From NCBI GenBank assembly GCA_015060925.1, contig SUXM01000014.1, positions 1 through 64,000 of the forward strand: 64,000 nt of DNA, given 5' to 3'. Shown here one piece after another: positions 1 through 64,000 of this stretch (position 1 is the first letter of the stretch; each line of letters opens with the position of its first letter). Position numbers and translations under genes: made by a program. Below the pieces are notes generated by a model. That model saw only the letters and a program-made list of their open reading frames with translations. It searched no databases and had not been told where the DNA came from. This DNA comes from Parabacteroides distasonis (GTDB taxonomy: Bacteria; Bacteroidota; Bacteroidia; Bacteroidales; Tannerellaceae).

Positions 1-72
1 GTATTTTCGTCCTAAAATCGTTATCCGATTGATAAGAAAGGGAATAGAAAAGAAAAATATTTATGAAAAATA

Positions 73-103
73 ATTGTAGGAATAAAAACTATATGTATTT
101 TTG
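73..103 (+). promoter_or_regulatory. Bacteroidetes-type promoter
   Basis: An ATTG -33 element (73-76) lies 19 bp from a perfect -7 element TATTTTTG (96-103) followed by C. Transcription would start near 107-111, at the first base of the hairpin that follows. No gene start is within reach, so the product would be a very short RNA or a longer read-through transcript. Confidence 0.5.
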
Positions 104-110
104 CAGTGTG

Positions 111-150
111 AAAATGACCAAAAAAACCGTTCGTTTTTTTTGGTCATTTT
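111..150 (+). terminator. Strong hairpin, terminator or short RNA
   Basis: The left arm AAAATGACC plus seven A (111-126) pairs with eight T plus GGTCATTTT (134-150), and a T-rich tail follows. It could end a gene that enters from the left of the window. It could also be the whole body of a tiny transcript from the promoter at 73-103. The structure is close to symmetrical, so it could work on both strands. Confidence 0.6.
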
Positions 151-331
151 TGTTTTCGTAGATTTCTCATCATCAGACAATTAGCATTTTCAGCAGATTT
201 CTTTGGAGGGTAAAAAGAGGGTTTTCGCCTTAAAAGGTCGATTTTACTTAAAGTACTGGGGTTAAAGGTTTTAAAGTATTTAAGGAGCTTAAGGGGGTTA
301 AGGCAAAAAAGTAAAAAACGGGCTTTTTCCT

Positions 332-415
332 CTCAAATGGCGGTTTTCGGCTTTTCAAAGTGTTTCTTTTTCTTAAAAAGCAGCCCTCTATTTATTAAGG
401 TATAAGGAGTAAAAA
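332..415 (+). repeat. 84-bp intergenic element, copy 1
   Basis: It starts CTCAAATGGCGG, runs through the shared core GTGTTTCTTTTTCTTAAAAA and ends GGTATAAGGAGTAAAAA. A second copy in the same orientation is at 41819-41904 with scattered substitutions. Neither copy codes for protein. Copy 1 leads directly into the 17-bp repeat cluster at 416-474. Confidence 0.65.
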
Positions 416-474
416 TCACATCGGAGGTAATTCAGATTACATCCGAGGGAATAGTCCATTACATCCGAGGGAAT
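416..474 (+). repeat. 17-bp repeat cluster, locus 1
   Basis: There are three direct units with a period of about 22 bp: a diverged unit at 416-431, then ATTACATCCGAGGGAAT at 436-452 and again at 458-474. Related clusters lie at 19378-19437 and 62943-63002. Here all units share one orientation, unlike the other two loci. Confidence 0.7.
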
Positions 475-535
475 TTCAAAGTTCGATAAATAATAAGGGG
501 AATCCAATTAAAATAACTATAGGTCAAAGAGTTCT

Positions 536-1645
536 TTATTCTTTTGGACTTTTCATCTCCAGATAACACCAGACAGGATAATGATCTGAATAACGCACCT
601 TATCAACCGTACAATTCATTGGTATCATGTTATCTGAATGCAAGATATTATCGATCCGAAAGAAATAAAAATTCTCATTATAAGAGACTCCCGGTCCACG
701 TCCGGATTCGACAAAAGCATCTTTTAAAGAACCACGCATTGTCCGATAAACATAAGAGATCGGAGTGTCATTAAAATCCCCACAAACCAGAAGATAATCC
801 GTCTCTATATTTTTTATTTCTTCTGCTACTGCCTCCGCTTGCCGTGCCCGCACCTTAAAAGCTGGTCCTAATTTATGCTCGATAGAAGATTTTAGTCCTC
901 CTAATGTTTCTGTATTCATGTTTTTAAGAAAAGCCGAATAATTACTTTTATCCTCCATCGTCAATTTGAAAGATTCCAAATGGTTATTGACAAGCGTCAG
1001 CTTCTTTCCATTTATATTCAACTCATGGATAGACGAGCCATTAGAAACCGTCTCATATTTTATTTTCCGAGATTTAGAAATAGGATATTTAGAAAAGACT
1101 GCGATAGAAGAAGAGCCGAGAGGTATCAAAGAGCGATACCGATACATTTTCAACGCATTAAACACCTTCTTATTGGTCAGATATTTCTTAGATGTCCCGA
1201 CGATATATTCTTGCAGGCAAACGATATCTGCATCTGAATTGGCTATATATTCGATGATGGGATTCGGATTCGTTACGGAATGGTCTTTATAACCAAATCC
1301 CATGACATTATAAGTCAAAACCTTCAATACATATTCATTAGAAACAACCTCTTTTTTCTCATTATAAGGGAAATAACGTGTAACAGCTCCTTTACAAAGC
1401 AAAAAAGAACATAAACCTATCAGTACAAACCTCCACTCCCACAGGAAGATCCAATAAAAAACAAAGCAAAGATTTAATACACAAAAAACCGGGAAAGCCA
1501 ATCCTAAATAGGAGAAAAATAGACTTGTTTCAGGAGATATTCTATCCGAAAAGGCTGACAATATAAAAAAAATAATCACTACTCCATGTATTGTCCCAAC
1601 AACAGAGCGAAAAAGCAACCTTATTACATTAAAGAAGTTCTTCAT
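536..1645 (-). CDS. Endonuclease/exonuclease/phosphatase family membrane protein
   Basis: This 369-residue protein has three hydrophobic segments in the first 95 residues followed by an EEP-fold domain (about 105-365). Recognisable family motifs are YNVMGF, the metal-binding Glu in CLQE, NHLES, GDFNDTP and the C-terminal SDHYPV with its catalytic His. The fold covers Mg-dependent phosphodiesterases and phosphatases; the substrate cannot be told from sequence. The predicted topology anchors the enzyme in the inner membrane. It is the last gene of a three-gene unit and its ATG overlaps the stop of the upstream rhomboid by 4 bp, which suggests coupled translation. Confidence 0.85.
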   Translation of the reverse strand: MKNFFNVIRLLFRSVVGTIHGVVIIFFILSAFSDRISPETSLFFSYLGLAFPVFCVLNLCFVFYWIFLWEWRFVLIGLCSFLLCKGAVTRYFPYNEKKEVVSNEYVLKVLTYNVMGFGYKDHSVTNPNPIIEYIANSDADIVCLQEYIVGTSKKYLTNKKVFNALKMYRYRSLIPLGSSSIAVFSKYPISKSRKIKYETVSNGSSIHELNINGKKLTLVNNHLESFKLTMEDKSNYSAFLKNMNTETLGGLKSSIEHKLGPAFKVRARQAEAVAEEIKNIETDYLLVCGDFNDTPISYVYRTMRGSLKDAFVESGRGPGVSYNENFYFFRIDNILHSDNMIPMNCTVDKVRYSDHYPVWCYLEMKSPKE

Positions 1646-2520
1646 TTTTTACTTGCATCAAACAACTTTTTCTTTTCCTCTGACGAAAGGCTACCATATC
1701 CGGAGTGCTTCAGTTTATCCAATATGGCGTCTAAATCAACCACTTCTTGATGTTTTCTCGCATTATATTCATAATCCGTTTCTGCACGCTTATAGGTTAC
1801 ACGCATCTTTGGTTTCCGCTTTCCCATATTTACAAACCAATCAATCAAGTGATTCATTGGAGCGGTCAAATCTTTTCCTTTCTGGATCTGAACCGCAAAC
1901 AAAATCCCCAACAACGCTCCCCCGATATGCGCCAAATGACCACCCGCATTAGAAGAAGTAATTGCCAACAAATCAACTACAAAGGTAAACAAGGCCAAAT
2001 AGAGCAACTTCACCCTTCCTACCAACAAAAGATTAACTTCCAGATCCTTTTGATAGAAAGCAACAGCAAAGACAATAGCCATCACAGATGCGGAAGCCCC
2101 CATCAGAAAACTGTAACCGGCCATATTCTGAAAATAAGGGAATATGTTATAAGAAAGCATAAACAAGGCAGCCCCTGCTATTCCACCCCAAACATACAGA
2201 CCTCCGAGTTGCCTTTCTCCCCAAAAAGTAAGGAACAGACCTCCAAACCAATACAACCAAAGCATATTAAAAAGGATATGCAGGAAGTCAAAATGAGTGA
2301 ACATATAGGTAAAAATAGTCCACGGGCGGTAAAGCAACAATTCCGGAGATGACGGGCATTGAAGATATTGTAAAAAAGAGGTACTACCTATATTAAACAA
2401 CAACAAGCAAACACTTATCAACCTCACCATTACAAATATCCCGACATTGATATAAATTAGTTTTGTCAGAATACTACCTGCCTTAAAATTTTGTCTCAGA
2501 TTAGTAAAAATATCGGCCAT
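1642..2520 (-). CDS. Rhomboid family intramembrane serine protease
   Basis: This 292-residue polytopic protein carries the rhomboid catalytic pair: Ser in GASAS (TM4) and His in HLAHIGG (TM6). An HFDFLHILFNMLW segment corresponds to the TM2 HxxxN motif. After the last membrane segment comes a charged cytoplasmic tail of about 80 residues rich in Lys and Glu. I place the start at the ATG at 2520; the in-frame TTG at 2526 is unlikely. The gene begins inside the 3' end of the upstream rhomboid gene (overlap about 20 bp), so the two are probably co-translated. The function is cleavage of membrane-anchored substrates; targets are unknown. Confidence 0.9.
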   Translation of the reverse strand: MADIFTNLRQNFKAGSILTKLIYINVGIFVMVRLISVCLLLFNIGSTSFLQYLQCPSSPELLLYRPWTIFTYMFTHFDFLHILFNMLWLYWFGGLFLTFWGERQLGGLYVWGGIAGAALFMLSYNIFPYFQNMAGYSFLMGASASVMAIVFAVAFYQKDLEVNLLLVGRVKLLYLALFTFVVDLLAITSSNAGGHLAHIGGALLGILFAVQIQKGKDLTAPMNHLIDWFVNMGKRKPKMRVTYKRAETDYEYNARKHQEVVDLDAILDKLKHSGYGSLSSEEKKKLFDASKK

Positions 2521-3211
2521 TATCAAAATCTTTCTTTTTCCAATAACGAACTAAAAAATATCCAAAAAGCATTCCCCCCAAATGGGCAAAATGGGCAACG
2601 GAATCGCCACTATAATTAGCCACGCCCATAAACAGTTCTGCCAAACCATAAAAAACGACAAAATACTTCGCCTTAATCGGTACAGGAATAAACATCAAAT
2701 ATAAAGGGACATTGGGGAACAACATGGCAAATGCGAGCAAAATACCAAAAACCGAGCCAGAAGCCCCTACTGTAACCAGATAATTCAATGACTGATCCAT
2801 GGCTATCAACTGGATTAAGGAAACACCATTCGAACTTGCGAATGACTGTACAGAGTAGAGCCAAACCAGTTCCTGAATAATTCCGGCCCCAATACCTGTC
2901 ACCATATAAAAGGTCAAGAAACGTTTCGGTCCCCATACATTTTCCAACACACGTCCAAACATATAAACCCCAAACATATTAAAGAATACATGAGAGAACG
3001 AATGGGTATCATGCATAAACATATAAGTAAAAAGCTGGAAGGGATAAAAATCTCTTACACCCGGGAAATGCAGACCAAACAACTTCACTAAATCAATTCC
3101 AATCTTTGGCAAAGCAAGACTTGCCACCCAAAATAAGAGATTGATAATGATAAGGTTTTTAGTAACGACAGGGATACTATTTAAGAAACTCGAACTATTT
3201 TGATTCATCAT
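2501..3211 (-). CDS. Rhomboid family intramembrane serine protease
   Basis: This second rhomboid (about 236 residues) has the catalytic Ser in GASGSVFG, His in HFAHLGG and the TM2 motif HVFFNMFG. It ends shortly after the last membrane helix, so it lacks the long tail of its neighbour. The longer in-frame start at 3289 is rejected because a -7 promoter element (3230-3237) lies inside it. The double ATG at 3211/3208 follows an AAAGGAA-like ribosome site. It is the first gene of the rhomboid-rhomboid-phosphatase unit. Confidence 0.9.
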   Translation of the reverse strand: MMNQNSSSFLNSIPVVTKNLIIINLLFWVASLALPKIGIDLVKLFGLHFPGVRDFYPFQLFTYMFMHDTHSFSHVFFNMFGVYMFGRVLENVWGPKRFLTFYMVTGIGAGIIQELVWLYSVQSFASSNGVSLIQLIAMDQSLNYLVTVGASGSVFGILLAFAMLFPNVPLYLMFIPVPIKAKYFVVFYGLAELFMGVANYSGDSVAHFAHLGGMLFGYFLVRYWKKKDFDNGRYFY

Positions 3212-3229
3212 ATTCCTTTCTTTTTTAGA

Positions 3230-3237
3230 CAAAGGTA
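3230..3237 (-). promoter_or_regulatory. -7 element of the rhomboid operon
   Basis: TACCTTTG on the minus strand matches TAnnTTTG and lies about 19 bp upstream of the double ATG. A clear -33 TTTG is not seen; TTTA at about the right distance is the best candidate. It fixes the start of the first rhomboid downstream of 3230. Confidence 0.5.
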
Positions 3238-3309
3238 AATATATTTTGGCAGTTTTCCGGTAAAACAGCACTAAAACATAGTAAATCAATTAAAAAAACT
3301 CTTTTTTTC

Positions 3310-3340
3310 TTTGCAGAAAATTAAAATAAAATTACTTTTG
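3310..3340 (+). promoter_or_regulatory. Promoter of the HU gene
   Basis: TTTG (3310-3313), 19 bp, then TACTTTTG (3333-3340) is a full match to the Bacteroidetes primary sigma factor consensus. It lies 54 bp upstream of the HU start codon. Confidence 0.8.
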
Positions 3341-3394
3341 ACCCCACATAATTCTCTCGTTGCAATTGTTTAACATATTAAATATCAAACCATC

Positions 3395-3667
3395 ATGAAC
3401 AAAACAGAATTTATCAATGCTGTAGCTGAAAAGTCTGGCTTAAGCAAGATTGATGCCAAAAAAGCAGTTGAAGCATTCGTTGAGACAGTAACAAACGAAC
3501 TTAAAGAAGGTGGTAAAGTTGCTCTTTTAGGTTTTGGTTCTTTTTCTGTCGCAGAAAAATCTGCCCGCAAAGGTGTTAATCCAAAAACTAAACAGCCTAT
3601 CGAAATTCCGGCACGTAAATCTGTCAAATTCAAAGCAGGTGCTGAATTAGCAGATCTTATCAAATGA
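3395..3667 (+). CDS. hup: HU family DNA-binding protein
   Basis: This 90-residue protein spans the full length of an HU/IHF subunit. The N-terminal dimerising helices (1-40) are followed by the GFGSF signature and a beta-arm with the NPKTKQPIEIPA tip, which contains the Pro that intercalates in DNA. HU is an abundant nucleoid protein that bends DNA without strong sequence preference. The gene is monocistronic, between its own promoter and a hairpin terminator. Within the family, HU fits better than IHF, since Bacteroidales IHF-like paralogues are usually longer or more diverged. Confidence 0.95.
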   Translation: MNKTEFINAVAEKSGLSKIDAKKAVEAFVETVTNELKEGGKVALLGFGSFSVAEKSARKGVNPKTKQPIEIPARKSVKFKAGAELADLIK

Positions 3668-3688
3668 AACTCGTTATTACTTGACGAT

Positions 3689-3730
3689 AAAAAAGGTTTC
3701 GGGAAATAAAAGACTCTCGAATCCTTTTTT
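3689..3730 (+). terminator. Terminator after HU
   Basis: AAAAAAGGTTTCG (3689-3701) pairs with CGAATCCTTTTTT (3718-3730) with one mismatch and ends in a T run. It separates HU from argS. Confidence 0.7.
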
Positions 3731-3798
3731 CATTTATACCTCTGCCCTAACCAATCTAAGTTCTATACCCTTAACCTAATCTTAATTATATCTTACTC

Positions 3799-3829
3799 TA
3801 TGGTTTTTAAAAATAAACCTGTACCTTTG
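3799..3829 (+). promoter_or_regulatory. Promoter of argS
   Basis: The perfect -7 element TACCTTTG (3822-3829) is preceded at 19 bp by a weak -33 element (TATG, 3799-3802). The in-frame GTG at 3829 falls in this element, so it cannot be the start codon. Confidence 0.65.
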
Positions 3830-3864
3830 TGACCAAATTAAATCCAACACTTATTAAAAAGAAT

Positions 3865-5658
3865 ATGGTTATCGAAAAACAGATTACCGATGCAATCATT
3901 GCTGGGATTAAAGAATTATATGGTGCTGACATTACAAGCAACCAAATACAGTTACAGAAAACCAAGAAAGAGTTTAAAGGTCATTTAACGTTAGTGGTGT
4001 TTCCCTTTCTCCGTACTTCAAAGAAATCACCGGAACAAACCGCACAAGAAATCGGGGAATATTTACTTCAACATGAAGCGGCTATCTCCGAGTTTAATGT
4101 CATCAAAGGATTCTTGAACTTGACTATTGCCGGTTCTCAGTGGATAAGCTTATTAAACGACATCAATAATCAACCGACATACGGAATTGTCCCTGTTACC
4201 GAACAATCCCCGTTAGTCATGATCGAATACTCTTCTCCAAACACTAACAAGCCGCTCCATTTAGGTCACGTCCGCAACAACCTGTTAGGCTATAGTTTGT
4301 CTGAAATCATGAAGGCAAACGGGAACAAAGTAGTAAAAACTAACATCGTAAATGACCGTGGGATCCATATTTGCAAGTCAATGTTGGCATGGCAAAAATG
4401 GGGAAATGGTGTAACCCCTGAATCCGCAGGAAAGAAAGGTGACCATCTTATCGGTGATTTCTATGTTCTTTTCAGCAATAAGTTAAAAGAGGAGACTGCA
4501 GCTCTTGAAGCACAAGGGATGACCAAAGAGGAGGCAGAAGCAGCTTCTCCTTTAATGGCTGAAGCCCGTGAGATGCTTCGTAAGTGGGAAGCCGGCGACA
4601 AAGAGGTTCGTGCACTTTGGGAAATGATGAACAACTGGGTATATGCCGGTTTTGATGAGACCTATAAGATGATGGGGGTTGACTTCGATAAGATTTATTA
4701 CGAATCTCAAACCTACTTGGAAGGCAAGAGCAAAGTTTTGGAAGGTCTTGATAAAGGTATTTTCTATCGTAGAGAAGATGGTTCTGTTTGGGCAGACTTA
4801 ACCCAAGACGGTTTGGACGAAAAACTTCTTCTACGCACAGATGGCACTTCTGTTTACATGACCCAAGATATAGGTACTGCCAAGTTACGTTTTGATGATT
4901 ACCCAATCAACAAGATGATTTATGTGGTAGGGAACGAACAGAATTACCATTTCCAAGTATTATCTATCCTTTTAGATAAATTAGGATTTGAATTCGGCAA
5001 AGGTTTGGTTCACTTCTCATACGGAATGGTAGAACTACCGGAAGGTAAAATGAAGAGCCGTGAAGGAACAGTGGTTGATGCTGATGATTTAATGGAAGAG
5101 ATGGTTAATACCGCCCGCGAAATATCTCAAGAATTGGGCAAATTGGACGGCATGACACCGGAAGAGGCTGAAAATATCGCACGTATGGTAGGTTTGGGTT
5201 CTTTAAAATACTTTATTTTAAAAGTGGATCCTCGTAAGAACATGACCTTTAACCCTAAAGAATCTATTGATTTTAACGGAAATACAGGACCATTCATCCA
5301 ATACACATACGCACGAATTTGTTCTGTCCTTCGCAAAGCAGCCGAACAAGGTATCGTTCTTCCGACTCAGTTAGCTACAACTACTGCTATTTCTGAAAAA
5401 GAGGAGAATTTGATCCAGATGATTGCCGACTATGCAACCATCGTTCGTGAAGCAGGCAAAGAATACAGCCCGGCTCTTATAGCCAACTATACTTATGATT
5501 TGGTGAAAGAATACAACCAATTCTACCATGATTTCTCTATCCTTCGTGAAGAGAACAATGAAACAAAACAATTCCGCTTGGTATTATCTGCCAATGTAGC
5601 AAAAATCATCAAATCAGGAATGGCTTTGTTGGGTATAGAAGTTCCTGAAAGAATGTAA
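3865..5658 (+). CDS. argS: Arginyl-tRNA synthetase
   Basis: This class I aminoacyl-tRNA synthetase of 597 residues charges tRNA-Arg with arginine. It shows an N-terminal Arg-tRNA synthetase additional domain (about 1-85), the HIGH motif as HLGH in SSPNTNKPLHLGH and the KMSKS-like motif KMKSREG. The C-terminal helical DALR anticodon-binding domain ends in GIEVPERM. I chose the ATG at 3865; an in-frame GTG 36 bp upstream overlaps the promoter. The gene stands alone and ends at a terminator shared with the convergent topA. Confidence 0.97.
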   Translation: MVIEKQITDAIIAGIKELYGADITSNQIQLQKTKKEFKGHLTLVVFPFLRTSKKSPEQTAQEIGEYLLQHEAAISEFNVIKGFLNLTIAGSQWISLLNDINNQPTYGIVPVTEQSPLVMIEYSSPNTNKPLHLGHVRNNLLGYSLSEIMKANGNKVVKTNIVNDRGIHICKSMLAWQKWGNGVTPESAGKKGDHLIGDFYVLFSNKLKEETAALEAQGMTKEEAEAASPLMAEAREMLRKWEAGDKEVRALWEMMNNWVYAGFDETYKMMGVDFDKIYYESQTYLEGKSKVLEGLDKGIFYRREDGSVWADLTQDGLDEKLLLRTDGTSVYMTQDIGTAKLRFDDYPINKMIYVVGNEQNYHFQVLSILLDKLGFEFGKGLVHFSYGMVELPEGKMKSREGTVVDADDLMEEMVNTAREISQELGKLDGMTPEEAENIARMVGLGSLKYFILKVDPRKNMTFNPKESIDFNGNTGPFIQYTYARICSVLRKAAEQGIVLPTQLATTTAISEKEENLIQMIADYATIVREAGKEYSPALIANYTYDLVKEYNQFYHDFSILREENNETKQFRLVLSANVAKIIKSGMALLGIEVPERM

Positions 5659-5703
5659 ACAAACAGATTCTCAAAGAATAAAACAGCGATAGGCATCGCT
5701 TCA

Positions 5704-5747
5704 AAAAAAGATGGGCATTGATTATTCAACCAATGCCCATCTTTTTT
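5704..5747. terminator. Bidirectional terminator, argS and topA
   Basis: A 17-bp perfect stem (5704-5720 with 5731-5747; core GATGGGCATTG) has A and T tracts on its two sides. It lies between convergent argS and topA and touches the topA stop codon. Confidence 0.85.
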
Positions 5748-8094
5748 ATGCTTTCTTCTTACGTGTCACCCGCCTTGAACCAACCGGCTTCTCTCTTGCT
5801 TCCTCAATGATCTTTTTACACTCTTCAAAGGTCAATTCCTCCGGTTTTGAAATCGTTTTAGGAAGACGATAATTGGCACTTTGATAAGAGATATACGGAC
5901 CAAAGCGGCCATTTAAGATCTCCATATCCGGATCTTCTTCAAATTTCTTAATAAAACGCTGTTCATCCTTTTTCCGTTTGCCTTCTATCAATGCGATAGC
6001 CTCATCCGATGTTATCGTTAGCGGATTCAGTTCTTTAGGGATAGAGATAAACTTCCCGTCATGACGCACAAAAGGTCCAAAACGACCAACAGCAGCAACC
6101 ATCACTTTTCCTTCATATTCCCCGATTGTACGAGGCAGGTCAAACAACTTCAAAGCCTCCTCCAACGTAATCGTATCAATCGATTGCCCCTTCATTAAAG
6201 AGGCAAACTGTGGTTTTGGAGCCTCTTTATCTTCTGTATGCGCAACGCCTATCTGCACAATCGGGCCATAACGACCTATTTTCACGAAGACCGGATTACC
6301 CGTCTTAGGGTCAACACCTAACTTGCGTTCTCCCACCTTATGTTCAGTCTTAACAGCTGATGCCGCCTCCACGATCGGGTGGAACATCTGATAGAATTTA
6401 TCAATGGCCTTTGTCCAATCCAACTCTCCTTCAGCCACCAAGTCAAATTCTTTCTCCACACTGGCTGTAAAATTATAATCCATTACTTCCGGGAAATACT
6501 CCATCAAGAAGTCATTCACTACAGTACCGACATCTGTAGGCATCAGCTTATTGCGGTCAGCCCCTACTACTTCAGTCTTCTCTACCTCCTTAACTTTTCC
6601 TTTAACAAGAGATATTACTGAATAAGAACGTTCTACGCCCTCTTTATCACCCTTTATCACATATTCACGATTCTGAATCGTCTGGATAGTCGGCGCATAG
6701 GTAGAGGGGCGTCCGATTCCCAATTCTTCCAAACGACGAACCAAGCTCGCTTCCGTATAACGAGGTGGACGCTGTGTAAAACGTTCTGTAGCCACAATAT
6801 CCTTTAGAGAGAGTTTTTCATGCAAGTTTACCGGAGGGAGCAAACCATTTTCCTGTTCCTTTTCAGCCTCATCATCACTACTCTCTTTATAAACCTGTAA
6901 GAAACCATCAAAACGAATAACCTCACCAACTGCAACAAAACGTTCTGTTGTTCCACTAATACCAACAGAAATTGTTGTACGTTCCAACTCTGCATCAGCC
7001 ATCTGAGATGCAATTGTACGTTTACGAATCAGTTCATATAACCTCTTTTCTTGTGCAGTAGCACCGGCTTCTACATTACTTATATAGGTAGGACGAATCG
7101 CTTCATGCGCCTCTTGCGCCCCTTTACTTTTGGTATGGTATTGGCGGAATTTGTAATATCGTTCACCATAAGTATCCCATATCGCCTCCTTGGCTGTACT
7201 TAATGCCAAATCACTCAGGTTCACCGAATCCGTACGCATATAGGTAATCAACCCTGATTCATACAAACGTTGCGCAATCATCATCGTCTGAGAGACCGAA
7301 TATCCTAACTTACGAGCAGCCTCCTGTTGCAAAGTAGAGGTCGTAAAAGGAGGAGCCGGAGATTTCTTAACCGGTTTGGTCGTTATGTCATCAATGGTAA
7401 AAGAGGCCTCTTTGCATGAATTCAGGAATGTTTCCACCTCTTTTTTATCTTTCAAACGGCGGTTTAGCTCCGCTTTTAAAAGAGTAGTTCCATCTGGTAA
7501 TATGAAGTTTGCGATGACCCTGTAAGCCGCTTCACTTACAAAGTCATTGATTTCACGCTCGCGTTCAACGATAAGACGAACAGCAACAGATTGCACACGG
7601 CCGGCTGATAACGCCGGTTTTACTTTGCGCCACAATACCGGGGATAGTTGGAAACCGACAATGCGGTCCAAAACACGGCGAGCCTGTTGCGCATTGACCA
7701 AATCTATATTAATATCGCGTGGAGTTTCAATCGCATGCAAAATGGCATTCTTGGTGATTTCATGAAAAACGATTCGCTTCGTATTGTCCGGCTTCAACCC
7801 CAACACCTCATACAAATGCCACGAGATAGCTTCCCCTTCACGGTCTTCATCGGAAGCCAACCATACCTGTTTGGCGACCTTTGCCTCCGCTTTCAATTCA
7901 TTGACAAGTTTCTTCTTATCTGCAGGTATAACATATTGAGGAGTATAATTATTGTCTATATCTATACTAAACTCTTTCGTCTTTAAATCGCGGATATGTC
8001 CATAGCTTGACATCACCTTGTAGTCTTTTCCTAAAAACTTTTCGATGGTTTTTGCTTTTGCCGGGGACTCCACTATCACCAGATTCTTTTGCAT
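5746..8094 (-). CDS. topA: DNA topoisomerase I (type IA)
   Basis: This 782-residue enzyme relaxes negative supercoils through a transient tyrosine-linked break. The TOPRIM domain begins VESPAKAKTIEKFLG, with acidic residues in SDEDREGEA. The active-site Tyr lies in LITYMRTDS. The C-terminal part has at least three topoisomerase C-terminal repeats (GRYGPIVQIG, GRFGPFVRHDG, GRFGPYISYQ), no Cys zinc fingers, and a basic tail ending RKKKA. The ATG at 8094 is preferred because the in-frame TTG at 8127 sits in the promoter. Family length is normal. Confidence 0.97.
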   Translation of the reverse strand: MQKNLVIVESPAKAKTIEKFLGKDYKVMSSYGHIRDLKTKEFSIDIDNNYTPQYVIPADKKKLVNELKAEAKVAKQVWLASDEDREGEAISWHLYEVLGLKPDNTKRIVFHEITKNAILHAIETPRDINIDLVNAQQARRVLDRIVGFQLSPVLWRKVKPALSAGRVQSVAVRLIVEREREINDFVSEAAYRVIANFILPDGTTLLKAELNRRLKDKKEVETFLNSCKEASFTIDDITTKPVKKSPAPPFTTSTLQQEAARKLGYSVSQTMMIAQRLYESGLITYMRTDSVNLSDLALSTAKEAIWDTYGERYYKFRQYHTKSKGAQEAHEAIRPTYISNVEAGATAQEKRLYELIRKRTIASQMADAELERTTISVGISGTTERFVAVGEVIRFDGFLQVYKESSDDEAEKEQENGLLPPVNLHEKLSLKDIVATERFTQRPPRYTEASLVRRLEELGIGRPSTYAPTIQTIQNREYVIKGDKEGVERSYSVISLVKGKVKEVEKTEVVGADRNKLMPTDVGTVVNDFLMEYFPEVMDYNFTASVEKEFDLVAEGELDWTKAIDKFYQMFHPIVEAASAVKTEHKVGERKLGVDPKTGNPVFVKIGRYGPIVQIGVAHTEDKEAPKPQFASLMKGQSIDTITLEEALKLFDLPRTIGEYEGKVMVAAVGRFGPFVRHDGKFISIPKELNPLTITSDEAIALIEGKRKKDEQRFIKKFEEDPDMEILNGRFGPYISYQSANYRLPKTISKPEELTFEECKKIIEEAREKPVGSRRVTRKKKA

Positions 8095-8124
8095 ATACAA
8101 CGTCTTATCAAATTTAATTGGGTG

Positions 8125-8156
8125 CAAACTTACATAAATTCTAAGAATTATGGCAA
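8125..8156 (-). promoter_or_regulatory. Promoter of topA
   Basis: On the minus strand, TTG (8154-8156) precedes TAAGTTTG (8125-8132) by 21 bp. It is back to back with the promoter of the TPR gene at 8166-8196. Confidence 0.65.
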
Positions 8157-8165
8157 GAATTATGA

Positions 8166-8196
8166 ATTGTGAATTATAAATTATGCCTTAAATTTG
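8166..8196 (+). promoter_or_regulatory. Promoter of the small TPR gene
   Basis: ATTG (8166-8169), 19 bp, then TAAATTTG (8189-8196) followed by C. It sits in an AT-rich stretch (8140-8240) made of repeated AATTATGAATT-like words, which otherwise holds nothing recognisable. Confidence 0.65.
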
Positions 8197-8240
8197 CAAT
8201 TCATAATAGAAAATGCATCAATCATAATTAAAAATTAACA

Positions 8241-8504
8241 ATGGAAACAATCAAACAGCTTATTTCCGAAGGAAAAACAGATGAAGCCATCCGTTTGTTG
8301 GATGAATACATCCAAAAAGAGCAAACTTCAGATGAAGCCTATTACCTCCGAGGTAATGCATATCGTAAAAAAGGAGAAGTTCGCCAAGCATTAAACAACT
8401 ATCTGATCGCAATGGAACTAAACCCGGAAAGCCCGGCTGTCATTGCCCATAACCAAATGATCTCCATTCTCAACTTCTATAACAAAGATATGTATAACCA
8501 ATAA
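8241..8504 (+). CDS. Small tetratricopeptide repeat protein
   Basis: This 87-residue protein holds about two TPR units. Residues 35-68 read as a canonical repeat (EAYYLRGNAYRKKGEVRQAL, then NPESPAV). The first 30 residues (ISEGKTDEAIRLLDEYIQ) look like half a repeat. No signal peptide or membrane segment is present, so it should be cytoplasmic and act as a protein-protein adaptor; partners are unknown. It has its own promoter and a terminator shared with convergent nagB, so it is a free-standing gene. Confidence 0.85.
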   Translation: METIKQLISEGKTDEAIRLLDEYIQKEQTSDEAYYLRGNAYRKKGEVRQALNNYLIAMELNPESPAVIAHNQMISILNFYNKDMYNQ

Positions 8505-8507
8505 AAA

Positions 8508-8537
8508 AAGGTTGCATCCTAAAACAGATGCAACCTT
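8508..8537. terminator. Bidirectional terminator, TPR gene and nagB
   Basis: The perfect stem AAGGTTGCATC (8508-8518) pairs with GATGCAACCTT (8527-8537), with A-rich and T-rich flanks. It lies between two convergent genes. Confidence 0.85.
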
Positions 8538-8557
8538 CCTATAAAAAAGGGATTCTT

Positions 8558-9370
8558 TTACTTCAACAAAGAGCAAGGACAAAGATTTTCTTTTTCAATG
8601 TCTTTGAAATAGTTGTATGTTCCAACCTTTATTTCAGCACAAGCCGCTTCATCTGCAACGATGATACCCTTCGGGTGCATTTGTAAGGCAGTGATTGTCC
8701 ACATCTGATTTACGGCACCTTCCACAGCCTGTTGCAAAGCACGAGCCTTATTATGTCCGTTCACCATAATTAAAACCTCTTTAGCATCCAACACTGTACC
8801 AACTCCTACAGTCACAGAAGTCTTTGGAACTTTATTCACATCGTTGTCAAAGAAACGAGAATTCGCAATGATGGTATCAGTTGTCAAAGATTTCACACGC
8901 GTACGAGAAGAAAGCGAAGAGCCCGGTTCATTGAAAGCGATATGTCCATCAGGTCCTATACCACCTAAAAACAAATCAACACCACCCACTGCCTTCATTT
9001 TGGCTTCGTATGCAGCACACTCTGCTTCCAGGTCTTCTGCATTGCCATTTAAGATATTGACATTTGCCGGATTGATATCAATATGATTAAAGAAGTTATT
9101 CCACATAAAAGAGTGATAACTTTCCGGATGTTCTTTCGGCAAACCTACATATTCATCCATATTAAAAGTAATCACATGCTGAAAAGAGATAACTCCTTGT
9201 TTATTCAATTCAATTAAATTCTTGTACATACCAAGAGGAGAAGAGCCGGTAGGCAAGCCCAACACGAATGGTTTTTCCGCTGTCGGATTAGCTTTCTTAA
9301 TCTTCGCAGCCACATAATTAGCAGCCCATTTGGAGAGTTGCTCGTAATTAGGTTCAATAATTAATCTCAT
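8558..9370 (-). CDS. nagB: Glucosamine-6-phosphate deaminase
   Basis: This 270-residue enzyme converts glucosamine 6-phosphate to fructose 6-phosphate and ammonia, linking amino-sugar catabolism to glycolysis. Visible signatures are the phosphate loop [20 protein letters not shown] with the proton-transfer Asp, and the family block [17 protein letters not shown] with catalytic Asp, His and Glu. Length is that of hexameric NagB. It follows the flavoprotein gene by 43 bp without a clear promoter, so it may be the last gene of the ddh-lgt-flavoprotein unit. No nagA is adjacent. Confidence 0.96.
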
Positions 9371-9413
9371 AATACTTTGTGTTTTTATAATGATAATAAA
9401 TCGTCTTTTTTTA

Positions 9414-10604
9414 TCAGCCCCTCAATTGTTCAGCCATAGCCTGGCCTAAATTCCAACAAGCTTCATATTTATCAGGACTCAACCCCTGCTTTTGTTCAAC
9501 CGGTTCGCCTACTATCGTCCATTTCATCTTTTCTCCAAAGGCAGCCAACTGCTTAACAGCCACACCTGACCAAGAGAAAGAACCAAAATAACCAAACAAA
9601 CGATTCTTAACTTCACGAGTTTCTATCTTATCCAAAATAGAAGCGACCTCCGGATATAACCGATTACTATAGGTTGGGCAACCGATGATCAATCCCTTAT
9701 ACTTAAATATATCTTTCAGAATATAAGAGGCCGGACTTTTACTCACATTGTGCATCACAATATTCTTCACACCATTAGCAGACAAGGAAGAGGCAATCGT
9801 TTCTGCCATCTGTTCCGTATTTCCATACATGCTACCATATACAATGGTAACACCTTCTTCACCTTCATAACGACTCAAACGATCATATATTTCAATCGCC
9901 TTTCCTTTATGTTCACGCCAGACAGGTCCATGAGTGGAACAGATGGTTTGAATATCCAAAGCAGAAAGTTTCTGTAAAGCACGCTGCACCGGATTACCAT
10001 ATTTTCCTACAATATTGGAATAATAACGAATCATCTCTTCCCAATAATGCTCTACATCCATCTCTGCATCAATAACACCACCATCCAATGTTCCAAAAGT
10101 ACCAAATGCATCAGCTGAAAAAAGTATCTTGGAAATCGCATCATACGTTACCATCACCTCTGGCCAATGTACCATCGGAGCCATATAGAAACTCAACTGA
10201 TGGCAACCAGTAGATAAAGTATCTCCCTCCTTCACTTCATACAATCCGGTAGTAATTCCATGGAAACCTTCCAACATGCCAAAAGTCTGTTTGTTCCCAA
10301 CAATTTGCACATCAGGGTATTGTTGACGCAAAAGACGAATACTTCCGGCATGATCCGGCTCCATGTGGTTCACTATCAGATAATCTAAAGTACGACCGTT
10401 CAACGCATCCTCAATCTTTTTCAAAAAGATATCCGAATAACAAATATCAACCGTATCAATCAATACAGTCTTTTCATCCACAATCAAATAAGAGTTGTAC
10501 GATACCCCATAAGGTAAAGGCCACAAATTTTCAAACAAGACCTTTTGGCGGTCATTCACTCCTACATAATAAATATGCTCTGCTATCTCTTTCAATTTAT
10601 ACAT
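9414..10604 (-). CDS. A-type flavoprotein (FprA-like diiron O2/NO reductase)
   Basis: This 396-residue protein has an N-terminal metallo-beta-lactamase domain (about 1-245) with the diiron motif HMEPDH and further His ligands in MVHWPE and STHGPVW. A C-terminal flavodoxin domain (about 250-396) carries the FMN loop [10 protein letters not shown]. The family reduces O2 to water or NO to N2O in the cytoplasm of anaerobes and serves as detoxification. No rubredoxin domain is fused, so an external electron donor is needed. The physiological substrate (O2 or NO) cannot be settled from sequence. Confidence 0.92.
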
Positions 10605-10639
10605 ATTACTCTTCCTAAAAAATTACCAAGTCGGTTCTT

Positions 10640-11479
10640 TTAACTTTCTACCTTCTGCTGCGAACCTTTTTTCAAAGCTCTCCCAATGCAATATACACCT
10701 AACAAAACAAAAGGAATACTTAACCATTGCCCCATATTCAATGTCATATTTGCTTCAAACGCTTCTTGATCGTTTTTCACCCATTCGATAAAGAAACGAG
10801 CCCCGAATATACAAATCATAAATATGCCAAAGATAAGTCCCTCCTTCTTCCAGGCATCTTTTTTGAAATACAACCACATACAAAGGAAAAAGGTTGCCAA
10901 ATAACAACCAGCCTCATAAAGTTGAGAAGGATGGCTCGGTACCGAAAAAATAGGATCTGCACCATTTTTCCAAGCATGTAGATTTTCAATAAAACGAAAT
11001 CCCCAAGGAAGATCTGTCGGATGGCCATAAATCTCATGGTTCATCAAGTTTCCCAAACGAATCATGGCAGCGACCAATCCGGTAGGAACAACCAGCATAT
11101 CAAAGGTCCACAACATACTACGATGGCTTACTCGCTTGGAATAAATATAGACAGCGACAATAATTCCTAACGTTCCTCCATGACTTGCCAAACCACCTTC
11201 CCAAACCTTCAATATTTCAATCGGGTTAGCCAAATAATAATCCGGTGCATAAAACAAACAATGTCCCAAACGAGCACCGATAATGGTTCCCATAATCGTA
11301 TAAATCAGCAAAGAATCTATCCAAGCCGGATTCAATTTCTCCCTGATCCACATTTTTTCTACAATCTTATAGCCGATAGCAAAGCCGATAGCAAATGCTA
11401 ATCCATACCAACGGATCTCACGAGAGCCAATGGAAAAAAGAGCCGGATCTGCTGTCCAAGTGATAAAATCAAGTAACAT
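10640..11479 (-). CDS. lgt: Prolipoprotein diacylglyceryl transferase
   Basis: This inner-membrane enzyme (279 residues, about seven hydrophobic segments) transfers diacylglycerol from phosphatidylglycerol to the lipobox Cys of prolipoproteins. The family signature IRLGNLMNHEIYG is intact, as is SHGGTLG. Its clients in this window include the SusD homologue, the fimbrillin-like protein and two lipoproteins near gyrB. The gene starts 4 bp after the ddh stop, so the two are co-transcribed. The C-terminal residues are basic and cytoplasmic. Confidence 0.96.
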   Translation of the reverse strand: MLLDFITWTADPALFSIGSREIRWYGLAFAIGFAIGYKIVEKMWIREKLNPAWIDSLLIYTIMGTIIGARLGHCLFYAPDYYLANPIEILKVWEGGLASHGGTLGIIVAVYIYSKRVSHRSMLWTFDMLVVPTGLVAAMIRLGNLMNHEIYGHPTDLPWGFRFIENLHAWKNGADPIFSVPSHPSQLYEAGCYLATFFLCMWLYFKKDAWKKEGLIFGIFMICIFGARFFIEWVKNDQEAFEANMTLNMGQWLSIPFVLLGVYCIGRALKKGSQQKVES

Positions 11480-11483
11480 AAAT

Positions 11484-12380
11484 TTATACCAATTTACGAA
11501 TCAAATCTTCACGGTCTCCATATAACATATCAATTACCGGAAGTTCAATCATTGTATATGCACCTGGTTGTTGCTTAAAAGTTGCACGGGCTACAGCCAC
11601 CAATACCTGAGCAGTCAACGCCGGGTTATTGATTTTCATATCAAACTCGATCAATTGATTTTGCGTCTTACCGGAAACGCCCTTACGAACCAAATTCACG
11701 CCATGTCCCATATCTTTCAAATCATCCACACTATCAACCTGAATCACATGCGTTTCATCATGCACAAAATAATCATCCGCTTTAATTGCTGCTGCAACTT
11801 GATTGAAATCATACCCTTCTTTTACTTCGATATATACCATACGGCGATGAACACCTGTACCCAATGGGATAGTCATAGACAAGGCTGCCTTTACACCCTC
11901 AATTGCTTTAACTGCAACCGTATGTCCCATACTCATGCCCGGGCCAAAGTTTGTATAGGTAATTCCCTTCGGAACAATTGCCTGAAGTAATGCACGTACC
12001 ACAGAATCGCTACCCGGATCCCAACCGGCAGAAATAACAGCAACCGTACCATTTGCCTTAGCTACCGCATCCAAAGAGCGACGTAAGTCTACGATACCCC
12101 CATGAATATCAAAACTATCTACCGTATTTATTCCTAAAGCCAAAATCTCCTTTGCATACGTTTCCACGCTACGTGTCGGAGTAGCCAAAATAGCCACATC
12201 TACATCCTGCAAATGCGTAATTTTATCTGTCACTGTATATCCTTTCAATTCGTTCGGAATATCATTTGGATTACGACGAACAACACCTGCGACTTCAAAA
12301 TCAGTGGCAGCTTCCAAAGCCTCTAACACAAACTTACCAATATTGCCATACCCTACAATGGCAGCTCTAATCTTTTTCAT
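11484..12380 (-). CDS. ddh: meso-Diaminopimelate D-dehydrogenase
   Basis: This 298-residue NADPH-dependent enzyme catalyses reversible reductive amination of tetrahydrodipicolinate to meso-diaminopimelate, a one-step route to the peptidoglycan and lysine precursor. The N-terminal Rossmann motif is VGYGNIGKFVLEAL. VISAGWDPGSDS and GPGMSMGHTVA are the substrate-pocket blocks typical of Ddh. Ddh is restricted to some bacteria and occurs in many Bacteroidales. It is first in a likely operon with lgt and has a full consensus promoter. Confidence 0.95.
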   Translation of the reverse strand: MKKIRAAIVGYGNIGKFVLEALEAATDFEVAGVVRRNPNDIPNELKGYTVTDKITHLQDVDVAILATPTRSVETYAKEILALGINTVDSFDIHGGIVDLRRSLDAVAKANGTVAVISAGWDPGSDSVVRALLQAIVPKGITYTNFGPGMSMGHTVAVKAIEGVKAALSMTIPLGTGVHRRMVYIEVKEGYDFNQVAAAIKADDYFVHDETHVIQVDSVDDLKDMGHGVNLVRKGVSGKTQNQLIEFDMKINNPALTAQVLVAVARATFKQQPGAYTMIELPVIDMLYGDREDLIRKLV

Positions 12381-12410
12381 ACCTTAAGTTTTTAACTTTA
12401 TCTTCAGCCA

Positions 12411-12441
12411 CAAAAGTAGTTATAAATAGAAGATTCACAAA
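12411..12441 (-). promoter_or_regulatory. Promoter of ddh
   Basis: On the minus strand, TTTG (12438-12441), 19 bp, then TACTTTTG (12411-12418): a complete consensus match, 30 bp upstream of the ddh ATG. Confidence 0.8.
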
Positions 12442-12566
12442 CAGGCTTATTATTGTTTTAGTAATATTTTAGTTCAATCGGATTTTAAATGAGTCTGTTT
12501 CTTTTTTTGTAAAATTAATCATCTGTCCATTTGGTCTTAAAAGAGAATCAATTCTAATCATAAAAA

Positions 12567-12594
12567 AAGAGCCGATCTTCTCAGACAGGCTCTT
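12567..12594 (-). terminator. Terminator after the susD homologue
   Basis: AAGAGCC and GGCTCTT (12567-12573 and 12588-12594) form a stem that is followed on the minus strand by seven T. It ends the SusC/SusD transcript and isolates it from ddh. Confidence 0.8.
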
Positions 12595-12676
12595 CCCTAT
12601 TTAGTGATTTAAAATTCAGTTTTATAAATGAGTTTTATAAAAACTGATATGTTACTTAAATTAGTTACAATTAAGA

Positions 12677-14359
12677 TTATCTACCAACTGATCCCCAATG
12701 AGGATTTGTCTGAGTTTCCTTTTCAGGGATTTCCCATGTCATATGGTCGATAGAAAGTGTAGTTGTACTCCAGTGGTTAGATCCTTGGTATGTAGGAACT
12801 TCGTTCCAACGTTTAGCATTCCAGAAGTTCCAACCATTTTCACCCCAACATTCGATTCTCCACTGTAATTTACACATTTCCAATGCAGACATTCCCTGCA
12901 TAGAAGGATAATTATCACAAGTCAAAGTAGGGGCACCCGCTTTGGTACGAGCAGCCAACAACTTGTTCAATGTATTCTTAGCTTCAGTTTCATTACCGCT
13001 CTGAGCATATGCTTCAGCCATCATCAACACCAATTCAGAGGTACGATACAAAATCACATCTGATTCTGAATAAGTATGAGAACGTTCAGATCTTGTAGCA
13101 GGGATTGTTGCAGCCCATTTCAAAGTTGTGTAAGCAGGAACAGTATGAGGTACCCATACTGTATCATTGTTTACAAATCTGAAATATGGGAATTCAGCAC
13201 CTTGAGCCATGAAACGTTCTTTACGATAGTCATTGTCTGCCATTTTTGCCCACAATGCATTGTCAATCTGGAAATAAGCATTTGCTACCATATCAGAACC
13301 ATTCACAAATGGGTTATAATATGACCAGCTATATAAGTTGCTGTTCTTCCAACCAAAGATACATTCAGGGTTTCTTTCTACTGCTAAGAATGCATTGTCT
13401 GCAGCATTTACATCATCAGTATAATCGCATAAACCAGCAACGCGAGTATCAGAAACACCATAGTTTTCTTCTTTAATAAACTGCCAGTTGAATGCAGTCA
13501 TTACATCATTACAAGCAGTGATTACTGTCTGATAATCACCTGTCCACATACAAGCTTTTGCCAAGAAATATTGAGCCACACCAAGGTCAACGTCATAAGC
13601 AGTTACATTATCTACCGCTTTAGTATAACCACCTGTACCGATACTTGATTCTTTGAACAAACGAACCGCATCTTTCAAGTCTGTCAACAAGAAGCTCCAA
13701 GTTTCTTCAGCTGTAGAAGGAGCAACCGCATCTTGATAACCATAGGTCGTATAGATCGGCATACCATGACCGCTCTTACCACCATGTTGATACGCTTTTG
13801 TAAAACGTTCCATCAACTGCAAGTAACCCATACCACGAAGTGTCAAACACTGAGCTTTGTAACCTTTCAACAAAGGAGAATCTCCAACTACTTCATCACT
13901 CAAGAACATCAACACCTTATTTGCATTACTGATTGCTTGAGCCGGAGAACACCAGTAACCATAACATTCAGAAAGTTGTTTTGCACTCCAGTAGTTCAAT
14001 GCAGGGTTATTGGTATAATACTGTCCCCAACCAGAACCGTGGCGAGCACCATCACCATAAACGATATCACCACACTGCAAGTTACGATACATGTTGTTAT
14101 GTACCCATTCGTTATCGATAGACATGTTTGAGAAACCAGCAGACATGATGGTTCCACGATAACATACATAACCTTTCAAGTTTTGGACCAAACCGCCCAA
14201 CACCAATTCACGTTCTTCATCGCTACCGTTCTGCAACAAATTTTCAATCTGCTCATCTGTAAGAACTCCAGGATTATGTACATCCAATTTGGAGTCACAC
14301 GCAGTAAAAGCAGCAGTCAGAGCTAAAGCACCGCAGATATTTTTAATATATTTTTTCAT
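12677..14359 (-). CDS. SusD/RagB family surface lipoprotein
   Basis: This 560-residue protein has a lipoprotein signal peptide with the lipobox FTAC (Cys about 21), followed by DSKLDVHNPG. The rest is a SusD-fold: TPR-like helices (SANKVLMFLSDE, KGYKAQCLTLRGMGYLQLMERF) and the C-terminal block YRTSELVLMMAEAYAQSGN. The C-terminal EMCKLQWRIECWGENG also matches the family. It forms the substrate-capping lid over the SusC channel at the cell surface. No glycoside hydrolase, protease or sensor gene accompanies the pair, so the ligand is unknown. The gene follows the SusC gene by 25 bp. Confidence 0.93.
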   Translation of the reverse strand: MKKYIKNICGALALTAAFTACDSKLDVHNPGVLTDEQIENLLQNGSDEERELVLGGLVQNLKGYVCYRGTIMSAGFSNMSIDNEWVHNNMYRNLQCGDIVYGDGARHGSGWGQYYTNNPALNYWSAKQLSECYGYWCSPAQAISNANKVLMFLSDEVVGDSPLLKGYKAQCLTLRGMGYLQLMERFTKAYQHGGKSGHGMPIYTTYGYQDAVAPSTAEETWSFLLTDLKDAVRLFKESSIGTGGYTKAVDNVTAYDVDLGVAQYFLAKACMWTGDYQTVITACNDVMTAFNWQFIKEENYGVSDTRVAGLCDYTDDVNAADNAFLAVERNPECIFGWKNSNLYSWSYYNPFVNGSDMVANAYFQIDNALWAKMADNDYRKERFMAQGAEFPYFRFVNNDTVWVPHTVPAYTTLKWAATIPATRSERSHTYSESDVILYRTSELVLMMAEAYAQSGNETEAKNTLNKLLAARTKAGAPTLTCDNYPSMQGMSALEMCKLQWRIECWGENGWNFWNAKRWNEVPTYQGSNHWSTTTLSIDHMTWEIPEKETQTNPHWGSVGR

Positions 14360-14384
14360 TTTTTTACTTCGCTTTTAAATTAAA

Positions 14385-17300
14385 TTAGAATTCAAGATTT
14401 AGACCAAGAGATACAGTACGCATAGTCGGATATACATACTGACCGATTTCCAAACCACCTGTCATAGACATCGCTGGGTCAATCCCCTTCTTCGCAGAGA
14501 TGTACCACAAGTTATCAGCTGAAGCATATACACGTAATTTGCTTACATTGATCTTATTCAAGATAGACTTCGGTAAAGTATAACCCAAAGTCAAGTTCTT
14601 CATACGCAAGTAAGAAGCTGAGAACAAAGACATATCTGTATACTTCCAAGAACCTGTAGTAGCACCATCATAGTAAACAGAAGAGCTGTTTGAAGCCCAC
14701 TGCATCGGGAAGAATGCATCCTGGTTTTCCGGAGTCCAAGTGTTACCAATCAAATCAGTTGATTGAGGCTGTCCACCACGTGCCAAGTAAGAAGAACGAT
14801 ACAAACCATTAGCATATTCTACAGAAATAAACTTACCACCGATCTGGTAAGCAAAGATTGCCTGCAAATCGAAATCTTTGTAACGAAGAGATGTAGTCAA
14901 ACCACCGATCCAATCCGGAGTTGCACTACCCATTTCATATAATGAGGCATCGGCTGAAACAGTTGTCTTTACATTTTCACCAATCTGCTTACCCGCATAA
15001 CGACCACCAGAAGCATTGTTATTCACGTCATCGTATGTTACACGGTGCCAGTACATAGGCAAACCTGATTCTTGGTCTACACCTGCATATTTGTACAAAT
15101 ACAAGTTGTACCAATCACGGCCTTCACCACGCAAATAGAATACACCTGAAGCATTTCCTGTACCTGCGCCACTCCAACCTTCACCGTTAGCAGTCCAAGT
15201 TCCGTCAGGAAGGTCATCTGTTGCATTCGGAGCCGGGATGGTTGTTTCTGGAACTGAAACCAAAGTAGTTTTATAATGTGTACCATTAAGACCTACGTTC
15301 CAAGTCCAGTCTTTTGTATTGATGATAGTCGCATTCAAATCCAATTCAAAACCGCGGTTACGTAGTTTAGCCGAGTTACGTTGACGAGTTTCTGTACCAC
15401 CGTTTGCCAAATAAGAAACCGGTTCATTGTAGAATGAGTTGGTTGTCAAGCTGTTGTAAAAGTCTACTGTACCTGACAAGCGACCACCGAACATTGTGAA
15501 GTCAACACCAACGTCAGTTGTATGAACATTTTCCCATGTCAAATCTTCGTTTACCAAAGAACCATAAGATACAGAATAAGTTTGAGCAGTACCTGTACCA
15601 TTTGTAGAAGTTGCCCAAGTACCCACACCGTATGACCATGTATGATGACCATAATCAGGAGCACCATTCTGGTTACCAATCACACCATAGCTTAAACGAA
15701 GTTTAGCATTATCTAACCAGCTCTTAGTTCCTTCCATAAATTCTTCAGAGGTAAATCTCCAACCTCCACCAACAGAGTAGAATACCCCCCATTTATCTTT
15801 CGCAAACTTAGAAGAACCGTCTGCACGTAATGATCCTGACAAGTAGTATTTGTCATCGTAGATATAGTTAGCACGAGCCAAATAGGATTCCATACGGATA
15901 GTACCCAATGACCAGGCCGGAGAACCCAAAGTTGAAACATTTGAATAACGTCTTACGAAGTTACCCGGAGATAGATAACCTGTTATTAATTCATCTGCAG
16001 TACCATATCTCAACTGGTCATAGCTGTTATCATTGTATTCGTGACCCACCAACGCATCTACATGGTGTTTACCGAAATCTTTGTTATAACTCAACAACTG
16101 CTGGCTGTTCAAAATAGTTCTCACGAATTTTGTCAATTCCATACCACCTGTTGCACCACCTACGTAACTACTACTTGGTAAATATCTCATGTAGCGATCA
16201 GCATGTTGGTCTAAAGAGAAATTGATAGTGAATTTAAAGTCATTCAAGAATGAGAAATCAGCATAGATACGAGAAGTCCATAAATCAACCTTTCTTTCAT
16301 TGATGTTGTTATCAAGGTCAAAAAGAACGTCAGAAGCCACACGGTTACCTTCTGTTGTTCCTAACGGAGAATAGGTTTCACCAGCAAAACCTGCTTCGAT
16401 CTTATCTCCATTCTTATCTAATGCATAACCTCCGATTGAACCATCGGCATTTGCAACACGTTCCCATACAGATACAATCGGGTGAGTACCGTTCGCATAC
16501 AACATTACGTTACCCTGAGCAGCACCCGGGTTACGACCATAACGAGTTGACATGGAGTTTGTAATTGTATGTGCGTAACTTACATTTGCACCAATCTTCA
16601 ACCATTTGTACAATTCAGCATCAACACTTGCACGACCTGTGTAACGTTTAAAGTCTGAAGAACGTACGTAAGATGGTTCATCCAAATAACCTAAAGATGC
16701 ATAATATTTCACCTTGTCTGTACCACCACTGGCTGAGATATCATACTGTTGACGGAAACCGGTACGTAACAACTGATTTGCGTATGTATCTTCATCAGTG
16801 TACAAATATTGTGCATTCGGATTGATCTTACCATCAGTTCCTACCAAATAAGCACCTGTCATAGTTGCAGAAGCTGTAGAACCAGAACCTACCGGAGTAT
16901 AGATAGCACCCGGTACGTTGTAAGCCATGTAGTTACCTAAACCGTTACGAGTAAAGTTGGTTTCTGAGTTTGCTGCACCGGCTACATAGTTGAACAAGTG
17001 TTGGCTGGCAAATTCAGCAGCCTGTTCGTGAGAGTAGTTCGGGTTATGAACATTAGTATAAGGATAACCATTGGCATCTGTTCCAGGAAGACCTGTTCCA
17101 TTTACACCATAACGATAAGAGTTGTAGATAGATCTCCAATAGTATTCGTAGTAATCAGAAGCTTCTGTCATACCAGAAGTATTAAAGTTACCTACAGAGT
17201 TCCAACCCCAACGGGCATCAAAACTGATACGAGTCTGACCACTCTTACCCTTCTTTGTTGTTACCAATACAACACCGTTCGCACCACGAGAACCGTAAAG

Positions 17301-17951
17301 AGCTGTAGAAGCAGCATCCTTCAAGACTGTAATGCTTTCGATATCTGAAGAGTTCATGTTTGACAACGGGTTAGTGTTCTGAGCCGGCACACCGTCAATT
17401 ACGATCAACGCACTTGCACTGTTACCGTTTGCAGAACTTGTACCACGCACACGGATACCCATGTCCTGCCCCGGCTGACCGTCACCAGAAGCCACCTTCA
17501 AACCAGGAGCAGCACCTTCCAACATCTTAGATGCAGAAGCTGAGCTCTGAGCTGTCAACACTTTAGAATCAATGGCACTCATAGAACCTGTCAAGTCTTT
17601 TTTCTTGGCAGTACCGTATGCCACAACAACAACTTCTTCAAGTTGTTCAGAATCTTCAACCATTGTTACGTTAATAACTTTCTGGTTGCCTACCACTACC
17701 TCTACCGGCTTGAAACCGATGTAAGAGAATTCAATAACTGCCTTAGCACCGCCTGGAACATCAGACAATACGTAAGTACCATCACCTAATGTCATTGTAC
17801 CAACGGTCGTGCCCTTGACAACAACATTCACACCCGGTAGTTCGAAACCTGTGTTATCGACTACCTTTCCCGAGATCGAAACTTGGGCAAATGCTGAGAA
17901 TCCCACAAATAGGAAACACAGCATGAATAGAATTCGATTTCTCATAATCAT
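14385..17951 (-). CDS. SusC/RagA family TonB-linked outer membrane protein
   Basis: This 1188-residue transporter has a signal peptide (about 1-24, ending SAFAQ), a carboxypeptidase-regulatory-like domain (about 25-100) and the TonB-box region EEVVVVAYG. A plug follows with RVRGTSSANG and LKDAASTALYGSRGANGVVLVTTKKG, then a 22-strand-type barrel ending in Phe. With the SusD lipoprotein it imports oligosaccharides or peptides using TonB energy. ATG codons at 17951 and 17945 are both possible starts. Its promoter lies inside a segment bounded by inverted repeats, so expression may be phase-variable. Confidence 0.95.
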   Translation of the reverse strand: MIMRNRILFMLCFLFVGFSAFAQVSISGKVVDNTGFELPGVNVVVKGTTVGTMTLGDGTYVLSDVPGGAKAVIEFSYIGFKPVEVVVGNQKVINVTMVEDSEQLEEVVVVAYGTAKKKDLTGSMSAIDSKVLTAQSSASASKMLEGAAPGLKVASGDGQPGQDMGIRVRGTSSANGNSASALIVIDGVPAQNTNPLSNMNSSDIESITVLKDAASTALYGSRGANGVVLVTTKKGKSGQTRISFDARWGWNSVGNFNTSGMTEASDYYEYYWRSIYNSYRYGVNGTGLPGTDANGYPYTNVHNPNYSHEQAAEFASQHLFNYVAGAANSETNFTRNGLGNYMAYNVPGAIYTPVGSGSTASATMTGAYLVGTDGKINPNAQYLYTDEDTYANQLLRTGFRQQYDISASGGTDKVKYYASLGYLDEPSYVRSSDFKRYTGRASVDAELYKWLKIGANVSYAHTITNSMSTRYGRNPGAAQGNVMLYANGTHPIVSVWERVANADGSIGGYALDKNGDKIEAGFAGETYSPLGTTEGNRVASDVLFDLDNNINERKVDLWTSRIYADFSFLNDFKFTINFSLDQHADRYMRYLPSSSYVGGATGGMELTKFVRTILNSQQLLSYNKDFGKHHVDALVGHEYNDNSYDQLRYGTADELITGYLSPGNFVRRYSNVSTLGSPAWSLGTIRMESYLARANYIYDDKYYLSGSLRADGSSKFAKDKWGVFYSVGGGWRFTSEEFMEGTKSWLDNAKLRLSYGVIGNQNGAPDYGHHTWSYGVGTWATSTNGTGTAQTYSVSYGSLVNEDLTWENVHTTDVGVDFTMFGGRLSGTVDFYNSLTTNSFYNEPVSYLANGGTETRQRNSAKLRNRGFELDLNATIINTKDWTWNVGLNGTHYKTTLVSVPETTIPAPNATDDLPDGTWTANGEGWSGAGTGNASGVFYLRGEGRDWYNLYLYKYAGVDQESGLPMYWHRVTYDDVNNNASGGRYAGKQIGENVKTTVSADASLYEMGSATPDWIGGLTTSLRYKDFDLQAIFAYQIGGKFISVEYANGLYRSSYLARGGQPQSTDLIGNTWTPENQDAFFPMQWASNSSSVYYDGATTGSWKYTDMSLFSASYLRMKNLTLGYTLPKSILNKINVSKLRVYASADNLWYISAKKGIDPAMSMTGGLEIGQYVYPTMRTVSLGLNLEF

Positions 17952-18027
17952 TAAATGTTAAATCAATAAAAATATTTAGGTTAAACAATCTATCCAACTC
18001 TATAAATCAGGCACTTAAATAAAGCGT

Positions 18028-18046
18028 AGTTCTCTAAGAACTATGT
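18028..18046 (+). repeat. Inverted repeat, left copy (AGTTC-N5-GAACT core)
   Basis: AGTTCTCTAAGAACTATGT reads exactly as the reverse complement of 18260-18278. The 15-bp core is itself a near-perfect dyad (AGTTCT, three bases, AGAACT), as expected for a dimer or recombinase binding site. It lies in the susC 5' leader, 77 bp from the start codon. Confidence 0.85.
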
Positions 18047-18259
18047 ACTTTTTGCTTAATATACAGATATTCAAATGCAAAATTAATTTATATTTTCAAT
18101 AAAACAATATATATGTAATAAAAACTGAAAAAATATGTAACAGATATAATTTCTTCAATATTCAAATTGATTTAAAATATTCTATTATAGTGCTATTCTC
18201 TTTCTATTTCATCTTTTTTGATATCCATTTATCAGCTTTTATCCCATAATTCATAAAAA
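18047..18259. other. Putative invertible promoter segment
   Basis: The 213-bp interval between the two inverted copies contains one good promoter, now facing susC. Reflection about the midpoint would put its -7 element near 18221-18228 on the plus strand. It would then face the lipoprotein gene at 18400. Invertible promoters upstream of SusC-type genes are known in Bacteroides. That this segment inverts is my inference. No recombinase gene is present in the window. Confidence 0.6.
18078..18108 (-). promoter_or_regulatory. Promoter of the susC-susD pair (inside putative invertible segment)
   Basis: On the minus strand, ATTG (18105-18108), 19 bp, then TAATTTTG (18078-18085) followed by C. Transcription would begin near 18071 and pass through the left inverted repeat, giving a leader of about 120 nt. 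Confidence 0.7.
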
Positions 18260-18278
18260 ACATAGTTCTTAGAGAACT
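18260..18278 (-). repeat. Inverted repeat, right copy
   Basis: ACATAGTTCTTAGAGAACT is the exact reverse complement of 18028-18046. It lies 121 bp upstream of the lipoprotein gene. Beyond these 19 bp the flanks of the two copies do not match, so the similarity is sharply bounded. Confidence 0.85.
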
Positions 18279-18399
18279 GACACATCTTTCTTTTTGTAAA
18301 AAACACATTACTACATTCACTCTTTCTTAAAAAAAATCTTTCTTATTTCAAATATTTATACTTTCTTTGTGTGGTTATTAACAATTAAAAAGCTTAGCT

Positions 18400-19365
18400 A
18401 TGAAAAAGAAAGTGCTTTATGCGCTTACCTGTGCGCTTACTTTAACAGGTTGTATCGGTGAATCATTCCATGAAAACGGTAGCACTCCGGTAGAAAAACA
18501 ATCCCCAATTCAATTTTGTGTCCAAATGGAAAAGGAAACACTCTCTTTCCCTATGACCAAAAGTATGCCTGAAAACACAATTGGAGAGCCGACTTCTGCC
18601 ACCGGAGATATTTATGAAGATGCTGAATTAACTGATTTATGTTCTACTTTGGAATATGTCGTTTTTAAAGAGGAGGAAAACAACCCTGTACTCATCAAAC
18701 ACAGGCAATATATCTACGACAGTTCAACTTTGGATGTAGACTTCGGGATCGTCTATGACACCCTACCGGAAGGAGATTACATCTTTTACTTTTTGGCCCA
18801 CAACTCCCAAACGGCCTCCCTCACTGGAACCACATTCTCTTTCGACAGTATCTCCGATTCTTTCTACCAGGCATTACCATTACAGATTGCCATAGCAGAG
18901 ACCATCAATGAAGATGTGACCCTCCAACGGATTGTCAGCCGTATCGAGTTTATGGCGACCGACCCTGTTACCACTGAAATCAAACAATTCGATATGGAGA
19001 TAGAGGGACGATTTAACCAATTGGATCTTACAACCGGCTACGGAATACAATCTTCCGAAACCGAAACTATCTCTCACCTCTTCAAAGAGGAGGAGGTCGG
19101 GAAGAGCAACTACATACATAGTTTCTACACATTTATTCCTGTATCCGAAGATCCTATTGCCACCCGCCTATCAGCCTATGACCAACACGATGAACTAATC
19201 CGTACACGCATGATTGATGCCATCCATCCGCAAATGAATAAAATCATCCGTTACAAAGGACGTCTTTACAGTCGATCGGAATCAGACAACACGTTCCAAA
19301 TCAGTATCTACAATAATGGAGAATGGGAAGAAACCACAGAGGTTACCTTACCCGAATATGAATAG
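18400..19365 (+). CDS. Fimbrillin-related lipoprotein (FimB/Mfa2-like)
   Basis: This 321-residue protein has a short lipoprotein signal peptide with the lipobox LTGC (Cys18). The body resembles the FimB/Mfa2 and fimbrillin families of Bacteroidales: PEGDYIFYFLAHN in the first domain, then LQRIVSRIEF at the start of the second. The C-terminal strand region ends FQISIYNNGEWEE. Such proteins anchor or cap short surface fimbriae. No fimbrial major subunit gene is adjacent, so it may be an orphan subunit or a related surface protein. It is transcribed divergently from the susC homologue across the inverted-repeat segment. Confidence 0.7.
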   Translation: MKKKVLYALTCALTLTGCIGESFHENGSTPVEKQSPIQFCVQMEKETLSFPMTKSMPENTIGEPTSATGDIYEDAELTDLCSTLEYVVFKEEENNPVLIKHRQYIYDSSTLDVDFGIVYDTLPEGDYIFYFLAHNSQTASLTGTTFSFDSISDSFYQALPLQIAIAETINEDVTLQRIVSRIEFMATDPVTTEIKQFDMEIEGRFNQLDLTTGYGIQSSETETISHLFKEEEVGKSNYIHSFYTFIPVSEDPIATRLSAYDQHDELIRTRMIDAIHPQMNKIIRYKGRLYSRSESDNTFQISIYNNGEWEETTEVTLPEYE

Positions 19366-19377
19366 GTTTAAACAAAA

Positions 19378-19437
19378 ATTACCTCGGACATAATTGGCTA
19401 TTACGTCCGAGGTAATCCCAATTACATCCGAGGTAAT
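19378..19437. repeat. 17-bp repeat cluster, locus 2
   Basis: An inverted unit ATTACCTCGGACATAAT (19378-19394) is followed by direct units ATTACGTCCGAGGTAAT (19400-19416) and ATTACATCCGAGGTAAT (19421-19437), then five T. The first two can form a 17-bp hairpin with one mismatch. It sits between the convergent lipoprotein and tRNA-Arg genes, so it may also act as a terminator. Units two and three are joined by CCCA, as at locus 3. Confidence 0.75.
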
Positions 19438-19448
19438 TTTTCCGTTTG

Positions 19449-19520
19449 TAGCTCCGCCGGGAATCGAACCCGGATCTAAAGTTTAGGAAACTTCTATTCT
19501 ATCCGTTGAACTACAGAGCC
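19449..19520 (-). tRNA. tRNA-Arg (anticodon CCT)
   Basis: This is a 72-nt cloverleaf. The acceptor GGCTCTG pairs with CGGAGCT. The anticodon stem GAAGT/ACTTT encloses loop TTCCTAA, giving anticodon CCT (codon AGG). The T-arm is CCGGGTTCGATTCCCGG. The 3' CCA is not encoded. Confidence 0.95.
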
Positions 19521-19539
19521 AACTACCTGTAAGGCGTGG

Positions 19540-19571
19540 CAAAAGTATAATCTTTTACGCAAATTGACAAA
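19540..19571 (-). promoter_or_regulatory. Promoter of tRNA-Arg
   Basis: On the minus strand, TTTG (19568-19571), 20 bp, then TACTTTTG (19540-19547), 19 bp upstream of the tRNA. It lies between the recO stop and the tRNA. Confidence 0.75.
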
Positions 19572-19589
19572 TCTAAGAAAAGCAATCTA

Positions 19590-20315
19590 CTAATCAAACA
19601 GGCTTTGCATAACAGACAAAGACTTTATTTCGGAAAATTCCGGCAAATGTAACCGGTAATACTCCAAGATACGATGGATGATTCCCACTCTCTCCTGACG
19701 GGAAAAGGCATATAACGACATATTTTCAAAACGCATCCGCAACAATCGAGCAAGTACCCGACTCTCTTCACTGTTCAAATAATGGCGATGCAACGGAAGA
19801 CATTCCACAAACACTCCATTCAACAGATCAAAACAGGCATTCTCCCGATAAGTTTCCACATTCGGATATATACCTATATAATATGATAATTGCAACAGGA
19901 ACAGAAGATGAAAGTTTGCAACTCCACTATCTGTCATTTCCAAGTATTGAATCGAAGTATATAAATAACCAAAAAGACGGGTATCCGGCTCAGATTCCCT
20001 CACTACCCGAAAAAGGAACTCCGCCAAAAAGAGCGCCAACACATTTTTCACTGGGTTACAAGCCAACTCTATCAAAGGGAAACAGATTTTAGCTTCACGT
20101 ATACGGTGTAATTCACGCTTATTCGAATGTTCCACCTCCATCTCCACCACTGAAAGCGGCATAAAAAGAGATTTTGAGACTGCAGTCTTCTTTCCCCGAT
20201 TACGTGAGACAAGATAAGAAACCCTGCCAAAAGCCTCCGTATACATATATATAATAGCATACTTGTCGTTATAAGGAATGGAATGCAAGACAATCCCTCG
20301 TGTTTTAGCCAACAT
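19590..20315 (-). CDS. recO: DNA repair protein RecO
   Basis: This 241-residue protein begins with the OB-fold typical of RecO (TRGIVLHSIPYNDKYAIIYMYTEAFGRVSYLV). A helical domain follows, with NVLALFLAEFLFRVVRESEPD. RecO works with RecF and RecR to load RecA on SSB-coated single-stranded DNA and anneals complementary strands. The Cys zinc finger of some RecO proteins is absent, as far as I can see. The gene has its own -7 element at 20335-20342 and is followed by tRNA-Arg on the same strand. Confidence 0.93.
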   Translation of the reverse strand: MLAKTRGIVLHSIPYNDKYAIIYMYTEAFGRVSYLVSRNRGKKTAVSKSLFMPLSVVEMEVEHSNKRELHRIREAKICFPLIELACNPVKNVLALFLAEFLFRVVRESEPDTRLFGYLYTSIQYLEMTDSGVANFHLLFLLQLSYYIGIYPNVETYRENACFDLLNGVFVECLPLHRHYLNSEESRVLARLLRMRFENMSLYAFSRQERVGIIHRILEYYRLHLPEFSEIKSLSVMQSLFD

Positions 20316-20334
20316 AATTCACCTATTTATCAAA

Positions 20335-20342
20335 CAAAGTTA
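20335..20342 (-). promoter_or_regulatory. -7 element of recO
   Basis: TAACTTTG on the minus strand lies 19 bp before the recO ATG. A TTTG at 20365-20368 is 22 bp away, slightly beyond the usual spacing. Confidence 0.55.
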
Positions 20343-20476
20343 CAACAAAATCCCTCGTTTCACCCAAAAAACCCCAAGAATCATCCTAATAAAAGCCAAC
20401 TTACCCGACTTTTAATAGTCATTATTGTAAATAGATGTTAAATACAATCGAAAATAAATATTTTTCCATCAAATGT

Positions 20477-20507
20477 TTTGTCGGTTTAAATAGAAGCTAT
20501 ATCTTTG
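20477..20507 (+). promoter_or_regulatory. Promoter of the tRNA-Glu/rpsT unit
   Basis: TTTG (20477-20480), 19 bp, then TATCTTTG (20500-20507) plus C: a full consensus match. It probably drives tRNA-Glu, rpsT and the second tRNA-Glu, since no other promoter is seen before 21043. Confidence 0.8.
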
Positions 20508-20566
20508 CACTCGCAATCGGGAAAACAATAAACCCGAAAGAAAAAAGCTTAAAAGCTTTATAGGAT

Positions 20567-20638
20567 GGCCCGTTCGTCTATCGGTTAGGACGCAAGATTT
20601 TCATTCTTGAAAGGGGGGTTCGATTCCCCCACGGGCTA
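20567..20638 (+). tRNA. tRNA-Glu (anticodon TTC), copy 1
   Basis: This is a 72-nt cloverleaf. The acceptor GGCCCGT pairs with ACGGGCT. The anticodon stem CAAGA/TCTTG encloses loop TTTTCAT (anticodon TTC). The T-arm is GGGGGTTCGATTCCCCC. It is identical to the copy at 20971-21042, including a few flanking bases. Confidence 0.96.
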
Positions 20639-20680
20639 CAATAAACACGATTAAAAAACAATTAAGGAGATCGCTAAGAA

Positions 20681-20935
20681 ATGGCAAATCACAAGTCGTC
20701 AATTAAAAGAATTAGACAAGCAAACGTAAGACGTCTTCATAATAGATACTACGCAAAGACTGCGAGAAATGCAATGAGAGTTTTACGTGCTACTGAAGAT
20801 AAGAACGAAGCTCAGGTTTTGTTCCCGAAAGTATGCTCTATGTTGGATAAACTTGCAAAGAAACACATTATCCACAAAAACAAAGCGGGCAACTTGAAAT
20901 CTAAATTAGCTAAGCACGTTAACGGACTTGCTTAA
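20681..20935 (+). CDS. rpsT: 30S ribosomal protein S20
   Basis: This 84-residue, very basic helical protein starts [22 protein letters not shown] and ends with LAKHVNGLA, in line with bS20. It binds 16S rRNA early in 30S assembly. An AAGGAGAT-like ribosome site lies about 15 bp upstream. The gene lies between two identical tRNA-Glu genes and is probably co-transcribed with them. Confidence 0.97.
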
Positions 20936-20970
20936 TAAATAGGATTAGTTTCTGAAAACTAACATAGGAT

Positions 20971-21042
20971 GGCCCGTTCGTCTATCGGTTAGGACGCAAG
21001 ATTTTCATTCTTGAAAGGGGGGTTCGATTCCCCCACGGGCTA
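20971..21042 (+). tRNA. tRNA-Glu (anticodon TTC), copy 2
   Basis: The sequence matches the tRNA-Glu at 20567-20638, with the shared 5' flank ATAGGAT and 3' flank ACA. It follows rpsT by 35 bp. A short A/T-rich dyad (AGATAAGGTTTTAAACTTTATCT) just after it could end transcription. Confidence 0.96.
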
Positions 21043-21145
21043 CAGAAAAAGAGATAAGGTTTTAAACTTTATCTCTTTTTCATTATATACCATTCTTTGA
21101 TTATTTTTTACTTTTCCACAACCCTTCTAAATCAATTATTTTCAC

Positions 21146-21153
21146 TACATTTG
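21146..21153 (+). promoter_or_regulatory. -7 element of gyrB
   Basis: TACATTTG lies 53 bp before the gyrB ATG. No clear -33 TTTG is seen. Confidence 0.5.
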
Positions 21154-21200
21154 TTAGCTTTTAAGGCAAATAGATAATTATAGACATTTAATAAGAATAA

Positions 21201-23162
<1,962 letters not shown>

Positions 23163-23184
23163 CACGAACAGAGCAAGCATCTTC

Positions 23185-24963
23185 ATGAAAGTTCGCTATC
23201 CGAATTTAGAAACATTATACAGGGAGGTTGACCATTTCATTCCGACCAAACGGAACCAGCAACCTCCCCGAATTGGTATATCTGCCAATCGAAAAGAGGG
23301 TATGTCCTGCATTGCAGAGACCTATATACAGTCTGTTCTGAAAGCAGGAGGAGCTCCTATCCTAATCCCGGTTATTACTGATATAGAGGCTTTAACAACC
23401 ATTATCGAAGGGTTAGACGGTTTAATCATGAGTGGTGGAGGAGACATAAACCCTCTTTACCTCCAAGAAGAACCAATTCCCGCATTACAAGATGTAGATA
23501 CTTTCCGAGACGAATATGATCTGATCTTAATCCGATTAGCATCCAATCGGCAAATTCCGATGATGGGAATCTGTCGCGGTCACCAAATAATAAACGTGGC
23601 ATTTGGAGGGACTGTTTATCAAGACATTCATTCCCAACATACAAAAAAGCCCATCAAACATAGCCAGACACTTCCTCGTGAACAGGTTTCTCATTCTATT
23701 ATCCTAAACAATAAGCCCTCCAAACTTTCTACGATACTGAATGATGAAAAACAACTCTTTGTCAACTCTTTCCATCATCAAGCCATTCAAATACCGGCTA
23801 CAGAATTTATAGTAACGGCTACGGCTACAGACGGTATCAATGAGGCTATGGAACATACAGAAAAAGAGATTTTCAGCGTACAATGGCATCCAGAGGCGAT
23901 GGCAGCAAACGGAGATGAACAGATGCTGAAGCTATTCAAGTATCACATTGAAGCAGCTCGTTTATTTAGTGAAGCCAAACAGATTCACCAACGGAATATC
24001 ACATTAGATTCTCATACAGATACCCCAATGATCTTCCCCGACCAATTTAATATCGGTAAAAAAGAGGGAGGGAAAGTCAATCTTCCGTTAATGGAAGAGG
24101 GGAAAATGGATGCGACCATCATGGTTGCCTACATCCCTCAAGGAGCAAGAGATGAAGAATCCTTACAAAAAGCCACTGCTTTTGCTTTCAATCGTCTAAA
24201 GGAAATCCATCGGCAGGCTGAAATTAATGCTTCCCGTATGGGCATTGCTTATACAGCCCAAGACATACAAAAGTTAAAAACTGCCGGGAAAAAGGCTCTA
24301 TTAGTCGGATTGGAGAATGGATATGCCATTGGGAAGGATTTATACAACATCAACCGTTTCAAAGAATTAGGAGTTGCTTACATCACCCTTTGCCACAATG
24401 GGAACAACGATATTTGCGATTCAGCTAAAGGGGAACCAGAATGGCATGGAATCAGTCCTTTCGGGAAAGAGGTAATCCGAAAAATGAATGAATCCGGCAT
24501 ATTGGTCGATATATCCCATGCTGCAGAAAGTACCTTCTATCAGGCATTGGAACTTAGTTCAACCCCTATTGTTGCATCCCATTCTTCGGCACGTGCGTTA
24601 TGCAACCATCCACGAAACCTGACAGATGAACAAATAAAAGAATTGGCAGCTCAAGGTGGGGTTGTCCAAATCTGCCTTTACAAAGGATTCATCCATGAAC
24701 AAGCGGAAAAAGCCTCATTAAGTGATGCGATACGGCATCTTAACCATATCGTTGATTTAGTAGGTATCAACCATGTGGGTATCGGTTCTGATTTTGACGG
24801 TGACGGTGAACTAATCGGTTGCCGTGCGGCCAATGAATTGATCAACATAACTGTCCGGCTACTGAAAGAGGGATATACCGAAGATGAAATCGCCCAAATA
24901 TGGGGAGGAAATTTTTTACGAGTACTTACAATTGCACAACAGGCAACAGCGATCCATAAATGA
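23185..24963 (+). CDS. Fusion of C26-type amidase and M19 membrane-dipeptidase-like domains
   Basis: This 592-residue protein has two enzyme domains. Residues about 27-265 form a class I amidotransferase-like peptidase C26 domain (gamma-glutamyl hydrolase type). The nucleophile is Cys130 in GICRGHQ, with His235 and Glu237 in WHPEA. Residues about 270-585 form an M19 dipeptidase, with the metal ligands His277 and Asp279 in DSHTDT, Glu377 in GLENG, His445 in DISH and His466 in ASHS, plus GSDFDGDGE. All catalytic residues seem intact. No signal peptide is seen, so it is probably cytoplasmic. A role in degrading gamma-glutamyl or other small peptides is inferred. The in-frame extension back to 23050 lies inside gyrB and is rejected. 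Confidence 0.88.
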   Translation: MKVRYPNLETLYREVDHFIPTKRNQQPPRIGISANRKEGMSCIAETYIQSVLKAGGAPILIPVITDIEALTTIIEGLDGLIMSGGGDINPLYLQEEPIPALQDVDTFRDEYDLILIRLASNRQIPMMGICRGHQIINVAFGGTVYQDIHSQHTKKPIKHSQTLPREQVSHSIILNNKPSKLSTILNDEKQLFVNSFHHQAIQIPATEFIVTATATDGINEAMEHTEKEIFSVQWHPEAMAANGDEQMLKLFKYHIEAARLFSEAKQIHQRNITLDSHTDTPMIFPDQFNIGKKEGGKVNLPLMEEGKMDATIMVAYIPQGARDEESLQKATAFAFNRLKEIHRQAEINASRMGIAYTAQDIQKLKTAGKKALLVGLENGYAIGKDLYNINRFKELGVAYITLCHNGNNDICDSAKGEPEWHGISPFGKEVIRKMNESGILVDISHAAESTFYQALELSSTPIVASHSSARALCNHPRNLTDEQIKELAAQGGVVQICLYKGFIHEQAEKASLSDAIRHLNHIVDLVGINHVGIGSDFDGDGELIGCRAANELINITVRLLKEGYTEDEIAQIWGGNFLRVLTIAQQATAIHK

Positions 24964-24970
24964 TAAAGAT

Positions 24971-25972
24971 ATGACAAAACTGATATTACTATTTTGTTCT
25001 GCGATATTACTGTCCTGCGGCCAAAAAGGCGCTGGTGAAACAGTCAAGCCTACCTCTGATATAAAAAAGGAGGGAACACAGGCAACCACCCCAAGTTTTA
25101 ATGCAGACAGTGCCTATTCATATATAGGCAAACAGGTAGCTATGGGATATCGAATCCCTAATACTCCAACTCATAAGGCTTGTGGGGATTATTTAGTATC
25201 TGAACTCAAACGTTTTGGAGCACAGGTATTTGAACAAGAGGCCAAACTTACAGCCTACAACGGAACATCCTTAGAGGCTCGTAATATCATCGGTTCTTTT
25301 AATCCAGAGCATTCCAAGAGGATTCTTCTTTGTGCCCATTGGGATACCCGTCCTTATTCAGACCATGATCCGAATCCTTCCAACCATAAAAAACCGTTAG
25401 ACGGAGCAGATGATGGAGCAAGCGGTGTTGGTGTTTTATTGGAAATCGCCCGCCAAATCAGTGCTAAAGCACCTAATGTAGGTATTGATATTATCTTTTT
25501 TGATGCCGAAGACTATGGAACACCTGAATTTGCCAAAGAGCAATACAGCGCATCCAATGATACTTGGTGTTTAGGTAGCCGTTTCTGGGGAAAGAATCCA
25601 CACAAACCCAACTACAATGCTGAATTTGGGATTTTATTGGATATGGTCGGAGCTAAAAATGCTGTATTTTATAAAGAACACATCTCCATGCGTTATGCTG
25701 CACGTTATGTCGAAAAGGTATGGAACACTGCCCGTAATTTAGGGTACGGTAAATACTTCATCAATGCCAATGGTGGAGCAGTTGTTGACGACCATGAAGC
25801 TGTTATTGAAGGGACTGGCATACCTTGTTTAGACATCATCAATTTCGATCCTTATACCAGCAAAGGATTTGGGGAACATTGGCACACCCAAAAAGATAAC
25901 ATGGACAATATCGACAAGGAGGTATTGAAAGCAGTCGGTCAAACTGTATTGGAAGTAATATACACAAGATAA
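24971..25972 (+). CDS. Type II glutaminyl cyclase-like M28 lipoprotein
   Basis: This 333-residue protein has a lipoprotein signal (lipobox LLSC, Cys about 16), then an alpha/beta M28-fold domain. Zinc-site motifs are HWDTRPYSD, DGADDGASG, FFDAEDYG and a His in EHWHTQKDN. The pattern resembles the animal-type glutaminyl cyclases known in Porphyromonas and relatives, which convert N-terminal Gln to pyroglutamate on exported proteins. A plain M28 aminopeptidase is the alternative. Location is a membrane lipoprotein, probably periplasm-facing. It starts 7 bp after the fusion peptidase gene; the upstream in-frame start at 24884 is rejected for lack of the signal peptide. Confidence 0.85.
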   Translation: MTKLILLFCSAILLSCGQKGAGETVKPTSDIKKEGTQATTPSFNADSAYSYIGKQVAMGYRIPNTPTHKACGDYLVSELKRFGAQVFEQEAKLTAYNGTSLEARNIIGSFNPEHSKRILLCAHWDTRPYSDHDPNPSNHKKPLDGADDGASGVGVLLEIARQISAKAPNVGIDIIFFDAEDYGTPEFAKEQYSASNDTWCLGSRFWGKNPHKPNYNAEFGILLDMVGAKNAVFYKEHISMRYAARYVEKVWNTARNLGYGKYFINANGGAVVDDHEAVIEGTGIPCLDIINFDPYTSKGFGEHWHTQKDNMDNIDKEVLKAVGQTVLEVIYTR

Positions 25973-25985
25973 AAAATAGAAGGAA

Positions 25986-26411
25986 ATGACTATCAACGAA
26001 TTACAAGACCAGGTCATCGAAGAATTTGCAGACTTCGAAGATTGGATGGATAAATATGCATTATTAATTGATTTAGGGAATTCTCTTGCCCCGTTAGAAG
26101 AGAAGTACAAAACGGAAAGTAACTTAATTGAAGGTTGCCAAAGCCGCGTTTGGTTACAGGCGGATTATGTAGATGGCAAGATTATCTTCCAAGGGGAAAG
26201 CGATGCTGTGATTGTCAAGGGGATCGTCTCTCTTCTGATTAATATATTGTCAAACCATACCCCTCAAGAGATTTTAGATGCAGATCTCTATTTTATCGAA
26301 AAGATTGGATTAAAAGAGCATCTTAGCCCTACCCGTTCTAACGGTTTGGTTGCCATGGTAAAACAGATGCGGATGGATGCGTTGGCATTCAGATCTAAAG
26401 AAATGGCCTAA
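25986..26411 (+). CDS. sufE: SufE family cysteine desulfurase activator
   Basis: This 141-residue protein has the SufE signature EGCQSRVWLQ, with the persulfide-accepting Cys, and the N-terminal QDQVIEEFADFEDWMDKY. SufE takes sulfur from SufS and passes it to the SufBCD scaffold for Fe-S cluster assembly. The sufBCDS genes lie 2 kb away on the opposite strand (28064-32858), so sufE is separated from the core operon and is transcribed with the gyrB-peptidase-cyclase series. Confidence 0.94.
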   Translation: MTINELQDQVIEEFADFEDWMDKYALLIDLGNSLAPLEEKYKTESNLIEGCQSRVWLQADYVDGKIIFQGESDAVIVKGIVSLLINILSNHTPQEILDADLYFIEKIGLKEHLSPTRSNGLVAMVKQMRMDALAFRSKEMA

Positions 26412-26421
26412 AAAATAAGTG

Positions 26422-27069
26422 ATGAAACATTCCAAATGGATACATACGATCGTTGTTTGTACAATCATCTCTATACTTTTTAATGGATGCGCAACAATGA
26501 CTCCCTCTACCCGTACATCAGTTGCAACACAAAGCGGAGCAATTGTCGGCGGAAGCTTAGGTGCTGCATTGGGTGACCAGTTCGGAGGATACAATGGTTC
26601 TTTTTGGGGTTCCATGATAGGGAGTGTTGCCGGAGTAGCCGTAGGGACTGCAGCCTCTTCCTCCTACAATAAACAGGCAAATAAACGTTTCTCTCAAATT
26701 GAAAGACAGCCCATCCCCTCTCTTGTCATTCGAGATATTATTTTAAGGGACAAGAATGGTGATAAATGTATCAATTCAAATGAGCATTGCCAAATTATCT
26801 TCATCATAGAAAACAACGGAGAAGGTTCGGCTGAAAATGTAACTCCTCGTATTAAACAGATAGGGAATGCTAAAAAGATCCAACTATCATCTCCTAAATC
26901 AATTCATCGTATAACAAAAGAGGATAAAATCAGCTATACCATCCAAGCATTTGGTACAGAGAAGTTAAAATCCGGCTTTGCAGAATTTGAGATTACCCTC
27001 CAAGATGCCAATAAAAATGTCCTTTGTAAAGAGTCATTTACAGTAAAGACTTTAGGGCTTAAAAATTAA
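26422..27069 (+). CDS. Glycine-zipper lipoprotein
   Basis: This 215-residue protein has a lipobox FNGC after a long hydrophobic stretch. A Gly-rich zipper region (about 35-75: [18 protein letters not shown], then [13 protein letters not shown]) resembles the glycine zipper of outer-membrane 17-kDa antigen-like proteins. The C-terminal 110 residues look like a beta-sandwich domain ([30 protein letters not shown]), similar to domains that modify surface structures. Function is unknown. The ATG at 26422 is preferred over the GTG just before it. Its last 11 bp overlap convergent rnhB. Confidence 0.8.
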
Positions 27070-27658
27070 GAGTAAGTTGTTCGGGCAATAAAGTAAAGGT
27101 TTTTCGGTGGTATGGAGTAATTCCATACTTCCGAATGGCTTCCCGATGTGCCTTAGTCGGATAGCCTTTATTCTCTTTCCAATGGTATTCTGGATATTCT
27201 AATGCCAATTGATGCATATAATCATCTCTATAGGTCTTCGCTAAAATAGAAGCTGCAGCAATACTTAAATATTTACCATCCCCTTTCACAACAGTTGTAT
27301 GAGGAATCTCAGGATAAGGGATAAATCGATTTCCGTCAATCAATAAATGCTCCGGTTTTTTATTTAGTTGTTCGATAGCTCGATGCATTGCAAGAAAAGA
27401 GGCCTTTAAAATATTTATTTTATCAATTTCTTCAGGAGTCACTACTCCTACAGCCCAAGCTATCGCTTCTCGCTCTATAATCGGGCGAAGCGCATACCGT
27501 TTCTTCTCACTCAGTTGTTTGCTATCATTCAAGTCTTCATTATAAAAATCAGGAGGGAGAATCACTGCCGCCGCATAAACAGAGCCCGCCAAACAACCAC
27601 GGCCGGCCTCATCACAACCAGCCTCGATACGATCTGCTTCTAAATAGGGTAATAACAT
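27059..27658 (-). CDS. rnhB: Ribonuclease HII
   Basis: This 199-residue enzyme has the RNase HII catalytic DEAGRG motif ([11 protein letters not shown]), a second Asp in LLIDGNRF and SILAKTYRD. It nicks DNA 5' of embedded ribonucleotides and degrades RNA in hybrids. It is the last gene of the long minus-strand series after vanZ and sufS, with 13 bp to the upstream gene. Its 3' end overlaps the convergent lipoprotein gene by 11 bp. Confidence 0.96.
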
Positions 27659-27671
27659 ATTTTTCTTCTAA

Positions 27672-28061
27672 CTACAACTTACATATCCAACGACGAAGCA
27701 CTACTAAAGAGAAAATAGTAGCCACACAAACACCGCTAACATTTGCCACTAAATCATACCAATCTCCACTTCTATGCTCCGTACAATATTCTTGTAACAT
27801 CTCTATAACCCCACTGAATAGAATCGGACATAAGACCGCCCCAATCCAGGCATGCCACATTATAACTCCAACTTCTTTATGATTACGAAAGAATTCAAGC
27901 CATAACACTCCTGATAATCCACCATACATACAGAAATGAACAACTTTATCTAATCCCTCAAACCGAGGCACCTCCAAAGAGGGAGGATTAAAGAATGAGA
28001 GATAGACAACAGTTGCTATAATCAACAATGATATAGGATATTTTCTTAGGTAATAAAACAT
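27672..28061 (-). CDS. VanZ family membrane protein
   Basis: This 129-residue protein has four hydrophobic segments. The VanZ-like hallmarks are KVVHFCMYGGLSG in the second helix and SGVIEMLQEYCTEHRSGDWYDLVANVSG in the third and fourth. The family is widespread in Gram-negative bacteria with no assigned reaction; the name comes from a teicoplanin-resistance gene and does not imply resistance here. It lies 2 bp after the sufS start on the same strand, so it is translated from the same transcript. Confidence 0.85.
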   Translation of the reverse strand: MFYYLRKYPISLLIIATVVYLSFFNPPSLEVPRFEGLDKVVHFCMYGGLSGVLWLEFFRNHKEVGVIMWHAWIGAVLCPILFSGVIEMLQEYCTEHRSGDWYDLVANVSGVCVATIFSLVVLRRWICKL

Positions 28062-28063
28062 TC

Positions 28064-29278
28064 TTAGAACATTTTCCGCACACGTTCAACCCCTGCTACA
28101 AAAACATCAATCTCCTCTTTCGTATTATAAAAAGAGAAAGAGGCACGAACAGTTCCTTCAATTCCAAGATGTTGCATCAAAGGTTGCGCACAATGGTGAC
28201 CGGTACGAACAGCAATACCTAACCGATCCAAAAGCATTCCCATATCATAATGATGAATATGTCCAACCAAGAAAGAAAGAACAGCCCCTTTATGTGCTGC
28301 CTGTCCAAATATCCGCATACCCTCTATCTCCTTCAAGCGTTCAGTTGCATAACATAATAGTTCCTCTTCATAAGACGCTATTCGTTCCATTCCGATAAGA
28401 GATACATATCGCAATGCTTCAGCCAAAGCTGTACTTCCAATATAGTCCGGAGTCCCAGCCTCAAACTTGAAAGGAAGTTCATTAAAGGTCGTCTTTTCAA
28501 AAGAGACAGTTGCAATCATCTCTCCCCCTCCTTGGTAAGGAGGTAATTTATCCAACCACTCCTCTTTACCATAAAGGATACCTATGCCTGTAGGACCATA
28601 CACCTTATGACCGGAAAAAACATAGAATTCAGCATCCAAATCCTGTACATCAACTTTCAAATGAGGAACGGCCTGTGCTCCATCAATCAGTACAGGTACA
28701 TCATGGTTATGAGCCTCTTCTATAATCTCCTTTACAGGATTGACTGTTCCCAGGACATTCGAGACATGGACTACTGAAACTAATTTCGTCTTTTCGGAAA
28801 AAAGACTTCGAAACGTATCCATACACAATTCTCCTCTTTCATTGATAGGGATTACTTTTAAAGTAATCCCTTTCCGGGCTGCCTGTATCTGCCAAGGAAC
28901 AATATTGGAATGATGCTCCATCACAGAAACAATCACTTCATCCCCTTCAGACATACAAGCATCTGTAAAACTTGATGCAATCAAATTAATTGCTTCTGTC
29001 GTCCCACGTGTAAAAATAATTTCTTGAGAAGAACGGGCGTTCAAGAACTGCTGGACTGTCTTTCTCGCCTCCTCATGTGCCTCTGTCGCAGCCTGACTAA
29101 GAAAATGTACTCCTCTATGAATATTGGCATTCACATTATAATAACCGTTTTCAATCTTTTCCACTACACAACGAGGCTTCTGTGTTGTAGCGCCATTATC
29201 AAAATAAATCAACGGTTTATTATATACCTTATGATCCAAAATCGGAAAATCTTTCCGAATAGTTTGAACATCTAACAT
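28064..29278 (-). CDS. sufS: Cysteine desulfurase SufS
   Basis: This 404-residue PLP enzyme releases sulfur from cysteine as an enzyme persulfide. The PLP lysine is in FSGHKVYGPTG, with upstream VSVMEHHSNIVPW and VLIDGAQAVPH. The catalytic Cys lies in VRTGHHCAQPLM, as expected for type II desulfurases. The N-terminal YFDNGATTQKP is typical. It is part of sufBCDS and needs SufE, encoded nearby on the other strand. Confidence 0.96.
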   Translation of the reverse strand: MLDVQTIRKDFPILDHKVYNKPLIYFDNGATTQKPRCVVEKIENGYYNVNANIHRGVHFLSQAATEAHEEARKTVQQFLNARSSQEIIFTRGTTEAINLIASSFTDACMSEGDEVIVSVMEHHSNIVPWQIQAARKGITLKVIPINERGELCMDTFRSLFSEKTKLVSVVHVSNVLGTVNPVKEIIEEAHNHDVPVLIDGAQAVPHLKVDVQDLDAEFYVFSGHKVYGPTGIGILYGKEEWLDKLPPYQGGGEMIATVSFEKTTFNELPFKFEAGTPDYIGSTALAEALRYVSLIGMERIASYEEELLCYATERLKEIEGMRIFGQAAHKGAVLSFLVGHIHHYDMGMLLDRLGIAVRTGHHCAQPLMQHLGIEGTVRASFSFYNTKEEIDVFVAGVERVRKMF

Positions 29279-29290
29279 ATCTGACTAAAA

Positions 29291-30634
29291 TCACTTACAA
29301 ATCCGACATCCTGCACATTTAGCCAACTCTCCTCTGAAACGCTTTTCAACTAAGATATGCAAACGATCCTTCAACGCATCCAAACGTACATGGTCAATCA
29401 CATCCGAAGTAAAAGCAACACTTAACAACATACGTGCTTCCTCACGGGAAATGCCTCGGCTTTGCATATAGAATAGAGCATTTTCATCGATTTGCCCGGT
29501 AGTCATACCATGTGAACACTTCACATCGTCTGCATAAATCTCCAACTGAGGCTTGCTATACATACGAGCTTCACGAGTCGCACATAAGTTCCGATTAGTT
29601 TGGTAGGCCTCTGTCTTCTGCGCCTCCTCCTTTACAAGAATACGCCCACTAAAAGCACCTACCGAGTGATCATTTAAAACATTCTTGAACAATTCATTAC
29701 TAATGCAATGGGGTACAGCATGCGTAATATGGCTATAGGTGTCAACCTGTTGTTCCTTATCTAAAATAGACATGCCACACAATGTCGTCTCTGCATACTC
29801 TCCGTTCAACTCTATATAATAATTATTACGGGTCAATCCGTTATTTAAGGTAATGCCATTGACTAACACATTACTGTTAGCCTCCTGTTTAACATGAACT
29901 GATGCAAAACGAGTAGTAGAAGAGCTACTCTCTTCCAAATCATAATAATCAAAGTAAGCACCTACCCCAGCAAATACCTCTACAACTTGTGTTGACAAAA
30001 ACTTGACCTCATCCATACTGTGGTCACAAACCAACAACTTAGCATTTGAACCCGCCTCCATAATGACTAATATACGGCGATTCGCCATCGTATCTACATC
30101 ACTACGGAAGACATTCACTAACTGAATCGGACGTTCAACCACAACGTTCTTTGGTACATATAACACAAAACCATCCTGTGCCAACATCGTATTTAACGCA
30201 ACTATAGCATCCTTTTCTGTGGAAGCAGCCTTGGCATAATAACATTTGGCAATCTCCGGATACTTTTCCATGAACGTACGCATTCCACCGGCATATACCC
30301 CTTCCGGAAGATGAGCCTTTGGCAACATCTTATCATAAAAGGTATCATTCACGACAAAATAAAGCGAAGTACTCAAGTTCGGGACATCACAACGGAAAAC
30401 ATCATAAGGATTCACAGGGATATCCAATCGGTTAATATTCACTCCATAATCAGGAGCAAAGGCTTGCGCCACATCGGTATATTTATAATCCTCACCTTTC
30501 ACGGAAGGAAAACCTAATCGTTTAAAATCAGCCAATGCTTGAGTCCGATATGTATTCTGGATTTCTGAAGCATGGCGACGAATAAGTTCCTCATAATGTG
30601 TAAAAAGGTCTATATATTGCTGTTCAGCCTTCAT
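29291..30634 (-). CDS. sufD: Fe-S cluster assembly protein SufD
   Basis: This protein of about 447 residues has the SufBD core (LLVCDHSMDEVKFLSTQVVEV, then DVKCSHGMTTGQIDENALFYMQSRGIS near the C-terminus). SufD joins SufB and the SufC ATPase in the SufBC2D scaffold. Three starts are in frame: 30691, 30643 and 30634. I chose 30634, which follows a GGGAG-like ribosome site. The start codon overlaps the end of sufC by a few bases, so translation is coupled. The C-terminus ends CAGCRICK, which adds a three-Cys cluster. Confidence 0.93.
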   Translation of the reverse strand: MKAEQQYIDLFTHYEELIRRHASEIQNTYRTQALADFKRLGFPSVKGEDYKYTDVAQAFAPDYGVNINRLDIPVNPYDVFRCDVPNLSTSLYFVVNDTFYDKMLPKAHLPEGVYAGGMRTFMEKYPEIAKCYYAKAASTEKDAIVALNTMLAQDGFVLYVPKNVVVERPIQLVNVFRSDVDTMANRRILVIMEAGSNAKLLVCDHSMDEVKFLSTQVVEVFAGVGAYFDYYDLEESSSSTTRFASVHVKQEANSNVLVNGITLNNGLTRNNYYIELNGEYAETTLCGMSILDKEQQVDTYSHITHAVPHCISNELFKNVLNDHSVGAFSGRILVKEEAQKTEAYQTNRNLCATREARMYSKPQLEIYADDVKCSHGMTTGQIDENALFYMQSRGISREEARMLLSVAFTSDVIDHVRLDALKDRLHILVEKRFRGELAKCAGCRICK

Positions 30635-30635
30635 C

Positions 30636-31391
30636 TTATTCATCTCCCATCTCTTTCTTGATCCAGTCGTAACCTTTCTCTTCAAGTTCAAGTGCGAGTT
30701 CAGGACCGGCAGTCTTTACTATACGTCCTTTATAAAGGACATGGACAATATCAGGCTTAATATAATCTAACAAACGCTGATAGTGGGTAATCACAATCGC
30801 CGCATTTTCAGGTGTCTTCAGCTTATTCACACCACTTGCAACCACACGTAACGCATCAATGTCCAAACCACTATCCGTTTCATCCAAAATAGCTAACTTT
30901 GGCTCCAACATTGCCATCTGAAAGATTTCATTCCGCTTCTTTTCTCCTCCGGAAAAACCTTCATTCACACTCCGGCTTGCCAACTTATTATCCAACTCAA
31001 CTATAGCCCGCTTCTCACGCATCATCTTTAAGAAATCAGTAGCAGACACAGGTTCCAACCCTTTATATTTACGATGTTCATTTACGGCAGCACGCATAAA
31101 GTTTACCATACTCACACCCGGAATCTCTACCGGATATTGGAAACTTAAAAAGAGTCCTTCACGACTACGGTCTTCCGGTTCCAATGCCAACAAATCCTTT
31201 CCATTGAAAAGTACCTCCCCTTCTGTAACCTCATAAGCGGGATTACCAACCAATACACTGCTTAAAGTACTTTTACCGGAACCATTTGGTCCCATAATAG
31301 CGTGTACCTCACCCGCCTTAACAGAAAGGTTTATTCCTTTCAATATCTCTTTGCCATTGATATTGGCATGTAAATTCTTTATCTCTAACAT
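30636..31391 (-). CDS. sufC: Fe-S cluster assembly ATPase SufC
   Basis: This 251-residue ABC-type ATPase has Walker A GPNGSGKST, the Q-loop SFQYPVEIPG, the signature GFSGGEKKRNEIFQMA and Walker B LAILDETDSGLD. It provides energy for the SufBC2D scaffold and is cytoplasmic, without transporter subunits. It lies between sufB (18 bp upstream) and sufD (overlapping). Confidence 0.97.
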   Translation of the reverse strand: MLEIKNLHANINGKEILKGINLSVKAGEVHAIMGPNGSGKSTLSSVLVGNPAYEVTEGEVLFNGKDLLALEPEDRSREGLFLSFQYPVEIPGVSMVNFMRAAVNEHRKYKGLEPVSATDFLKMMREKRAIVELDNKLASRSVNEGFSGGEKKRNEIFQMAMLEPKLAILDETDSGLDIDALRVVASGVNKLKTPENAAIVITHYQRLLDYIKPDIVHVLYKGRIVKTAGPELALELEEKGYDWIKKEMGDE

Positions 31392-31409
31392 AACTTTCAG
31401 ATTTTATTA

Positions 31410-32858
31410 TTATCCGACACTTCCCTCCAAAGAGATTGTTAATAATTTCTGAGCTTCGACAGCAAACTCCATAGGTAATTTATTCATCACCTCCCGTGCA
31501 TATCCATTGACTATCAAACCAACAGCTTCTTCAACCGAAATACCTCTTTGTCGACAATAAAATAACTGTTCTTCACTAATCTTACTGGTCGTAGCTTCAT
31601 GCTCTACCACTGCTGTCTCATTCTGAATATCAGCATAAGGAAAAGTATGAGCACCACAAGTAGAACTCAACAACAAACTATCACATTGGCTATGGTTACG
31701 AGCTCCTTCTGCACGAGGAGAAACTTTCACCAATCCTCGATAGCTATTTTGACTATGACCAGCAGATATACCTTTAGATACAATTGTACTACGTGTATTT
31801 TTACCCAAATGAATCATCTTTGTTCCAGTATCAGCCTGTTGGAAATTATTCGTAACAGCTACAGAATAAAATTCACCCACTGAATTGTCTCCAGCCAAAA
31901 TACAACTTGGATATTTCCAAGTAATAGCAGAACCAGTTTCAACTTGTGTCCAAGAGATTTTACTACCTTCTCCTTTACACAAGCCGCGCTTAGTCACAAA
32001 GTTATAAATTCCCCCTTTACCATCTTTATCACCCGGATACCAATTTTGTACAGTCGAATATTTCACTTCAGCATGCTCATTGGCTATAATTTCAACAATG
32101 GCCGCATGTAACTGATTTTCATCTCGCATCGGAGCTGTACATCCTTCCAAATAACTCACATAAGCCTCATCATCCGCAACAATCAATGTACGTTCAAACT
32201 GTCCGGTATTGGCCGCATTAATGCGGAAATAAGTACTCAATTCCATAGGACACCGAACTCCTTTCGGAATATAAACAAACGAACCATCAGAAAAGACCGC
32301 AGAATTCAAGGCAGCAAAGAAATTATCACGATAGCTCACTACGCTACCTAAATACTTCTGTACCAAATCAGGATGGTGTTGTACGGCTTCACTGAAAGAA
32401 CAAAAGATTATCCCTTTTTCAGCCAATGTTTCCTTGAAAGTCGTCTTTACCGAAACACTATCCATTACCGCATCTACAGCCATACCACTCAATTGGGCAC
32501 GTTCATGCAAAGGTATTCCCAGCTTGTCAAAAGTCCTCATCAACTCAGGATCAATCTCATCCAAACTCTTTGGTCCATCCTTCTTTTTAGGAGCTGCGTA
32601 ATAAATAATATCCTGATAGTCTATTGCAGGAATATTCAAATGTGCCCACGAAGGCATCTCTAAAGTTTGCCAATAACGAAAAGCCTTCAAACGAAACTCC
32701 AACAACCATTCAGGTTCATTTTTCTTGGCAGAAATAATACGGACAGTCTCTTCATCCAATCCCCGATGAATAACCTCCGTGTCTATATCAGTAACAAAAC
32801 CATACTTATATTCTCCTGTTGTTACTTCATTCAATATATTATTATTTGAATCCTCCAT
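31410..32858 (-). CDS. sufB: Fe-S cluster assembly protein SufB
   Basis: This 482-residue SufB has [20 protein letters not shown] and [28 protein letters not shown]. The C-terminal half has [36 protein letters not shown], with Cys and Glu residues used in cluster assembly. It is the scaffold subunit on which clusters form. It follows cvpA by 62 bp without a clear promoter, so it may be read from the rimP-nusA-infB promoter or from one I cannot see. Confidence 0.97.
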
Positions 32859-32920
32859 ATACTAAAACATCCATTTTACGAAACCAATATGCCCTTACTA
32901 ATCTGCCTATGGTTCATACA

Positions 32921-33412
32921 CTATTTCTTTCCATCCAACAATTTATGGAGATAAATTGTTGGTATAATCTCTTTGACAGGATTATAGAAACGAGACTCCA
33001 CCTTAGTCTGCATAGGGACTAATACTGATCCCCTATCCACAATTTCCAAACCATTCAATATAAAACTGACAAAGGCCATCATAAAGCATGTTCCTAAAAG
33101 GCCTCCGGCTATATGGTTTAAAATACTCAAAGGGGTAACGCCTACTACCCGATGTAAAATTTCTCCCGCAAGCAAAACCAGTCCCACTATCAAAAAGAAA
33201 CCTGCTAAATAACTTAGAACAGTCACACCTTCTTCCGGAAACCATCCCAAAGCAATAATGTATCCTTTTAACCAAACTGCCGCTTTTGTACAAAAGAAAA
33301 TACCAACTAAAAGGGCTATAAGCGAAACAACCTGTTTGATGACTCCATCAAACAGGCCTTTCACAAATCCTATTCCCGCCAGACATAATAACGTAATGTC
33401 CAACCAGTTCAT
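32921..33412 (-). CDS. CvpA family membrane protein
   Basis: This 163-residue protein has four hydrophobic segments. The family start MNWLDITLLCLAGIGFVKGLFDGVIKQ is clear, as is the third-helix block GVTPLSILNHIAGGLLG. CvpA proteins are needed for colicin V production in E. coli and appear to affect the cell envelope; the molecular role is not settled. It starts 1 bp before the infB stop on the same strand. Confidence 0.85.
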   Translation of the reverse strand: MNWLDITLLCLAGIGFVKGLFDGVIKQVVSLIALLVGIFFCTKAAVWLKGYIIALGWFPEEGVTVLSYLAGFFLIVGLVLLAGEILHRVVGVTPLSILNHIAGGLLGTCFMMAFVSFILNGLEIVDRGSVLVPMQTKVESRFYNPVKEIIPTIYLHKLLDGKK

Positions 33413-33413
33413 A

Positions 33414-36275
33414 TCATAAAGTTTTTTTAATTTCAGTTTCTTCGTATGCTTCGATTATATCTCCCACCCGAATATCATTGAAATTATTAATATTCAATCC
33501 ACAATCCAATCCAGAGACAACCTCTTTCACATCATCTTTGAAACGCTTCAAAGAACCTAATTCTCCAGAATGGATTACAATACCGTCACGAATCACACGA
33601 ACTTTATTTGTACGTTTGATTTTACCCTCACGCACCATACATCCAGCAATCATGCCGACCTTTGAAATCTTGAATACCTGTTGGATTTCAACATTGGCAG
33701 TAATTTCTTCCTTGATTTCCGGAGAAAGCATACCTTCCATCGCACTCTTCACCTCTTCTATTGCATCATAGATAATTGAGTACAAACGGATTTCGACTCC
33801 TTCTTTTTCTGCCAAACGGCGTGCCGGTAAAGCCGGACGAACTTGGAAACCGATAATAACCGCATCAGAAGCAGCAGCCAAAACAACATCCGATTCAGAG
33901 ATCTGTCCTACTGCTTTATGGATAACATTAACTTGAATTTCTTCCGTTGACAATCGGATCAAAGAGTCTGACAATGCTTCAACAGAGCCATCCACGTCAC
34001 CTTTCACAATTACATTCAATTCCTGGAAGTTACCCACTGCAATACGGCGACCGATATCATCCAATGTAAGCATCTTCTGAGTACGCAATCCTAATTCACG
34101 CTGCAATTGTTCACGACGATTCGCGATTTCACGAGCTTCCTGGTCTGTTTCTAAGACATTGAATGTATCACCAGCCTGTGGAGCACCGTTCAATCCTAAA
34201 ATCAATGCAGGTTCCGAAGGACCAGCTTTTTCAATACGTTGATTACGTTCATTAAACATTGCCTTCACACGACCATAATGAGTACCCGCCAAGACAATAT
34301 CCCCTACTTTCAATGTTCCATTTTCCACCAAGACAGTAGAGACATAACCACGTCCTTTATCCAAAGAGGATTCAATAATCGAACCTACAGCACGTTTAGT
34401 CGGATTGGCTTTCAGATCCAACAAATCAGCTTCCAATAAAACTTTTTCCAACAGATCATCAACACCCATACCCTTTTTGGCTGATATTTCTTGGCTCTGG
34501 TATTTACCACCCCAATCTTCCACCAAATAGTTCATATTCGCCAACTCTTCCTTTATCTTTTCAGGATTAGCATGAGGTTTATCGATCTTGTTAATTGCAA
34601 AAACAATAGGAACACCAGCCGCAGAAGCGTGGTTAATGGCTTCAACAGTCTGTGGCATCACACTATCATCAGCCGCAACAATAATAATTGCAATATCTGT
34701 TACTTTCGCACCACGAGCACGCATAGCGGTAAAGGCTTCATGTCCCGGAGTATCCAAGAATGTGATACGGCGACCACTTGGCAACTTTACATTATATGCA
34801 CCAATATGCTGGGTAATTCCTCCAGCCTCACCGGCAATCACATTTGCATTACGGATATTATCCAATAAAGAGGTCTTACCATGGTCAACATGCCCCATCA
34901 CAGTTACGATAGGTGGACGTGCAACCCAATCTTCTTCATTGTCCTCTTCTTCATCACCTTTTATGGCCTCTACTACTTCTGCGCTCACATATTCTGTCTG
35001 GAATCCAAATTCATCAGCTACAATATTAATAGTTTCAGCATCCAATCGTTGATTGATTGAGACCATCATACCGATACTCATACAAGTACCAATAACCTGT
35101 GTAACAGGAACATCCATCATGTTCGCCAAGTCATTTGCTGTAACGAACTCGGTCAACTTCAATACCTTGCTTTCAAGTTCTTCCTGTTCCATCAATTCGT
35201 GTTCACGCTTCTGAATAGCATCACGTTTGTCACGACGATATTTGGCTCCTTTATTATTTTTATTTCCTTTACTCGTCAAACGAGCCAAAGTTTCTTTCAC
35301 CTGTCTTTGTACATCTTCTTCACTGATCTCAGCCTTAACAGGTTTACGCAAACGAGCCTTGCGATCTTCATGAGAACGAGATGGTCGAGCATTTGTTCCC
35401 GGAGTATTATTAACATCTACACGATCTTTCTTTATACGATTCCGTTTTTTCTTACCTTCAAGACCTCCCTCTCCTACTTTTGCCAGAGTATTGGATTTAG
35501 CAGTAACCTCCTTCGCACCCTTATTAAACGAGCCATTACCGTTTTGCCCCTGTTTTGCTCCAGCAAACTTCTCACGTTTATCTTCTCTTTCTTTCTTACG
35601 TTCTTCTTTTGTTTTTTTCTTCGGACGGGTAGACTGATTCAATGCCGTCAAATCAATTTTTCCTGTTACCTTGATTTTCGACTCAAATTTCGGCGTATTT
35701 AACCGGAACAATTCTTCATCTGATTTAATTGAACCAGATTCTACTTGATCTACCTTCGGATTCTGCACAGATTCCGTTTTTTCCACTTCTGATGGTCTTT
35801 TCTCTACCATTATTTCTTTTTCTTCTTTTATCTCTTTAGGTTGTTGCTTTACTTCCGGTTCTTTTATTTCAGGGATAACCTCAACATTCGTTTTTCCTTG
35901 TTCTATAGATAGTACTTCTACCACCACCTCCTTTTCTACAGGGTGAGATTGTTCCTGAATTTTCTTTTGAGGACTATCCAAATCAATTTTACCTTTAGTC
36001 ACAATCTTCAACTTTAATTCTTCCGGAATAACAGTCTTTATTTCCGTCTCTTTATCTTCTTTTGCAGAAGAACGCTCTTTTATGTTCTCCTGTTTTCTCC
36101 CAGCATCAGGCAAATCTTTCCCAAACTCTTTTACGAGCAAAGCATACTGTTCATCACTAATCCGAGTGTTGGGATTACTGTTCTCAACCTCAAATCCTTT
36201 CTTACGCAAGAACTCAACAACTGTGTTGATTCCCACATTTAATTTTCTTTGTACTTGTATTAATTTTATAGACAT
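33414..36275 (-). CDS. infB: Translation initiation factor IF-2
   Basis: This 953-residue GTPase has a long N-terminal part (about 1-450) rich in Lys and Glu with low-complexity linkers. The conserved IF-2 N-domain block [21 protein letters not shown] is at its start. The G domain has [28 protein letters not shown] and [11 protein letters not shown]-2 places initiator fMet-tRNA on the 30S subunit and helps 50S joining. It is in a rimP-nusA-infB operon, as in most bacteria. The reverse strand carries long open frames that arise from codon bias. Confidence 0.97.
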
Positions 36276-36295
36276 ATCAAACTTTGTCGTAATAC

Positions 36296-37588
36296 TTATT
36301 CCCGGATTTCATCATCTTCTTCGAATCCTTCCTCTTCATCTTCAAATTCGGCAGATAAAATAGCAAGTACCTCATCAACAGTCTGTTCTTCGAGGTCAGC
36401 ACGTTCAACGATATCGTCACGATCCATATTTAGGACACTCTTCGCAGTATAACATCCGATATTCTTCAGAGATTCAATCACCCAACCATCAATTTCATCT
36501 GCAAATTCATCCAAATAAATATCTTCCTCATCTGCACCATCCACATCGCGGAACACATCAATCGCAAATTCAGTCAACATACAAGCCAACTTAATATTCA
36601 AACCTCCTTTACCAATAGCCAAAGAAACCTCTTCTGGACGAAGATAAACCTCTGCCTTATGTTCCTCTTCATTTACACGTATCGAAGAAATCTTGGCCGG
36701 GCTCAAAGCACGCTGAATAAACAAAGCTGTATTAGATGTATAATTGATCACGTCAATGTTTTCATTTCTTAACTCACGTACAATGCCATGAATACGGGAA
36801 CCCTTCATTCCCACACATGCTCCAACCGGATCAATACGGTCATCGTATGATTCTACAGCAACCTTTGCTCTTTCACCCGGAATACGAGCAATAGCCTTGA
36901 TCGTGATCAAACCATCATTAATTTCCGGAACTTCCAATTCAAACAAACGCTGCAAAAATAATTTGTCCGTACGAGAAAGTATAATCTTTGGATTGTTGTT
37001 GTAGTTATCCACACGCTGAACAATCGCACGAACAGTTTCACCCTTACGGTAAAAATCTGTTGGGATTTGTTCTGATTTCGGTAGGAGCAACTCATTACCC
37101 TCATCATCCAACAACAAAATTTCTTTTTTCCATACTTGATAAACATCAGCAGCAATCACATGACCGATTTTATCTTTATACTTCGCATACAAACTATCCT
37201 TCTGTAATTCAAGAATCTTAGATGCCAACGTTTGACGCAAGTTCAAGATGGCACGACGACCAAAACCAGCGAAATTTACTTCATCAGTCACCTCTTCACC
37301 GACCTCACAATCGGCATCAATCTTACGAGCTTCAGTCAATGTCAATTGCAAGTTTTCATCTTCCAACTCATCATCTGCCACAACCGTACGGTTTCTCCAA
37401 ATCTCAAAGTCACCTTTTTCAGGATTGATAATCACATCATAATTTTCATCTGTACCAAACATTTTAGCGATCACATTGCGGAAAGAATCCTCCAATACGC
37501 TAATCATCGTTTCCTTGTCAATGTTCTTCAATTCCTTGAACTCTGCAAGAGTATCAATCATACTGATTGTTTCCTGTTTCTTGGCCAT
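36296..37588 (-). CDS. nusA: Transcription termination/antitermination protein NusA
   Basis: This 430-residue protein has the N-terminal RNA polymerase-binding domain (1-130), S1 and KH domains ([31 protein letters not shown], then [21 protein letters not shown]), and a single C-terminal helical domain. It ends in an acidic tail (about 410-430). The double acidic repeat of E. coli NusA is reduced here. It modulates pausing, termination and antitermination. It lies 4 bp after rimP, before infB. Confidence 0.96.
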
Positions 37589-37592
37589 AATT

Positions 37593-38060
37593 TTACTTGA
37601 ATCTTATTAGGTATTTTGTATATTTTATTTCTTCAAATGTATATGATAAATCTTCTTCAACAGTCACCTTACGTTTAGCTCCTTCCGGCTTTACCTGCTT
37701 TTCGACTGTCACAACCACACCTTTTTCATCAGCAGCTTTCAATACTCCAGATAATTTTACCCCACTCTTCAACAGCATCTCTACCTCATTGCCTATATTT
37801 TTGATATACTGACGAAGCACCTTAAATAGAGATGTTATACCTGCCGATCCCACTTCCAATTCATAATCTTCCACTTCTCGATCTAAATGGCTTTCCACAT
37901 AACGGCTCAACTCCGCACAATCATCAATACAGACCCCCTCATCATTGTCTATCTCTATCACTATCAGGTTGCCTGGCTTTATCATCACATCGACCAAATA
38001 ATGATCAGAAGAGGCCAACTTCTCTTCTACCAACTGACTGATTATATTCTTATCTATCAT
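37593..38060 (-). CDS. rimP: Ribosome maturation factor RimP
   Basis: This 155-residue protein has the RimP N-domain (DVMIKPGNLIVIEIDNDEGVCIDDCAELSRYVE, then YELEVGSAGIT) and a C-terminal SH3-like domain (EVEMLLKSGVKLSGVLKAADE). It helps mature the 30S subunit. I chose the ATG at 38060; the TTG at 38066 is less likely. It heads the rimP-nusA-infB operon, with a consensus promoter and a hairpin in the leader. Confidence 0.95.
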   Translation of the reverse strand: MIDKNIISQLVEEKLASSDHYLVDVMIKPGNLIVIEIDNDEGVCIDDCAELSRYVESHLDREVEDYELEVGSAGITSLFKVLRQYIKNIGNEVEMLLKSGVKLSGVLKAADEKGVVVTVEKQVKPEGAKRKVTVEEDLSYTFEEIKYTKYLIRFK

Positions 38061-38081
38061 ATACAAACTATTATGAACAAA

Positions 38082-38106
38082 AGGAGGGGACTGCCTGCCC
38101 CCTCCT
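38082..38106 (-). terminator. Terminator-like hairpin in the rimP leader
   Basis: AGGAGGGG (38082-38089) pairs with CCCCTCCT (38099-38106) to give a GC-rich 8-bp stem, followed on the minus strand by TTTTG. It lies between the promoter at 38127-38157 and the rimP start, where an attenuator would be. Whether it works as one is inferred. Confidence 0.5.
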
Positions 38107-38126
38107 CATCATCGCTTAATCGGTTG

Positions 38127-38157
38127 CAAATATACAAAGATTCATATAGTTTTCAAA
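38127..38157 (-). promoter_or_regulatory. Promoter of the rimP-nusA-infB operon
   Basis: On the minus strand, TTTG (38154-38157), 19 bp, then TATATTTG (38127-38134) plus C. This is a full consensus, 67 bp upstream of rimP. Confidence 0.8.
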
Positions 38158-38172
38158 CAATAGCTCTATTTA

Positions 38173-38204
38173 TTTGGTCAATTATCACATTTTATGTTTC
38201 TTTG
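38173..38204 (+). promoter_or_regulatory. Promoter of the thiamine operon
   Basis: TTTG (38173-38176), 20 bp, then the weaker -7 element TTTCTTTG (38197-38204). The start of transcription falls just before the TPP aptamer. Confidence 0.6.
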
Positions 38205-38213
38205 CCCCCGAAA

Positions 38214-38299
38214 TTCAAAAGGGGTGCTTTAATGCTTGTGCATAGGCTGAGAATATACCCACATGACCTATACGGATAATGCTGATGTAGGGATTTGAA
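38214..38299 (+). promoter_or_regulatory. TPP riboswitch (THI element)
   Basis: The aptamer has all conserved blocks of the TPP-binding RNA: GGGGTGC after the P1 strand TTCAAA, then CTGAGA (38247-38252), ACCC, GACCT, CGGATAATGCTGATGTAGGG, and the P1 closing strand TTTGAA (38294-38299). It senses thiamine pyrophosphate and should repress the downstream uptake and kinase genes. All three genes after it are thiamine-related, which supports the call. A possible switching helix: AAAAGGGG in the aptamer can pair with CCCCTTTT at 38342-38349. Confidence 0.95.
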
Positions 38300-38367
38300 A
38301 AGCAAATAATCCAATTGCAAGGTATTCTTCTTCTAAACCATCCCCTTTTTCATTACATTTAATCTAT

Positions 38368-40572
38368 ATGAAGATGAAAAAGGCTATTTTCTCCATTTTA
38401 TGCTGTTTGACATTGAATCTATCAGCTCAAATTCATAATCTAAAAGACTCACTCAATCTTACCAAAGAGATACCCTTGGAAGAGATTGTCATCACTGCAA
38501 CTAAAGTAAACGAAAGCACTCCGGTTGCTTATAGCGAATTAGATAAAAACAGGCTAAAGCAGTTGAATAACGGCCAAGGAATCCCCTCTCTCATACAGCA
38601 ATCCCCCTCCGTCATTACAACCTCAGATACCGGTACTGGTATCGGTTATTCTGGCTTCAGGATTCGAGGAACAGATGCCAACCGTATAAACATCACCGTC
38701 AACGGAGTTCCCATGAACGACTCTGAATCTCACACCGTTTTTTGGGTAAACCTACCGGACTTTGCCTCCTCTGTCGACAACATCCAAATCCAACGAGGAG
38801 CAGGGACTTCCACTAATGGAGCTGCCGCATTCGGTGCGACAGTCGCCATGCAAACACAAAAAGCCGAATTAAAACCCTCAGCTGAATATTCCATATCAAC
38901 CGGTTCTTTCGGCACAATCAAAAATATGGTAAAAATAGGAACCGGTCTTTTAGGAAAACATCTCGTTATTGACGCACGTTATTCCAACATACAAAGTGAC
39001 GGATATATCGACAGGGCTTCTGCCAACATGCATTCCTACTTTGCTTCAGCCTCCTATTACGGCGATCAAACACTCATTCGTCTCCAAACTTTCGGAAGCA
39101 TGGAAAAGACCTACCAAGCTTGGGGAGGTGTTCCCTCCTATCTATTAGATAGCGACCGGACATACAATCCCTGCGGGATCTATGAAGAGAATGGAGAGGT
39201 TCGTTATTACAATAATCAAACAGATAATTACCAACAACAGCATTACCACCTGACATTCAGTCATCGCATCAACCAACTGCTAAACCTAAATGCGACCCTT
39301 CACTACACACATGGAGCCGGTTATTATGAAGACTACAAAGAAGGAGTAACACCTGAGGACTATAAATTACCTTTGTATGCTAACGATACAACAAACCGGA
39401 CTGACCTCATACGGCGCAAATGGTTAGAGAATGATTTTTATGGTACCATCATAAGCATGAACTACAGGAATGACTACCTGCAACTCTCAACCGGAGCAGC
39501 CATTAATCGTTATGACGGTGACCATTTCGGACGAGTTATATGGGCCAAACATGCCAACTTTTTACCTCAACCAGATTACGAATATTACCGGAACAACGGA
39601 GACAAATTAGATTATAACATCTATATTAAAACAAGTTATTTAATAACTCCATACCTAAACAGTTTCATTGATTTACAATATCGAGGGATTCGATATGCCA
39701 TATTAGGAAGCGATGATATAGGAGGAGACAATGTGGATATACTCCAACATTGGCATTTCTTCAATCCTAAAATCGGTTTGAATTACCAACAAAACAATCA
39801 CAAGGCTTTTATCTCATTCTCTGTTGCCAACAGAGAACCCAACCGAGACAACTTCATAGAGGCAGGACTCAACGAGCGTCCGATTCATGAAACCTTGTAT
39901 GATTATGAAGCAGGATACAAATATACAGACAAACAGTTTCACATAGGAGCAAACCTCTATCTCATGGATTACAACAACCAATTGATCTTAACCGGAAAAA
40001 TCAGCGAAATCGGCGAACCTCTAACCTCCAACATTAAAAGCAGTTACCGCATGGGATTAGAACTAACCGGCGGGATACAAATAACCCCTTGGTTAGAATG
40101 GAATGGAAATCTAACATGGAGCCGTAATAAAATCAAAAGCTTTACTGAATGCATTGAGGTGTACGACAAAGACTGGAACTTCTTAGGAGAGGAAGTTCGG
40201 GATTTAGGGACTACCGACATTGCTTTCTCTCCTCAATTTATTGGGAACAGTATATTCCACCTTATCTGGAAACAGTTCAATGCAGGTTTAAACACCCAAT
40301 TCGTAAGCCGTCAATATATAGATAACACCTCTTCCAAAGAGCGCTCCATTAACCCTTACTGTGTAAGTAACCTATTTATAGGCTATACGATAAAACCTCG
40401 ATTCCTCAAGGAGATAGCATTGGACTTCACCATCTATAATCTCTTTAACGAACACTATGAGACCAATGCATGGGTCTATTCAGCCATTGTTGACGGGAAA
40501 CGGTATAAGGAAGATGGTTATTTCACACAAGCCGGTACGCATGTAATGGCTCGTGCCACCTTTAAATTTTAA
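38368..40572 (+). CDS. TonB-dependent receptor, probable thiamine transporter
   Basis: This 734-residue outer-membrane protein has a signal peptide (about 1-20, ending LSAQ), a TonB-box-like segment (EEIVITATK) and a plug with GFRIRGTDANRINITVNGVPMND. The barrel follows and ends in a C-terminal Phe. It has no SusC-type N-terminal extension. Its place directly after a TPP riboswitch and before pnuT and thiamine pyrophosphokinase genes fits the outer-membrane thiamine receptor described by comparative genomics in Bacteroidetes. The substrate assignment rests on this context. Confidence 0.88.
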   Translation: MKMKKAIFSILCCLTLNLSAQIHNLKDSLNLTKEIPLEEIVITATKVNESTPVAYSELDKNRLKQLNNGQGIPSLIQQSPSVITTSDTGTGIGYSGFRIRGTDANRINITVNGVPMNDSESHTVFWVNLPDFASSVDNIQIQRGAGTSTNGAAAFGATVAMQTQKAELKPSAEYSISTGSFGTIKNMVKIGTGLLGKHLVIDARYSNIQSDGYIDRASANMHSYFASASYYGDQTLIRLQTFGSMEKTYQAWGGVPSYLLDSDRTYNPCGIYEENGEVRYYNNQTDNYQQQHYHLTFSHRINQLLNLNATLHYTHGAGYYEDYKEGVTPEDYKLPLYANDTTNRTDLIRRKWLENDFYGTIISMNYRNDYLQLSTGAAINRYDGDHFGRVIWAKHANFLPQPDYEYYRNNGDKLDYNIYIKTSYLITPYLNSFIDLQYRGIRYAILGSDDIGGDNVDILQHWHFFNPKIGLNYQQNNHKAFISFSVANREPNRDNFIEAGLNERPIHETLYDYEAGYKYTDKQFHIGANLYLMDYNNQLILTGKISEIGEPLTSNIKSSYRMGLELTGGIQITPWLEWNGNLTWSRNKIKSFTECIEVYDKDWNFLGEEVRDLGTTDIAFSPQFIGNSIFHLIWKQFNAGLNTQFVSRQYIDNTSSKERSINPYCVSNLFIGYTIKPRFLKEIALDFTIYNLFNEHYETNAWVYSAIVDGKRYKEDGYFTQAGTHVMARATFKF

Positions 40573-40575
40573 AAG

Positions 40576-41187
40576 ATGAATCAACTATTGGAATACTCTG
40601 GAGTAGTGACAGGCATCCTCTATCTGTTATTAGAAATCAGACAGCATCGTGCTATGTGGATAATCGGTTTTCTCACCTCTCTTTTCTACATCTTCATCTT
40701 TTTTAATGCCAAGATATATGCCGATATGGGATTAAATATCTATTATGTATGTATTAGTATATACGGTTTCTGGCAATGGGGAAAGAGTAGAAAAAAACAA
40801 AGAGAGGCAACCCAACTTGATAACAATGGAAAAGATATGATTTTGTACCGCCATATCACTCCATTGCTATTCATAAAAATATGTTGTTCTATAACCAGCA
40901 TTTTCCTTTTCCTTTATTTCCTTTTACAGTATTTTACCGACTCCCCCATTCCTACCGGTGATGCCTTTACTACAGCAATCGGCATTGTCGCCACATGGAT
41001 GTTGGCCAAACGAATCATTGAACATTGGTTCTTCTGGATTATAGTCAACGCTGTTTCCATCTATCTTTATTATTTAAGAGGATTATATCCCACAATGTTT
41101 CTTTATATTTGCTACGGTGTTTTGGCCATTGTAGGATTATATACTTGGAAGAAAAAAGGAATTAAAACTGATGATACAAGCTTATAA
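40576..41187 (+). CDS. pnuT: PnuC-family transporter, probable thiamine transporter PnuT
   Basis: This 203-residue inner-membrane protein has about seven hydrophobic segments. The PnuC-type blocks are WIIGFLTSLFYIFIFFNAKIYADMGLN, YGFWQWG and WMLAKRIIEHWFFWIIVNAVSIYLYY. PnuC-like proteins carry vitamins by facilitated diffusion, with trapping by phosphorylation. Operon context (riboswitch, thiamine pyrophosphokinase) points to thiamine rather than nicotinamide riboside. It starts 3 bp after the receptor gene stop. Confidence 0.88.
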   Translation: MNQLLEYSGVVTGILYLLLEIRQHRAMWIIGFLTSLFYIFIFFNAKIYADMGLNIYYVCISIYGFWQWGKSRKKQREATQLDNNGKDMILYRHITPLLFIKICCSITSIFLFLYFLLQYFTDSPIPTGDAFTTAIGIVATWMLAKRIIEHWFFWIIVNAVSIYLYYLRGLYPTMFLYICYGVLAIVGLYTWKKKGIKTDDTSL

Positions 41188-41812
41188 ATGCGTGATAGTT
41201 GCAAATGGCAGCTTCCCACAAACAAAATTACCCCTCCATCTACTACATCAAGCGTCAACCGTCATTGCCTGTGATGGAGCTGTTGAAGCGTTGCTTCATG
41301 AGCATATCACCCCCGATGCAATTGTAGGAGACTTAGACAGCCTTACTCCTCAGTTGCGAGCCCAATATGCAGACCGTATTCACCTCTTTAACGAACAGGA
41401 GACAAACGATTTGACCAAAACCGTCCGTTTTGCACACGCATCCGGCCATAAAGAGGTTCTGATCTTAGGAGCAACCGGTCTTCGTGAAGATCATACGTTA
41501 GGTAATATTTCCCTTCTAATGGAATATGCCCAACTATTTGACCGTATTGAGATGTTATCCGACTACGGAATCTTCACACCTCTACTTACAACTACCACCC
41601 TTACAAGCCTACCAGGCATCCAAGTGTCCATCTTTTCTCTTTCCGAATCAAGGATAATTTCCACTTCTGGCCTTCGATGGCCAATTCAAAACAGAAAACT
41701 GACAGCATGGTGGCAAGGTACACTAAACGAGGCCATAGACTATAACTTCACCATCCAACTCACTAAAAATGCTCAAATAATCGTATATCGAACATTAGAA
41801 AGGAAGCAATAA
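41171..41812 (+). CDS. Thiamine pyrophosphokinase
   Basis: This 213-residue enzyme transfers pyrophosphate from ATP to thiamine to make TPP, trapping imported thiamine. Conserved blocks are ACDGAVEALL, PDAIVGDLDS, EQETNDLTK and LGATGLREDHTLGN. It begins within the last 17 bp of pnuT, so the two are translationally coupled. The set of receptor, transporter and kinase makes a complete salvage route regulated by its own product. Confidence 0.94.
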   Translation: MIQAYKCVIVANGSFPQTKLPLHLLHQASTVIACDGAVEALLHEHITPDAIVGDLDSLTPQLRAQYADRIHLFNEQETNDLTKTVRFAHASGHKEVLILGATGLREDHTLGNISLLMEYAQLFDRIEMLSDYGIFTPLLTTTTLTSLPGIQVSIFSLSESRIISTSGLRWPIQNRKLTAWWQGTLNEAIDYNFTIQLTKNAQIIVYRTLERKQ

Positions 41813-41818
41813 AAACTC

Positions 41819-41904
41819 CTCAAATGGCGTTTTTCGGCTTCCCTAAGTGTTTCTTTTTCTTAAAAAGTAGTTCTTTATTTAATTAAAGGTATAAGGAGTG
41901 AAAA
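41819..41904 (+). repeat. 84-bp intergenic element, copy 2
   Basis: It starts CTCAAATGGCG, shares the core GTGTTTCTTTTTCTTAAAAA and ends GGTATAAGGAGTGAAAA, with the same orientation as 332-415. It begins 6 bp after the thiamine pyrophosphokinase stop. No 17-bp repeat units follow it here. Confidence 0.65.
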
Positions 41905-42004
41905 CTTCGGGAAAGAGGTTTGACCGGATGCCTAAGGATTTAAGGCGACATGGGCATCCGTTTGTCCTTGGTCGGAAGCGAAAAGAAGGAGGGATCAATA
42001 AAAA

Positions 42005-42029
42005 AATTCCCAAAATTCCCAAAATTCCC
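42005..42029 (+). repeat. 9-bp tandem repeat
   Basis: Almost three copies of AATTCCCAA lie head to tail. It is short and in non-coding DNA. It could vary in copy number by slippage. Confidence 0.6.
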
Positions 42030-42283
42030 TTATAGTTGTTTTTTACATACACTTTTCGCTTAATAAACGTAATTCATTAACACACAATACAATAATACAA
42101 ACTTAAGCTAAACAAATGAACATTTATCTGAACTCTCACGGACATTTGAAGGATGAAGCACTTTTTAAATAGTACCATAGGAATTTTTGGAACTTTTTGC
42201 GTTCAGCTTTTTCAAGCCTCTTTCCAATATTTCTTTCCCAGTATTTCGGTATGATCCACAGATGTTACACATGGAAAAACAAA

Positions 42284-42315
42284 AAAGCTTCATAATCTAT
42301 CGACTATGAAGCTTT
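42284..42315 (-). terminator. Terminator after tRNA-Met
   Basis: AAAGCTTCATA (42284-42294) pairs with TATGAAGCTTT (42305-42315). On the minus strand six T follow directly. Confidence 0.85.
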
Positions 42316-42321
42316 ATAAAG

Positions 42322-42395
42322 TAGCGAGACCCGGGATTGAACCGGGGACCTCATGATTATGAATCATGCGCTCTAACCAGCTGAGCTATCTCGCC
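42322..42395 (-). tRNA. tRNA-Met (anticodon CAT)
   Basis: This is a 74-nt cloverleaf. The acceptor GGCGAGA pairs with TCTCGCT. The anticodon stem CATGA/TCATG encloses loop TTCATAA (anticodon CAT). The T-arm is CCCGGTTCAATCCCGGG. The first pair (G-T) and D-arm fit elongator Met. A lysidine-modified tRNA-Ile with CAT cannot be fully excluded by eye. CCA is not encoded. Confidence 0.9.
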
Positions 42396-42422
42396 ATCAA
42401 GTCATTCCCTTGATTGACGATG

Positions 42423-42453
42423 CAAAAGTAGAGTTTATTTTTATATCTTGCAA
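42423..42453 (-). promoter_or_regulatory. Promoter of tRNA-Met
   Basis: On the minus strand, TTG (42451-42453), 20 bp, then TACTTTTG (42423-42430) plus C, 27 bp upstream of the tRNA. Confidence 0.75.
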
Positions 42454-42585
42454 CACTTAAAGAGTTTTTTTTCAATTATTTTTTCACAGACATCGTTAAA
42501 CTCTTCATATTGAGACACTTTTTCTTCAATATATTTTGTATTTACAAATACTATTACTATCTTGTGCGCAATAAATAATACAGAA

Positions 42586-42969
42586 ATGAAAAAAGAGAAA
42601 TTTCATATTGAATACATCTTCGATAAAGTATCACGAAGAAGTCTATGGAATCACCTCACTACTCCTCCTGGATTGTCTGCCTGGTTCGCTGATGATGTTA
42701 CAATCAAAGACAAGATTTATGTGTTCAAATGGAATAAAGCAGAGCAAGAAGCTGAAGTTTTATCCATAAAGCCGGAATTTAGTATTCGTTACCGTTGGAT
42801 GGACGATGAAGATCCGAATGCTTACTTTGAATTTCAAATCTTTACACATGAGTTGACAGGTTCAACATCCTTACAAATCACCGATTTCTCGGAGGCTGAT
42901 GAGAAGCGAGACTCCATCGATTTATGGGATACGCAGATTGAAACATTAAAACGGACATTAGGTATTTAG
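42586..42969 (+). CDS. START-like domain protein
   Basis: This protein of about 127 residues resembles the SRPBCC/AHSA1-like small fold: HIEYIFDKVSRRSLWNHLTTPPGLSAWFADDV, then FKWNKAEQEAEVLSIKPEFSIRYRW and a final amphipathic helix (DLWDTQIETLKRTLGI). These proteins bind hydrophobic ligands or act as Hsp90 co-factors in other groups. The role here is not known. The start at 42586 (ATGAAAAAAGAG) is preferred; the TTG at 42562 lies in a promoter-like TATCTTGTG. It ends 71 bp before the LptF/LptG gene. Confidence 0.75.
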   Translation: MKKEKFHIEYIFDKVSRRSLWNHLTTPPGLSAWFADDVTIKDKIYVFKWNKAEQEAEVLSIKPEFSIRYRWMDDEDPNAYFEFQIFTHELTGSTSLQITDFSEADEKRDSIDLWDTQIETLKRTLGI

Positions 42970-43011
42970 CATTTATAATGTATTCTGTTAGTGTAGCAAT
43001 CGTTTTTTCAC

Positions 43012-43019
43012 TACTTTTG
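43012..43019 (+). promoter_or_regulatory. -7 element of the LptF/LptG gene
   Basis: TACTTTTG followed by C lies 21 bp before the start codon. No clear -33 TTTG is seen. Confidence 0.5.
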
Positions 43020-43040
43020 CGCCGTCAATCGGAATAGGTA

Positions 43041-45002
43041 ATGTTGAAAATAAAACGATTATATACTTTCATGTTGCAGACATTTCTGCCGTTATTCTTT
43101 ATGACTTTCGGTATCTGCCTGTTTATCGTCCTTATGCAGTTTTTATGGCGGTATATTGATGACATGGTAGGAAAAGGTATCGAGATGACGGTTTTAGGAG
43201 AAATGTTCATGTATGCAGCCCTTTCACTTGTGCCCATGGCACTTCCTTTGGCCATCCTGTTGGCATCCCTCATGACTTTTGGCAATTTAGGAGAGCGTTT
43301 GGAGTTGTTGGCAATGAAATCTGCTGGTGTATCGCTTGTCCGAATCATGCGCCCACTAATCATAACCATCAGTATGATTAGTGTAGGAGCTTTTTTCTTC
43401 CAAAACAATGTAATGCCCGTTGCCCAAGTGAAGCTCTATACTTTACTTTGGTCTATGCGCCAAAAATCTCCGGAATTAGATATTCCCGAGGGGGTATTCT
43501 ATAGCCAAATCACCGGGTTCAACGTCTATGTCAAACACAAAGACAAAGAAACAGGTCTGCTCCGAGACTTAATGATATATGATTTCTCTAATGGATTCAA
43601 CAATGCCAGTGTAATCGTTGCAGACTCAGGCCGTCTTAAGACTTCTGCCGACAAAATGTTTTTGGTATTATCTTTGTATAATGGAGAGTCTTTCGCCAAC
43701 TTAAAAAACCAGTCCAAAACAAGCGGTGTAAAGAGTTCTGTCCCTTATCGGAGGGAGACATTTGGCACACGAGACATCCTCATAGAATTTGACGCAAACT
43801 TCTCCAGAACCGACGAGTCGTTCATGCAAAACCAGTTCATGGGGAAAAATCTCCAGAACTTACAAACATTCATAGACTCAATGGGGGTACATTTAGATAG
43901 CATCCAGACAATGAATGCGAAGGAGATGTACAACAATTCCTATAAGAGAGTCATAACCGAAGTGCATGAGAATCCGGTCAGACATTCCAGTCAATCTCAA
44001 AAGACTGATACAGAAAACAAAAAGACAGAAAACTCCCAAGAAGAGATCGCTTCTCCAACAATAAACTTCGACAGTATTTACCGAGCAGAAAGACCGGAAA
44101 GGATTGCTACGCTCATCACAAGAGCCAAATCCACCATCGAAAGCCAAAAAGCTGATTATTTCTTCAAAGCAGCCTCCGTTGGAGATGAAGCCTACAAACT
44201 CCGCCGCCACTTGACTGAATGGCATCGTAAGTTCACCTTGTCATTTGCTTGCATGGTATTCTTCTTTATAGGTGCCCCATTAGGAGCAATTATCCGTAAA
44301 GGAGGATTGGGCATGCCTGTGGTCATTTCAGTCATCCTATTCATCTTCTATTACATCGTTGACAACATCGGGTTCAAAATGGCTCGTGACGGAATCTGGG
44401 AAGCATGGCAAGGAATGTGGTTAAGTTCGGCCGTATTAGCTCCATTTGGAATTTTCTTAACCTACAAGGCTGTCAATGATTCTGTCATCCTAAATGCCGA
44501 CACCTACCTCAATGCTATTAAAAATTTGTTCGGCAAACGTTCCGGACGAAAAATCGAGCGTAAAGAGGTGATTATCTTTACACCAAATTACCAAACTTGT
44601 TTGATGCGTTTAAAACAATTATCAACCGACTGCCAATTGTATCTATCCGAACAAAAACGTTGGGTCAACTATTTCCACTTCTGGAAGCAGGGAGGAAATG
44701 ACCATGCAATCAAACAAATGGCGACAGAAATGGAAAACCTGATTGAGGAATTGTCCAACTCCGACCAAAATCTGATTTTAAACAAATTAATGGACTATCC
44801 CATTATTAGCAGACACAATCAATTCAATCTTAAAATAAATGGAAAAATAGGTTTGGTCTTAGGAATATTCTTCCCTATTGGCCTCCCATTTTACCTGTTC
44901 GCCTCCTATCAGCGTAAACTTTTACGGCATGATATTCAAATGATGCTAAAGACAAGCAATGATCTGATTGAAATAATTGAAAAATTACCCGTATCTTTGT
45001 AG
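43041..45002 (+). CDS. LptF/LptG family lipopolysaccharide export permease
   Basis: This 653-residue protein has N-terminal membrane segments (about 10-115), a periplasmic part (about 130-390) and a C-terminal membrane block (about 395-480: FACMVFFFIGAPLGAIIRKGGLGMPVVISVILFIFYYIVDN). A long cytoplasmic region follows, then a final hydrophobic segment near 600. LptF and LptG move lipopolysaccharide out of the inner membrane with LptB. The protein is longer than E. coli LptF/G (about 360), as is usual in Bacteroidetes. Which of the two it is cannot be settled here. ribBA follows 27 bp downstream. Confidence 0.88.
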   Translation: MLKIKRLYTFMLQTFLPLFFMTFGICLFIVLMQFLWRYIDDMVGKGIEMTVLGEMFMYAALSLVPMALPLAILLASLMTFGNLGERLELLAMKSAGVSLVRIMRPLIITISMISVGAFFFQNNVMPVAQVKLYTLLWSMRQKSPELDIPEGVFYSQITGFNVYVKHKDKETGLLRDLMIYDFSNGFNNASVIVADSGRLKTSADKMFLVLSLYNGESFANLKNQSKTSGVKSSVPYRRETFGTRDILIEFDANFSRTDESFMQNQFMGKNLQNLQTFIDSMGVHLDSIQTMNAKEMYNNSYKRVITEVHENPVRHSSQSQKTDTENKKTENSQEEIASPTINFDSIYRAERPERIATLITRAKSTIESQKADYFFKAASVGDEAYKLRRHLTEWHRKFTLSFACMVFFFIGAPLGAIIRKGGLGMPVVISVILFIFYYIVDNIGFKMARDGIWEAWQGMWLSSAVLAPFGIFLTYKAVNDSVILNADTYLNAIKNLFGKRSGRKIERKEVIIFTPNYQTCLMRLKQLSTDCQLYLSEQKRWVNYFHFWKQGGNDHAIKQMATEMENLIEELSNSDQNLILNKLMDYPIISRHNQFNLKINGKIGLVLGIFFPIGLPFYLFASYQRKLLRHDIQMMLKTSNDLIEIIEKLPVSL

Positions 45003-45029
45003 GAAAGTAAAAAATAAAACAAACATAAT

Positions 45030-46244
45030 ATGAGTGATATTAAATTAAACACCATAGAAGAAGCGATTGAAGATTTCCGCGAAGGGAAGTTTGTCATCGT
45101 GGTTGACGATGAAGATCGTGAAAACGAAGGCGATCTTATAATCGCAGCCGAATTGGTCACTCCGGAAAAGATCAACTTCATGTTGAAACATGCAAGAGGC
45201 GTCTTATGTGCTCCCATTCTGATTTCCAGATGTAAAGAATTAGACTTGCCCCATCAGGTAACAAACAACACCTCGGTTTTGGGTACGCCATTCACTGTCA
45301 CTATCGACAAATTAGAGGGTTGTACAACAGGTGTTTCAGCAGCTGACCGTGCAGCGACCATTCGTGCATTGGCAGATCCAAATTCTACTCCTGAAACTTT
45401 TGGCAGACCCGGACATATCAATCCTTTATATGCACAAGAAAAAGGGGTACTCCGCCGTGCAGGACATACGGAAGCCTGCATCGACATGGCTCGTTTAGCC
45501 GGACTTTATCCTGCAGCCGCCTTAATGGAAATCATGAATGAAGATGGAACTATGGCTCGTCTGCCGGAATTAAAAAAGATGGCTGATGAATATGACCTAA
45601 AGTTAATTTCTATCGCAGACCTGATCGCCTACCGGCTAAAGCAGGAGTCTATCGTTGAAAAAGGCGTTGAAGTCAACATGCCTACCGAATATGGCCATTT
45701 CCATTTAATTCCTTTCCAACAGAAAAGTAACGGATTGGAGCATATAGCCATCATCAAAGGGGATATAACAGGCGAAGAACCGGTTCTTGTTCGTGTCCAC
45801 TCCTCTTGTTCTACCGGTGACATCTTCGGTTCTAAACGTTGCGACTGTGGTAATCAACTACATAAAGCCCTTCAAATGATTGAAGCTGAAGGACGAGGTG
45901 CTGTCATCTATTTAAACCAAGAAGGACGTGGTATTGGTTTGATGGAAAAAATGAAAGCCTACAAACTACAAGAAGATGGCATGGATACAGTGGATGCCAA
46001 CCTATGTTTAGGGCATTTGGCTGATGAACGGGATTACGGGGTAGGAGCCCAAATCTTACGCCATTTAGGTATCACAAAGATGCGACTAATGACTAACAAC
46101 CCGATAAAACGGGTTGGTTTGGAAGCATACGGTTTAACGGTTGTTGAAAACGTTCCTATCGAAGTAGAATCCAACCCTTACAATGAGTTTTACATGAAAA
46201 CCAAGAAGGAACGGATGGGACATGTCTTACATAATATCAAATAA
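45030..46244 (+). CDS. ribBA: Bifunctional DHBP synthase / GTP cyclohydrolase II
   Basis: This 404-residue protein makes both precursors of riboflavin. Residues about 1-205 are 3,4-dihydroxy-2-butanone-4-phosphate synthase, with [13 protein letters not shown] and [10 protein letters not shown]. Residues about 206-404 are GTP cyclohydrolase II, with the zinc Cys cluster in [17 protein letters not shown] and [11 protein letters not shown]. Both sets of catalytic residues look intact. It lies between the LptF/LptG and aminotransferase genes on the same strand, probably in one transcript. Confidence 0.96.
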
Positions 46245-46259
46245 ATTATAAATACTATC

Positions 46260-47453
46260 ATGACACAAGTTTCTGCTCGTTTAGCAAGTTTATCGCCCTC
46301 TGCTACACTGGCGATGTCACAAAAAAGTAGCGAATTAAAAGCACAAGGAGTTGACGTTATCAACCTAAGTGTAGGGGAACCCGACTTTAACACACCTGAC
46401 CATATCAAAGAGTCAGCTAAGCAAGCTGTCGATGAGAACTATTCTCGCTACTCACCGGTAGCAGGTTATCCGGCTTTACGTAAGGCTATTGTTGATAAAT
46501 TACAAAACGAAAACGGATTAACATATACAATCAATCAAATCTCTTGCGCAAACGGTGCCAAACAATCAGTTTGCAACACCATTATGGTATTGATTAATCC
46601 TGGAGATGAAGTGATTATCCCTGCTCCTTTCTGGGTTAGTTATCCGGAAATGGTCAAATTGGCAGAAGGAACACCTGTTATTATTCCTGCAGGCATAGAA
46701 CAAAACTTCAAAATTACACCGGCCCAATTGGAAGCGGCTATCACTCCTAAAACAAAAGCAATTATCCTTTGTTCTCCATCAAATCCAACAGGTTCTGTAT
46801 ATAGCGCAGAGGAACTAAAAGGTTTAGCCGAAGTATTGAAAAAATATCCGGAAATCATTGTCATCGCAGATGAAATCTATGAGCATATCAACTACGTCGG
46901 AAAGCACAGCAGTATTGCTCAGATTGAAGGAATGCAAGAACGTACAGTAATCGTTAATGGAGTTTCAAAAGCATATGCTATGACAGGTTGGCGTATCGGT
47001 TTCATTGCCGGTCCGGAATGGATTGTTAAAGCGGTCAATAAACTACAAGGACAATACACCTCCGGTCCCTGTTCCGTTTCTCAAAAAGCGGCCGAAGCAG
47101 CCTACACAGGCACACAAGAACCGGTAGAAGAAATGCGTCAAGCATTTGAGCGCCGTCGTAATTTAATCGTAGAATTAGCTAAAGATATACCGGGATTTGA
47201 AGTAAATCAACCGGAAGGAGCCTTTTATCTATTCCCTAAGTGTGATTCTTATTTCGGAAAAACAAATGGCATACAGACCATCCATAACGCGGACGACCTG
47301 GCGATGTATTTATTGGAAGTAGGTCATGTAGCATGTGTGGGAGGGACCTCATTTGGTGCTCCTGAATGTATCCGCATGAGCTATGCGACAAGTGATGAAA
47401 ACATCATTGAAGCTATCAAACGCATCAAAGAGGCATTAGCTAAATTGCAATAA
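46260..47453 (+). CDS. Class I aminotransferase, probable aspartate aminotransferase
   Basis: This 397-residue PLP enzyme has the start ARLASLSPSATLAMSQKSSELKAQGVDVINLSVGEPDF, the block LCSPSNPTG and the PLP lysine in NGVSKAYAMTGWRIGF. A substrate-binding Arg lies in ECIRMSYA near the C-terminus. The pattern is that of the Thermus-type (Ib) aspartate aminotransferases. Related activities (prephenate, alanine) cannot be excluded. It follows ribBA by 15 bp and ends at a strong terminator shared with the convergent tsf. Confidence 0.9.
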   Translation: MTQVSARLASLSPSATLAMSQKSSELKAQGVDVINLSVGEPDFNTPDHIKESAKQAVDENYSRYSPVAGYPALRKAIVDKLQNENGLTYTINQISCANGAKQSVCNTIMVLINPGDEVIIPAPFWVSYPEMVKLAEGTPVIIPAGIEQNFKITPAQLEAAITPKTKAIILCSPSNPTGSVYSAEELKGLAEVLKKYPEIIVIADEIYEHINYVGKHSSIAQIEGMQERTVIVNGVSKAYAMTGWRIGFIAGPEWIVKAVNKLQGQYTSGPCSVSQKAAEAAYTGTQEPVEEMRQAFERRRNLIVELAKDIPGFEVNQPEGAFYLFPKCDSYFGKTNGIQTIHNADDLAMYLLEVGHVACVGGTSFGAPECIRMSYATSDENIIEAIKRIKEALAKLQ

Positions 47454-47470
47454 AAAATATCTCATAAAAA

Positions 47471-47503
47471 AAGAGGGTATCTAAACAACTTAGATACCCT
47501 CTT
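47471..47503. terminator. Bidirectional terminator, aminotransferase and tsf
   Basis: AAGAGGGTATCTA (47471-47483) pairs with TAGATACCCTCTT (47491-47503), with A tract and T tract on the two sides. It lies between convergent genes. Confidence 0.9.
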
Positions 47504-47526
47504 TTTTATCCTTGCAGAAGCAAAAA

Positions 47527-48516
47527 TTATTCAGCACGCAAAGTGAAACGTTTGAAAGCAAGAATCTGCAAATCAGCATCTGCTTCTTTCATAGTTTCTC
47601 TTACAGTCTTCTTGCCATCCATAATATCTTCCTGGTTCAACAAGCAAACTTCTTTCAAGAACTTACCAAGACGACCCTTAGCAATATTTTCAATCATCTG
47701 TTGTGGCAAGTTTGCAGCCTTTTCTTCAGAAACCTTTGCAATGATTTCTTTTGCTTTCGCTACATCTTCAGCAGTAATCCAACCTTTAGCCATGTTGCTT
47801 TCCATATGGTCTTCGCTATCCACGTGAGTAGGATTGATACCAGCTTTCTTTAAAGCAGCTTCAACAGCTTTCTGCACCTGTTCAGCTTTAGTTTTTTCGA
47901 TAGCAACCTGGATTTCTGTTTCTTTTACAGATTCAGGAACACCAGCTTCATCGATAGCAATTGGGTTCATAGCTGCGATCTGCATAGCCAAATTGTGAGC
48001 TACATCTTCATTTTCTTTATTGAAAGCAGCGATTGTACAAAGTTGGTTCTTACCCATGTGGTTATACACAGTTGTAAAAGCACCTTCTACTACACAATAA
48101 CCATCCAACTCCATCTTTTCACCAGTAATACCGCTACGGTCAGTTACCGCATCTTGAACAGTAGCATTACCCATTGGCAAAGCCTTAACTTCATCCAAAG
48201 TCTGACACTTGTTAGCAACAGCAGCATCAAGAATAGCTTGAGTTAAAGCCACAAAATCTTCATTCTTAGCAACGAAGTCAGTTTCACACTTCAAAGCGAT
48301 GATAGCAGCGAAACCACCATCTTTCTTTGCCAATACACAACCTTCAGAAGCATCACGGTCAGAACGTTTAGCAGCAATAGCCTGTCCTTTTTTACGGATA
48401 ATTTCCATTGCCTTTTCGATATCGCCGTCAGTTTCTGTCAAAGCTTTCTTGCAGTCCATCATACCAGCCCCACTCATCTTACGAAGCTTGGTAATATCAG
48501 CCATAGTTACAGCCAT
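47527..48516 (-). CDS. tsf: Elongation factor Ts
   Basis: This 329-residue guanine-nucleotide exchange factor for EF-Tu has the N-terminal block ITKLRKMSGAGMMDCKKALTETDGDIEKAMEIIRKKG and the core ALKCETDFVAKNEDF. Its length exceeds that of E. coli EF-Ts and is usual for Bacteroidetes. It is last in rplM-rpsI-rpsB-tsf, 143 bp after rpsB. That spacer holds a dyad (48571-48584 with 48646-48657). Confidence 0.96.
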   Translation of the reverse strand: MAVTMADITKLRKMSGAGMMDCKKALTETDGDIEKAMEIIRKKGQAIAAKRSDRDASEGCVLAKKDGGFAAIIALKCETDFVAKNEDFVALTQAILDAAVANKCQTLDEVKALPMGNATVQDAVTDRSGITGEKMELDGYCVVEGAFTTVYNHMGKNQLCTIAAFNKENEDVAHNLAMQIAAMNPIAIDEAGVPESVKETEIQVAIEKTKAEQVQKAVEAALKKAGINPTHVDSEDHMESNMAKGWITAEDVAKAKEIIAKVSEEKAANLPQQMIENIAKGRLGKFLKEVCLLNQEDIMDGKKTVRETMKEADADLQILAFKRFTLRAE

Positions 48517-48570
48517 AATCTTATTTCCTTATTTTTAATGTTTATACTTTAAAATGGATAATGGACAACT

Positions 48571-48657
48571 GACAATTGACAATTCCTGTCAAAAGCCAAT
48601 TGCCCATCTCTTATTTGTTATGATTCATCGCCAATTGCAACTGTCAATTGTCAATTG
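48571..48657. repeat. Inverted CAATTG-rich words between rpsB and tsf
   Basis: GACAATTGACAATT (48571-48584) is largely matched by AATTGTCAATTG (48646-48657) in inverted form, with more ACTGACAATT and CAACTGTCAATTG words around them. A long-loop hairpin is possible in the rpsB-tsf transcript. The right arm touches the rpsB stop. Confidence 0.5.
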
Positions 48658-48659
48658 AA

Positions 48660-49496
48660 TTATTCTTCGTCTTTAGCGAATTTGCCAGCAACGTTAGCAT
48701 TCAAAGCTTCGTCGTCTTCTTTTTTGTTACGCTTAACAGCTTTTGCTTTGCGTTCTCTTCTTGGAGCAGCTTCGCCTTCGCCTGCAGCTTCAGTATCAAC
48801 CTTTTCTGCTTTACGTTCCTGCAAACCTTCGTTCATAGCTTCGCAAATAGCGCCTAAGATTACTTCTACTGATTTTGTAGCATCATCATTAGCCGGAATT
48901 ACGTAGTCAATGTTGTTAGGATCTGAGTTAGTATCTACCATACCAAACACAGGAATACCTAAACGGTTAGCTTCACGAACAGCAATATGTTCTTTCATTA
49001 CGTCAACAACGAACAAAGCAGACGGAAGACGAGTCAAGTCCACGATAGAACCCAAAGTCTTTTCCAACTTCGCACGTTGACGAGTAATCTGAAGTTTTTC
49101 TCTCTTAGAAAGATTATCAAATGTACCATCTTTTGTCATCTTATCGATAGTAGCCATTTTCTTAACAGCTTTACGGATAGTCGGGAAGTTAGTCAACATA
49201 CCACCCGGCCAACGTTCGATAACATAAGGCATACCGATAGAAGCAGCCTTATCAGCGACAACTTGTTTAGCTTGTTTTTTAGTAGCAACGAAAAGTACTT
49301 TCTTACCTTGTTTAGCCAAGTTTTTCATTACTTCTGCTGCTTCATCTACTTTAGCAACTGTTTTATATAGGTCAATGATATGAATACCATTACGCTCCAT
49401 GAAAATATAAGGAGCCATTGCAGGGTTCCATTTTCTCTTTAAGTGTCCGAAGTGTACACCTGCTTCTAATAACTGATCAAAATTAACTCTTGACAT
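48660..49496 (-). CDS. rpsB: 30S ribosomal protein S2
   Basis: This 278-residue protein has LLEAGVHFGHLKRKWNPAMAPYIF, FVATKKQAKQVV and RWPGGMLTNFPTI, then LPSALFVVDVMKEHIAVREANRLGIPVFGMVDTNSDP. The C-terminal tail (about 225-278) is charged and low in complexity (EGEAAPRRERKAKAVKRNKKEDDE). S2 bridges the 30S head and body. It follows rpsI after a 140-bp spacer with no clear promoter. Confidence 0.97.
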   Translation of the reverse strand: MSRVNFDQLLEAGVHFGHLKRKWNPAMAPYIFMERNGIHIIDLYKTVAKVDEAAEVMKNLAKQGKKVLFVATKKQAKQVVADKAASIGMPYVIERWPGGMLTNFPTIRKAVKKMATIDKMTKDGTFDNLSKREKLQITRQRAKLEKTLGSIVDLTRLPSALFVVDVMKEHIAVREANRLGIPVFGMVDTNSDPNNIDYVIPANDDATKSVEVILGAICEAMNEGLQERKAEKVDTEAAGEGEAAPRRERKAKAVKRNKKEDDEALNANVAGKFAKDEE

Positions 49497-49636
49497 TGTT
49501 TTTTTCTTAAATCGTTTACTTTCTTTTGTTTAACTCAATTACCAGGTAGTCTCTCCGTATATCAGCATATAAAAAGAATCCTGATAATTTAGATACTAAA
49601 CGCTTTGCTCTACTTGTAAGGGACTCACAAATAAGA

Positions 49637-50023
49637 TTAACGTTTACTGAACTGGAATCTCTTACGAGCTTTTGGCTGACCCGGTTTCTTACGTTCAACA
49701 GCACGAGGATCGCGAGTAACGAAACCTTCTGCACGAAGAACAGCTTTGTCTTCCGGATTAATCTTAACCAATGCACGAGCGATAGCCAAACGAGCAGCTT
49801 CAGACTGACCTTTGAAACCACCACCTACAAGATTAACTTTAATATCATATTGTTCTGCAACGTTCAACTTTGCGAGCGGCTGCTTAACAATGAACTGAAG
49901 AATTGAAGAAGGGAAATAATTAGTTAGATCACGTTTGTTGATCGTAATCTTTCCTGTTCCTTCGCTTACGAATACGCGAGCCACTGCAGCTTTACGTCTT
50001 CCTATTGCATTTACTACTTCCAT
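49637..50023 (-). CDS. rpsI: 30S ribosomal protein S9
   Basis: This 128-residue basic protein has AIGRRKAAVARVFVSEGTGKITINKRDL and ends with the flexible tail KKPGQPKARKRFQFSKR, which reaches the P-site tRNA. It starts 5 bp after rplM, the near-universal rplM-rpsI pair. Confidence 0.98.
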   Translation of the reverse strand: MEVVNAIGRRKAAVARVFVSEGTGKITINKRDLTNYFPSSILQFIVKQPLAKLNVAEQYDIKVNLVGGGFKGQSEAARLAIARALVKINPEDKAVLRAEGFVTRDPRAVERKKPGQPKARKRFQFSKR

Positions 50024-50028
50024 TGTGA

Positions 50029-50484
50029 TTATTTATATGAGTTTATATCGATTAACTTAGGTTGCTGAGCTTCGTGCTTGTGCTCTGTACCTGCATATAC
50101 ATACAAGTTTTTCAAGATTTTAGCACCAAGACGATTCTTTGGAAGCATACCTTTTACTACTTTACGGAATAGACGATCTTCACCTTTAGCGATCAAATCA
50201 GCCGGAGTGTAAGCGATCTGTCCACCTGGATATCCAGTATATCTCAAATAAATACGATCGTTCCATTTGTTACCTGTTAGAACGATTTTGTCTGCATTGA
50301 TAACAATTACGTTATCACCACAATCAACGTGCGGAGTAAAATTGGGTTTGTACTTACCGCGCAAAAGCTTTGCCACCTTTGCACAAAGACGTCCCAAAGA
50401 CTGTCCTTCAGCGTCAACAATGACCCACTCTTTGTTTACAGTTGCTTTGTTTGCAGAAATGGTCTTAAAACTTAAAGTATCCAC
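50029..50484 (-). CDS. rplM: 50S ribosomal protein L13
   Basis: This 151-residue protein has EWVIVDAEGQSLGRLCAKVAKLLRGK, YTGYPGGQ and VKGMLPKNRLGAKILKNLYVYAG, the full L13 pattern. The start codon is GTG at 50484, giving MDTLSFK, which matches the usual N-terminus of the family; no ATG is available. It heads the rplM-rpsI-rpsB-tsf operon with a leader of about 130 nt. Confidence 0.97.
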   Translation of the reverse strand: MDTLSFKTISANKATVNKEWVIVDAEGQSLGRLCAKVAKLLRGKYKPNFTPHVDCGDNVIVINADKIVLTGNKWNDRIYLRYTGYPGGQIAYTPADLIAKGEDRLFRKVVKGMLPKNRLGAKILKNLYVYAGTEHKHEAQQPKLIDINSYK

Positions 50485-50489
50485 TTTCT

Positions 50490-50616
50490 TAAAAAATTAA
50501 TAAATTAATAACTCTAAAAAACAAGAATTTAAACTTTCGCATGCGTTGTCACTACGGACACTTGGACGTAACAACGTGCTAAAAACTAAACTCTTAGTAC
50601 ATTTTTGATAATATTC
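50490..50616 (-). promoter_or_regulatory. Structured leader of the rplM operon
   Basis: On the minus strand, CGTTGT then TACG pairs with CGTA and ACAACG across a 3-nt bulge (50544-50576). This makes a 10-bp stem with a loop of 10, with a GCATGC dyad beside it. The region lies between the predicted transcription start and a GTG start codon. Leaders of this size and shape often bind the encoded ribosomal protein. That it does so here is inferred. Confidence 0.45.
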
Positions 50617-50622
50617 GGCTTG

Positions 50623-50652
50623 CAAAGGTACGACTTTTATCCAAAATACAAA
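50623..50652 (-). promoter_or_regulatory. Promoter of the rplM operon
   Basis: On the minus strand, TTTG (50649-50652), 18 bp, then TACCTTTG (50623-50630) plus C. Confidence 0.75.
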
Positions 50653-50758
50653 ACTTTCTCTGAAAACTTTTTCTATCAACAGATTACCCAATTCCATTAA
50701 TTACCATAACATACTCCTACCTTTCATAGACAAAAGCAAGGATTATCTTTAAGTGGAT

Positions 50759-51388
50759 TTACCAAAACATATAGCCGACTGAAAAGGTCACATTATTTTG
50801 ATATAAGGAAGATTCACCATCGTTCTTAACTGCCCGACGATCCAATGTACCACAAAGAGCTCCTACAGAAAAGAAATAATTACGGTAGTCTACACGTAAA
50901 CCTACGCTGACTCCTAAATCGAAAGATTTCAAATCAGCTTTATTGGTCTGTCCAAATTGGATATCAACCTGTTGGTTTTCTGATTTCATCTTCCCAAACA
51001 GAGAAAAATCCAATGAAGGCCCCGCAAAGACACCAAACTTAACATCCTTAAATACAAAGGTATAAGCCAAATTCACAGGTACCTGAATCGAATAGTAACT
51101 ACATTTATAAAGAGAGTTCTTTGCTCCATCCACCTCAAAGTTAGAGATATAAGAACCACCTTGGTTCACAAAAGCCACCTCTGGACGCAAGGATAATCTT
51201 TTATACAATGGAATATCAACAAGTCCGGCCACACTAAACCCAAAGCGAGCTCCCGACTCATATAATCCCTCAACCTTCTGAACCAAACAGGAATAAGCAC
51301 CTCCCAAACGTACTCCATAAGAAACTTGAGCCATTGCCGGAACAGCCATCAACATCGTTAAGAAGACTATAGTTATCAATCTCTTCAT
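50759..51388 (-). CDS. Outer membrane beta-barrel protein
   Basis: This 209-residue exported protein has a signal peptide (about 1-21, ending AMAQ) followed by alternating amphipathic strands: SYGVRLGGAYS, RFGFSVAGLVDIPL, LSLRPEVAFVNQGG and FKDVKFGVFAGPSLDFS. It ends with VTFSVGYMFW, an aromatic C-terminus. It fits the PorT-like or OmpA-like small 8-stranded barrels of Bacteroidetes. No function can be assigned. It is monocistronic, divergent from dnaE, with its own -7 element. Confidence 0.85.
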   Translation of the reverse strand: MKRLITIVFLTMLMAVPAMAQVSYGVRLGGAYSCLVQKVEGLYESGARFGFSVAGLVDIPLYKRLSLRPEVAFVNQGGSYISNFEVDGAKNSLYKCSYYSIQVPVNLAYTFVFKDVKFGVFAGPSLDFSLFGKMKSENQQVDIQFGQTNKADLKSFDLGVSVGLRVDYRNYFFSVGALCGTLDRRAVKNDGESSLYQNNVTFSVGYMFW

Positions 51389-51414
51389 ACTGCTAATCTT
51401 TATATTCTCTCTGA

Positions 51415-51422
51415 CAAAGATA
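51415..51422 (-). promoter_or_regulatory. -7 element of the barrel protein gene
   Basis: TATCTTTG on the minus strand lies 26 bp before the start codon. A -33 element is not clear. Confidence 0.5.
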
Positions 51423-51514
51423 AAGTTTTTCTTGAGGATTAATACCGTAGGATGAAATATTTTAATAAAATAACTTGTATCTTTATAGGCTCAAAAAAGA
51501 AAAGACTTTATACC

Positions 51515-54500
51515 ATGGAACCATTTATACATTTGCACGTCCATACACAATACTCACTCTTAGACGGACAAGCTTCTATTGATGCTTTGATCGACAAGGC
51601 TCAAAAGGATGGGATGCCGGCCATTGCTGTGACAGACCACGGAGTTATGTTCGGAATCAAAGAGTTCTTTAACAAAGTATCCAAGAAAAACGGCAAACCC
51701 AAAGGGGCTATCAAAGATTTAGAAAAAGAGCTAAAAGGATTAAAGGCCAAAGAGGCTCTAAGTGCTGAGGAACAGAACCGAATTGAAGAGATTCCAGGAC
51801 TAATCGAAGCAGAAAAGAAAAAGATTTTCAAACCGATTATTGGTTGTGAATGTTATTGTGCCCGTAACGGCCGCCACAGTAAATCGGCGTCAAAAGACGA
51901 CCGAAGTGGATGGCATTTGATCATCTTGGCAAAGAACTTGAACGGGTACAGGAACCTAATCAAGATGGTCTCAATCTCTTGGACGGAAGGGTTCTATGGA
52001 CGTCCACGTATTGATAAGGAACTTTTAGAGAAATACCACGAAGATCTGATTGTATGTTCTGCCTGTATCGGAGGAGAAGTACCCAAACATATCTTGAACG
52101 GACGCATAGACAAAGCCGAGGAGACCATTCGCTGGTTTAAAAATCTATTCGGAGAGGATTACTATTTAGAGATCCAACGGCACGAGACACACGATCCTTC
52201 TGCCGCACAAGATGTCTACCCACTACAGGTTAAAGCCAACCAAGTCATCTTAGAGTTAGCCAAGAAACACAACGTCAAAGTCATTGCGTCCAATGACGTC
52301 CACTTTATTAATGCGGAAGATGCCGAAGCGCACGACCGCCTCATCTGCTTGAGTACAGGAAAGGATCTGGACGATCCTAATCGTATGCGCTACACCAAGC
52401 AAGAATGGATGAAGACTACCGCAGAAATGAATGTCATTTTTGCAGATGTACCTGAAGCTTTAAGCAACACGCTTGAAATAGCCGACAAGGTAGAATTTTA
52501 TTCCATCGACAACGGACCGATTATGCCTACTTTTGCCATTCCAGAAGAGTTTGGGACTGAAGAGGGTTATCGCCAGACCATTACAGAGGAGGATCTGTTC
52601 AACGAGTTCACCCGAGATGAAAATGGGAATGTGGTATTGAGTGAAGAGGCAGCCCACGACAAAATCAAGAAATTAGGAGGATATGACAAACTATACCGCA
52701 TCAAATTGGAAGCTGACTACCTCAAGAAAATCACTTACGACGGAGCTAAAATCTGTTACGGTGAAAATCTGAACGAAGAGGTACAGGAACGGTTGAATTT
52801 CGAGTTGCACATTATGAAGACCATGGGATTCCCAGGTTACTTCCTAATCGTGCAAGATTTCATTCGGGCTGCCCGAGAAGAGCTGGGGGTCTCCGTGGGT
52901 CCTGGCCGTGGGTCGGCTGCCGGTTCAGCTGTAGCTTATTGTTTAGGAATCACTAAAATCGACCCGATCAAATACGATCTGCTGTTTGAACGTTTCTTGA
53001 ATCCGGATCGTATCTCTTTGCCGGATATCGATACAGACTTCGATGACGACGGGCGTGGCGAGGTACTTCGTTGGGTAACCGAAAAATATGGCGCTGAACG
53101 TGTAGCTCATATTATCACCTACGGTACGATGGCTACCAAATCAGCCATCAAGGATGTGGCACGTGTACAGAAACTCCCGTTACCAGAATCCAACCGTTTG
53201 GCCAAATTGGTTCCGGATAAGATTCCGGATATGAAGAAGTTCAAACTGAAAGATGCAATCAACTATGTACCCGAACTAAAAGAAGCGGCTACCGGTAATG
53301 ACCCATTGGCTCGTGATACCTTGAAGTATGCACAGATGTTGGAAGGTAATGTACGTAACACCGGTGTGCACGCTTGTGGAGTCATCATCGGTCGTTATGA
53401 CATTTCAGATGTTGTACCTGTCAGTACAGCTAAAGATAAAGATACCGGGGAAGAGATGCTGGTCACCCAATATGAAGGTGCAGTCATCGAAGAAACCGGA
53501 TTGATCAAGATGGACTTTTTGGGTCTAAAAACATTGTCCATTATCAAAGAGGCGATTGAAAATATCCGGTTAACAACCGGTGAGGAACTGGACATCGACC
53601 ATATCAGTTTGGAAGACCCCGCTACCTACCAACTCTATTGTGATGGAAAGACAACGGGAACATTCCAGTTTGAATCGGCAGGGATGCAAAAATATTTGAA
53701 AGAATTACAGCCCTCCAAGTTTGAGGACTTGATTGCAATGAACGCTCTCTATCGCCCAGGCCCTATGGATTATATCCCCTCTTTCATCGCTCGTAAACAG
53801 GGAAAAGAAGAAATCAAATATGACATTCCGGTCATGGAGCGTTACCTGAAAGACACATACGGTATTACCGTCTATCAGGAACAGGTCATGCTTCTCTCCC
53901 GCCTATTGGCCAACTTCACCCGTGGAGAGAGTGATGCCTTACGTAAAGCAATGGGTAAAAAGCTTATCGACAAGATGAATGCGCTTAAAACCAAATTCAT
54001 GTCCGGTGGACAGGCCAACGGCTACCAAGAGGAGACCTTGAATAAGATTTGGGCAGACTGGGAAAAGTTTGCCTCATATGCATTCAACAAGAGCCATGCC
54101 ACCTGTTATTCATGGGTAGCCTACCAAACTGCTTACTTGAAAGCAAACTATCCATCCGAATACATGGCTGCAGTCTTAAGTCGAAGCTTGTCTAACATCA
54201 CCGATATCACGAAATTCATGGATGAATGTAAAGCGATGGGTATCCAAGTTCTTGGTCCTGATGTAAACGAATCCATCTTAAAGTTCAGTGTAAACAAAAA
54301 CAAAAATATCCGTTTTGGCTTAGGAGCAGTCAAAGGAGTCGGTGAAGCAGCAGTACAGAATATCCTGGAAGAACGAAAAAAGAACGGAGCGTTTAAAGAT
54401 ATTTTCGATTTTGTCGAACGTGTCAACCTAACAGCTTGTAACAAGAAGAATATCGAATCTTTAGCATTGGCAGGGGCATTCGACAACTTCAATATTCAGC

Positions 54501-55315
54501 GGGAACAGTTCTTCGCAGAAACAAGTAAAGGAGAATTATTCATCGAAACTTTGGTTCGGTACGGCAACAAGTACCAGACCGATAAAAACAGTGCCACCAA
54601 TTCTTTGTTTGGAGGTGAAGACTTTATAGCCATCGCCAAACCGGAAATCCCTCAATGCGACCGTTGGAGTGACCTGGAACGGCTGAACAAAGAAAAAGAG
54701 TTAGTGGGAATTTACCTCTCCGCCCATCCATTAGATGAATACCGCATTATACTGACATATGCATGCAACATGGGAGTCATAGAACTCAACGAAAAAGAGA
54801 ATCTGCTCGGGAAAGACCTTATGTTTGGAGGAATCGTTACAGATTATCGGGAAGGGATGACTAAAAAAGGATCGCCATACGGCATCATCAAGATTGAGGA
54901 TTTTACAGGTAGTGGAGAGATTGCCCTATTCGGTGCCAATTATATTAATTATAGTAAATATGGGAAACCGGGAATGTACCTATTGGTTAAAGGACGTATT
55001 GAAGACCCCTACAACAGCGGACGCCTCAGCCTCTCTATCGGCTCCATCAATCTGTTGCAAGAAGTCAAAGAAAACCTGATTGAAAAAATCTGCATCACGC
55101 TTCCAATCCATGATTTGGACAAGCCTATGCTTAATGAACTTTCCACTTTGATAAAGAACAATCCTGGACAGAGTATGTTATATTTCAAAGTAGTTGATAG
55201 CGAGCATCATGTAGTACAGAACTTTTTCTCTCAAAACACCCGGCTGACAATTTCACCTCAATTGATAGAGTTCTTGCAAACAAATGAAAATATAGACTTT
55301 AAAATTAACGGTTAG
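51515..55315 (+). CDS. dnaE: DNA polymerase III subunit alpha
   Basis: This replicative polymerase has 1266 residues. The PHP domain starts HLHVHTQYSLLDGQASI and includes AVTDHGVMFG. The polymerase core has SVGPGRGSAAGSAVAYCLGIT and the catalytic aspartates in PDIDTDFDDDGR. It also has VTQYEGAVIEETGLIKMDFLG and MNALYRPGPMDYIP. A C-terminal OB domain is present (EIALFGANYINYSKYGKPG). The start at 51515 (MEPFIHLHVH) is chosen because the upstream in-frame extension carries a -7-like element (TATCTTTA, 51478-51485). It is probably monocistronic, followed by trxA with its own promoter. Confidence 0.97.
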   Translation: MEPFIHLHVHTQYSLLDGQASIDALIDKAQKDGMPAIAVTDHGVMFGIKEFFNKVSKKNGKPKGAIKDLEKELKGLKAKEALSAEEQNRIEEIPGLIEAEKKKIFKPIIGCECYCARNGRHSKSASKDDRSGWHLIILAKNLNGYRNLIKMVSISWTEGFYGRPRIDKELLEKYHEDLIVCSACIGGEVPKHILNGRIDKAEETIRWFKNLFGEDYYLEIQRHETHDPSAAQDVYPLQVKANQVILELAKKHNVKVIASNDVHFINAEDAEAHDRLICLSTGKDLDDPNRMRYTKQEWMKTTAEMNVIFADVPEALSNTLEIADKVEFYSIDNGPIMPTFAIPEEFGTEEGYRQTITEEDLFNEFTRDENGNVVLSEEAAHDKIKKLGGYDKLYRIKLEADYLKKITYDGAKICYGENLNEEVQERLNFELHIMKTMGFPGYFLIVQDFIRAAREELGVSVGPGRGSAAGSAVAYCLGITKIDPIKYDLLFERFLNPDRISLPDIDTDFDDDGRGEVLRWVTEKYGAERVAHIITYGTMATKSAIKDVARVQKLPLPESNRLAKLVPDKIPDMKKFKLKDAINYVPELKEAATGNDPLARDTLKYAQMLEGNVRNTGVHACGVIIGRYDISDVVPVSTAKDKDTGEEMLVTQYEGAVIEETGLIKMDFLGLKTLSIIKEAIENIRLTTGEELDIDHISLEDPATYQLYCDGKTTGTFQFESAGMQKYLKELQPSKFEDLIAMNALYRPGPMDYIPSFIARKQGKEEIKYDIPVMERYLKDTYGITVYQEQVMLLSRLLANFTRGESDALRKAMGKKLIDKMNALKTKFMSGGQANGYQEETLNKIWADWEKFASYAFNKSHATCYSWVAYQTAYLKANYPSEYMAAVLSRSLSNITDITKFMDECKAMGIQVLGPDVNESILKFSVNKNKNIRFGLGAVKGVGEAAVQNILEERKKNGAFKDIFDFVERVNLTACNKKNIESLALAGAFDNFNIQREQFFAETSKGELFIETLVRYGNKYQTDKNSATNSLFGGEDFIAIAKPEIPQCDRWSDLERLNKEKELVGIYLSAHPLDEYRIILTYACNMGVIELNEKENLLGKDLMFGGIVTDYREGMTKKGSPYGIIKIEDFTGSGEIALFGANYINYSKYGKPGMYLLVKGRIEDPYNSGRLSLSIGSINLLQEVKENLIEKICITLPIHDLDKPMLNELSTLIKNNPGQSMLYFKVVDSEHHVVQNFFSQNTRLTISPQLIEFLQTNENIDFKING

Positions 55316-55316
55316 A

Positions 55317-55348
55317 TTTGTGCAGAGTGGAAAGAATTTGTACTTTTG
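55317..55348 (+). promoter_or_regulatory. Promoter of trxA
   Basis: TTTG (55317-55320), 20 bp, then TACTTTTG (55341-55348): a full consensus match, 41 bp before the trxA start. The -33 box begins right after the dnaE stop codon. Confidence 0.8.
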
Positions 55349-55389
55349 GCAATCTAAAGGAATTATAAATTTAAATAAAGAATAAAGAA

Positions 55390-55704
55390 ATGGCATTACA
55401 AGTAACAGATGCAAATTTTGAAGAGTTGGTAAACTCTGGAAAGCCTATGGTTCTTGACTTTTGGGCAGAATGGTGTGGTCCTTGCCGTATGGTTGCGCCA
55501 ATCATTGACGAATTGGCAACCGAATATGAAGGTCGTGTGACTATCGGGAAAATGGATGTAGATGAAAATAACGACGTTGTAGCACAGTTCGGAGTCCGTA
55601 ACATTCCAACCGTCCTTTTCTTCAAAGACGGAAAGGTGGTAGACAAACAGGTTGGCGCAGCTCCTAAAGCTACCTTTGTTGCAAAAATTGACGCGCTTCT
55701 ATAA
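55390..55704 (+). CDS. trxA: Thioredoxin
   Basis: This 104-residue protein has the canonical active site WCGPC in FWAEWCGPCRM, the buried Asp in MVLDFWAE, and the cis-Pro block RNIPTVLFFKDG. It reduces disulfides of cytoplasmic proteins with electrons from thioredoxin reductase. No signal peptide is present. Its last 6 bp overlap the convergent mnmD. Confidence 0.97.
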   Translation: MALQVTDANFEELVNSGKPMVLDFWAEWCGPCRMVAPIIDELATEYEGRVTIGKMDVDENNDVVAQFGVRNIPTVLFFKDGKVVDKQVGAAPKATFVAKIDALL

Positions 55705-56367
55705 TTTTATAGCACGAAGCATTTCGCGTTTTCCAGGGGGGCCGGGTATTCTTTCTACAGAGTATCCGGCCTCTTTCATCATGCGCCGAACTACCCCTTT
55801 TGCGCAATAGGTTGTCAAAACACCCCCCTCCCGCATACAAGCATACAGGCGGTCAAAGATCTCTTGATGCCACATTTCCGGCTGTTTATCCGGAGCAAAC
55901 GCATCAAAATAGACCAAATCTATCCCTTTGGGCAACACACACCGATTACTATCCCCCTCTATTTTATGCAAAACAAAATGCTCAGTTATTGGAACTGACA
56001 CATTCCATTCAGCCTCATGCAACGCATAGAAATCCTCTTTCCTCTCCTCACTAATCAACTCCCCATAGTTTAAAGATTGAACGACTTCCATACTCAACGG
56101 ATATAGCTCTGCCGAATAATAGGTAATCCGTTTCCGATGTTGTTCAGCATCCAACAAGGTCAAAAAAGCATTTAACCCTGTTCCGAATCCCACTTCAAAG
56201 ACAGTGATCTCTTCCCGTTCCAGCTGATGCAGCCCAGCCTCAATAAACACATGGCGGGACTCTTGAACCGCCCCATTCACCGAATGGTAATGTTCATCCA
56301 TTTCCGGTATGAACAACGTATGACTACCGTCCGCTGTTACCTGTAACTCTCGCTTTATCTGATTCAT
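55699..56367 (-). CDS. mnmD: tRNA 5-methylaminomethyl-2-thiouridine methyltransferase, MnmD
   Basis: This 222-residue S-adenosylmethionine-dependent enzyme corresponds to the methyltransferase half of MnmC. It has EVGFGTGLNAFLTLL (cofactor site), LVYFDAFAPDKQPEMW and the C-terminal GPPGKREMLRA. It does the last step of mnm5s2U formation at tRNA position 34. The oxidase half of MnmC is missing, which is the stand-alone form known in several phyla. Confidence 0.92.
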   Translation of the reverse strand: MNQIKRELQVTADGSHTLFIPEMDEHYHSVNGAVQESRHVFIEAGLHQLEREEITVFEVGFGTGLNAFLTLLDAEQHRKRITYYSAELYPLSMEVVQSLNYGELISEERKEDFYALHEAEWNVSVPITEHFVLHKIEGDSNRCVLPKGIDLVYFDAFAPDKQPEMWHQEIFDRLYACMREGGVLTTYCAKGVVRRMMKEAGYSVERIPGPPGKREMLRAIKL

Positions 56368-56384
56368 TTTTTTACATTAATGGG

Positions 56385-56392
56385 CAAATATA
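56385..56392 (-). promoter_or_regulatory. -7 element of mnmD
   Basis: TATATTTG plus C on the minus strand lies 17 bp before the mnmD start. No clear -33 element. Confidence 0.5.
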
Positions 56393-56413
56393 GTGTTTAT
56401 AAAGTATTTCCTT

Positions 56414-56421
56414 TATATTTG
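56414..56421 (+). promoter_or_regulatory. -7 element of the exported protein gene
   Basis: TATATTTG on the plus strand lies 20 bp before the start at 56442. It is back to back with the mnmD element. Confidence 0.5.
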
Positions 56422-56441
56422 TAACAGAAAATAAGAACTCG

Positions 56442-57080
56442 ATGTACAGGCTGCTACTTATAGTGTTAGGGATTTGTTTGGGCGGAAGAATGTATGTATC
56501 AGCGCAACAATGGACAAAGAAGGATTCCATCTGGTTGAAAAAGATTTTGTCTGGCAAGGAGAAATTGGAGTTGAATCCGGAAGCGAAAAAAGCCATCGAA
56601 TCCGGAGAACTAATCAACCTTGAAGAGCCTGCCTCCAATATGAAGTTGGCACCGACTGACAAGTTACCCGTCACCCAAGACTTTTCCGAATATATCCGTC
56701 CTGACACCGTCAAGCGCAAAGTAGCTTTGAAGCAACTACCTCCGGCAGTCTTTTGGCTTTACCAACCACCACGAGGAGTTGATTTCCGAATCTACCAACA
56801 CATGCTTGATGCCTGGAAGAGAGATCCTATGTCACAATACGATAATGGAAATATCAAATTGGACATAGCGGAAATGACCAGCAAGAAGGCTCGTACACAC
56901 AAACGAAATCAGAAACGTAACGCTACCAGAAGGAACTACAATAACCTTCCCACACCGGATATTATCAAAAAGAAGAAAGCGTACGCCAAACAAAATCCGC
57001 AGTTGGCCGGACAGGATACGCTTCTCTTACGCAAAGATACCTTGCAAAGAAAAGAGACTTTATCAATACAAACAAAGTAA
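56442..57080 (+). CDS. Exported protein of unknown function (DUF4858-like)
   Basis: This 212-residue protein has a signal peptide (about 1-21, ending VSAQQ). Its middle is acidic to neutral: KKDSIWLKKILSGKEKLELNPEAKKAIESGEL. The segment PPAVFWLYQPPRGVDFRIY is followed by a strongly basic C-terminal third (KKARTHKRNQKRNATRRN). It resembles a Bacteroidales-restricted family that I recall as DUF4858; this is from memory and unsure. It lies 11 bp before the first sialidase-like gene and may be co-transcribed with the pair. Confidence 0.6.
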   Translation: MYRLLLIVLGICLGGRMYVSAQQWTKKDSIWLKKILSGKEKLELNPEAKKAIESGELINLEEPASNMKLAPTDKLPVTQDFSEYIRPDTVKRKVALKQLPPAVFWLYQPPRGVDFRIYQHMLDAWKRDPMSQYDNGNIKLDIAEMTSKKARTHKRNQKRNATRRNYNNLPTPDIIKKKKAYAKQNPQLAGQDTLLLRKDTLQRKETLSIQTK

Positions 57081-57091
57081 AACAATCAACC

Positions 57092-58198
57092 ATGAAGAAG
57101 ATTAGTTCATTATTATTAACAATCCTGTTTGCAAGTTTATGGACAACCTTACAGGCACAAGAGGTAAAACCGAACTTACCTTGGGTAGACATATCCAACG
57201 AAAGAGAGAAACAGGTAATCATCTCAAAAGGGACAGAAGATTTATATAACGGGCATCCGACTACCGTCATGATGGAAGATAACCAAACCATCTTCTGTAC
57301 CTGGAGTTATAAACATGGTGGCAAATGCGGATTAATGGCACGTAGCACTGATGCCGGAAAGACATGGGAGCTACTGGAAACCCCGGCCGACTGGCAAACA
57401 ACAGCCAACTGTCCGAGTATCTACCGCTTGACAGACAAACAGGGGAAAGAGCGTCTGATGGTGTTTGCAGCCCAACCCAATATGTCGCAAACCTATAGTG
57501 AAGACGGTGGGAAAACATGGTCTCCGGTTCGCAGTCTAAACAAACCCTGCGTCATGGCGTTTGCCAGTATCATACAATTAAAAAACGGAGATTACTTAGG
57601 TATGTACCACAGAGGAGACAAAGACCAAGATCGTTCACCGCTTACGTTGTGGCAATCCATCTCTACAGATGGAGGATTGACTTGGGGAGCATCAACCAAA
57701 GTGGGAGAAGTGGCAGGTAAAGATCCTTGCGAACCTTGCCTTATCCGTGACCCTTCGGGCAAACAACTGATTTGCATTGTCAGAGAAAACCGACGCAAAG
57801 GTCACTCTTTGATGATGACTTCTAACGATGAAGGAAAAACATGGAGCTATCTAAAAGAGACCCCTTGGGGAATCACCGGCGACAGACACGTCATCAAATA
57901 TACCCAAGATGGTCGCCTTATCGCTGTCTTCCGTGATATGGCTCCCAACAGCCCGACTAAAGGACATTTCGTGGCTTGGGTTGGTACACCCAACGATTTG
58001 AAACAGGGACTTTCCGGACAATACAAGATAAAACTATTGCATAGCTATGCCGGTTGGGACTGTGGCTATCCGGGATTGGAAATTCTGCCGGACGGGACCA
58101 TTTTAGCAATCACCTACATCAAACATAAACCGGGGAAAGAGAAACACTCCATCGTCGGTGTTCGATTTCATTTAGACGAGATAGACAAACGATTTTAG
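57092..58198 (+). CDS. Sialidase-like BNR-repeat protein, copy 1
   Basis: This 368-residue exported protein has a signal peptide (about 1-22, ending LQAQ). Four Asp-boxes of the S-x-D-x-G-x-T-W type are at about 85-92, 136-143, 191-198 and 244-251, giving a six-bladed propeller. The C-terminal block CGYPGLEILPDGTILAITY is common to exo-sialidase-related proteins. The N-terminal FRIP motif of true sialidases is not seen, so sialidase activity is uncertain. It may be periplasmic or surface-exposed. A close paralogue follows 30 bp downstream. Confidence 0.8.
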   Translation: MKKISSLLLTILFASLWTTLQAQEVKPNLPWVDISNEREKQVIISKGTEDLYNGHPTTVMMEDNQTIFCTWSYKHGGKCGLMARSTDAGKTWELLETPADWQTTANCPSIYRLTDKQGKERLMVFAAQPNMSQTYSEDGGKTWSPVRSLNKPCVMAFASIIQLKNGDYLGMYHRGDKDQDRSPLTLWQSISTDGGLTWGASTKVGEVAGKDPCEPCLIRDPSGKQLICIVRENRRKGHSLMMTSNDEGKTWSYLKETPWGITGDRHVIKYTQDGRLIAVFRDMAPNSPTKGHFVAWVGTPNDLKQGLSGQYKIKLLHSYAGWDCGYPGLEILPDGTILAITYIKHKPGKEKHSIVGVRFHLDEIDKRF

Positions 58199-58228
58199 TT
58201 CACCATTAATATCATAATACAGATAACC

Positions 58229-59335
58229 ATGATTCAATTAAGAAAACTTATGCTGACAATCCTATCCTTCGGACTATGGGGTTCCATACAGGCACAGGAA
58301 TTACTCCCCAACCTACCATGGATAGACATATCTTATGAGAAAGGAAGACAAACCATCATCGCCCAAGGAACGGAAGAGCTATACAACGGGCATCCGACTA
58401 CCGTCATGATGGATGATAATCAAACCATCTTCTGCACATGGAGTTACAACCATGGCGGTAAATGCGGTCTGATGGCTCGTAGCACTGATGCCGGAAGGAG
58501 TTGGGAACAAATAAAAACGCCGGCCGATTGGCAGACTACGGTTAACTGTCCGAGTATCTACCGCCTGACGGACAAACAAGGGAAAGAACGGTTGATGGTA
58601 TTTGCAGCCCAACCGAATATGTCTCAAACCTACAGCGAAGATGGCGGGAAGACATGGTCACCGGTTCGCAGTCTGAACAAACCATGTGTCATGGCTTTTA
58701 CAACTATAATCCGTTTAAACAACGGAGATTATTTAGGAATGTATCATCGAAGAGCAAACGAACAAGATCCTCTCTCCCTTACATTATGGCAATCCATTTC
58801 GACAGATGGAGGATTAACTTGGGGTGAATCTATTAAAGTTGGAGAAATGTCGGGAAAAGCACCATGTGAACCTTACATTTTCCGAGACGCATCCGGTAAA
58901 CAGTTGATTTGTATTGCCAGAGAAAACAGGCACAATAGCACCTCTTTAATAATGACCTCTAACGACGAAGGAAAAACATGGAGCCACCTAAAAGAGACCC
59001 TTTGGGGTATCACCGGTGACAGACATATCATCAAATATACCCAAGACGGTCGTCTCATTGCAGTCTTCCGCGATATGGCCATTAAGAGTCCGACAAGAGG
59101 ACATTTCGTGGCTTGGGTTGGCAGATTAGATGATTTGCTTTGGGGATTCTCCGGACAGTATAAAATCAAACTATTACATAGTTTTCATGGTATGGACTGT
59201 GGTTATCCGGGATTGGAAATCCTTCCGGACGGGACCATCTTGGCTATTACTTACATCAAGTATAAACCGGGGAAAGAGAAACACTCCATCGTCGGCGTTC
59301 GATTTAACTTAGACGAGATAGACAAACGGTTTTAA
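58229..59335 (+). CDS. Sialidase-like BNR-repeat protein, copy 2
   Basis: This paralogue of the preceding gene has the same length (368 residues) and all four Asp-boxes at the same positions. By eye about 80% of residues match, with no gaps. Differences cluster in the N-terminal 50 residues, in the segment about 170-225 and near 305. It has its own signal peptide (ending IQAQ). A tandem gene duplication followed by mild divergence explains the pair. The same catalytic uncertainty applies. A terminator follows directly. Confidence 0.8.
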   Translation: MIQLRKLMLTILSFGLWGSIQAQELLPNLPWIDISYEKGRQTIIAQGTEELYNGHPTTVMMDDNQTIFCTWSYNHGGKCGLMARSTDAGRSWEQIKTPADWQTTVNCPSIYRLTDKQGKERLMVFAAQPNMSQTYSEDGGKTWSPVRSLNKPCVMAFTTIIRLNNGDYLGMYHRRANEQDPLSLTLWQSISTDGGLTWGESIKVGEMSGKAPCEPYIFRDASGKQLICIARENRHNSTSLIMTSNDEGKTWSHLKETLWGITGDRHIIKYTQDGRLIAVFRDMAIKSPTRGHFVAWVGRLDDLLWGFSGQYKIKLLHSFHGMDCGYPGLEILPDGTILAITYIKYKPGKEKHSIVGVRFNLDEIDKRF

Positions 59336-59352
59336 CGACTTTCTCCAAAAAC

Positions 59353-59406
59353 AATGCCCATCGCCTCAAAATTGGATTAGCAATCCTTCTTAAAGCGATG
59401 GGCATT
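59353..59406. terminator. Terminator after the sialidase-like pair
   Basis: AATGCCCATCGC (59353-59364) pairs with GCGATGGGCATT (59395-59406), followed by CC and six T. The loop contains a second small dyad (GGATT/AATCC). It sits before the stop of convergent nudC. Confidence 0.85.
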
Positions 59407-59425
59407 CCTTTTTTAACAACCGGCA

Positions 59426-60175
59426 TCATTGTTCCAACCACCAATCGATCATTTTGCGAGCGAGACTCAGTTTATGCGGAATTTCCGGTAAATTATCTTT
59501 TGAAAAGAACTCTGCAGCACTTAATTCTTCGTCCTGCAAACGTATCTCCCCACCTGCATAATCGGCCACAAAACCAATCATCAGACCACTCGGATAGGGC
59601 CAGGGCTGGTTACCAAAATAAGAGATGTTCCGAATCTGCAAACCGGTCTCCTCTTTCACCTCCCGTTCCACACACTGCTCCAACGTCTCACCGGTCTCCA
59701 AAAAACCGGCCACCAAACCATAAAAAGTACCTCGAAAATTACGAGCCCGTACTAACAAAATCTCCTCCCCTTTCCGTATCAAAACCAGAATAGCAGGAGA
59801 GATCGCAGGGAACATCTCGTTTCCACACCGAGGACATTTTTTCATAATCAGCCCCTGTTGTTCGGTAGGCGTACCGCAAACCGGACAAAAGCGACTATGT
59901 TGATCCCAATAGACTATTTCATACGCTTTGCCCGCCTGTTCATAGAAATGACGTTCCAAGTAATCATACGAAGCCCGAAGCCCCATCGGGAAAAAGACAT
60001 CCGTCTCCTCCAACGGTTCATCGGTAAAGGCAGCCATTGCTCTTGTCCCATCCGGCATCTCTACCGGTAAAGTCCGCACCACCCGTACCGGACACTCACT
60101 CATACAAGGGATGGAATACCCCTCCCCCTGCTTTTGTAACAAAAGCTGATCTTTATAAAATATATACCAATACAT
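59426..60175 (-). CDS. nudC: NADH pyrophosphatase (NudC-type Nudix hydrolase)
   Basis: This 249-residue protein has a zinc ribbon (CPVCGTPTEQQG, then KCPRCGNEMFP) and a Nudix box GFLETGETLEQCVEREVKEETGL. The NudC motif SQPWPYPS appears here as NQPWPYPSGLMIGF. It hydrolyses NADH to NMNH and AMP, and related enzymes remove the NAD cap from RNA. The gene is convergent with the sialidase-like pair and divergent from the YfcE-like gene. Confidence 0.93.
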   Translation of the reverse strand: MYWYIFYKDQLLLQKQGEGYSIPCMSECPVRVVRTLPVEMPDGTRAMAAFTDEPLEETDVFFPMGLRASYDYLERHFYEQAGKAYEIVYWDQHSRFCPVCGTPTEQQGLIMKKCPRCGNEMFPAISPAILVLIRKGEEILLVRARNFRGTFYGLVAGFLETGETLEQCVEREVKEETGLQIRNISYFGNQPWPYPSGLMIGFVADYAGGEIRLQDEELSAAEFFSKDNLPEIPHKLSLARKMIDWWLEQ

Positions 60176-60240
60176 ACCTGTTTAACACTCCTCCTCTCTC
60201 TTTTTTACAGACAAACATACAAGAACAAAACCATAATCTT

Positions 60241-60248
60241 TATATTTG
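60241..60248 (+). promoter_or_regulatory. -7 element of the YfcE-like gene
   Basis: TATATTTG plus C lies 25 bp upstream of the chosen start (60274). It shows that the upstream in-frame starts are not used. Confidence 0.55.
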
Positions 60249-60273
60249 CCATAGACAACAAAACACGGTTCTT

Positions 60274-60816
60274 ATGAAATACATGATTCTTTCCGATATA
60301 CACGGTTGCGAAACAACCTTAAAACAGGCATTAGATGCTTTCCGACAAACAAACTGTGATTACCTGCTTCTCTTAGGTGATATCCTTTATTACGGCCCTC
60401 GTAACCGTATCCCCGAAGGCTGCAATGCACAAGGAGTTGCAACCCTATTGAACCAAATCAATGACAAAGTTATGGCAATTCGAGGAAATTGCGATGCAGA
60501 AGTAGATCAAATGTTGTTGGATTTTCCCTGTATGAGCGACTACGCTTGGGTAATGGATGAAGGGTATCGACTGTTCTTAACCCACGGACATATTTATAAC
60601 GAGGAGCATCTGCCTAAAGGAGATACAGATTTCTTCTTTTACGGACATACCCATCTATGGAAATTAGAGAAGCAAGGCGAAACAGTAATCTGCAATGTGG
60701 GCAGTATCACTTTCCCCAAAGGCGGCAACCTGCCAACCTATGCTATTTTTGAGAAAGGACAGATCCGTATCTATTCATTGACAGACCATTCTCTTTTAAA
60801 AGAGCTTACCCGATAA
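60274..60816 (+). CDS. YfcE-like metallophosphodiesterase
   Basis: This 180-residue protein has the calcineurin-like motifs DIHG, LLGDILYYGPRN, IRGNCDAEVDQ, HGH and GHTH in order. YfcE-type enzymes cleave phosphodiesters with two metal ions; the natural substrate is unclear. The start at 60274 (MKYMILSDIHG) fits the family. An in-frame extension to 60037 would overlap nudC and the promoter, so it is rejected. A terminator follows. Confidence 0.93.
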   Translation: MKYMILSDIHGCETTLKQALDAFRQTNCDYLLLLGDILYYGPRNRIPEGCNAQGVATLLNQINDKVMAIRGNCDAEVDQMLLDFPCMSDYAWVMDEGYRLFLTHGHIYNEEHLPKGDTDFFFYGHTHLWKLEKQGETVICNVGSITFPKGGNLPTYAIFEKGQIRIYSLTDHSLLKELTR

Positions 60817-60819
60817 CAA

Positions 60820-60850
60820 CAAAGGGGCAGTCTTCACGACCACCCCTTTG
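60820..60850. terminator. Terminator between the YfcE-like gene and trpS
   Basis: CAAAGGGG (60820-60827) pairs with CCCCTTTG (60843-60850), followed by C and five T. It serves the YfcE-like gene and perhaps the convergent trpS. Confidence 0.8.
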
Positions 60851-60871
60851 CTTTTTATTAAAAGTATGTTT

Positions 60872-61924
60872 TTAACCTCTGAAACCAATGATTTCACGTA
60901 CTTCACGCAATGTTTTAGCAGCACTCTCGCTGGCCTTTTCAGCACCCATACGAGCTACTTTTGCTAAATATTCCTCATTGGAGCGGATATCCAAAATCTG
61001 TTCACGGATCGGAGCACAGAAGTTATTGATATCTTCCGCCAACTGCTTTTTCATATCTCCATAACGGATTTCGCAGTTGTTATATTTCTCATTGAAGAAA
61101 TCATACGTATCCTTTGTTGAAACGATTTCCATCATGGAGAAAAGATTGGCAATCGGTTCCGGTTTCACACTGTTCGGTTCGGTTGGACCTGAATCCGTAA
61201 CGGCTTTCATCACCTTCTTCTTGATGGTCTTTTCGTCATCAATCAGATAGATAGCATTACCTTCGCTCTTACCCATCTTTCCTGATCCATCCAATCCTGG
61301 CACCTTGATTGCCTTATGAGAATAATAGAAAGAAGCAGGTTCCGGGAAGAAATCAACACCGAATGTCGAATTGAAACGGCGTGCAAAACGACGTGCCATC
61401 TCCATGTTCTGTTCTTGGTCCTTTCCTACCGGTACTTTCACCGCCTTATGGATAATGATATCGGCTGCCATCAAAGTCGGATAGGTCAACAAACCTGCAC
61501 TCACACTATGCTTGTTGCTTTCATTAAAGATTTCCTTTTCCACATCCCCTTCCGAAGTGTTCACACGATCGATATGTAACTGCTGTCGAGCCTTGTCTTT
61601 GAATGAGGTGGTACGCATCAACTCACCGATCCCTGCGTTCATATTCAGATACAAATACAACTCTGCCACTTCACGCACATCACTCTGCACATAAATAGTC
61701 GCCTTTTCCGGATCAATACCACATGCCAAATATTCGGCCAAGATGGTCTTCACACTGTTACGGATATTATCTGGATTCGGATGCGTAGTCAACGAGTGCC
61801 AATCTGCAATAAAGAAATAGCAATTATACTCATTCTGCATCTGCAAAAATCCTTTCACTGCCCCAAAGTAATTCCCCAAATGCAAATTACCCGTTGGTCG
61901 AATACCGCTTACTACTGTTTCCAT
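60872..61924 (-). CDS. trpS: Tryptophanyl-tRNA synthetase
   Basis: This 350-residue class I synthetase has the HIGH-type motif in GIRPTGNLHLGNYFGA and the KMSKS-type motif in KMGKSEGNAI. Substrate blocks FIADWHSLTTHP and PTLMAADI are present. It attaches Trp to tRNA-Trp. The gene is monocistronic, with a -7 element upstream. Confidence 0.97.
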   Translation of the reverse strand: METVVSGIRPTGNLHLGNYFGAVKGFLQMQNEYNCYFFIADWHSLTTHPNPDNIRNSVKTILAEYLACGIDPEKATIYVQSDVREVAELYLYLNMNAGIGELMRTTSFKDKARQQLHIDRVNTSEGDVEKEIFNESNKHSVSAGLLTYPTLMAADIIIHKAVKVPVGKDQEQNMEMARRFARRFNSTFGVDFFPEPASFYYSHKAIKVPGLDGSGKMGKSEGNAIYLIDDEKTIKKKVMKAVTDSGPTEPNSVKPEPIANLFSMMEIVSTKDTYDFFNEKYNNCEIRYGDMKKQLAEDINNFCAPIREQILDIRSNEEYLAKVARMGAEKASESAAKTLREVREIIGFRG

Positions 61925-61954
61925 TTCTGTTCTATGTTATTAATCAATTGGGCA

Positions 61955-61962
61955 CAAAGATA
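61955..61962 (-). promoter_or_regulatory. -7 element of trpS
   Basis: TATCTTTG on the minus strand lies 30 bp before trpS, at the 3' end of the channel gene. No -33 element is obvious. Confidence 0.45.
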
Positions 61963-61966
61963 ATAA

Positions 61967-62839
61967 TTATTTTCCAGAGTTATCATCCTCTAACTTTGTT
62001 CCGCAATACTTACAATATTCCGCTAATTCGTCATGACCACTTTGCCGACAGTTCGGACATTTGATCCGGCTTTTCTTGCGTTGCTCACCAACCATGGTCG
62101 CCGACACGATCCCTGTCGGGACAGCTATGATCGTATAACCTAACAACATCACGATGGCAGAAAGCAGCCGACCTAAAGGGGTAACCGGCGTAATGTCTCC
62201 GTAACCAACCGTTGTCATAGTCACGATCGCCCAATAAATACTGTTTGGGATATTGTTGAAACGGGTGTCCGGTTCGTCTCCTTCCACCATATACATGATG
62301 GTTCCCATCGATGTCACCAAAATCAAGACAAACAAGAAAAAAACAATGATCTTCGGAGCACTAATCTTCAATGATTTCAGCAATAGATTTCCCTCTTTCA
62401 AGAAATTAAAGAGTTTAAATACCCGGAAAACTCGGATCAAGCGGAACGTACGGATGATAAGCAGGTAACGTGCTCCACTAAAAAACAACCCTAAATAGAA
62501 AGGCAATGTTGCCAACAGATCGACAATCCCAAAGAAACTAAAGATATATTTTTTCGGATGTGGCGAGCAATAAATGCGAACCAGATATTCAAAGGTGAAG
62601 AAAGCTGTAAAAATATATTCCAATATCCGGAGTGCCAACGTATAGTGAGGAGCAAACGAACGCATACTCTCCAAAATAACAATCAGCACACTGGCTATGA
62701 TGAACCCGATCAGGCAGGTATCAAACAGCTTACCCATACGTGTATCTGATTCGAAAATAATCACATACAACTTCCGTTTCAGTTCCTCATCATGTAGAAA
62801 CCTTTGAACTCGTTCTCGAACCTTTAAAAACAATCCCAT
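61967..62839 (-). CDS. Voltage-gated-type potassium channel with C-terminal zinc ribbon
   Basis: This 290-residue protein has six hydrophobic segments. An S4-like helix carries Arg at spaced intervals (RTFRLIRVFRVFKLF). The pore loop has the selectivity filter TVGYGD in MTTVGYGDITP. The C-terminus adds a zinc-ribbon-like pattern CPNC, then CKYCG (about 260-282). It should conduct K+ across the inner membrane. The role of the zinc ribbon is unknown; it may sense metal or redox, or aid assembly. Confidence 0.9.
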   Translation of the reverse strand: MGLFLKVRERVQRFLHDEELKRKLYVIIFESDTRMGKLFDTCLIGFIIASVLIVILESMRSFAPHYTLALRILEYIFTAFFTFEYLVRIYCSPHPKKYIFSFFGIVDLLATLPFYLGLFFSGARYLLIIRTFRLIRVFRVFKLFNFLKEGNLLLKSLKISAPKIIVFFLFVLILVTSMGTIMYMVEGDEPDTRFNNIPNSIYWAIVTMTTVGYGDITPVTPLGRLLSAIVMLLGYTIIAVPTGIVSATMVGEQRKKSRIKCPNCRQSGHDELAEYCKYCGTKLEDDNSGK

Positions 62840-62900
62840 ATTCCTCTTTTTTTGAATATTGAACGCTATTTATTCGCTACAAAAATAAAAAAATCTTATT

Positions 62901-62938
62901 TCTCTGCCCAGAGAATTTTTTTTTCCTGGGCAGGGAGA
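62901..62938 (-). terminator. Hairpin between the glycosidase and channel genes
   Basis: TCTCTGCCCAG (62901-62911) pairs with CTGGGCAGGGAGA (62926-62938) with a small bulge, with a poly-A loop on the minus strand. A T-rich run follows it on that strand. It could end the transcript from the phosphodiester glycosidase gene. Confidence 0.6.
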
Positions 62939-62942
62939 TAAA

Positions 62943-63002
62943 ATTACCTCGGATGTAATTGAAAATACATCCGAGGTAATCCCAACTTAAGTCCGAGGTA
63001 AT
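62943..63002. repeat. 17-bp repeat cluster, locus 3
   Basis: An inverted unit ATTACCTCGGATGTAAT (62943-62959) is followed by direct units AATACATCCGAGGTAAT (62964-62980) and CTTAAGTCCGAGGTAAT (62986-63002), then T. The order and the CCCA joiner match locus 2 at 19378-19437. A TATAAAGGAGTAAAA word follows, like the end of the 84-bp element at 332-415. Confidence 0.75.
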
Positions 63003-63036
63003 TTTTCACAGAATCTATATAAAGGAGTAAAAGTTT

Positions 63037-63945
63037 TTACTTCTTTCGTTTGACAAGAATATGTGTAGGTACACAACGTTGACCATAATGGTCATACCGT
63101 TTATTGTCGGTCGGATAATTCACCACATCGGTAAGCGACTCACCACTTCCCTTGATATACATCGTTGTCGAACCACCACCGTCCAAATTAAGTGCATAGC
63201 GGGGATTGAAATATTCACACAAAAACTCGGTCACCTCCTTCGCACTCATGCCTGCACCATTCTCCGATCGGCCATCAATGGTGATAAGCAGCAATTTATT
63301 CGAACGAGAAAGCGCAATAGCAGTACGAGGATGACGAACCCCTTGATGACGTCTATAATCTTCATAATGTAACTTATCAAGGTCCAATTCGGATATATCT
63401 CCCACAAAAACGGCTCCCACCGGTTTGTAGTTATCAATCAGCATTGGTGACGATGAAAAGATATCCGGCATCTTATTCTTAAGATATGAAGCTTTGTTTC
63501 CATAACCAATCTTCATCTTTTTCCCATCAAAAGCAACAGCCCCTTCATGTTTCCAATAACGTATATGGTCGGAAGGTAAAGTAATCTCGGAAAAGATTTT
63601 TCCATCTGCTTTCACAAACGAGGCATCCCACTCGTATGTACCATTAATCCCTACCACCGCATCATGGCTAAGAGCCACACTCGACAGCGAATCAGCTTTC
63701 TCCAACGCTACAAAATCCAACTCATAATCCCTGCAATTAAGATCTAAAGCAAGGACATTCACAAACTGTTTCGCGCCAAACTTTTCGCCATGGAATCTAT
63801 ACCATACCAGTTTGTCACCATCAAGTTGCCGAACGGTCCAACCTGAATCTCCATTTTTAGGAGTTTTCTCTTTACGAGATGCAGCCTTAACCTCTACCCC
63901 GGAAATCAAAAGCGCAAAAAGCGCACATACAAATATTCGTATCAT
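63037..63945 (-). CDS. Phosphodiester glycosidase family protein
   Basis: This 302-residue exported protein has a signal peptide (about 1-21, ending VKAA). The body fits the NAGPA-like fold: HDAVVGINGTYEW, HPRTAIALSRSNKLLLITIDGRSENGAGMSAKEVTEFL and NLDGGGSTTMYIKGSGE near the C-terminus. In other organisms the fold cleaves GlcNAc from phosphodiesters (uncovering enzyme) or acts on exopolysaccharide. The substrate here is unknown. A repeat cluster and a hairpin lie just after it. Confidence 0.88.
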   Translation of the reverse strand: MIRIFVCALFALLISGVEVKAASRKEKTPKNGDSGWTVRQLDGDKLVWYRFHGEKFGAKQFVNVLALDLNCRDYELDFVALEKADSLSSVALSHDAVVGINGTYEWDASFVKADGKIFSEITLPSDHIRYWKHEGAVAFDGKKMKIGYGNKASYLKNKMPDIFSSSPMLIDNYKPVGAVFVGDISELDLDKLHYEDYRRHQGVRHPRTAIALSRSNKLLLITIDGRSENGAGMSAKEVTEFLCEYFNPRYALNLDGGGSTTMYIKGSGESLTDVVNYPTDNKRYDHYGQRCVPTHILVKRKK

Positions 63946-64000
63946 TGTTTTTTAATAAAAGATAAACGATGGCAAGTTATAAAAATATCATAAACGATTA

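Follow-up and report, generated by a model that had tools for sequence, protein, structure and literature searches.

A putative invertible promoter beside a susC/susD pair of Parabacteroides and its matched-site relatives across the genus

Between a susC/susD gene pair and a fimbrial-type lipoprotein gene of Parabacteroides distasonis lies a short stretch of DNA with a promoter-like sequence enclosed by two inverted repeats. Its arrangement raises the question of whether the stretch can be flipped and which of the two neighbours such a switch would serve. We addressed this question in a window of 64 kb, namely the whole stretch of 64,000 nucleotides analysed here (contig C40 of the draft genome G000, 2.54 Mb and 88% complete), and in related genomes.

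Recombination sites, promoter and importer genes in the window

The candidate segment spans positions 18028-18278 and measures 251 bp counting both sites. The left recombination site, AGTTCTCTAAGAACTATGT, is located at 18028-18046 on the plus strand and reads AGTTC-TCTAA-GAACT-ATGT, its partner with the same five-base centre (N5) falling at 18264-18278; the right site (18260-18278, minus strand) is the left one exactly inverted. The preliminary description of two exact 19-bp copies was thus correct, as was the dyad form that it assigned to them, except that the AGTTC-N5-GAACT core, called near-perfect, is in fact perfect. This pair is the sole exact 19-mer inverted repeat with arms less than 43 kb apart in the window. 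The bare 10-base dyad occurred at 8 places in the same genome versus 10 for a reversed control and was discarded as uninformative; the copy search suggested earlier returned 6 matches to the 19-mer at up to 3 mismatches versus 3 for the control. Since the dyad count is close to chance, the evidence resides in the pairing of the sites and not in the motif count of a single genome. With the spacing restricted to one narrow range, a search for the paired-site pattern found 11 matches versus 2 for the control, with none in the window's own genome.

A Bacteroidales-type promoter was recognized between the sites on the minus strand (18078-18107), consisting of TTG at 18107-18105, a 19-nt spacer and the -7 box TAATTTTG at 18085-18078, and facing susC as previously claimed. 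The sequence TANNTTTG was found in 6/6 aligned segments of the window's clade. A scan for sigma-70-type promoters returned 3 against 4.8 expected, at or below chance. Downstream of the promoter, the minus strand encodes a susC-like TonB-dependent transporter (14385-17951; Pfam Plug and CarbopepD_reg_2), followed by a susD-like lipoprotein (12677-14359; Pfam SusD_RagB and SusD-like_3) that is presumably co-transcribed with it, so that the orientation present in the assembly would be the ON state of the importer. No terminator-like site was found on the minus strand between the promoter and susC, and the one that was found, on the plus strand at 18024-18046, would act on transcripts that run into the segment from the direction of susC. 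When the segment was exactly flipped in silico, the -7 box moved to 18221-18228 on the plus strand and the promoter to 18199-18228, about 170 nt before the ATG of the lipoprotein gene, in agreement with the earlier estimate of about 18198-18228.

Two further features were recorded. At four susC-like loci of the same genome (L045-L048), the first 140 bases, comprising the leader and the first codons, are 90-96% identical to those of the window's susC, which suggests that the susCD module was recently duplicated or converted. In addition, a 22-nt palindrome-like repeat, CAATTACATCCGAGGTAATTTT, occurs in the window at 456-477, 19375-19440 and 62940-62961, with four matches at up to 3 mismatches and none expected by chance.

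Segment orientation and matched centres in related genomes

The window assembly displays a single orientation, and the other one was found by searching related genomes for a reversed segment, as had been suggested. At the orthologous locus L049 of a sister Parabacteroides species (G019), the segment is reversed between matching flanks on both sides, susC being 95.6% and the lipoprotein 78% identical to their counterparts in the window. Related susC genes in the window's genome and in G018 carry similar segments, and the promoter faces away from susC in L045, L046, L050 and L052. Among the matches listed, 45 comparisons of homologous loci returned 21 inverted and 24 same-orientation cases, which share loci and include paralogues and are not 45 independent events. 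These orientation contrasts come from genomes of different species, and the window's genome, G018 and G019 are incomplete drafts (82-88% complete). The comparative evidence, namely the reversed orthologous locus and the matched centres described below, supports the earlier proposal that 18028-18278 is an invertible promoter.

Strand exchange by tyrosine recombinases needs identical centres in the two sites. The N5 is equal within each pair and differs between loci, being TCTAA in the window, TTGTA, TAACA and TTGCA on contigs C5, C21 and C30, and TTTAT in G019. The motif AGTYCTNNNNGDACTAYG was then searched in 38 Parabacteroides genomes, giving 192 matches versus 29 for the reversed control; as the palindromic flanks let one site match on both strands, matches exceed sites. 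The survey set comprised 95 stretches around matches listed and 7 loci already in hand, and 101 of these 102 loci hold a site of the AGTTC-N5-GAACT form, L052 being the one without. To count as a partner, a site had to be inverted, carry the identical N5, lie within 1.2 kb and show no more than one mismatch in the arms. Among the matches listed, 117 of the 133 sites in the 101 loci have such a partner; a direct copy accompanies 6 of the 117, each time at a locus where a third site is present, and no site has a direct copy alone. The 16 partnerless sites, again among the matches listed, include 6 located no more than 125 bp from a contig end and 10 that are not near one. Arm-like sequences with a different N5, nearly all carrying one arm mismatch, lie near 79 of these 133 listed sites. 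An N5 is common to 3 of 347 within-genome locus pairs among the matches listed, versus about 7 expected from pooled frequencies; locus-private centres are therefore common, and the indication that shared ones are avoided is weak. These data support a real site class that is widespread across Parabacteroides. In a set of 198 Bacteroidales genomes, a motif match was present in 23, and more than one match in the two Parabacteroides only.

Sites at the ends of segments that face no gene were compared with gene-facing ends for a terminator-like stem, in which the promoter-side inner flank of the site pairs with the outer flank. Among the matches listed, stems were present at 9/30 gene-less ends versus 4/69 gene ends (p = 0.0023). 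The idea came from L045, L046 and L050 before testing, which makes the analysis exploratory; when the two suggesting ends (L046 and L050) were removed, the listed matches gave 7/28 versus 4/69 (p = 0.012). When the test was first run on folding energy, p was 0.009; the U-tract count by itself gave p = 0.12. The test took 53 of 89 pairs, the other 36 being second pairs of a locus or pairs for which no single promoter could be clearly placed within 70 nt of a site, and seven ends of ambiguous class were also set aside. Gene labels were taken directly from unprocessed reading frames, and contig truncation accounts for some of the "none" labels, the right end of L050 being really susC. Example stems are those of L046 (-28.5 kcal/mol) and L050 (-26.8 kcal/mol); the contrary cases are L133, L166, L193 and L052, with 8/10 flank pairs at an end classed as gene-facing. 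Terminator-like stems may also serve convergent neighbour genes.

The survey returned other arrangements as well. At L123, L126, L153, L158, L177, L179, L183 and L196, from several Parabacteroides species, an invertible segment lies between two divergent genes with similar starts, giving apparent either-or switches. TonB-dependent, SusC-like genes (Pfam Plug and CarbopepD_reg_2) occupy both sides in L123, L126 and L177, and a TonB-dependent receptor the one side scanned in L153. In four species an invertible promoter stands beside a similar small gene (L117, L157, L176 and L192), pointing toward the gene in two loci and away from it in two; in L117 this gene encodes a sigma-70 family factor.

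A candidate recombinase acting in trans

The preliminary description had reported no recombinase gene in the window, and this held for both families tested, as matches to the tyrosine (PF00589, n = 9) and serine (PF00239, n = 1, on contig C8) recombinase families were found in the genome and none on C40. One tyrosine recombinase (C30:43633-44802, corresponding to 9634-10803 of locus L082) shows Arm-DNA-bind_5, SAM-like and integrase domains. The gene lies about 5.5 kb from the site pair of the same contig, downstream of a pair of susC genes that face each other. Locus L082 (C30:34000-50000) carries this inverted pair (3565-3579 and 4172-4186) inside the two facing susC frames, which contain Plug domains; inversion there would swap the promoter and the N-terminus between two importers, in a shufflon-like arrangement. 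In locus L083 (C24:38000-47000), a tandem pair of genes at 2-3291, whose lipoprotein-like starts are nearly identical, lies close to a short tyrosine recombinase frame.

Genomes were scored as having the recombinase when they held a relative of the C30 type that was at least 60% identical along almost its entire length. This was the case for 18 of the 38 genus genomes, which hold 168 of the 192 motif matches, the other 20 holding 24 (Mann-Whitney p = 1.8e-5; the association was computed for the C30 type alone). Of the 20 genomes scored as lacking it, six carry a relative that is partial or more distant (46-63% over roughly 280-310 aa). The matches of G011, G014 and G018 each came with one in-frame stop. 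Individual genomes depart from the trend: 12 motif matches occur in G021, where no recombinase was detected at E <= 1e-60, and conversely the recombinase but no motif match was found in G023 and, outside Parabacteroides, in G090. At E <= 1e-90 the recombinase was found in 3 of the 198 Bacteroidales genomes, two of them Parabacteroides, and a paired site occurred in 1 of 26 stretches (2.6-4.2 kb) around the recombinase. The tracking of motif matches with the C30-type enzyme, which is an association and no proof, makes it a good candidate for flipping the segment in trans, in support of the action from a distance that had been put forward for this locus; it is not the sole candidate, as the genome contains eight other tyrosine recombinase matches and the serine one.

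In the mechanism that we propose, a tyrosine recombinase encoded elsewhere in the genome would exchange strands within the 5-bp centre of the two AGTTC-N5-GAACT sites and flip the segment. As drawn, the promoter would read susC and susD (ON), and after flipping both genes would lose it (OFF). Because the N5 differs between most loci of the genome, partners would match and different loci would mostly be kept apart.

The lipoprotein gene and the alternative explanations

The gene on the other side of the segment (18400-19365, plus strand) encodes a predicted Mfa2-type lipoprotein of the fimbrial anchor family, a marginal match to PF08842 (21.6 bits versus a gathering cut-off of 21.2). A promoter-like -7 box, TTTCTTTG, is fixed outside the segment at 18362-18369 on the plus strand. 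Orthologues of the lipoprotein were found across Parabacteroides, and T[AT]NNTTTG lies 30-33 nt before the start (40 nt in L038) in 12/12 of them, window and G019 included; the same pattern occurred anywhere in 13.6% of shuffled 60-nt upstream stretches. Where the best consensus has A at the second position, this box has T, hence we regard it as a promoter-like box and not as a mapped promoter. In 10 of the 12 orthologues no susC was detected directly beside the lipoprotein gene, also by tblastn with the window's susC, and the same 10 have no site pair within 600 bp upstream. The lipoprotein gene of G018 adjoins a diaminopimelate dehydrogenase gene 92.6% identical to the one that in the window sits beyond susD; by comparison with this arrangement, it appears that in the window and in G019 the susCD module was inserted next to a lipoprotein gene that was already there.

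It is thus most likely that the lipoprotein gene is served by a promoter of its own outside the segment, and it would be transcribed in both orientations. The earlier suggestion that each orientation starves the other gene is not supported, given the box in 12/12 orthologues, 10 of which have neither susC nor site pair. On the lipoprotein side, the flipped junction gives a weak fold (-9.6 kcal/mol) with no U-tract after the stem; as no clear terminator is present there, the flipped promoter could add transcription into the lipoprotein gene. The importer is therefore the likely client of the switch, the lipoprotein gene being a neighbour whose transcription may rise when susCD is OFF. Taken as a whole, an invertible promoter flipped by a trans-acting tyrosine recombinase, switching susCD ON and OFF beside a lipoprotein gene with its own promoter, is the explanation that we hold with considerable confidence. 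More tentatively, and with real doubt, we propose that one flip would trade the importer for extra fimbrial-anchor expression, susCD OFF coinciding with raised Mfa2-type lipoprotein, and that the sites would act twice, the N5 as a locus-private address keeping one-enzyme switches apart and the flanks at gene-less ends as a terminator only when the promoter is turned off.

A true two-way switch, in which the flipped promoter is a main lipoprotein promoter and the cell makes importer and fimbrial anchor by turns, would agree with the promoter facing the lipoprotein in G019 and with comparable arrangements between divergent SusC-like genes in the genus. Flank pairing at the lipoprotein end is also low (4/10 bases in both the window and G019), and the segments on C5 and C21 of the same genome and on C44 of G018 do have stems away from susC (8/10, 10/10 and 10/10). 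However, the absence of a stem says little, since 21/30 gene-less ends also lack a strong one, and both the conserved box 30-40 nt before the ATG and the apparent insertion of the susCD module beside a pre-existing gene speak against it, so that we consider a two-way switch of this kind improbable, if still worth weighing.

The remaining explanations dispense with present-day inversion. That the switch was once active and is now locked in this species would fit the one orientation of the assembly and the 16/133 sites elsewhere, among the matches listed, that lack a matched partner, 10 of these away from contig ends. Against it, the two arms agree at all 19 bp and the same genome encodes a candidate recombinase; a locked state therefore appears quite unlikely. 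Operators for a dimeric transcription factor, with no inversion, would account for a perfect dyad near a promoter at each site, as used by dimeric regulators. Such a reading conflicts with the reversal of the segment between orthologous loci, with a non-palindromic centre that is the same within a pair and different between most loci, as befits a strand-exchange region and not an operator class, and with the position of both L082 sites inside facing susC reading frames. On the strength of the inverted orthologue and the matched centres we rejected it, leaving it a very slight chance.

The preferred reading, an invertible susCD promoter, resembles systems of Bacteroides fragilis. The Tsr0667-controlled invertible regions of that species reportedly follow the consensus AGTYYYN4GDACT, attributed to Nakayama-Imaohji and dated 2009. 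The window sites, written as AGTTCT-CTAA-GAACT with an exact inverted copy, fit this consensus, and the window segment likewise adjoins susC/susD and carries a promoter; unlike those regions, it belongs to another genus and one of its flanks is an Mfa2-type lipoprotein gene with its own promoter-like box. The likeness to the Tsr0667 regions is one of sites, neighbouring genes and promoter. The inverted repeat of the Mpi type is ARACGTTCGT, which occurs in neither window site. According to one source (PMC4747536), Mpi is a serine recombinase acting on the capsular polysaccharide promoters of B. fragilis, a case comparable to ours in that several invertible promoters of surface structures are served by one enzyme. 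The same source describes invertible promoters of the SusC/SusD kind in B. fragilis, a tyrosine recombinase that inverts a local and a distant promoter, and an inverse correlation of transcription with how many inverted repeats separate promoter and gene (PMC4747536). The local and distant inversions resemble our model in the use of a tyrosine recombinase.

Invertible regions of the human gut community hCom2 have been catalogued by repeat, and several groups are mostly Bacteroidota with a Bacteroidota promoter, as stated in PMC11892184; the window's site class may already be listed among these groups. The portions seen of PMC4747536, PMC3090145, PMC12118408, PMC10994844, PMC10939037, PMC11892184, PMC12632263 and PMC8748976 held no description of the matched-centre or the gene-less-end terminator pattern, the former not being itself a search subject and the latter barely so.

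With these results, promoter inversion of the SusC/SusD kind would be extended to MAGs of Parabacteroides from animal guts, and putative switches of this type form a set that is spread over much of the genus and tracks one recombinase. An identical N5 within an inverted pair provides a simple computational test that finds switches from one assembly without reads, and the putative link of nutrient import to a fimbrial component by one flip is now directly testable.
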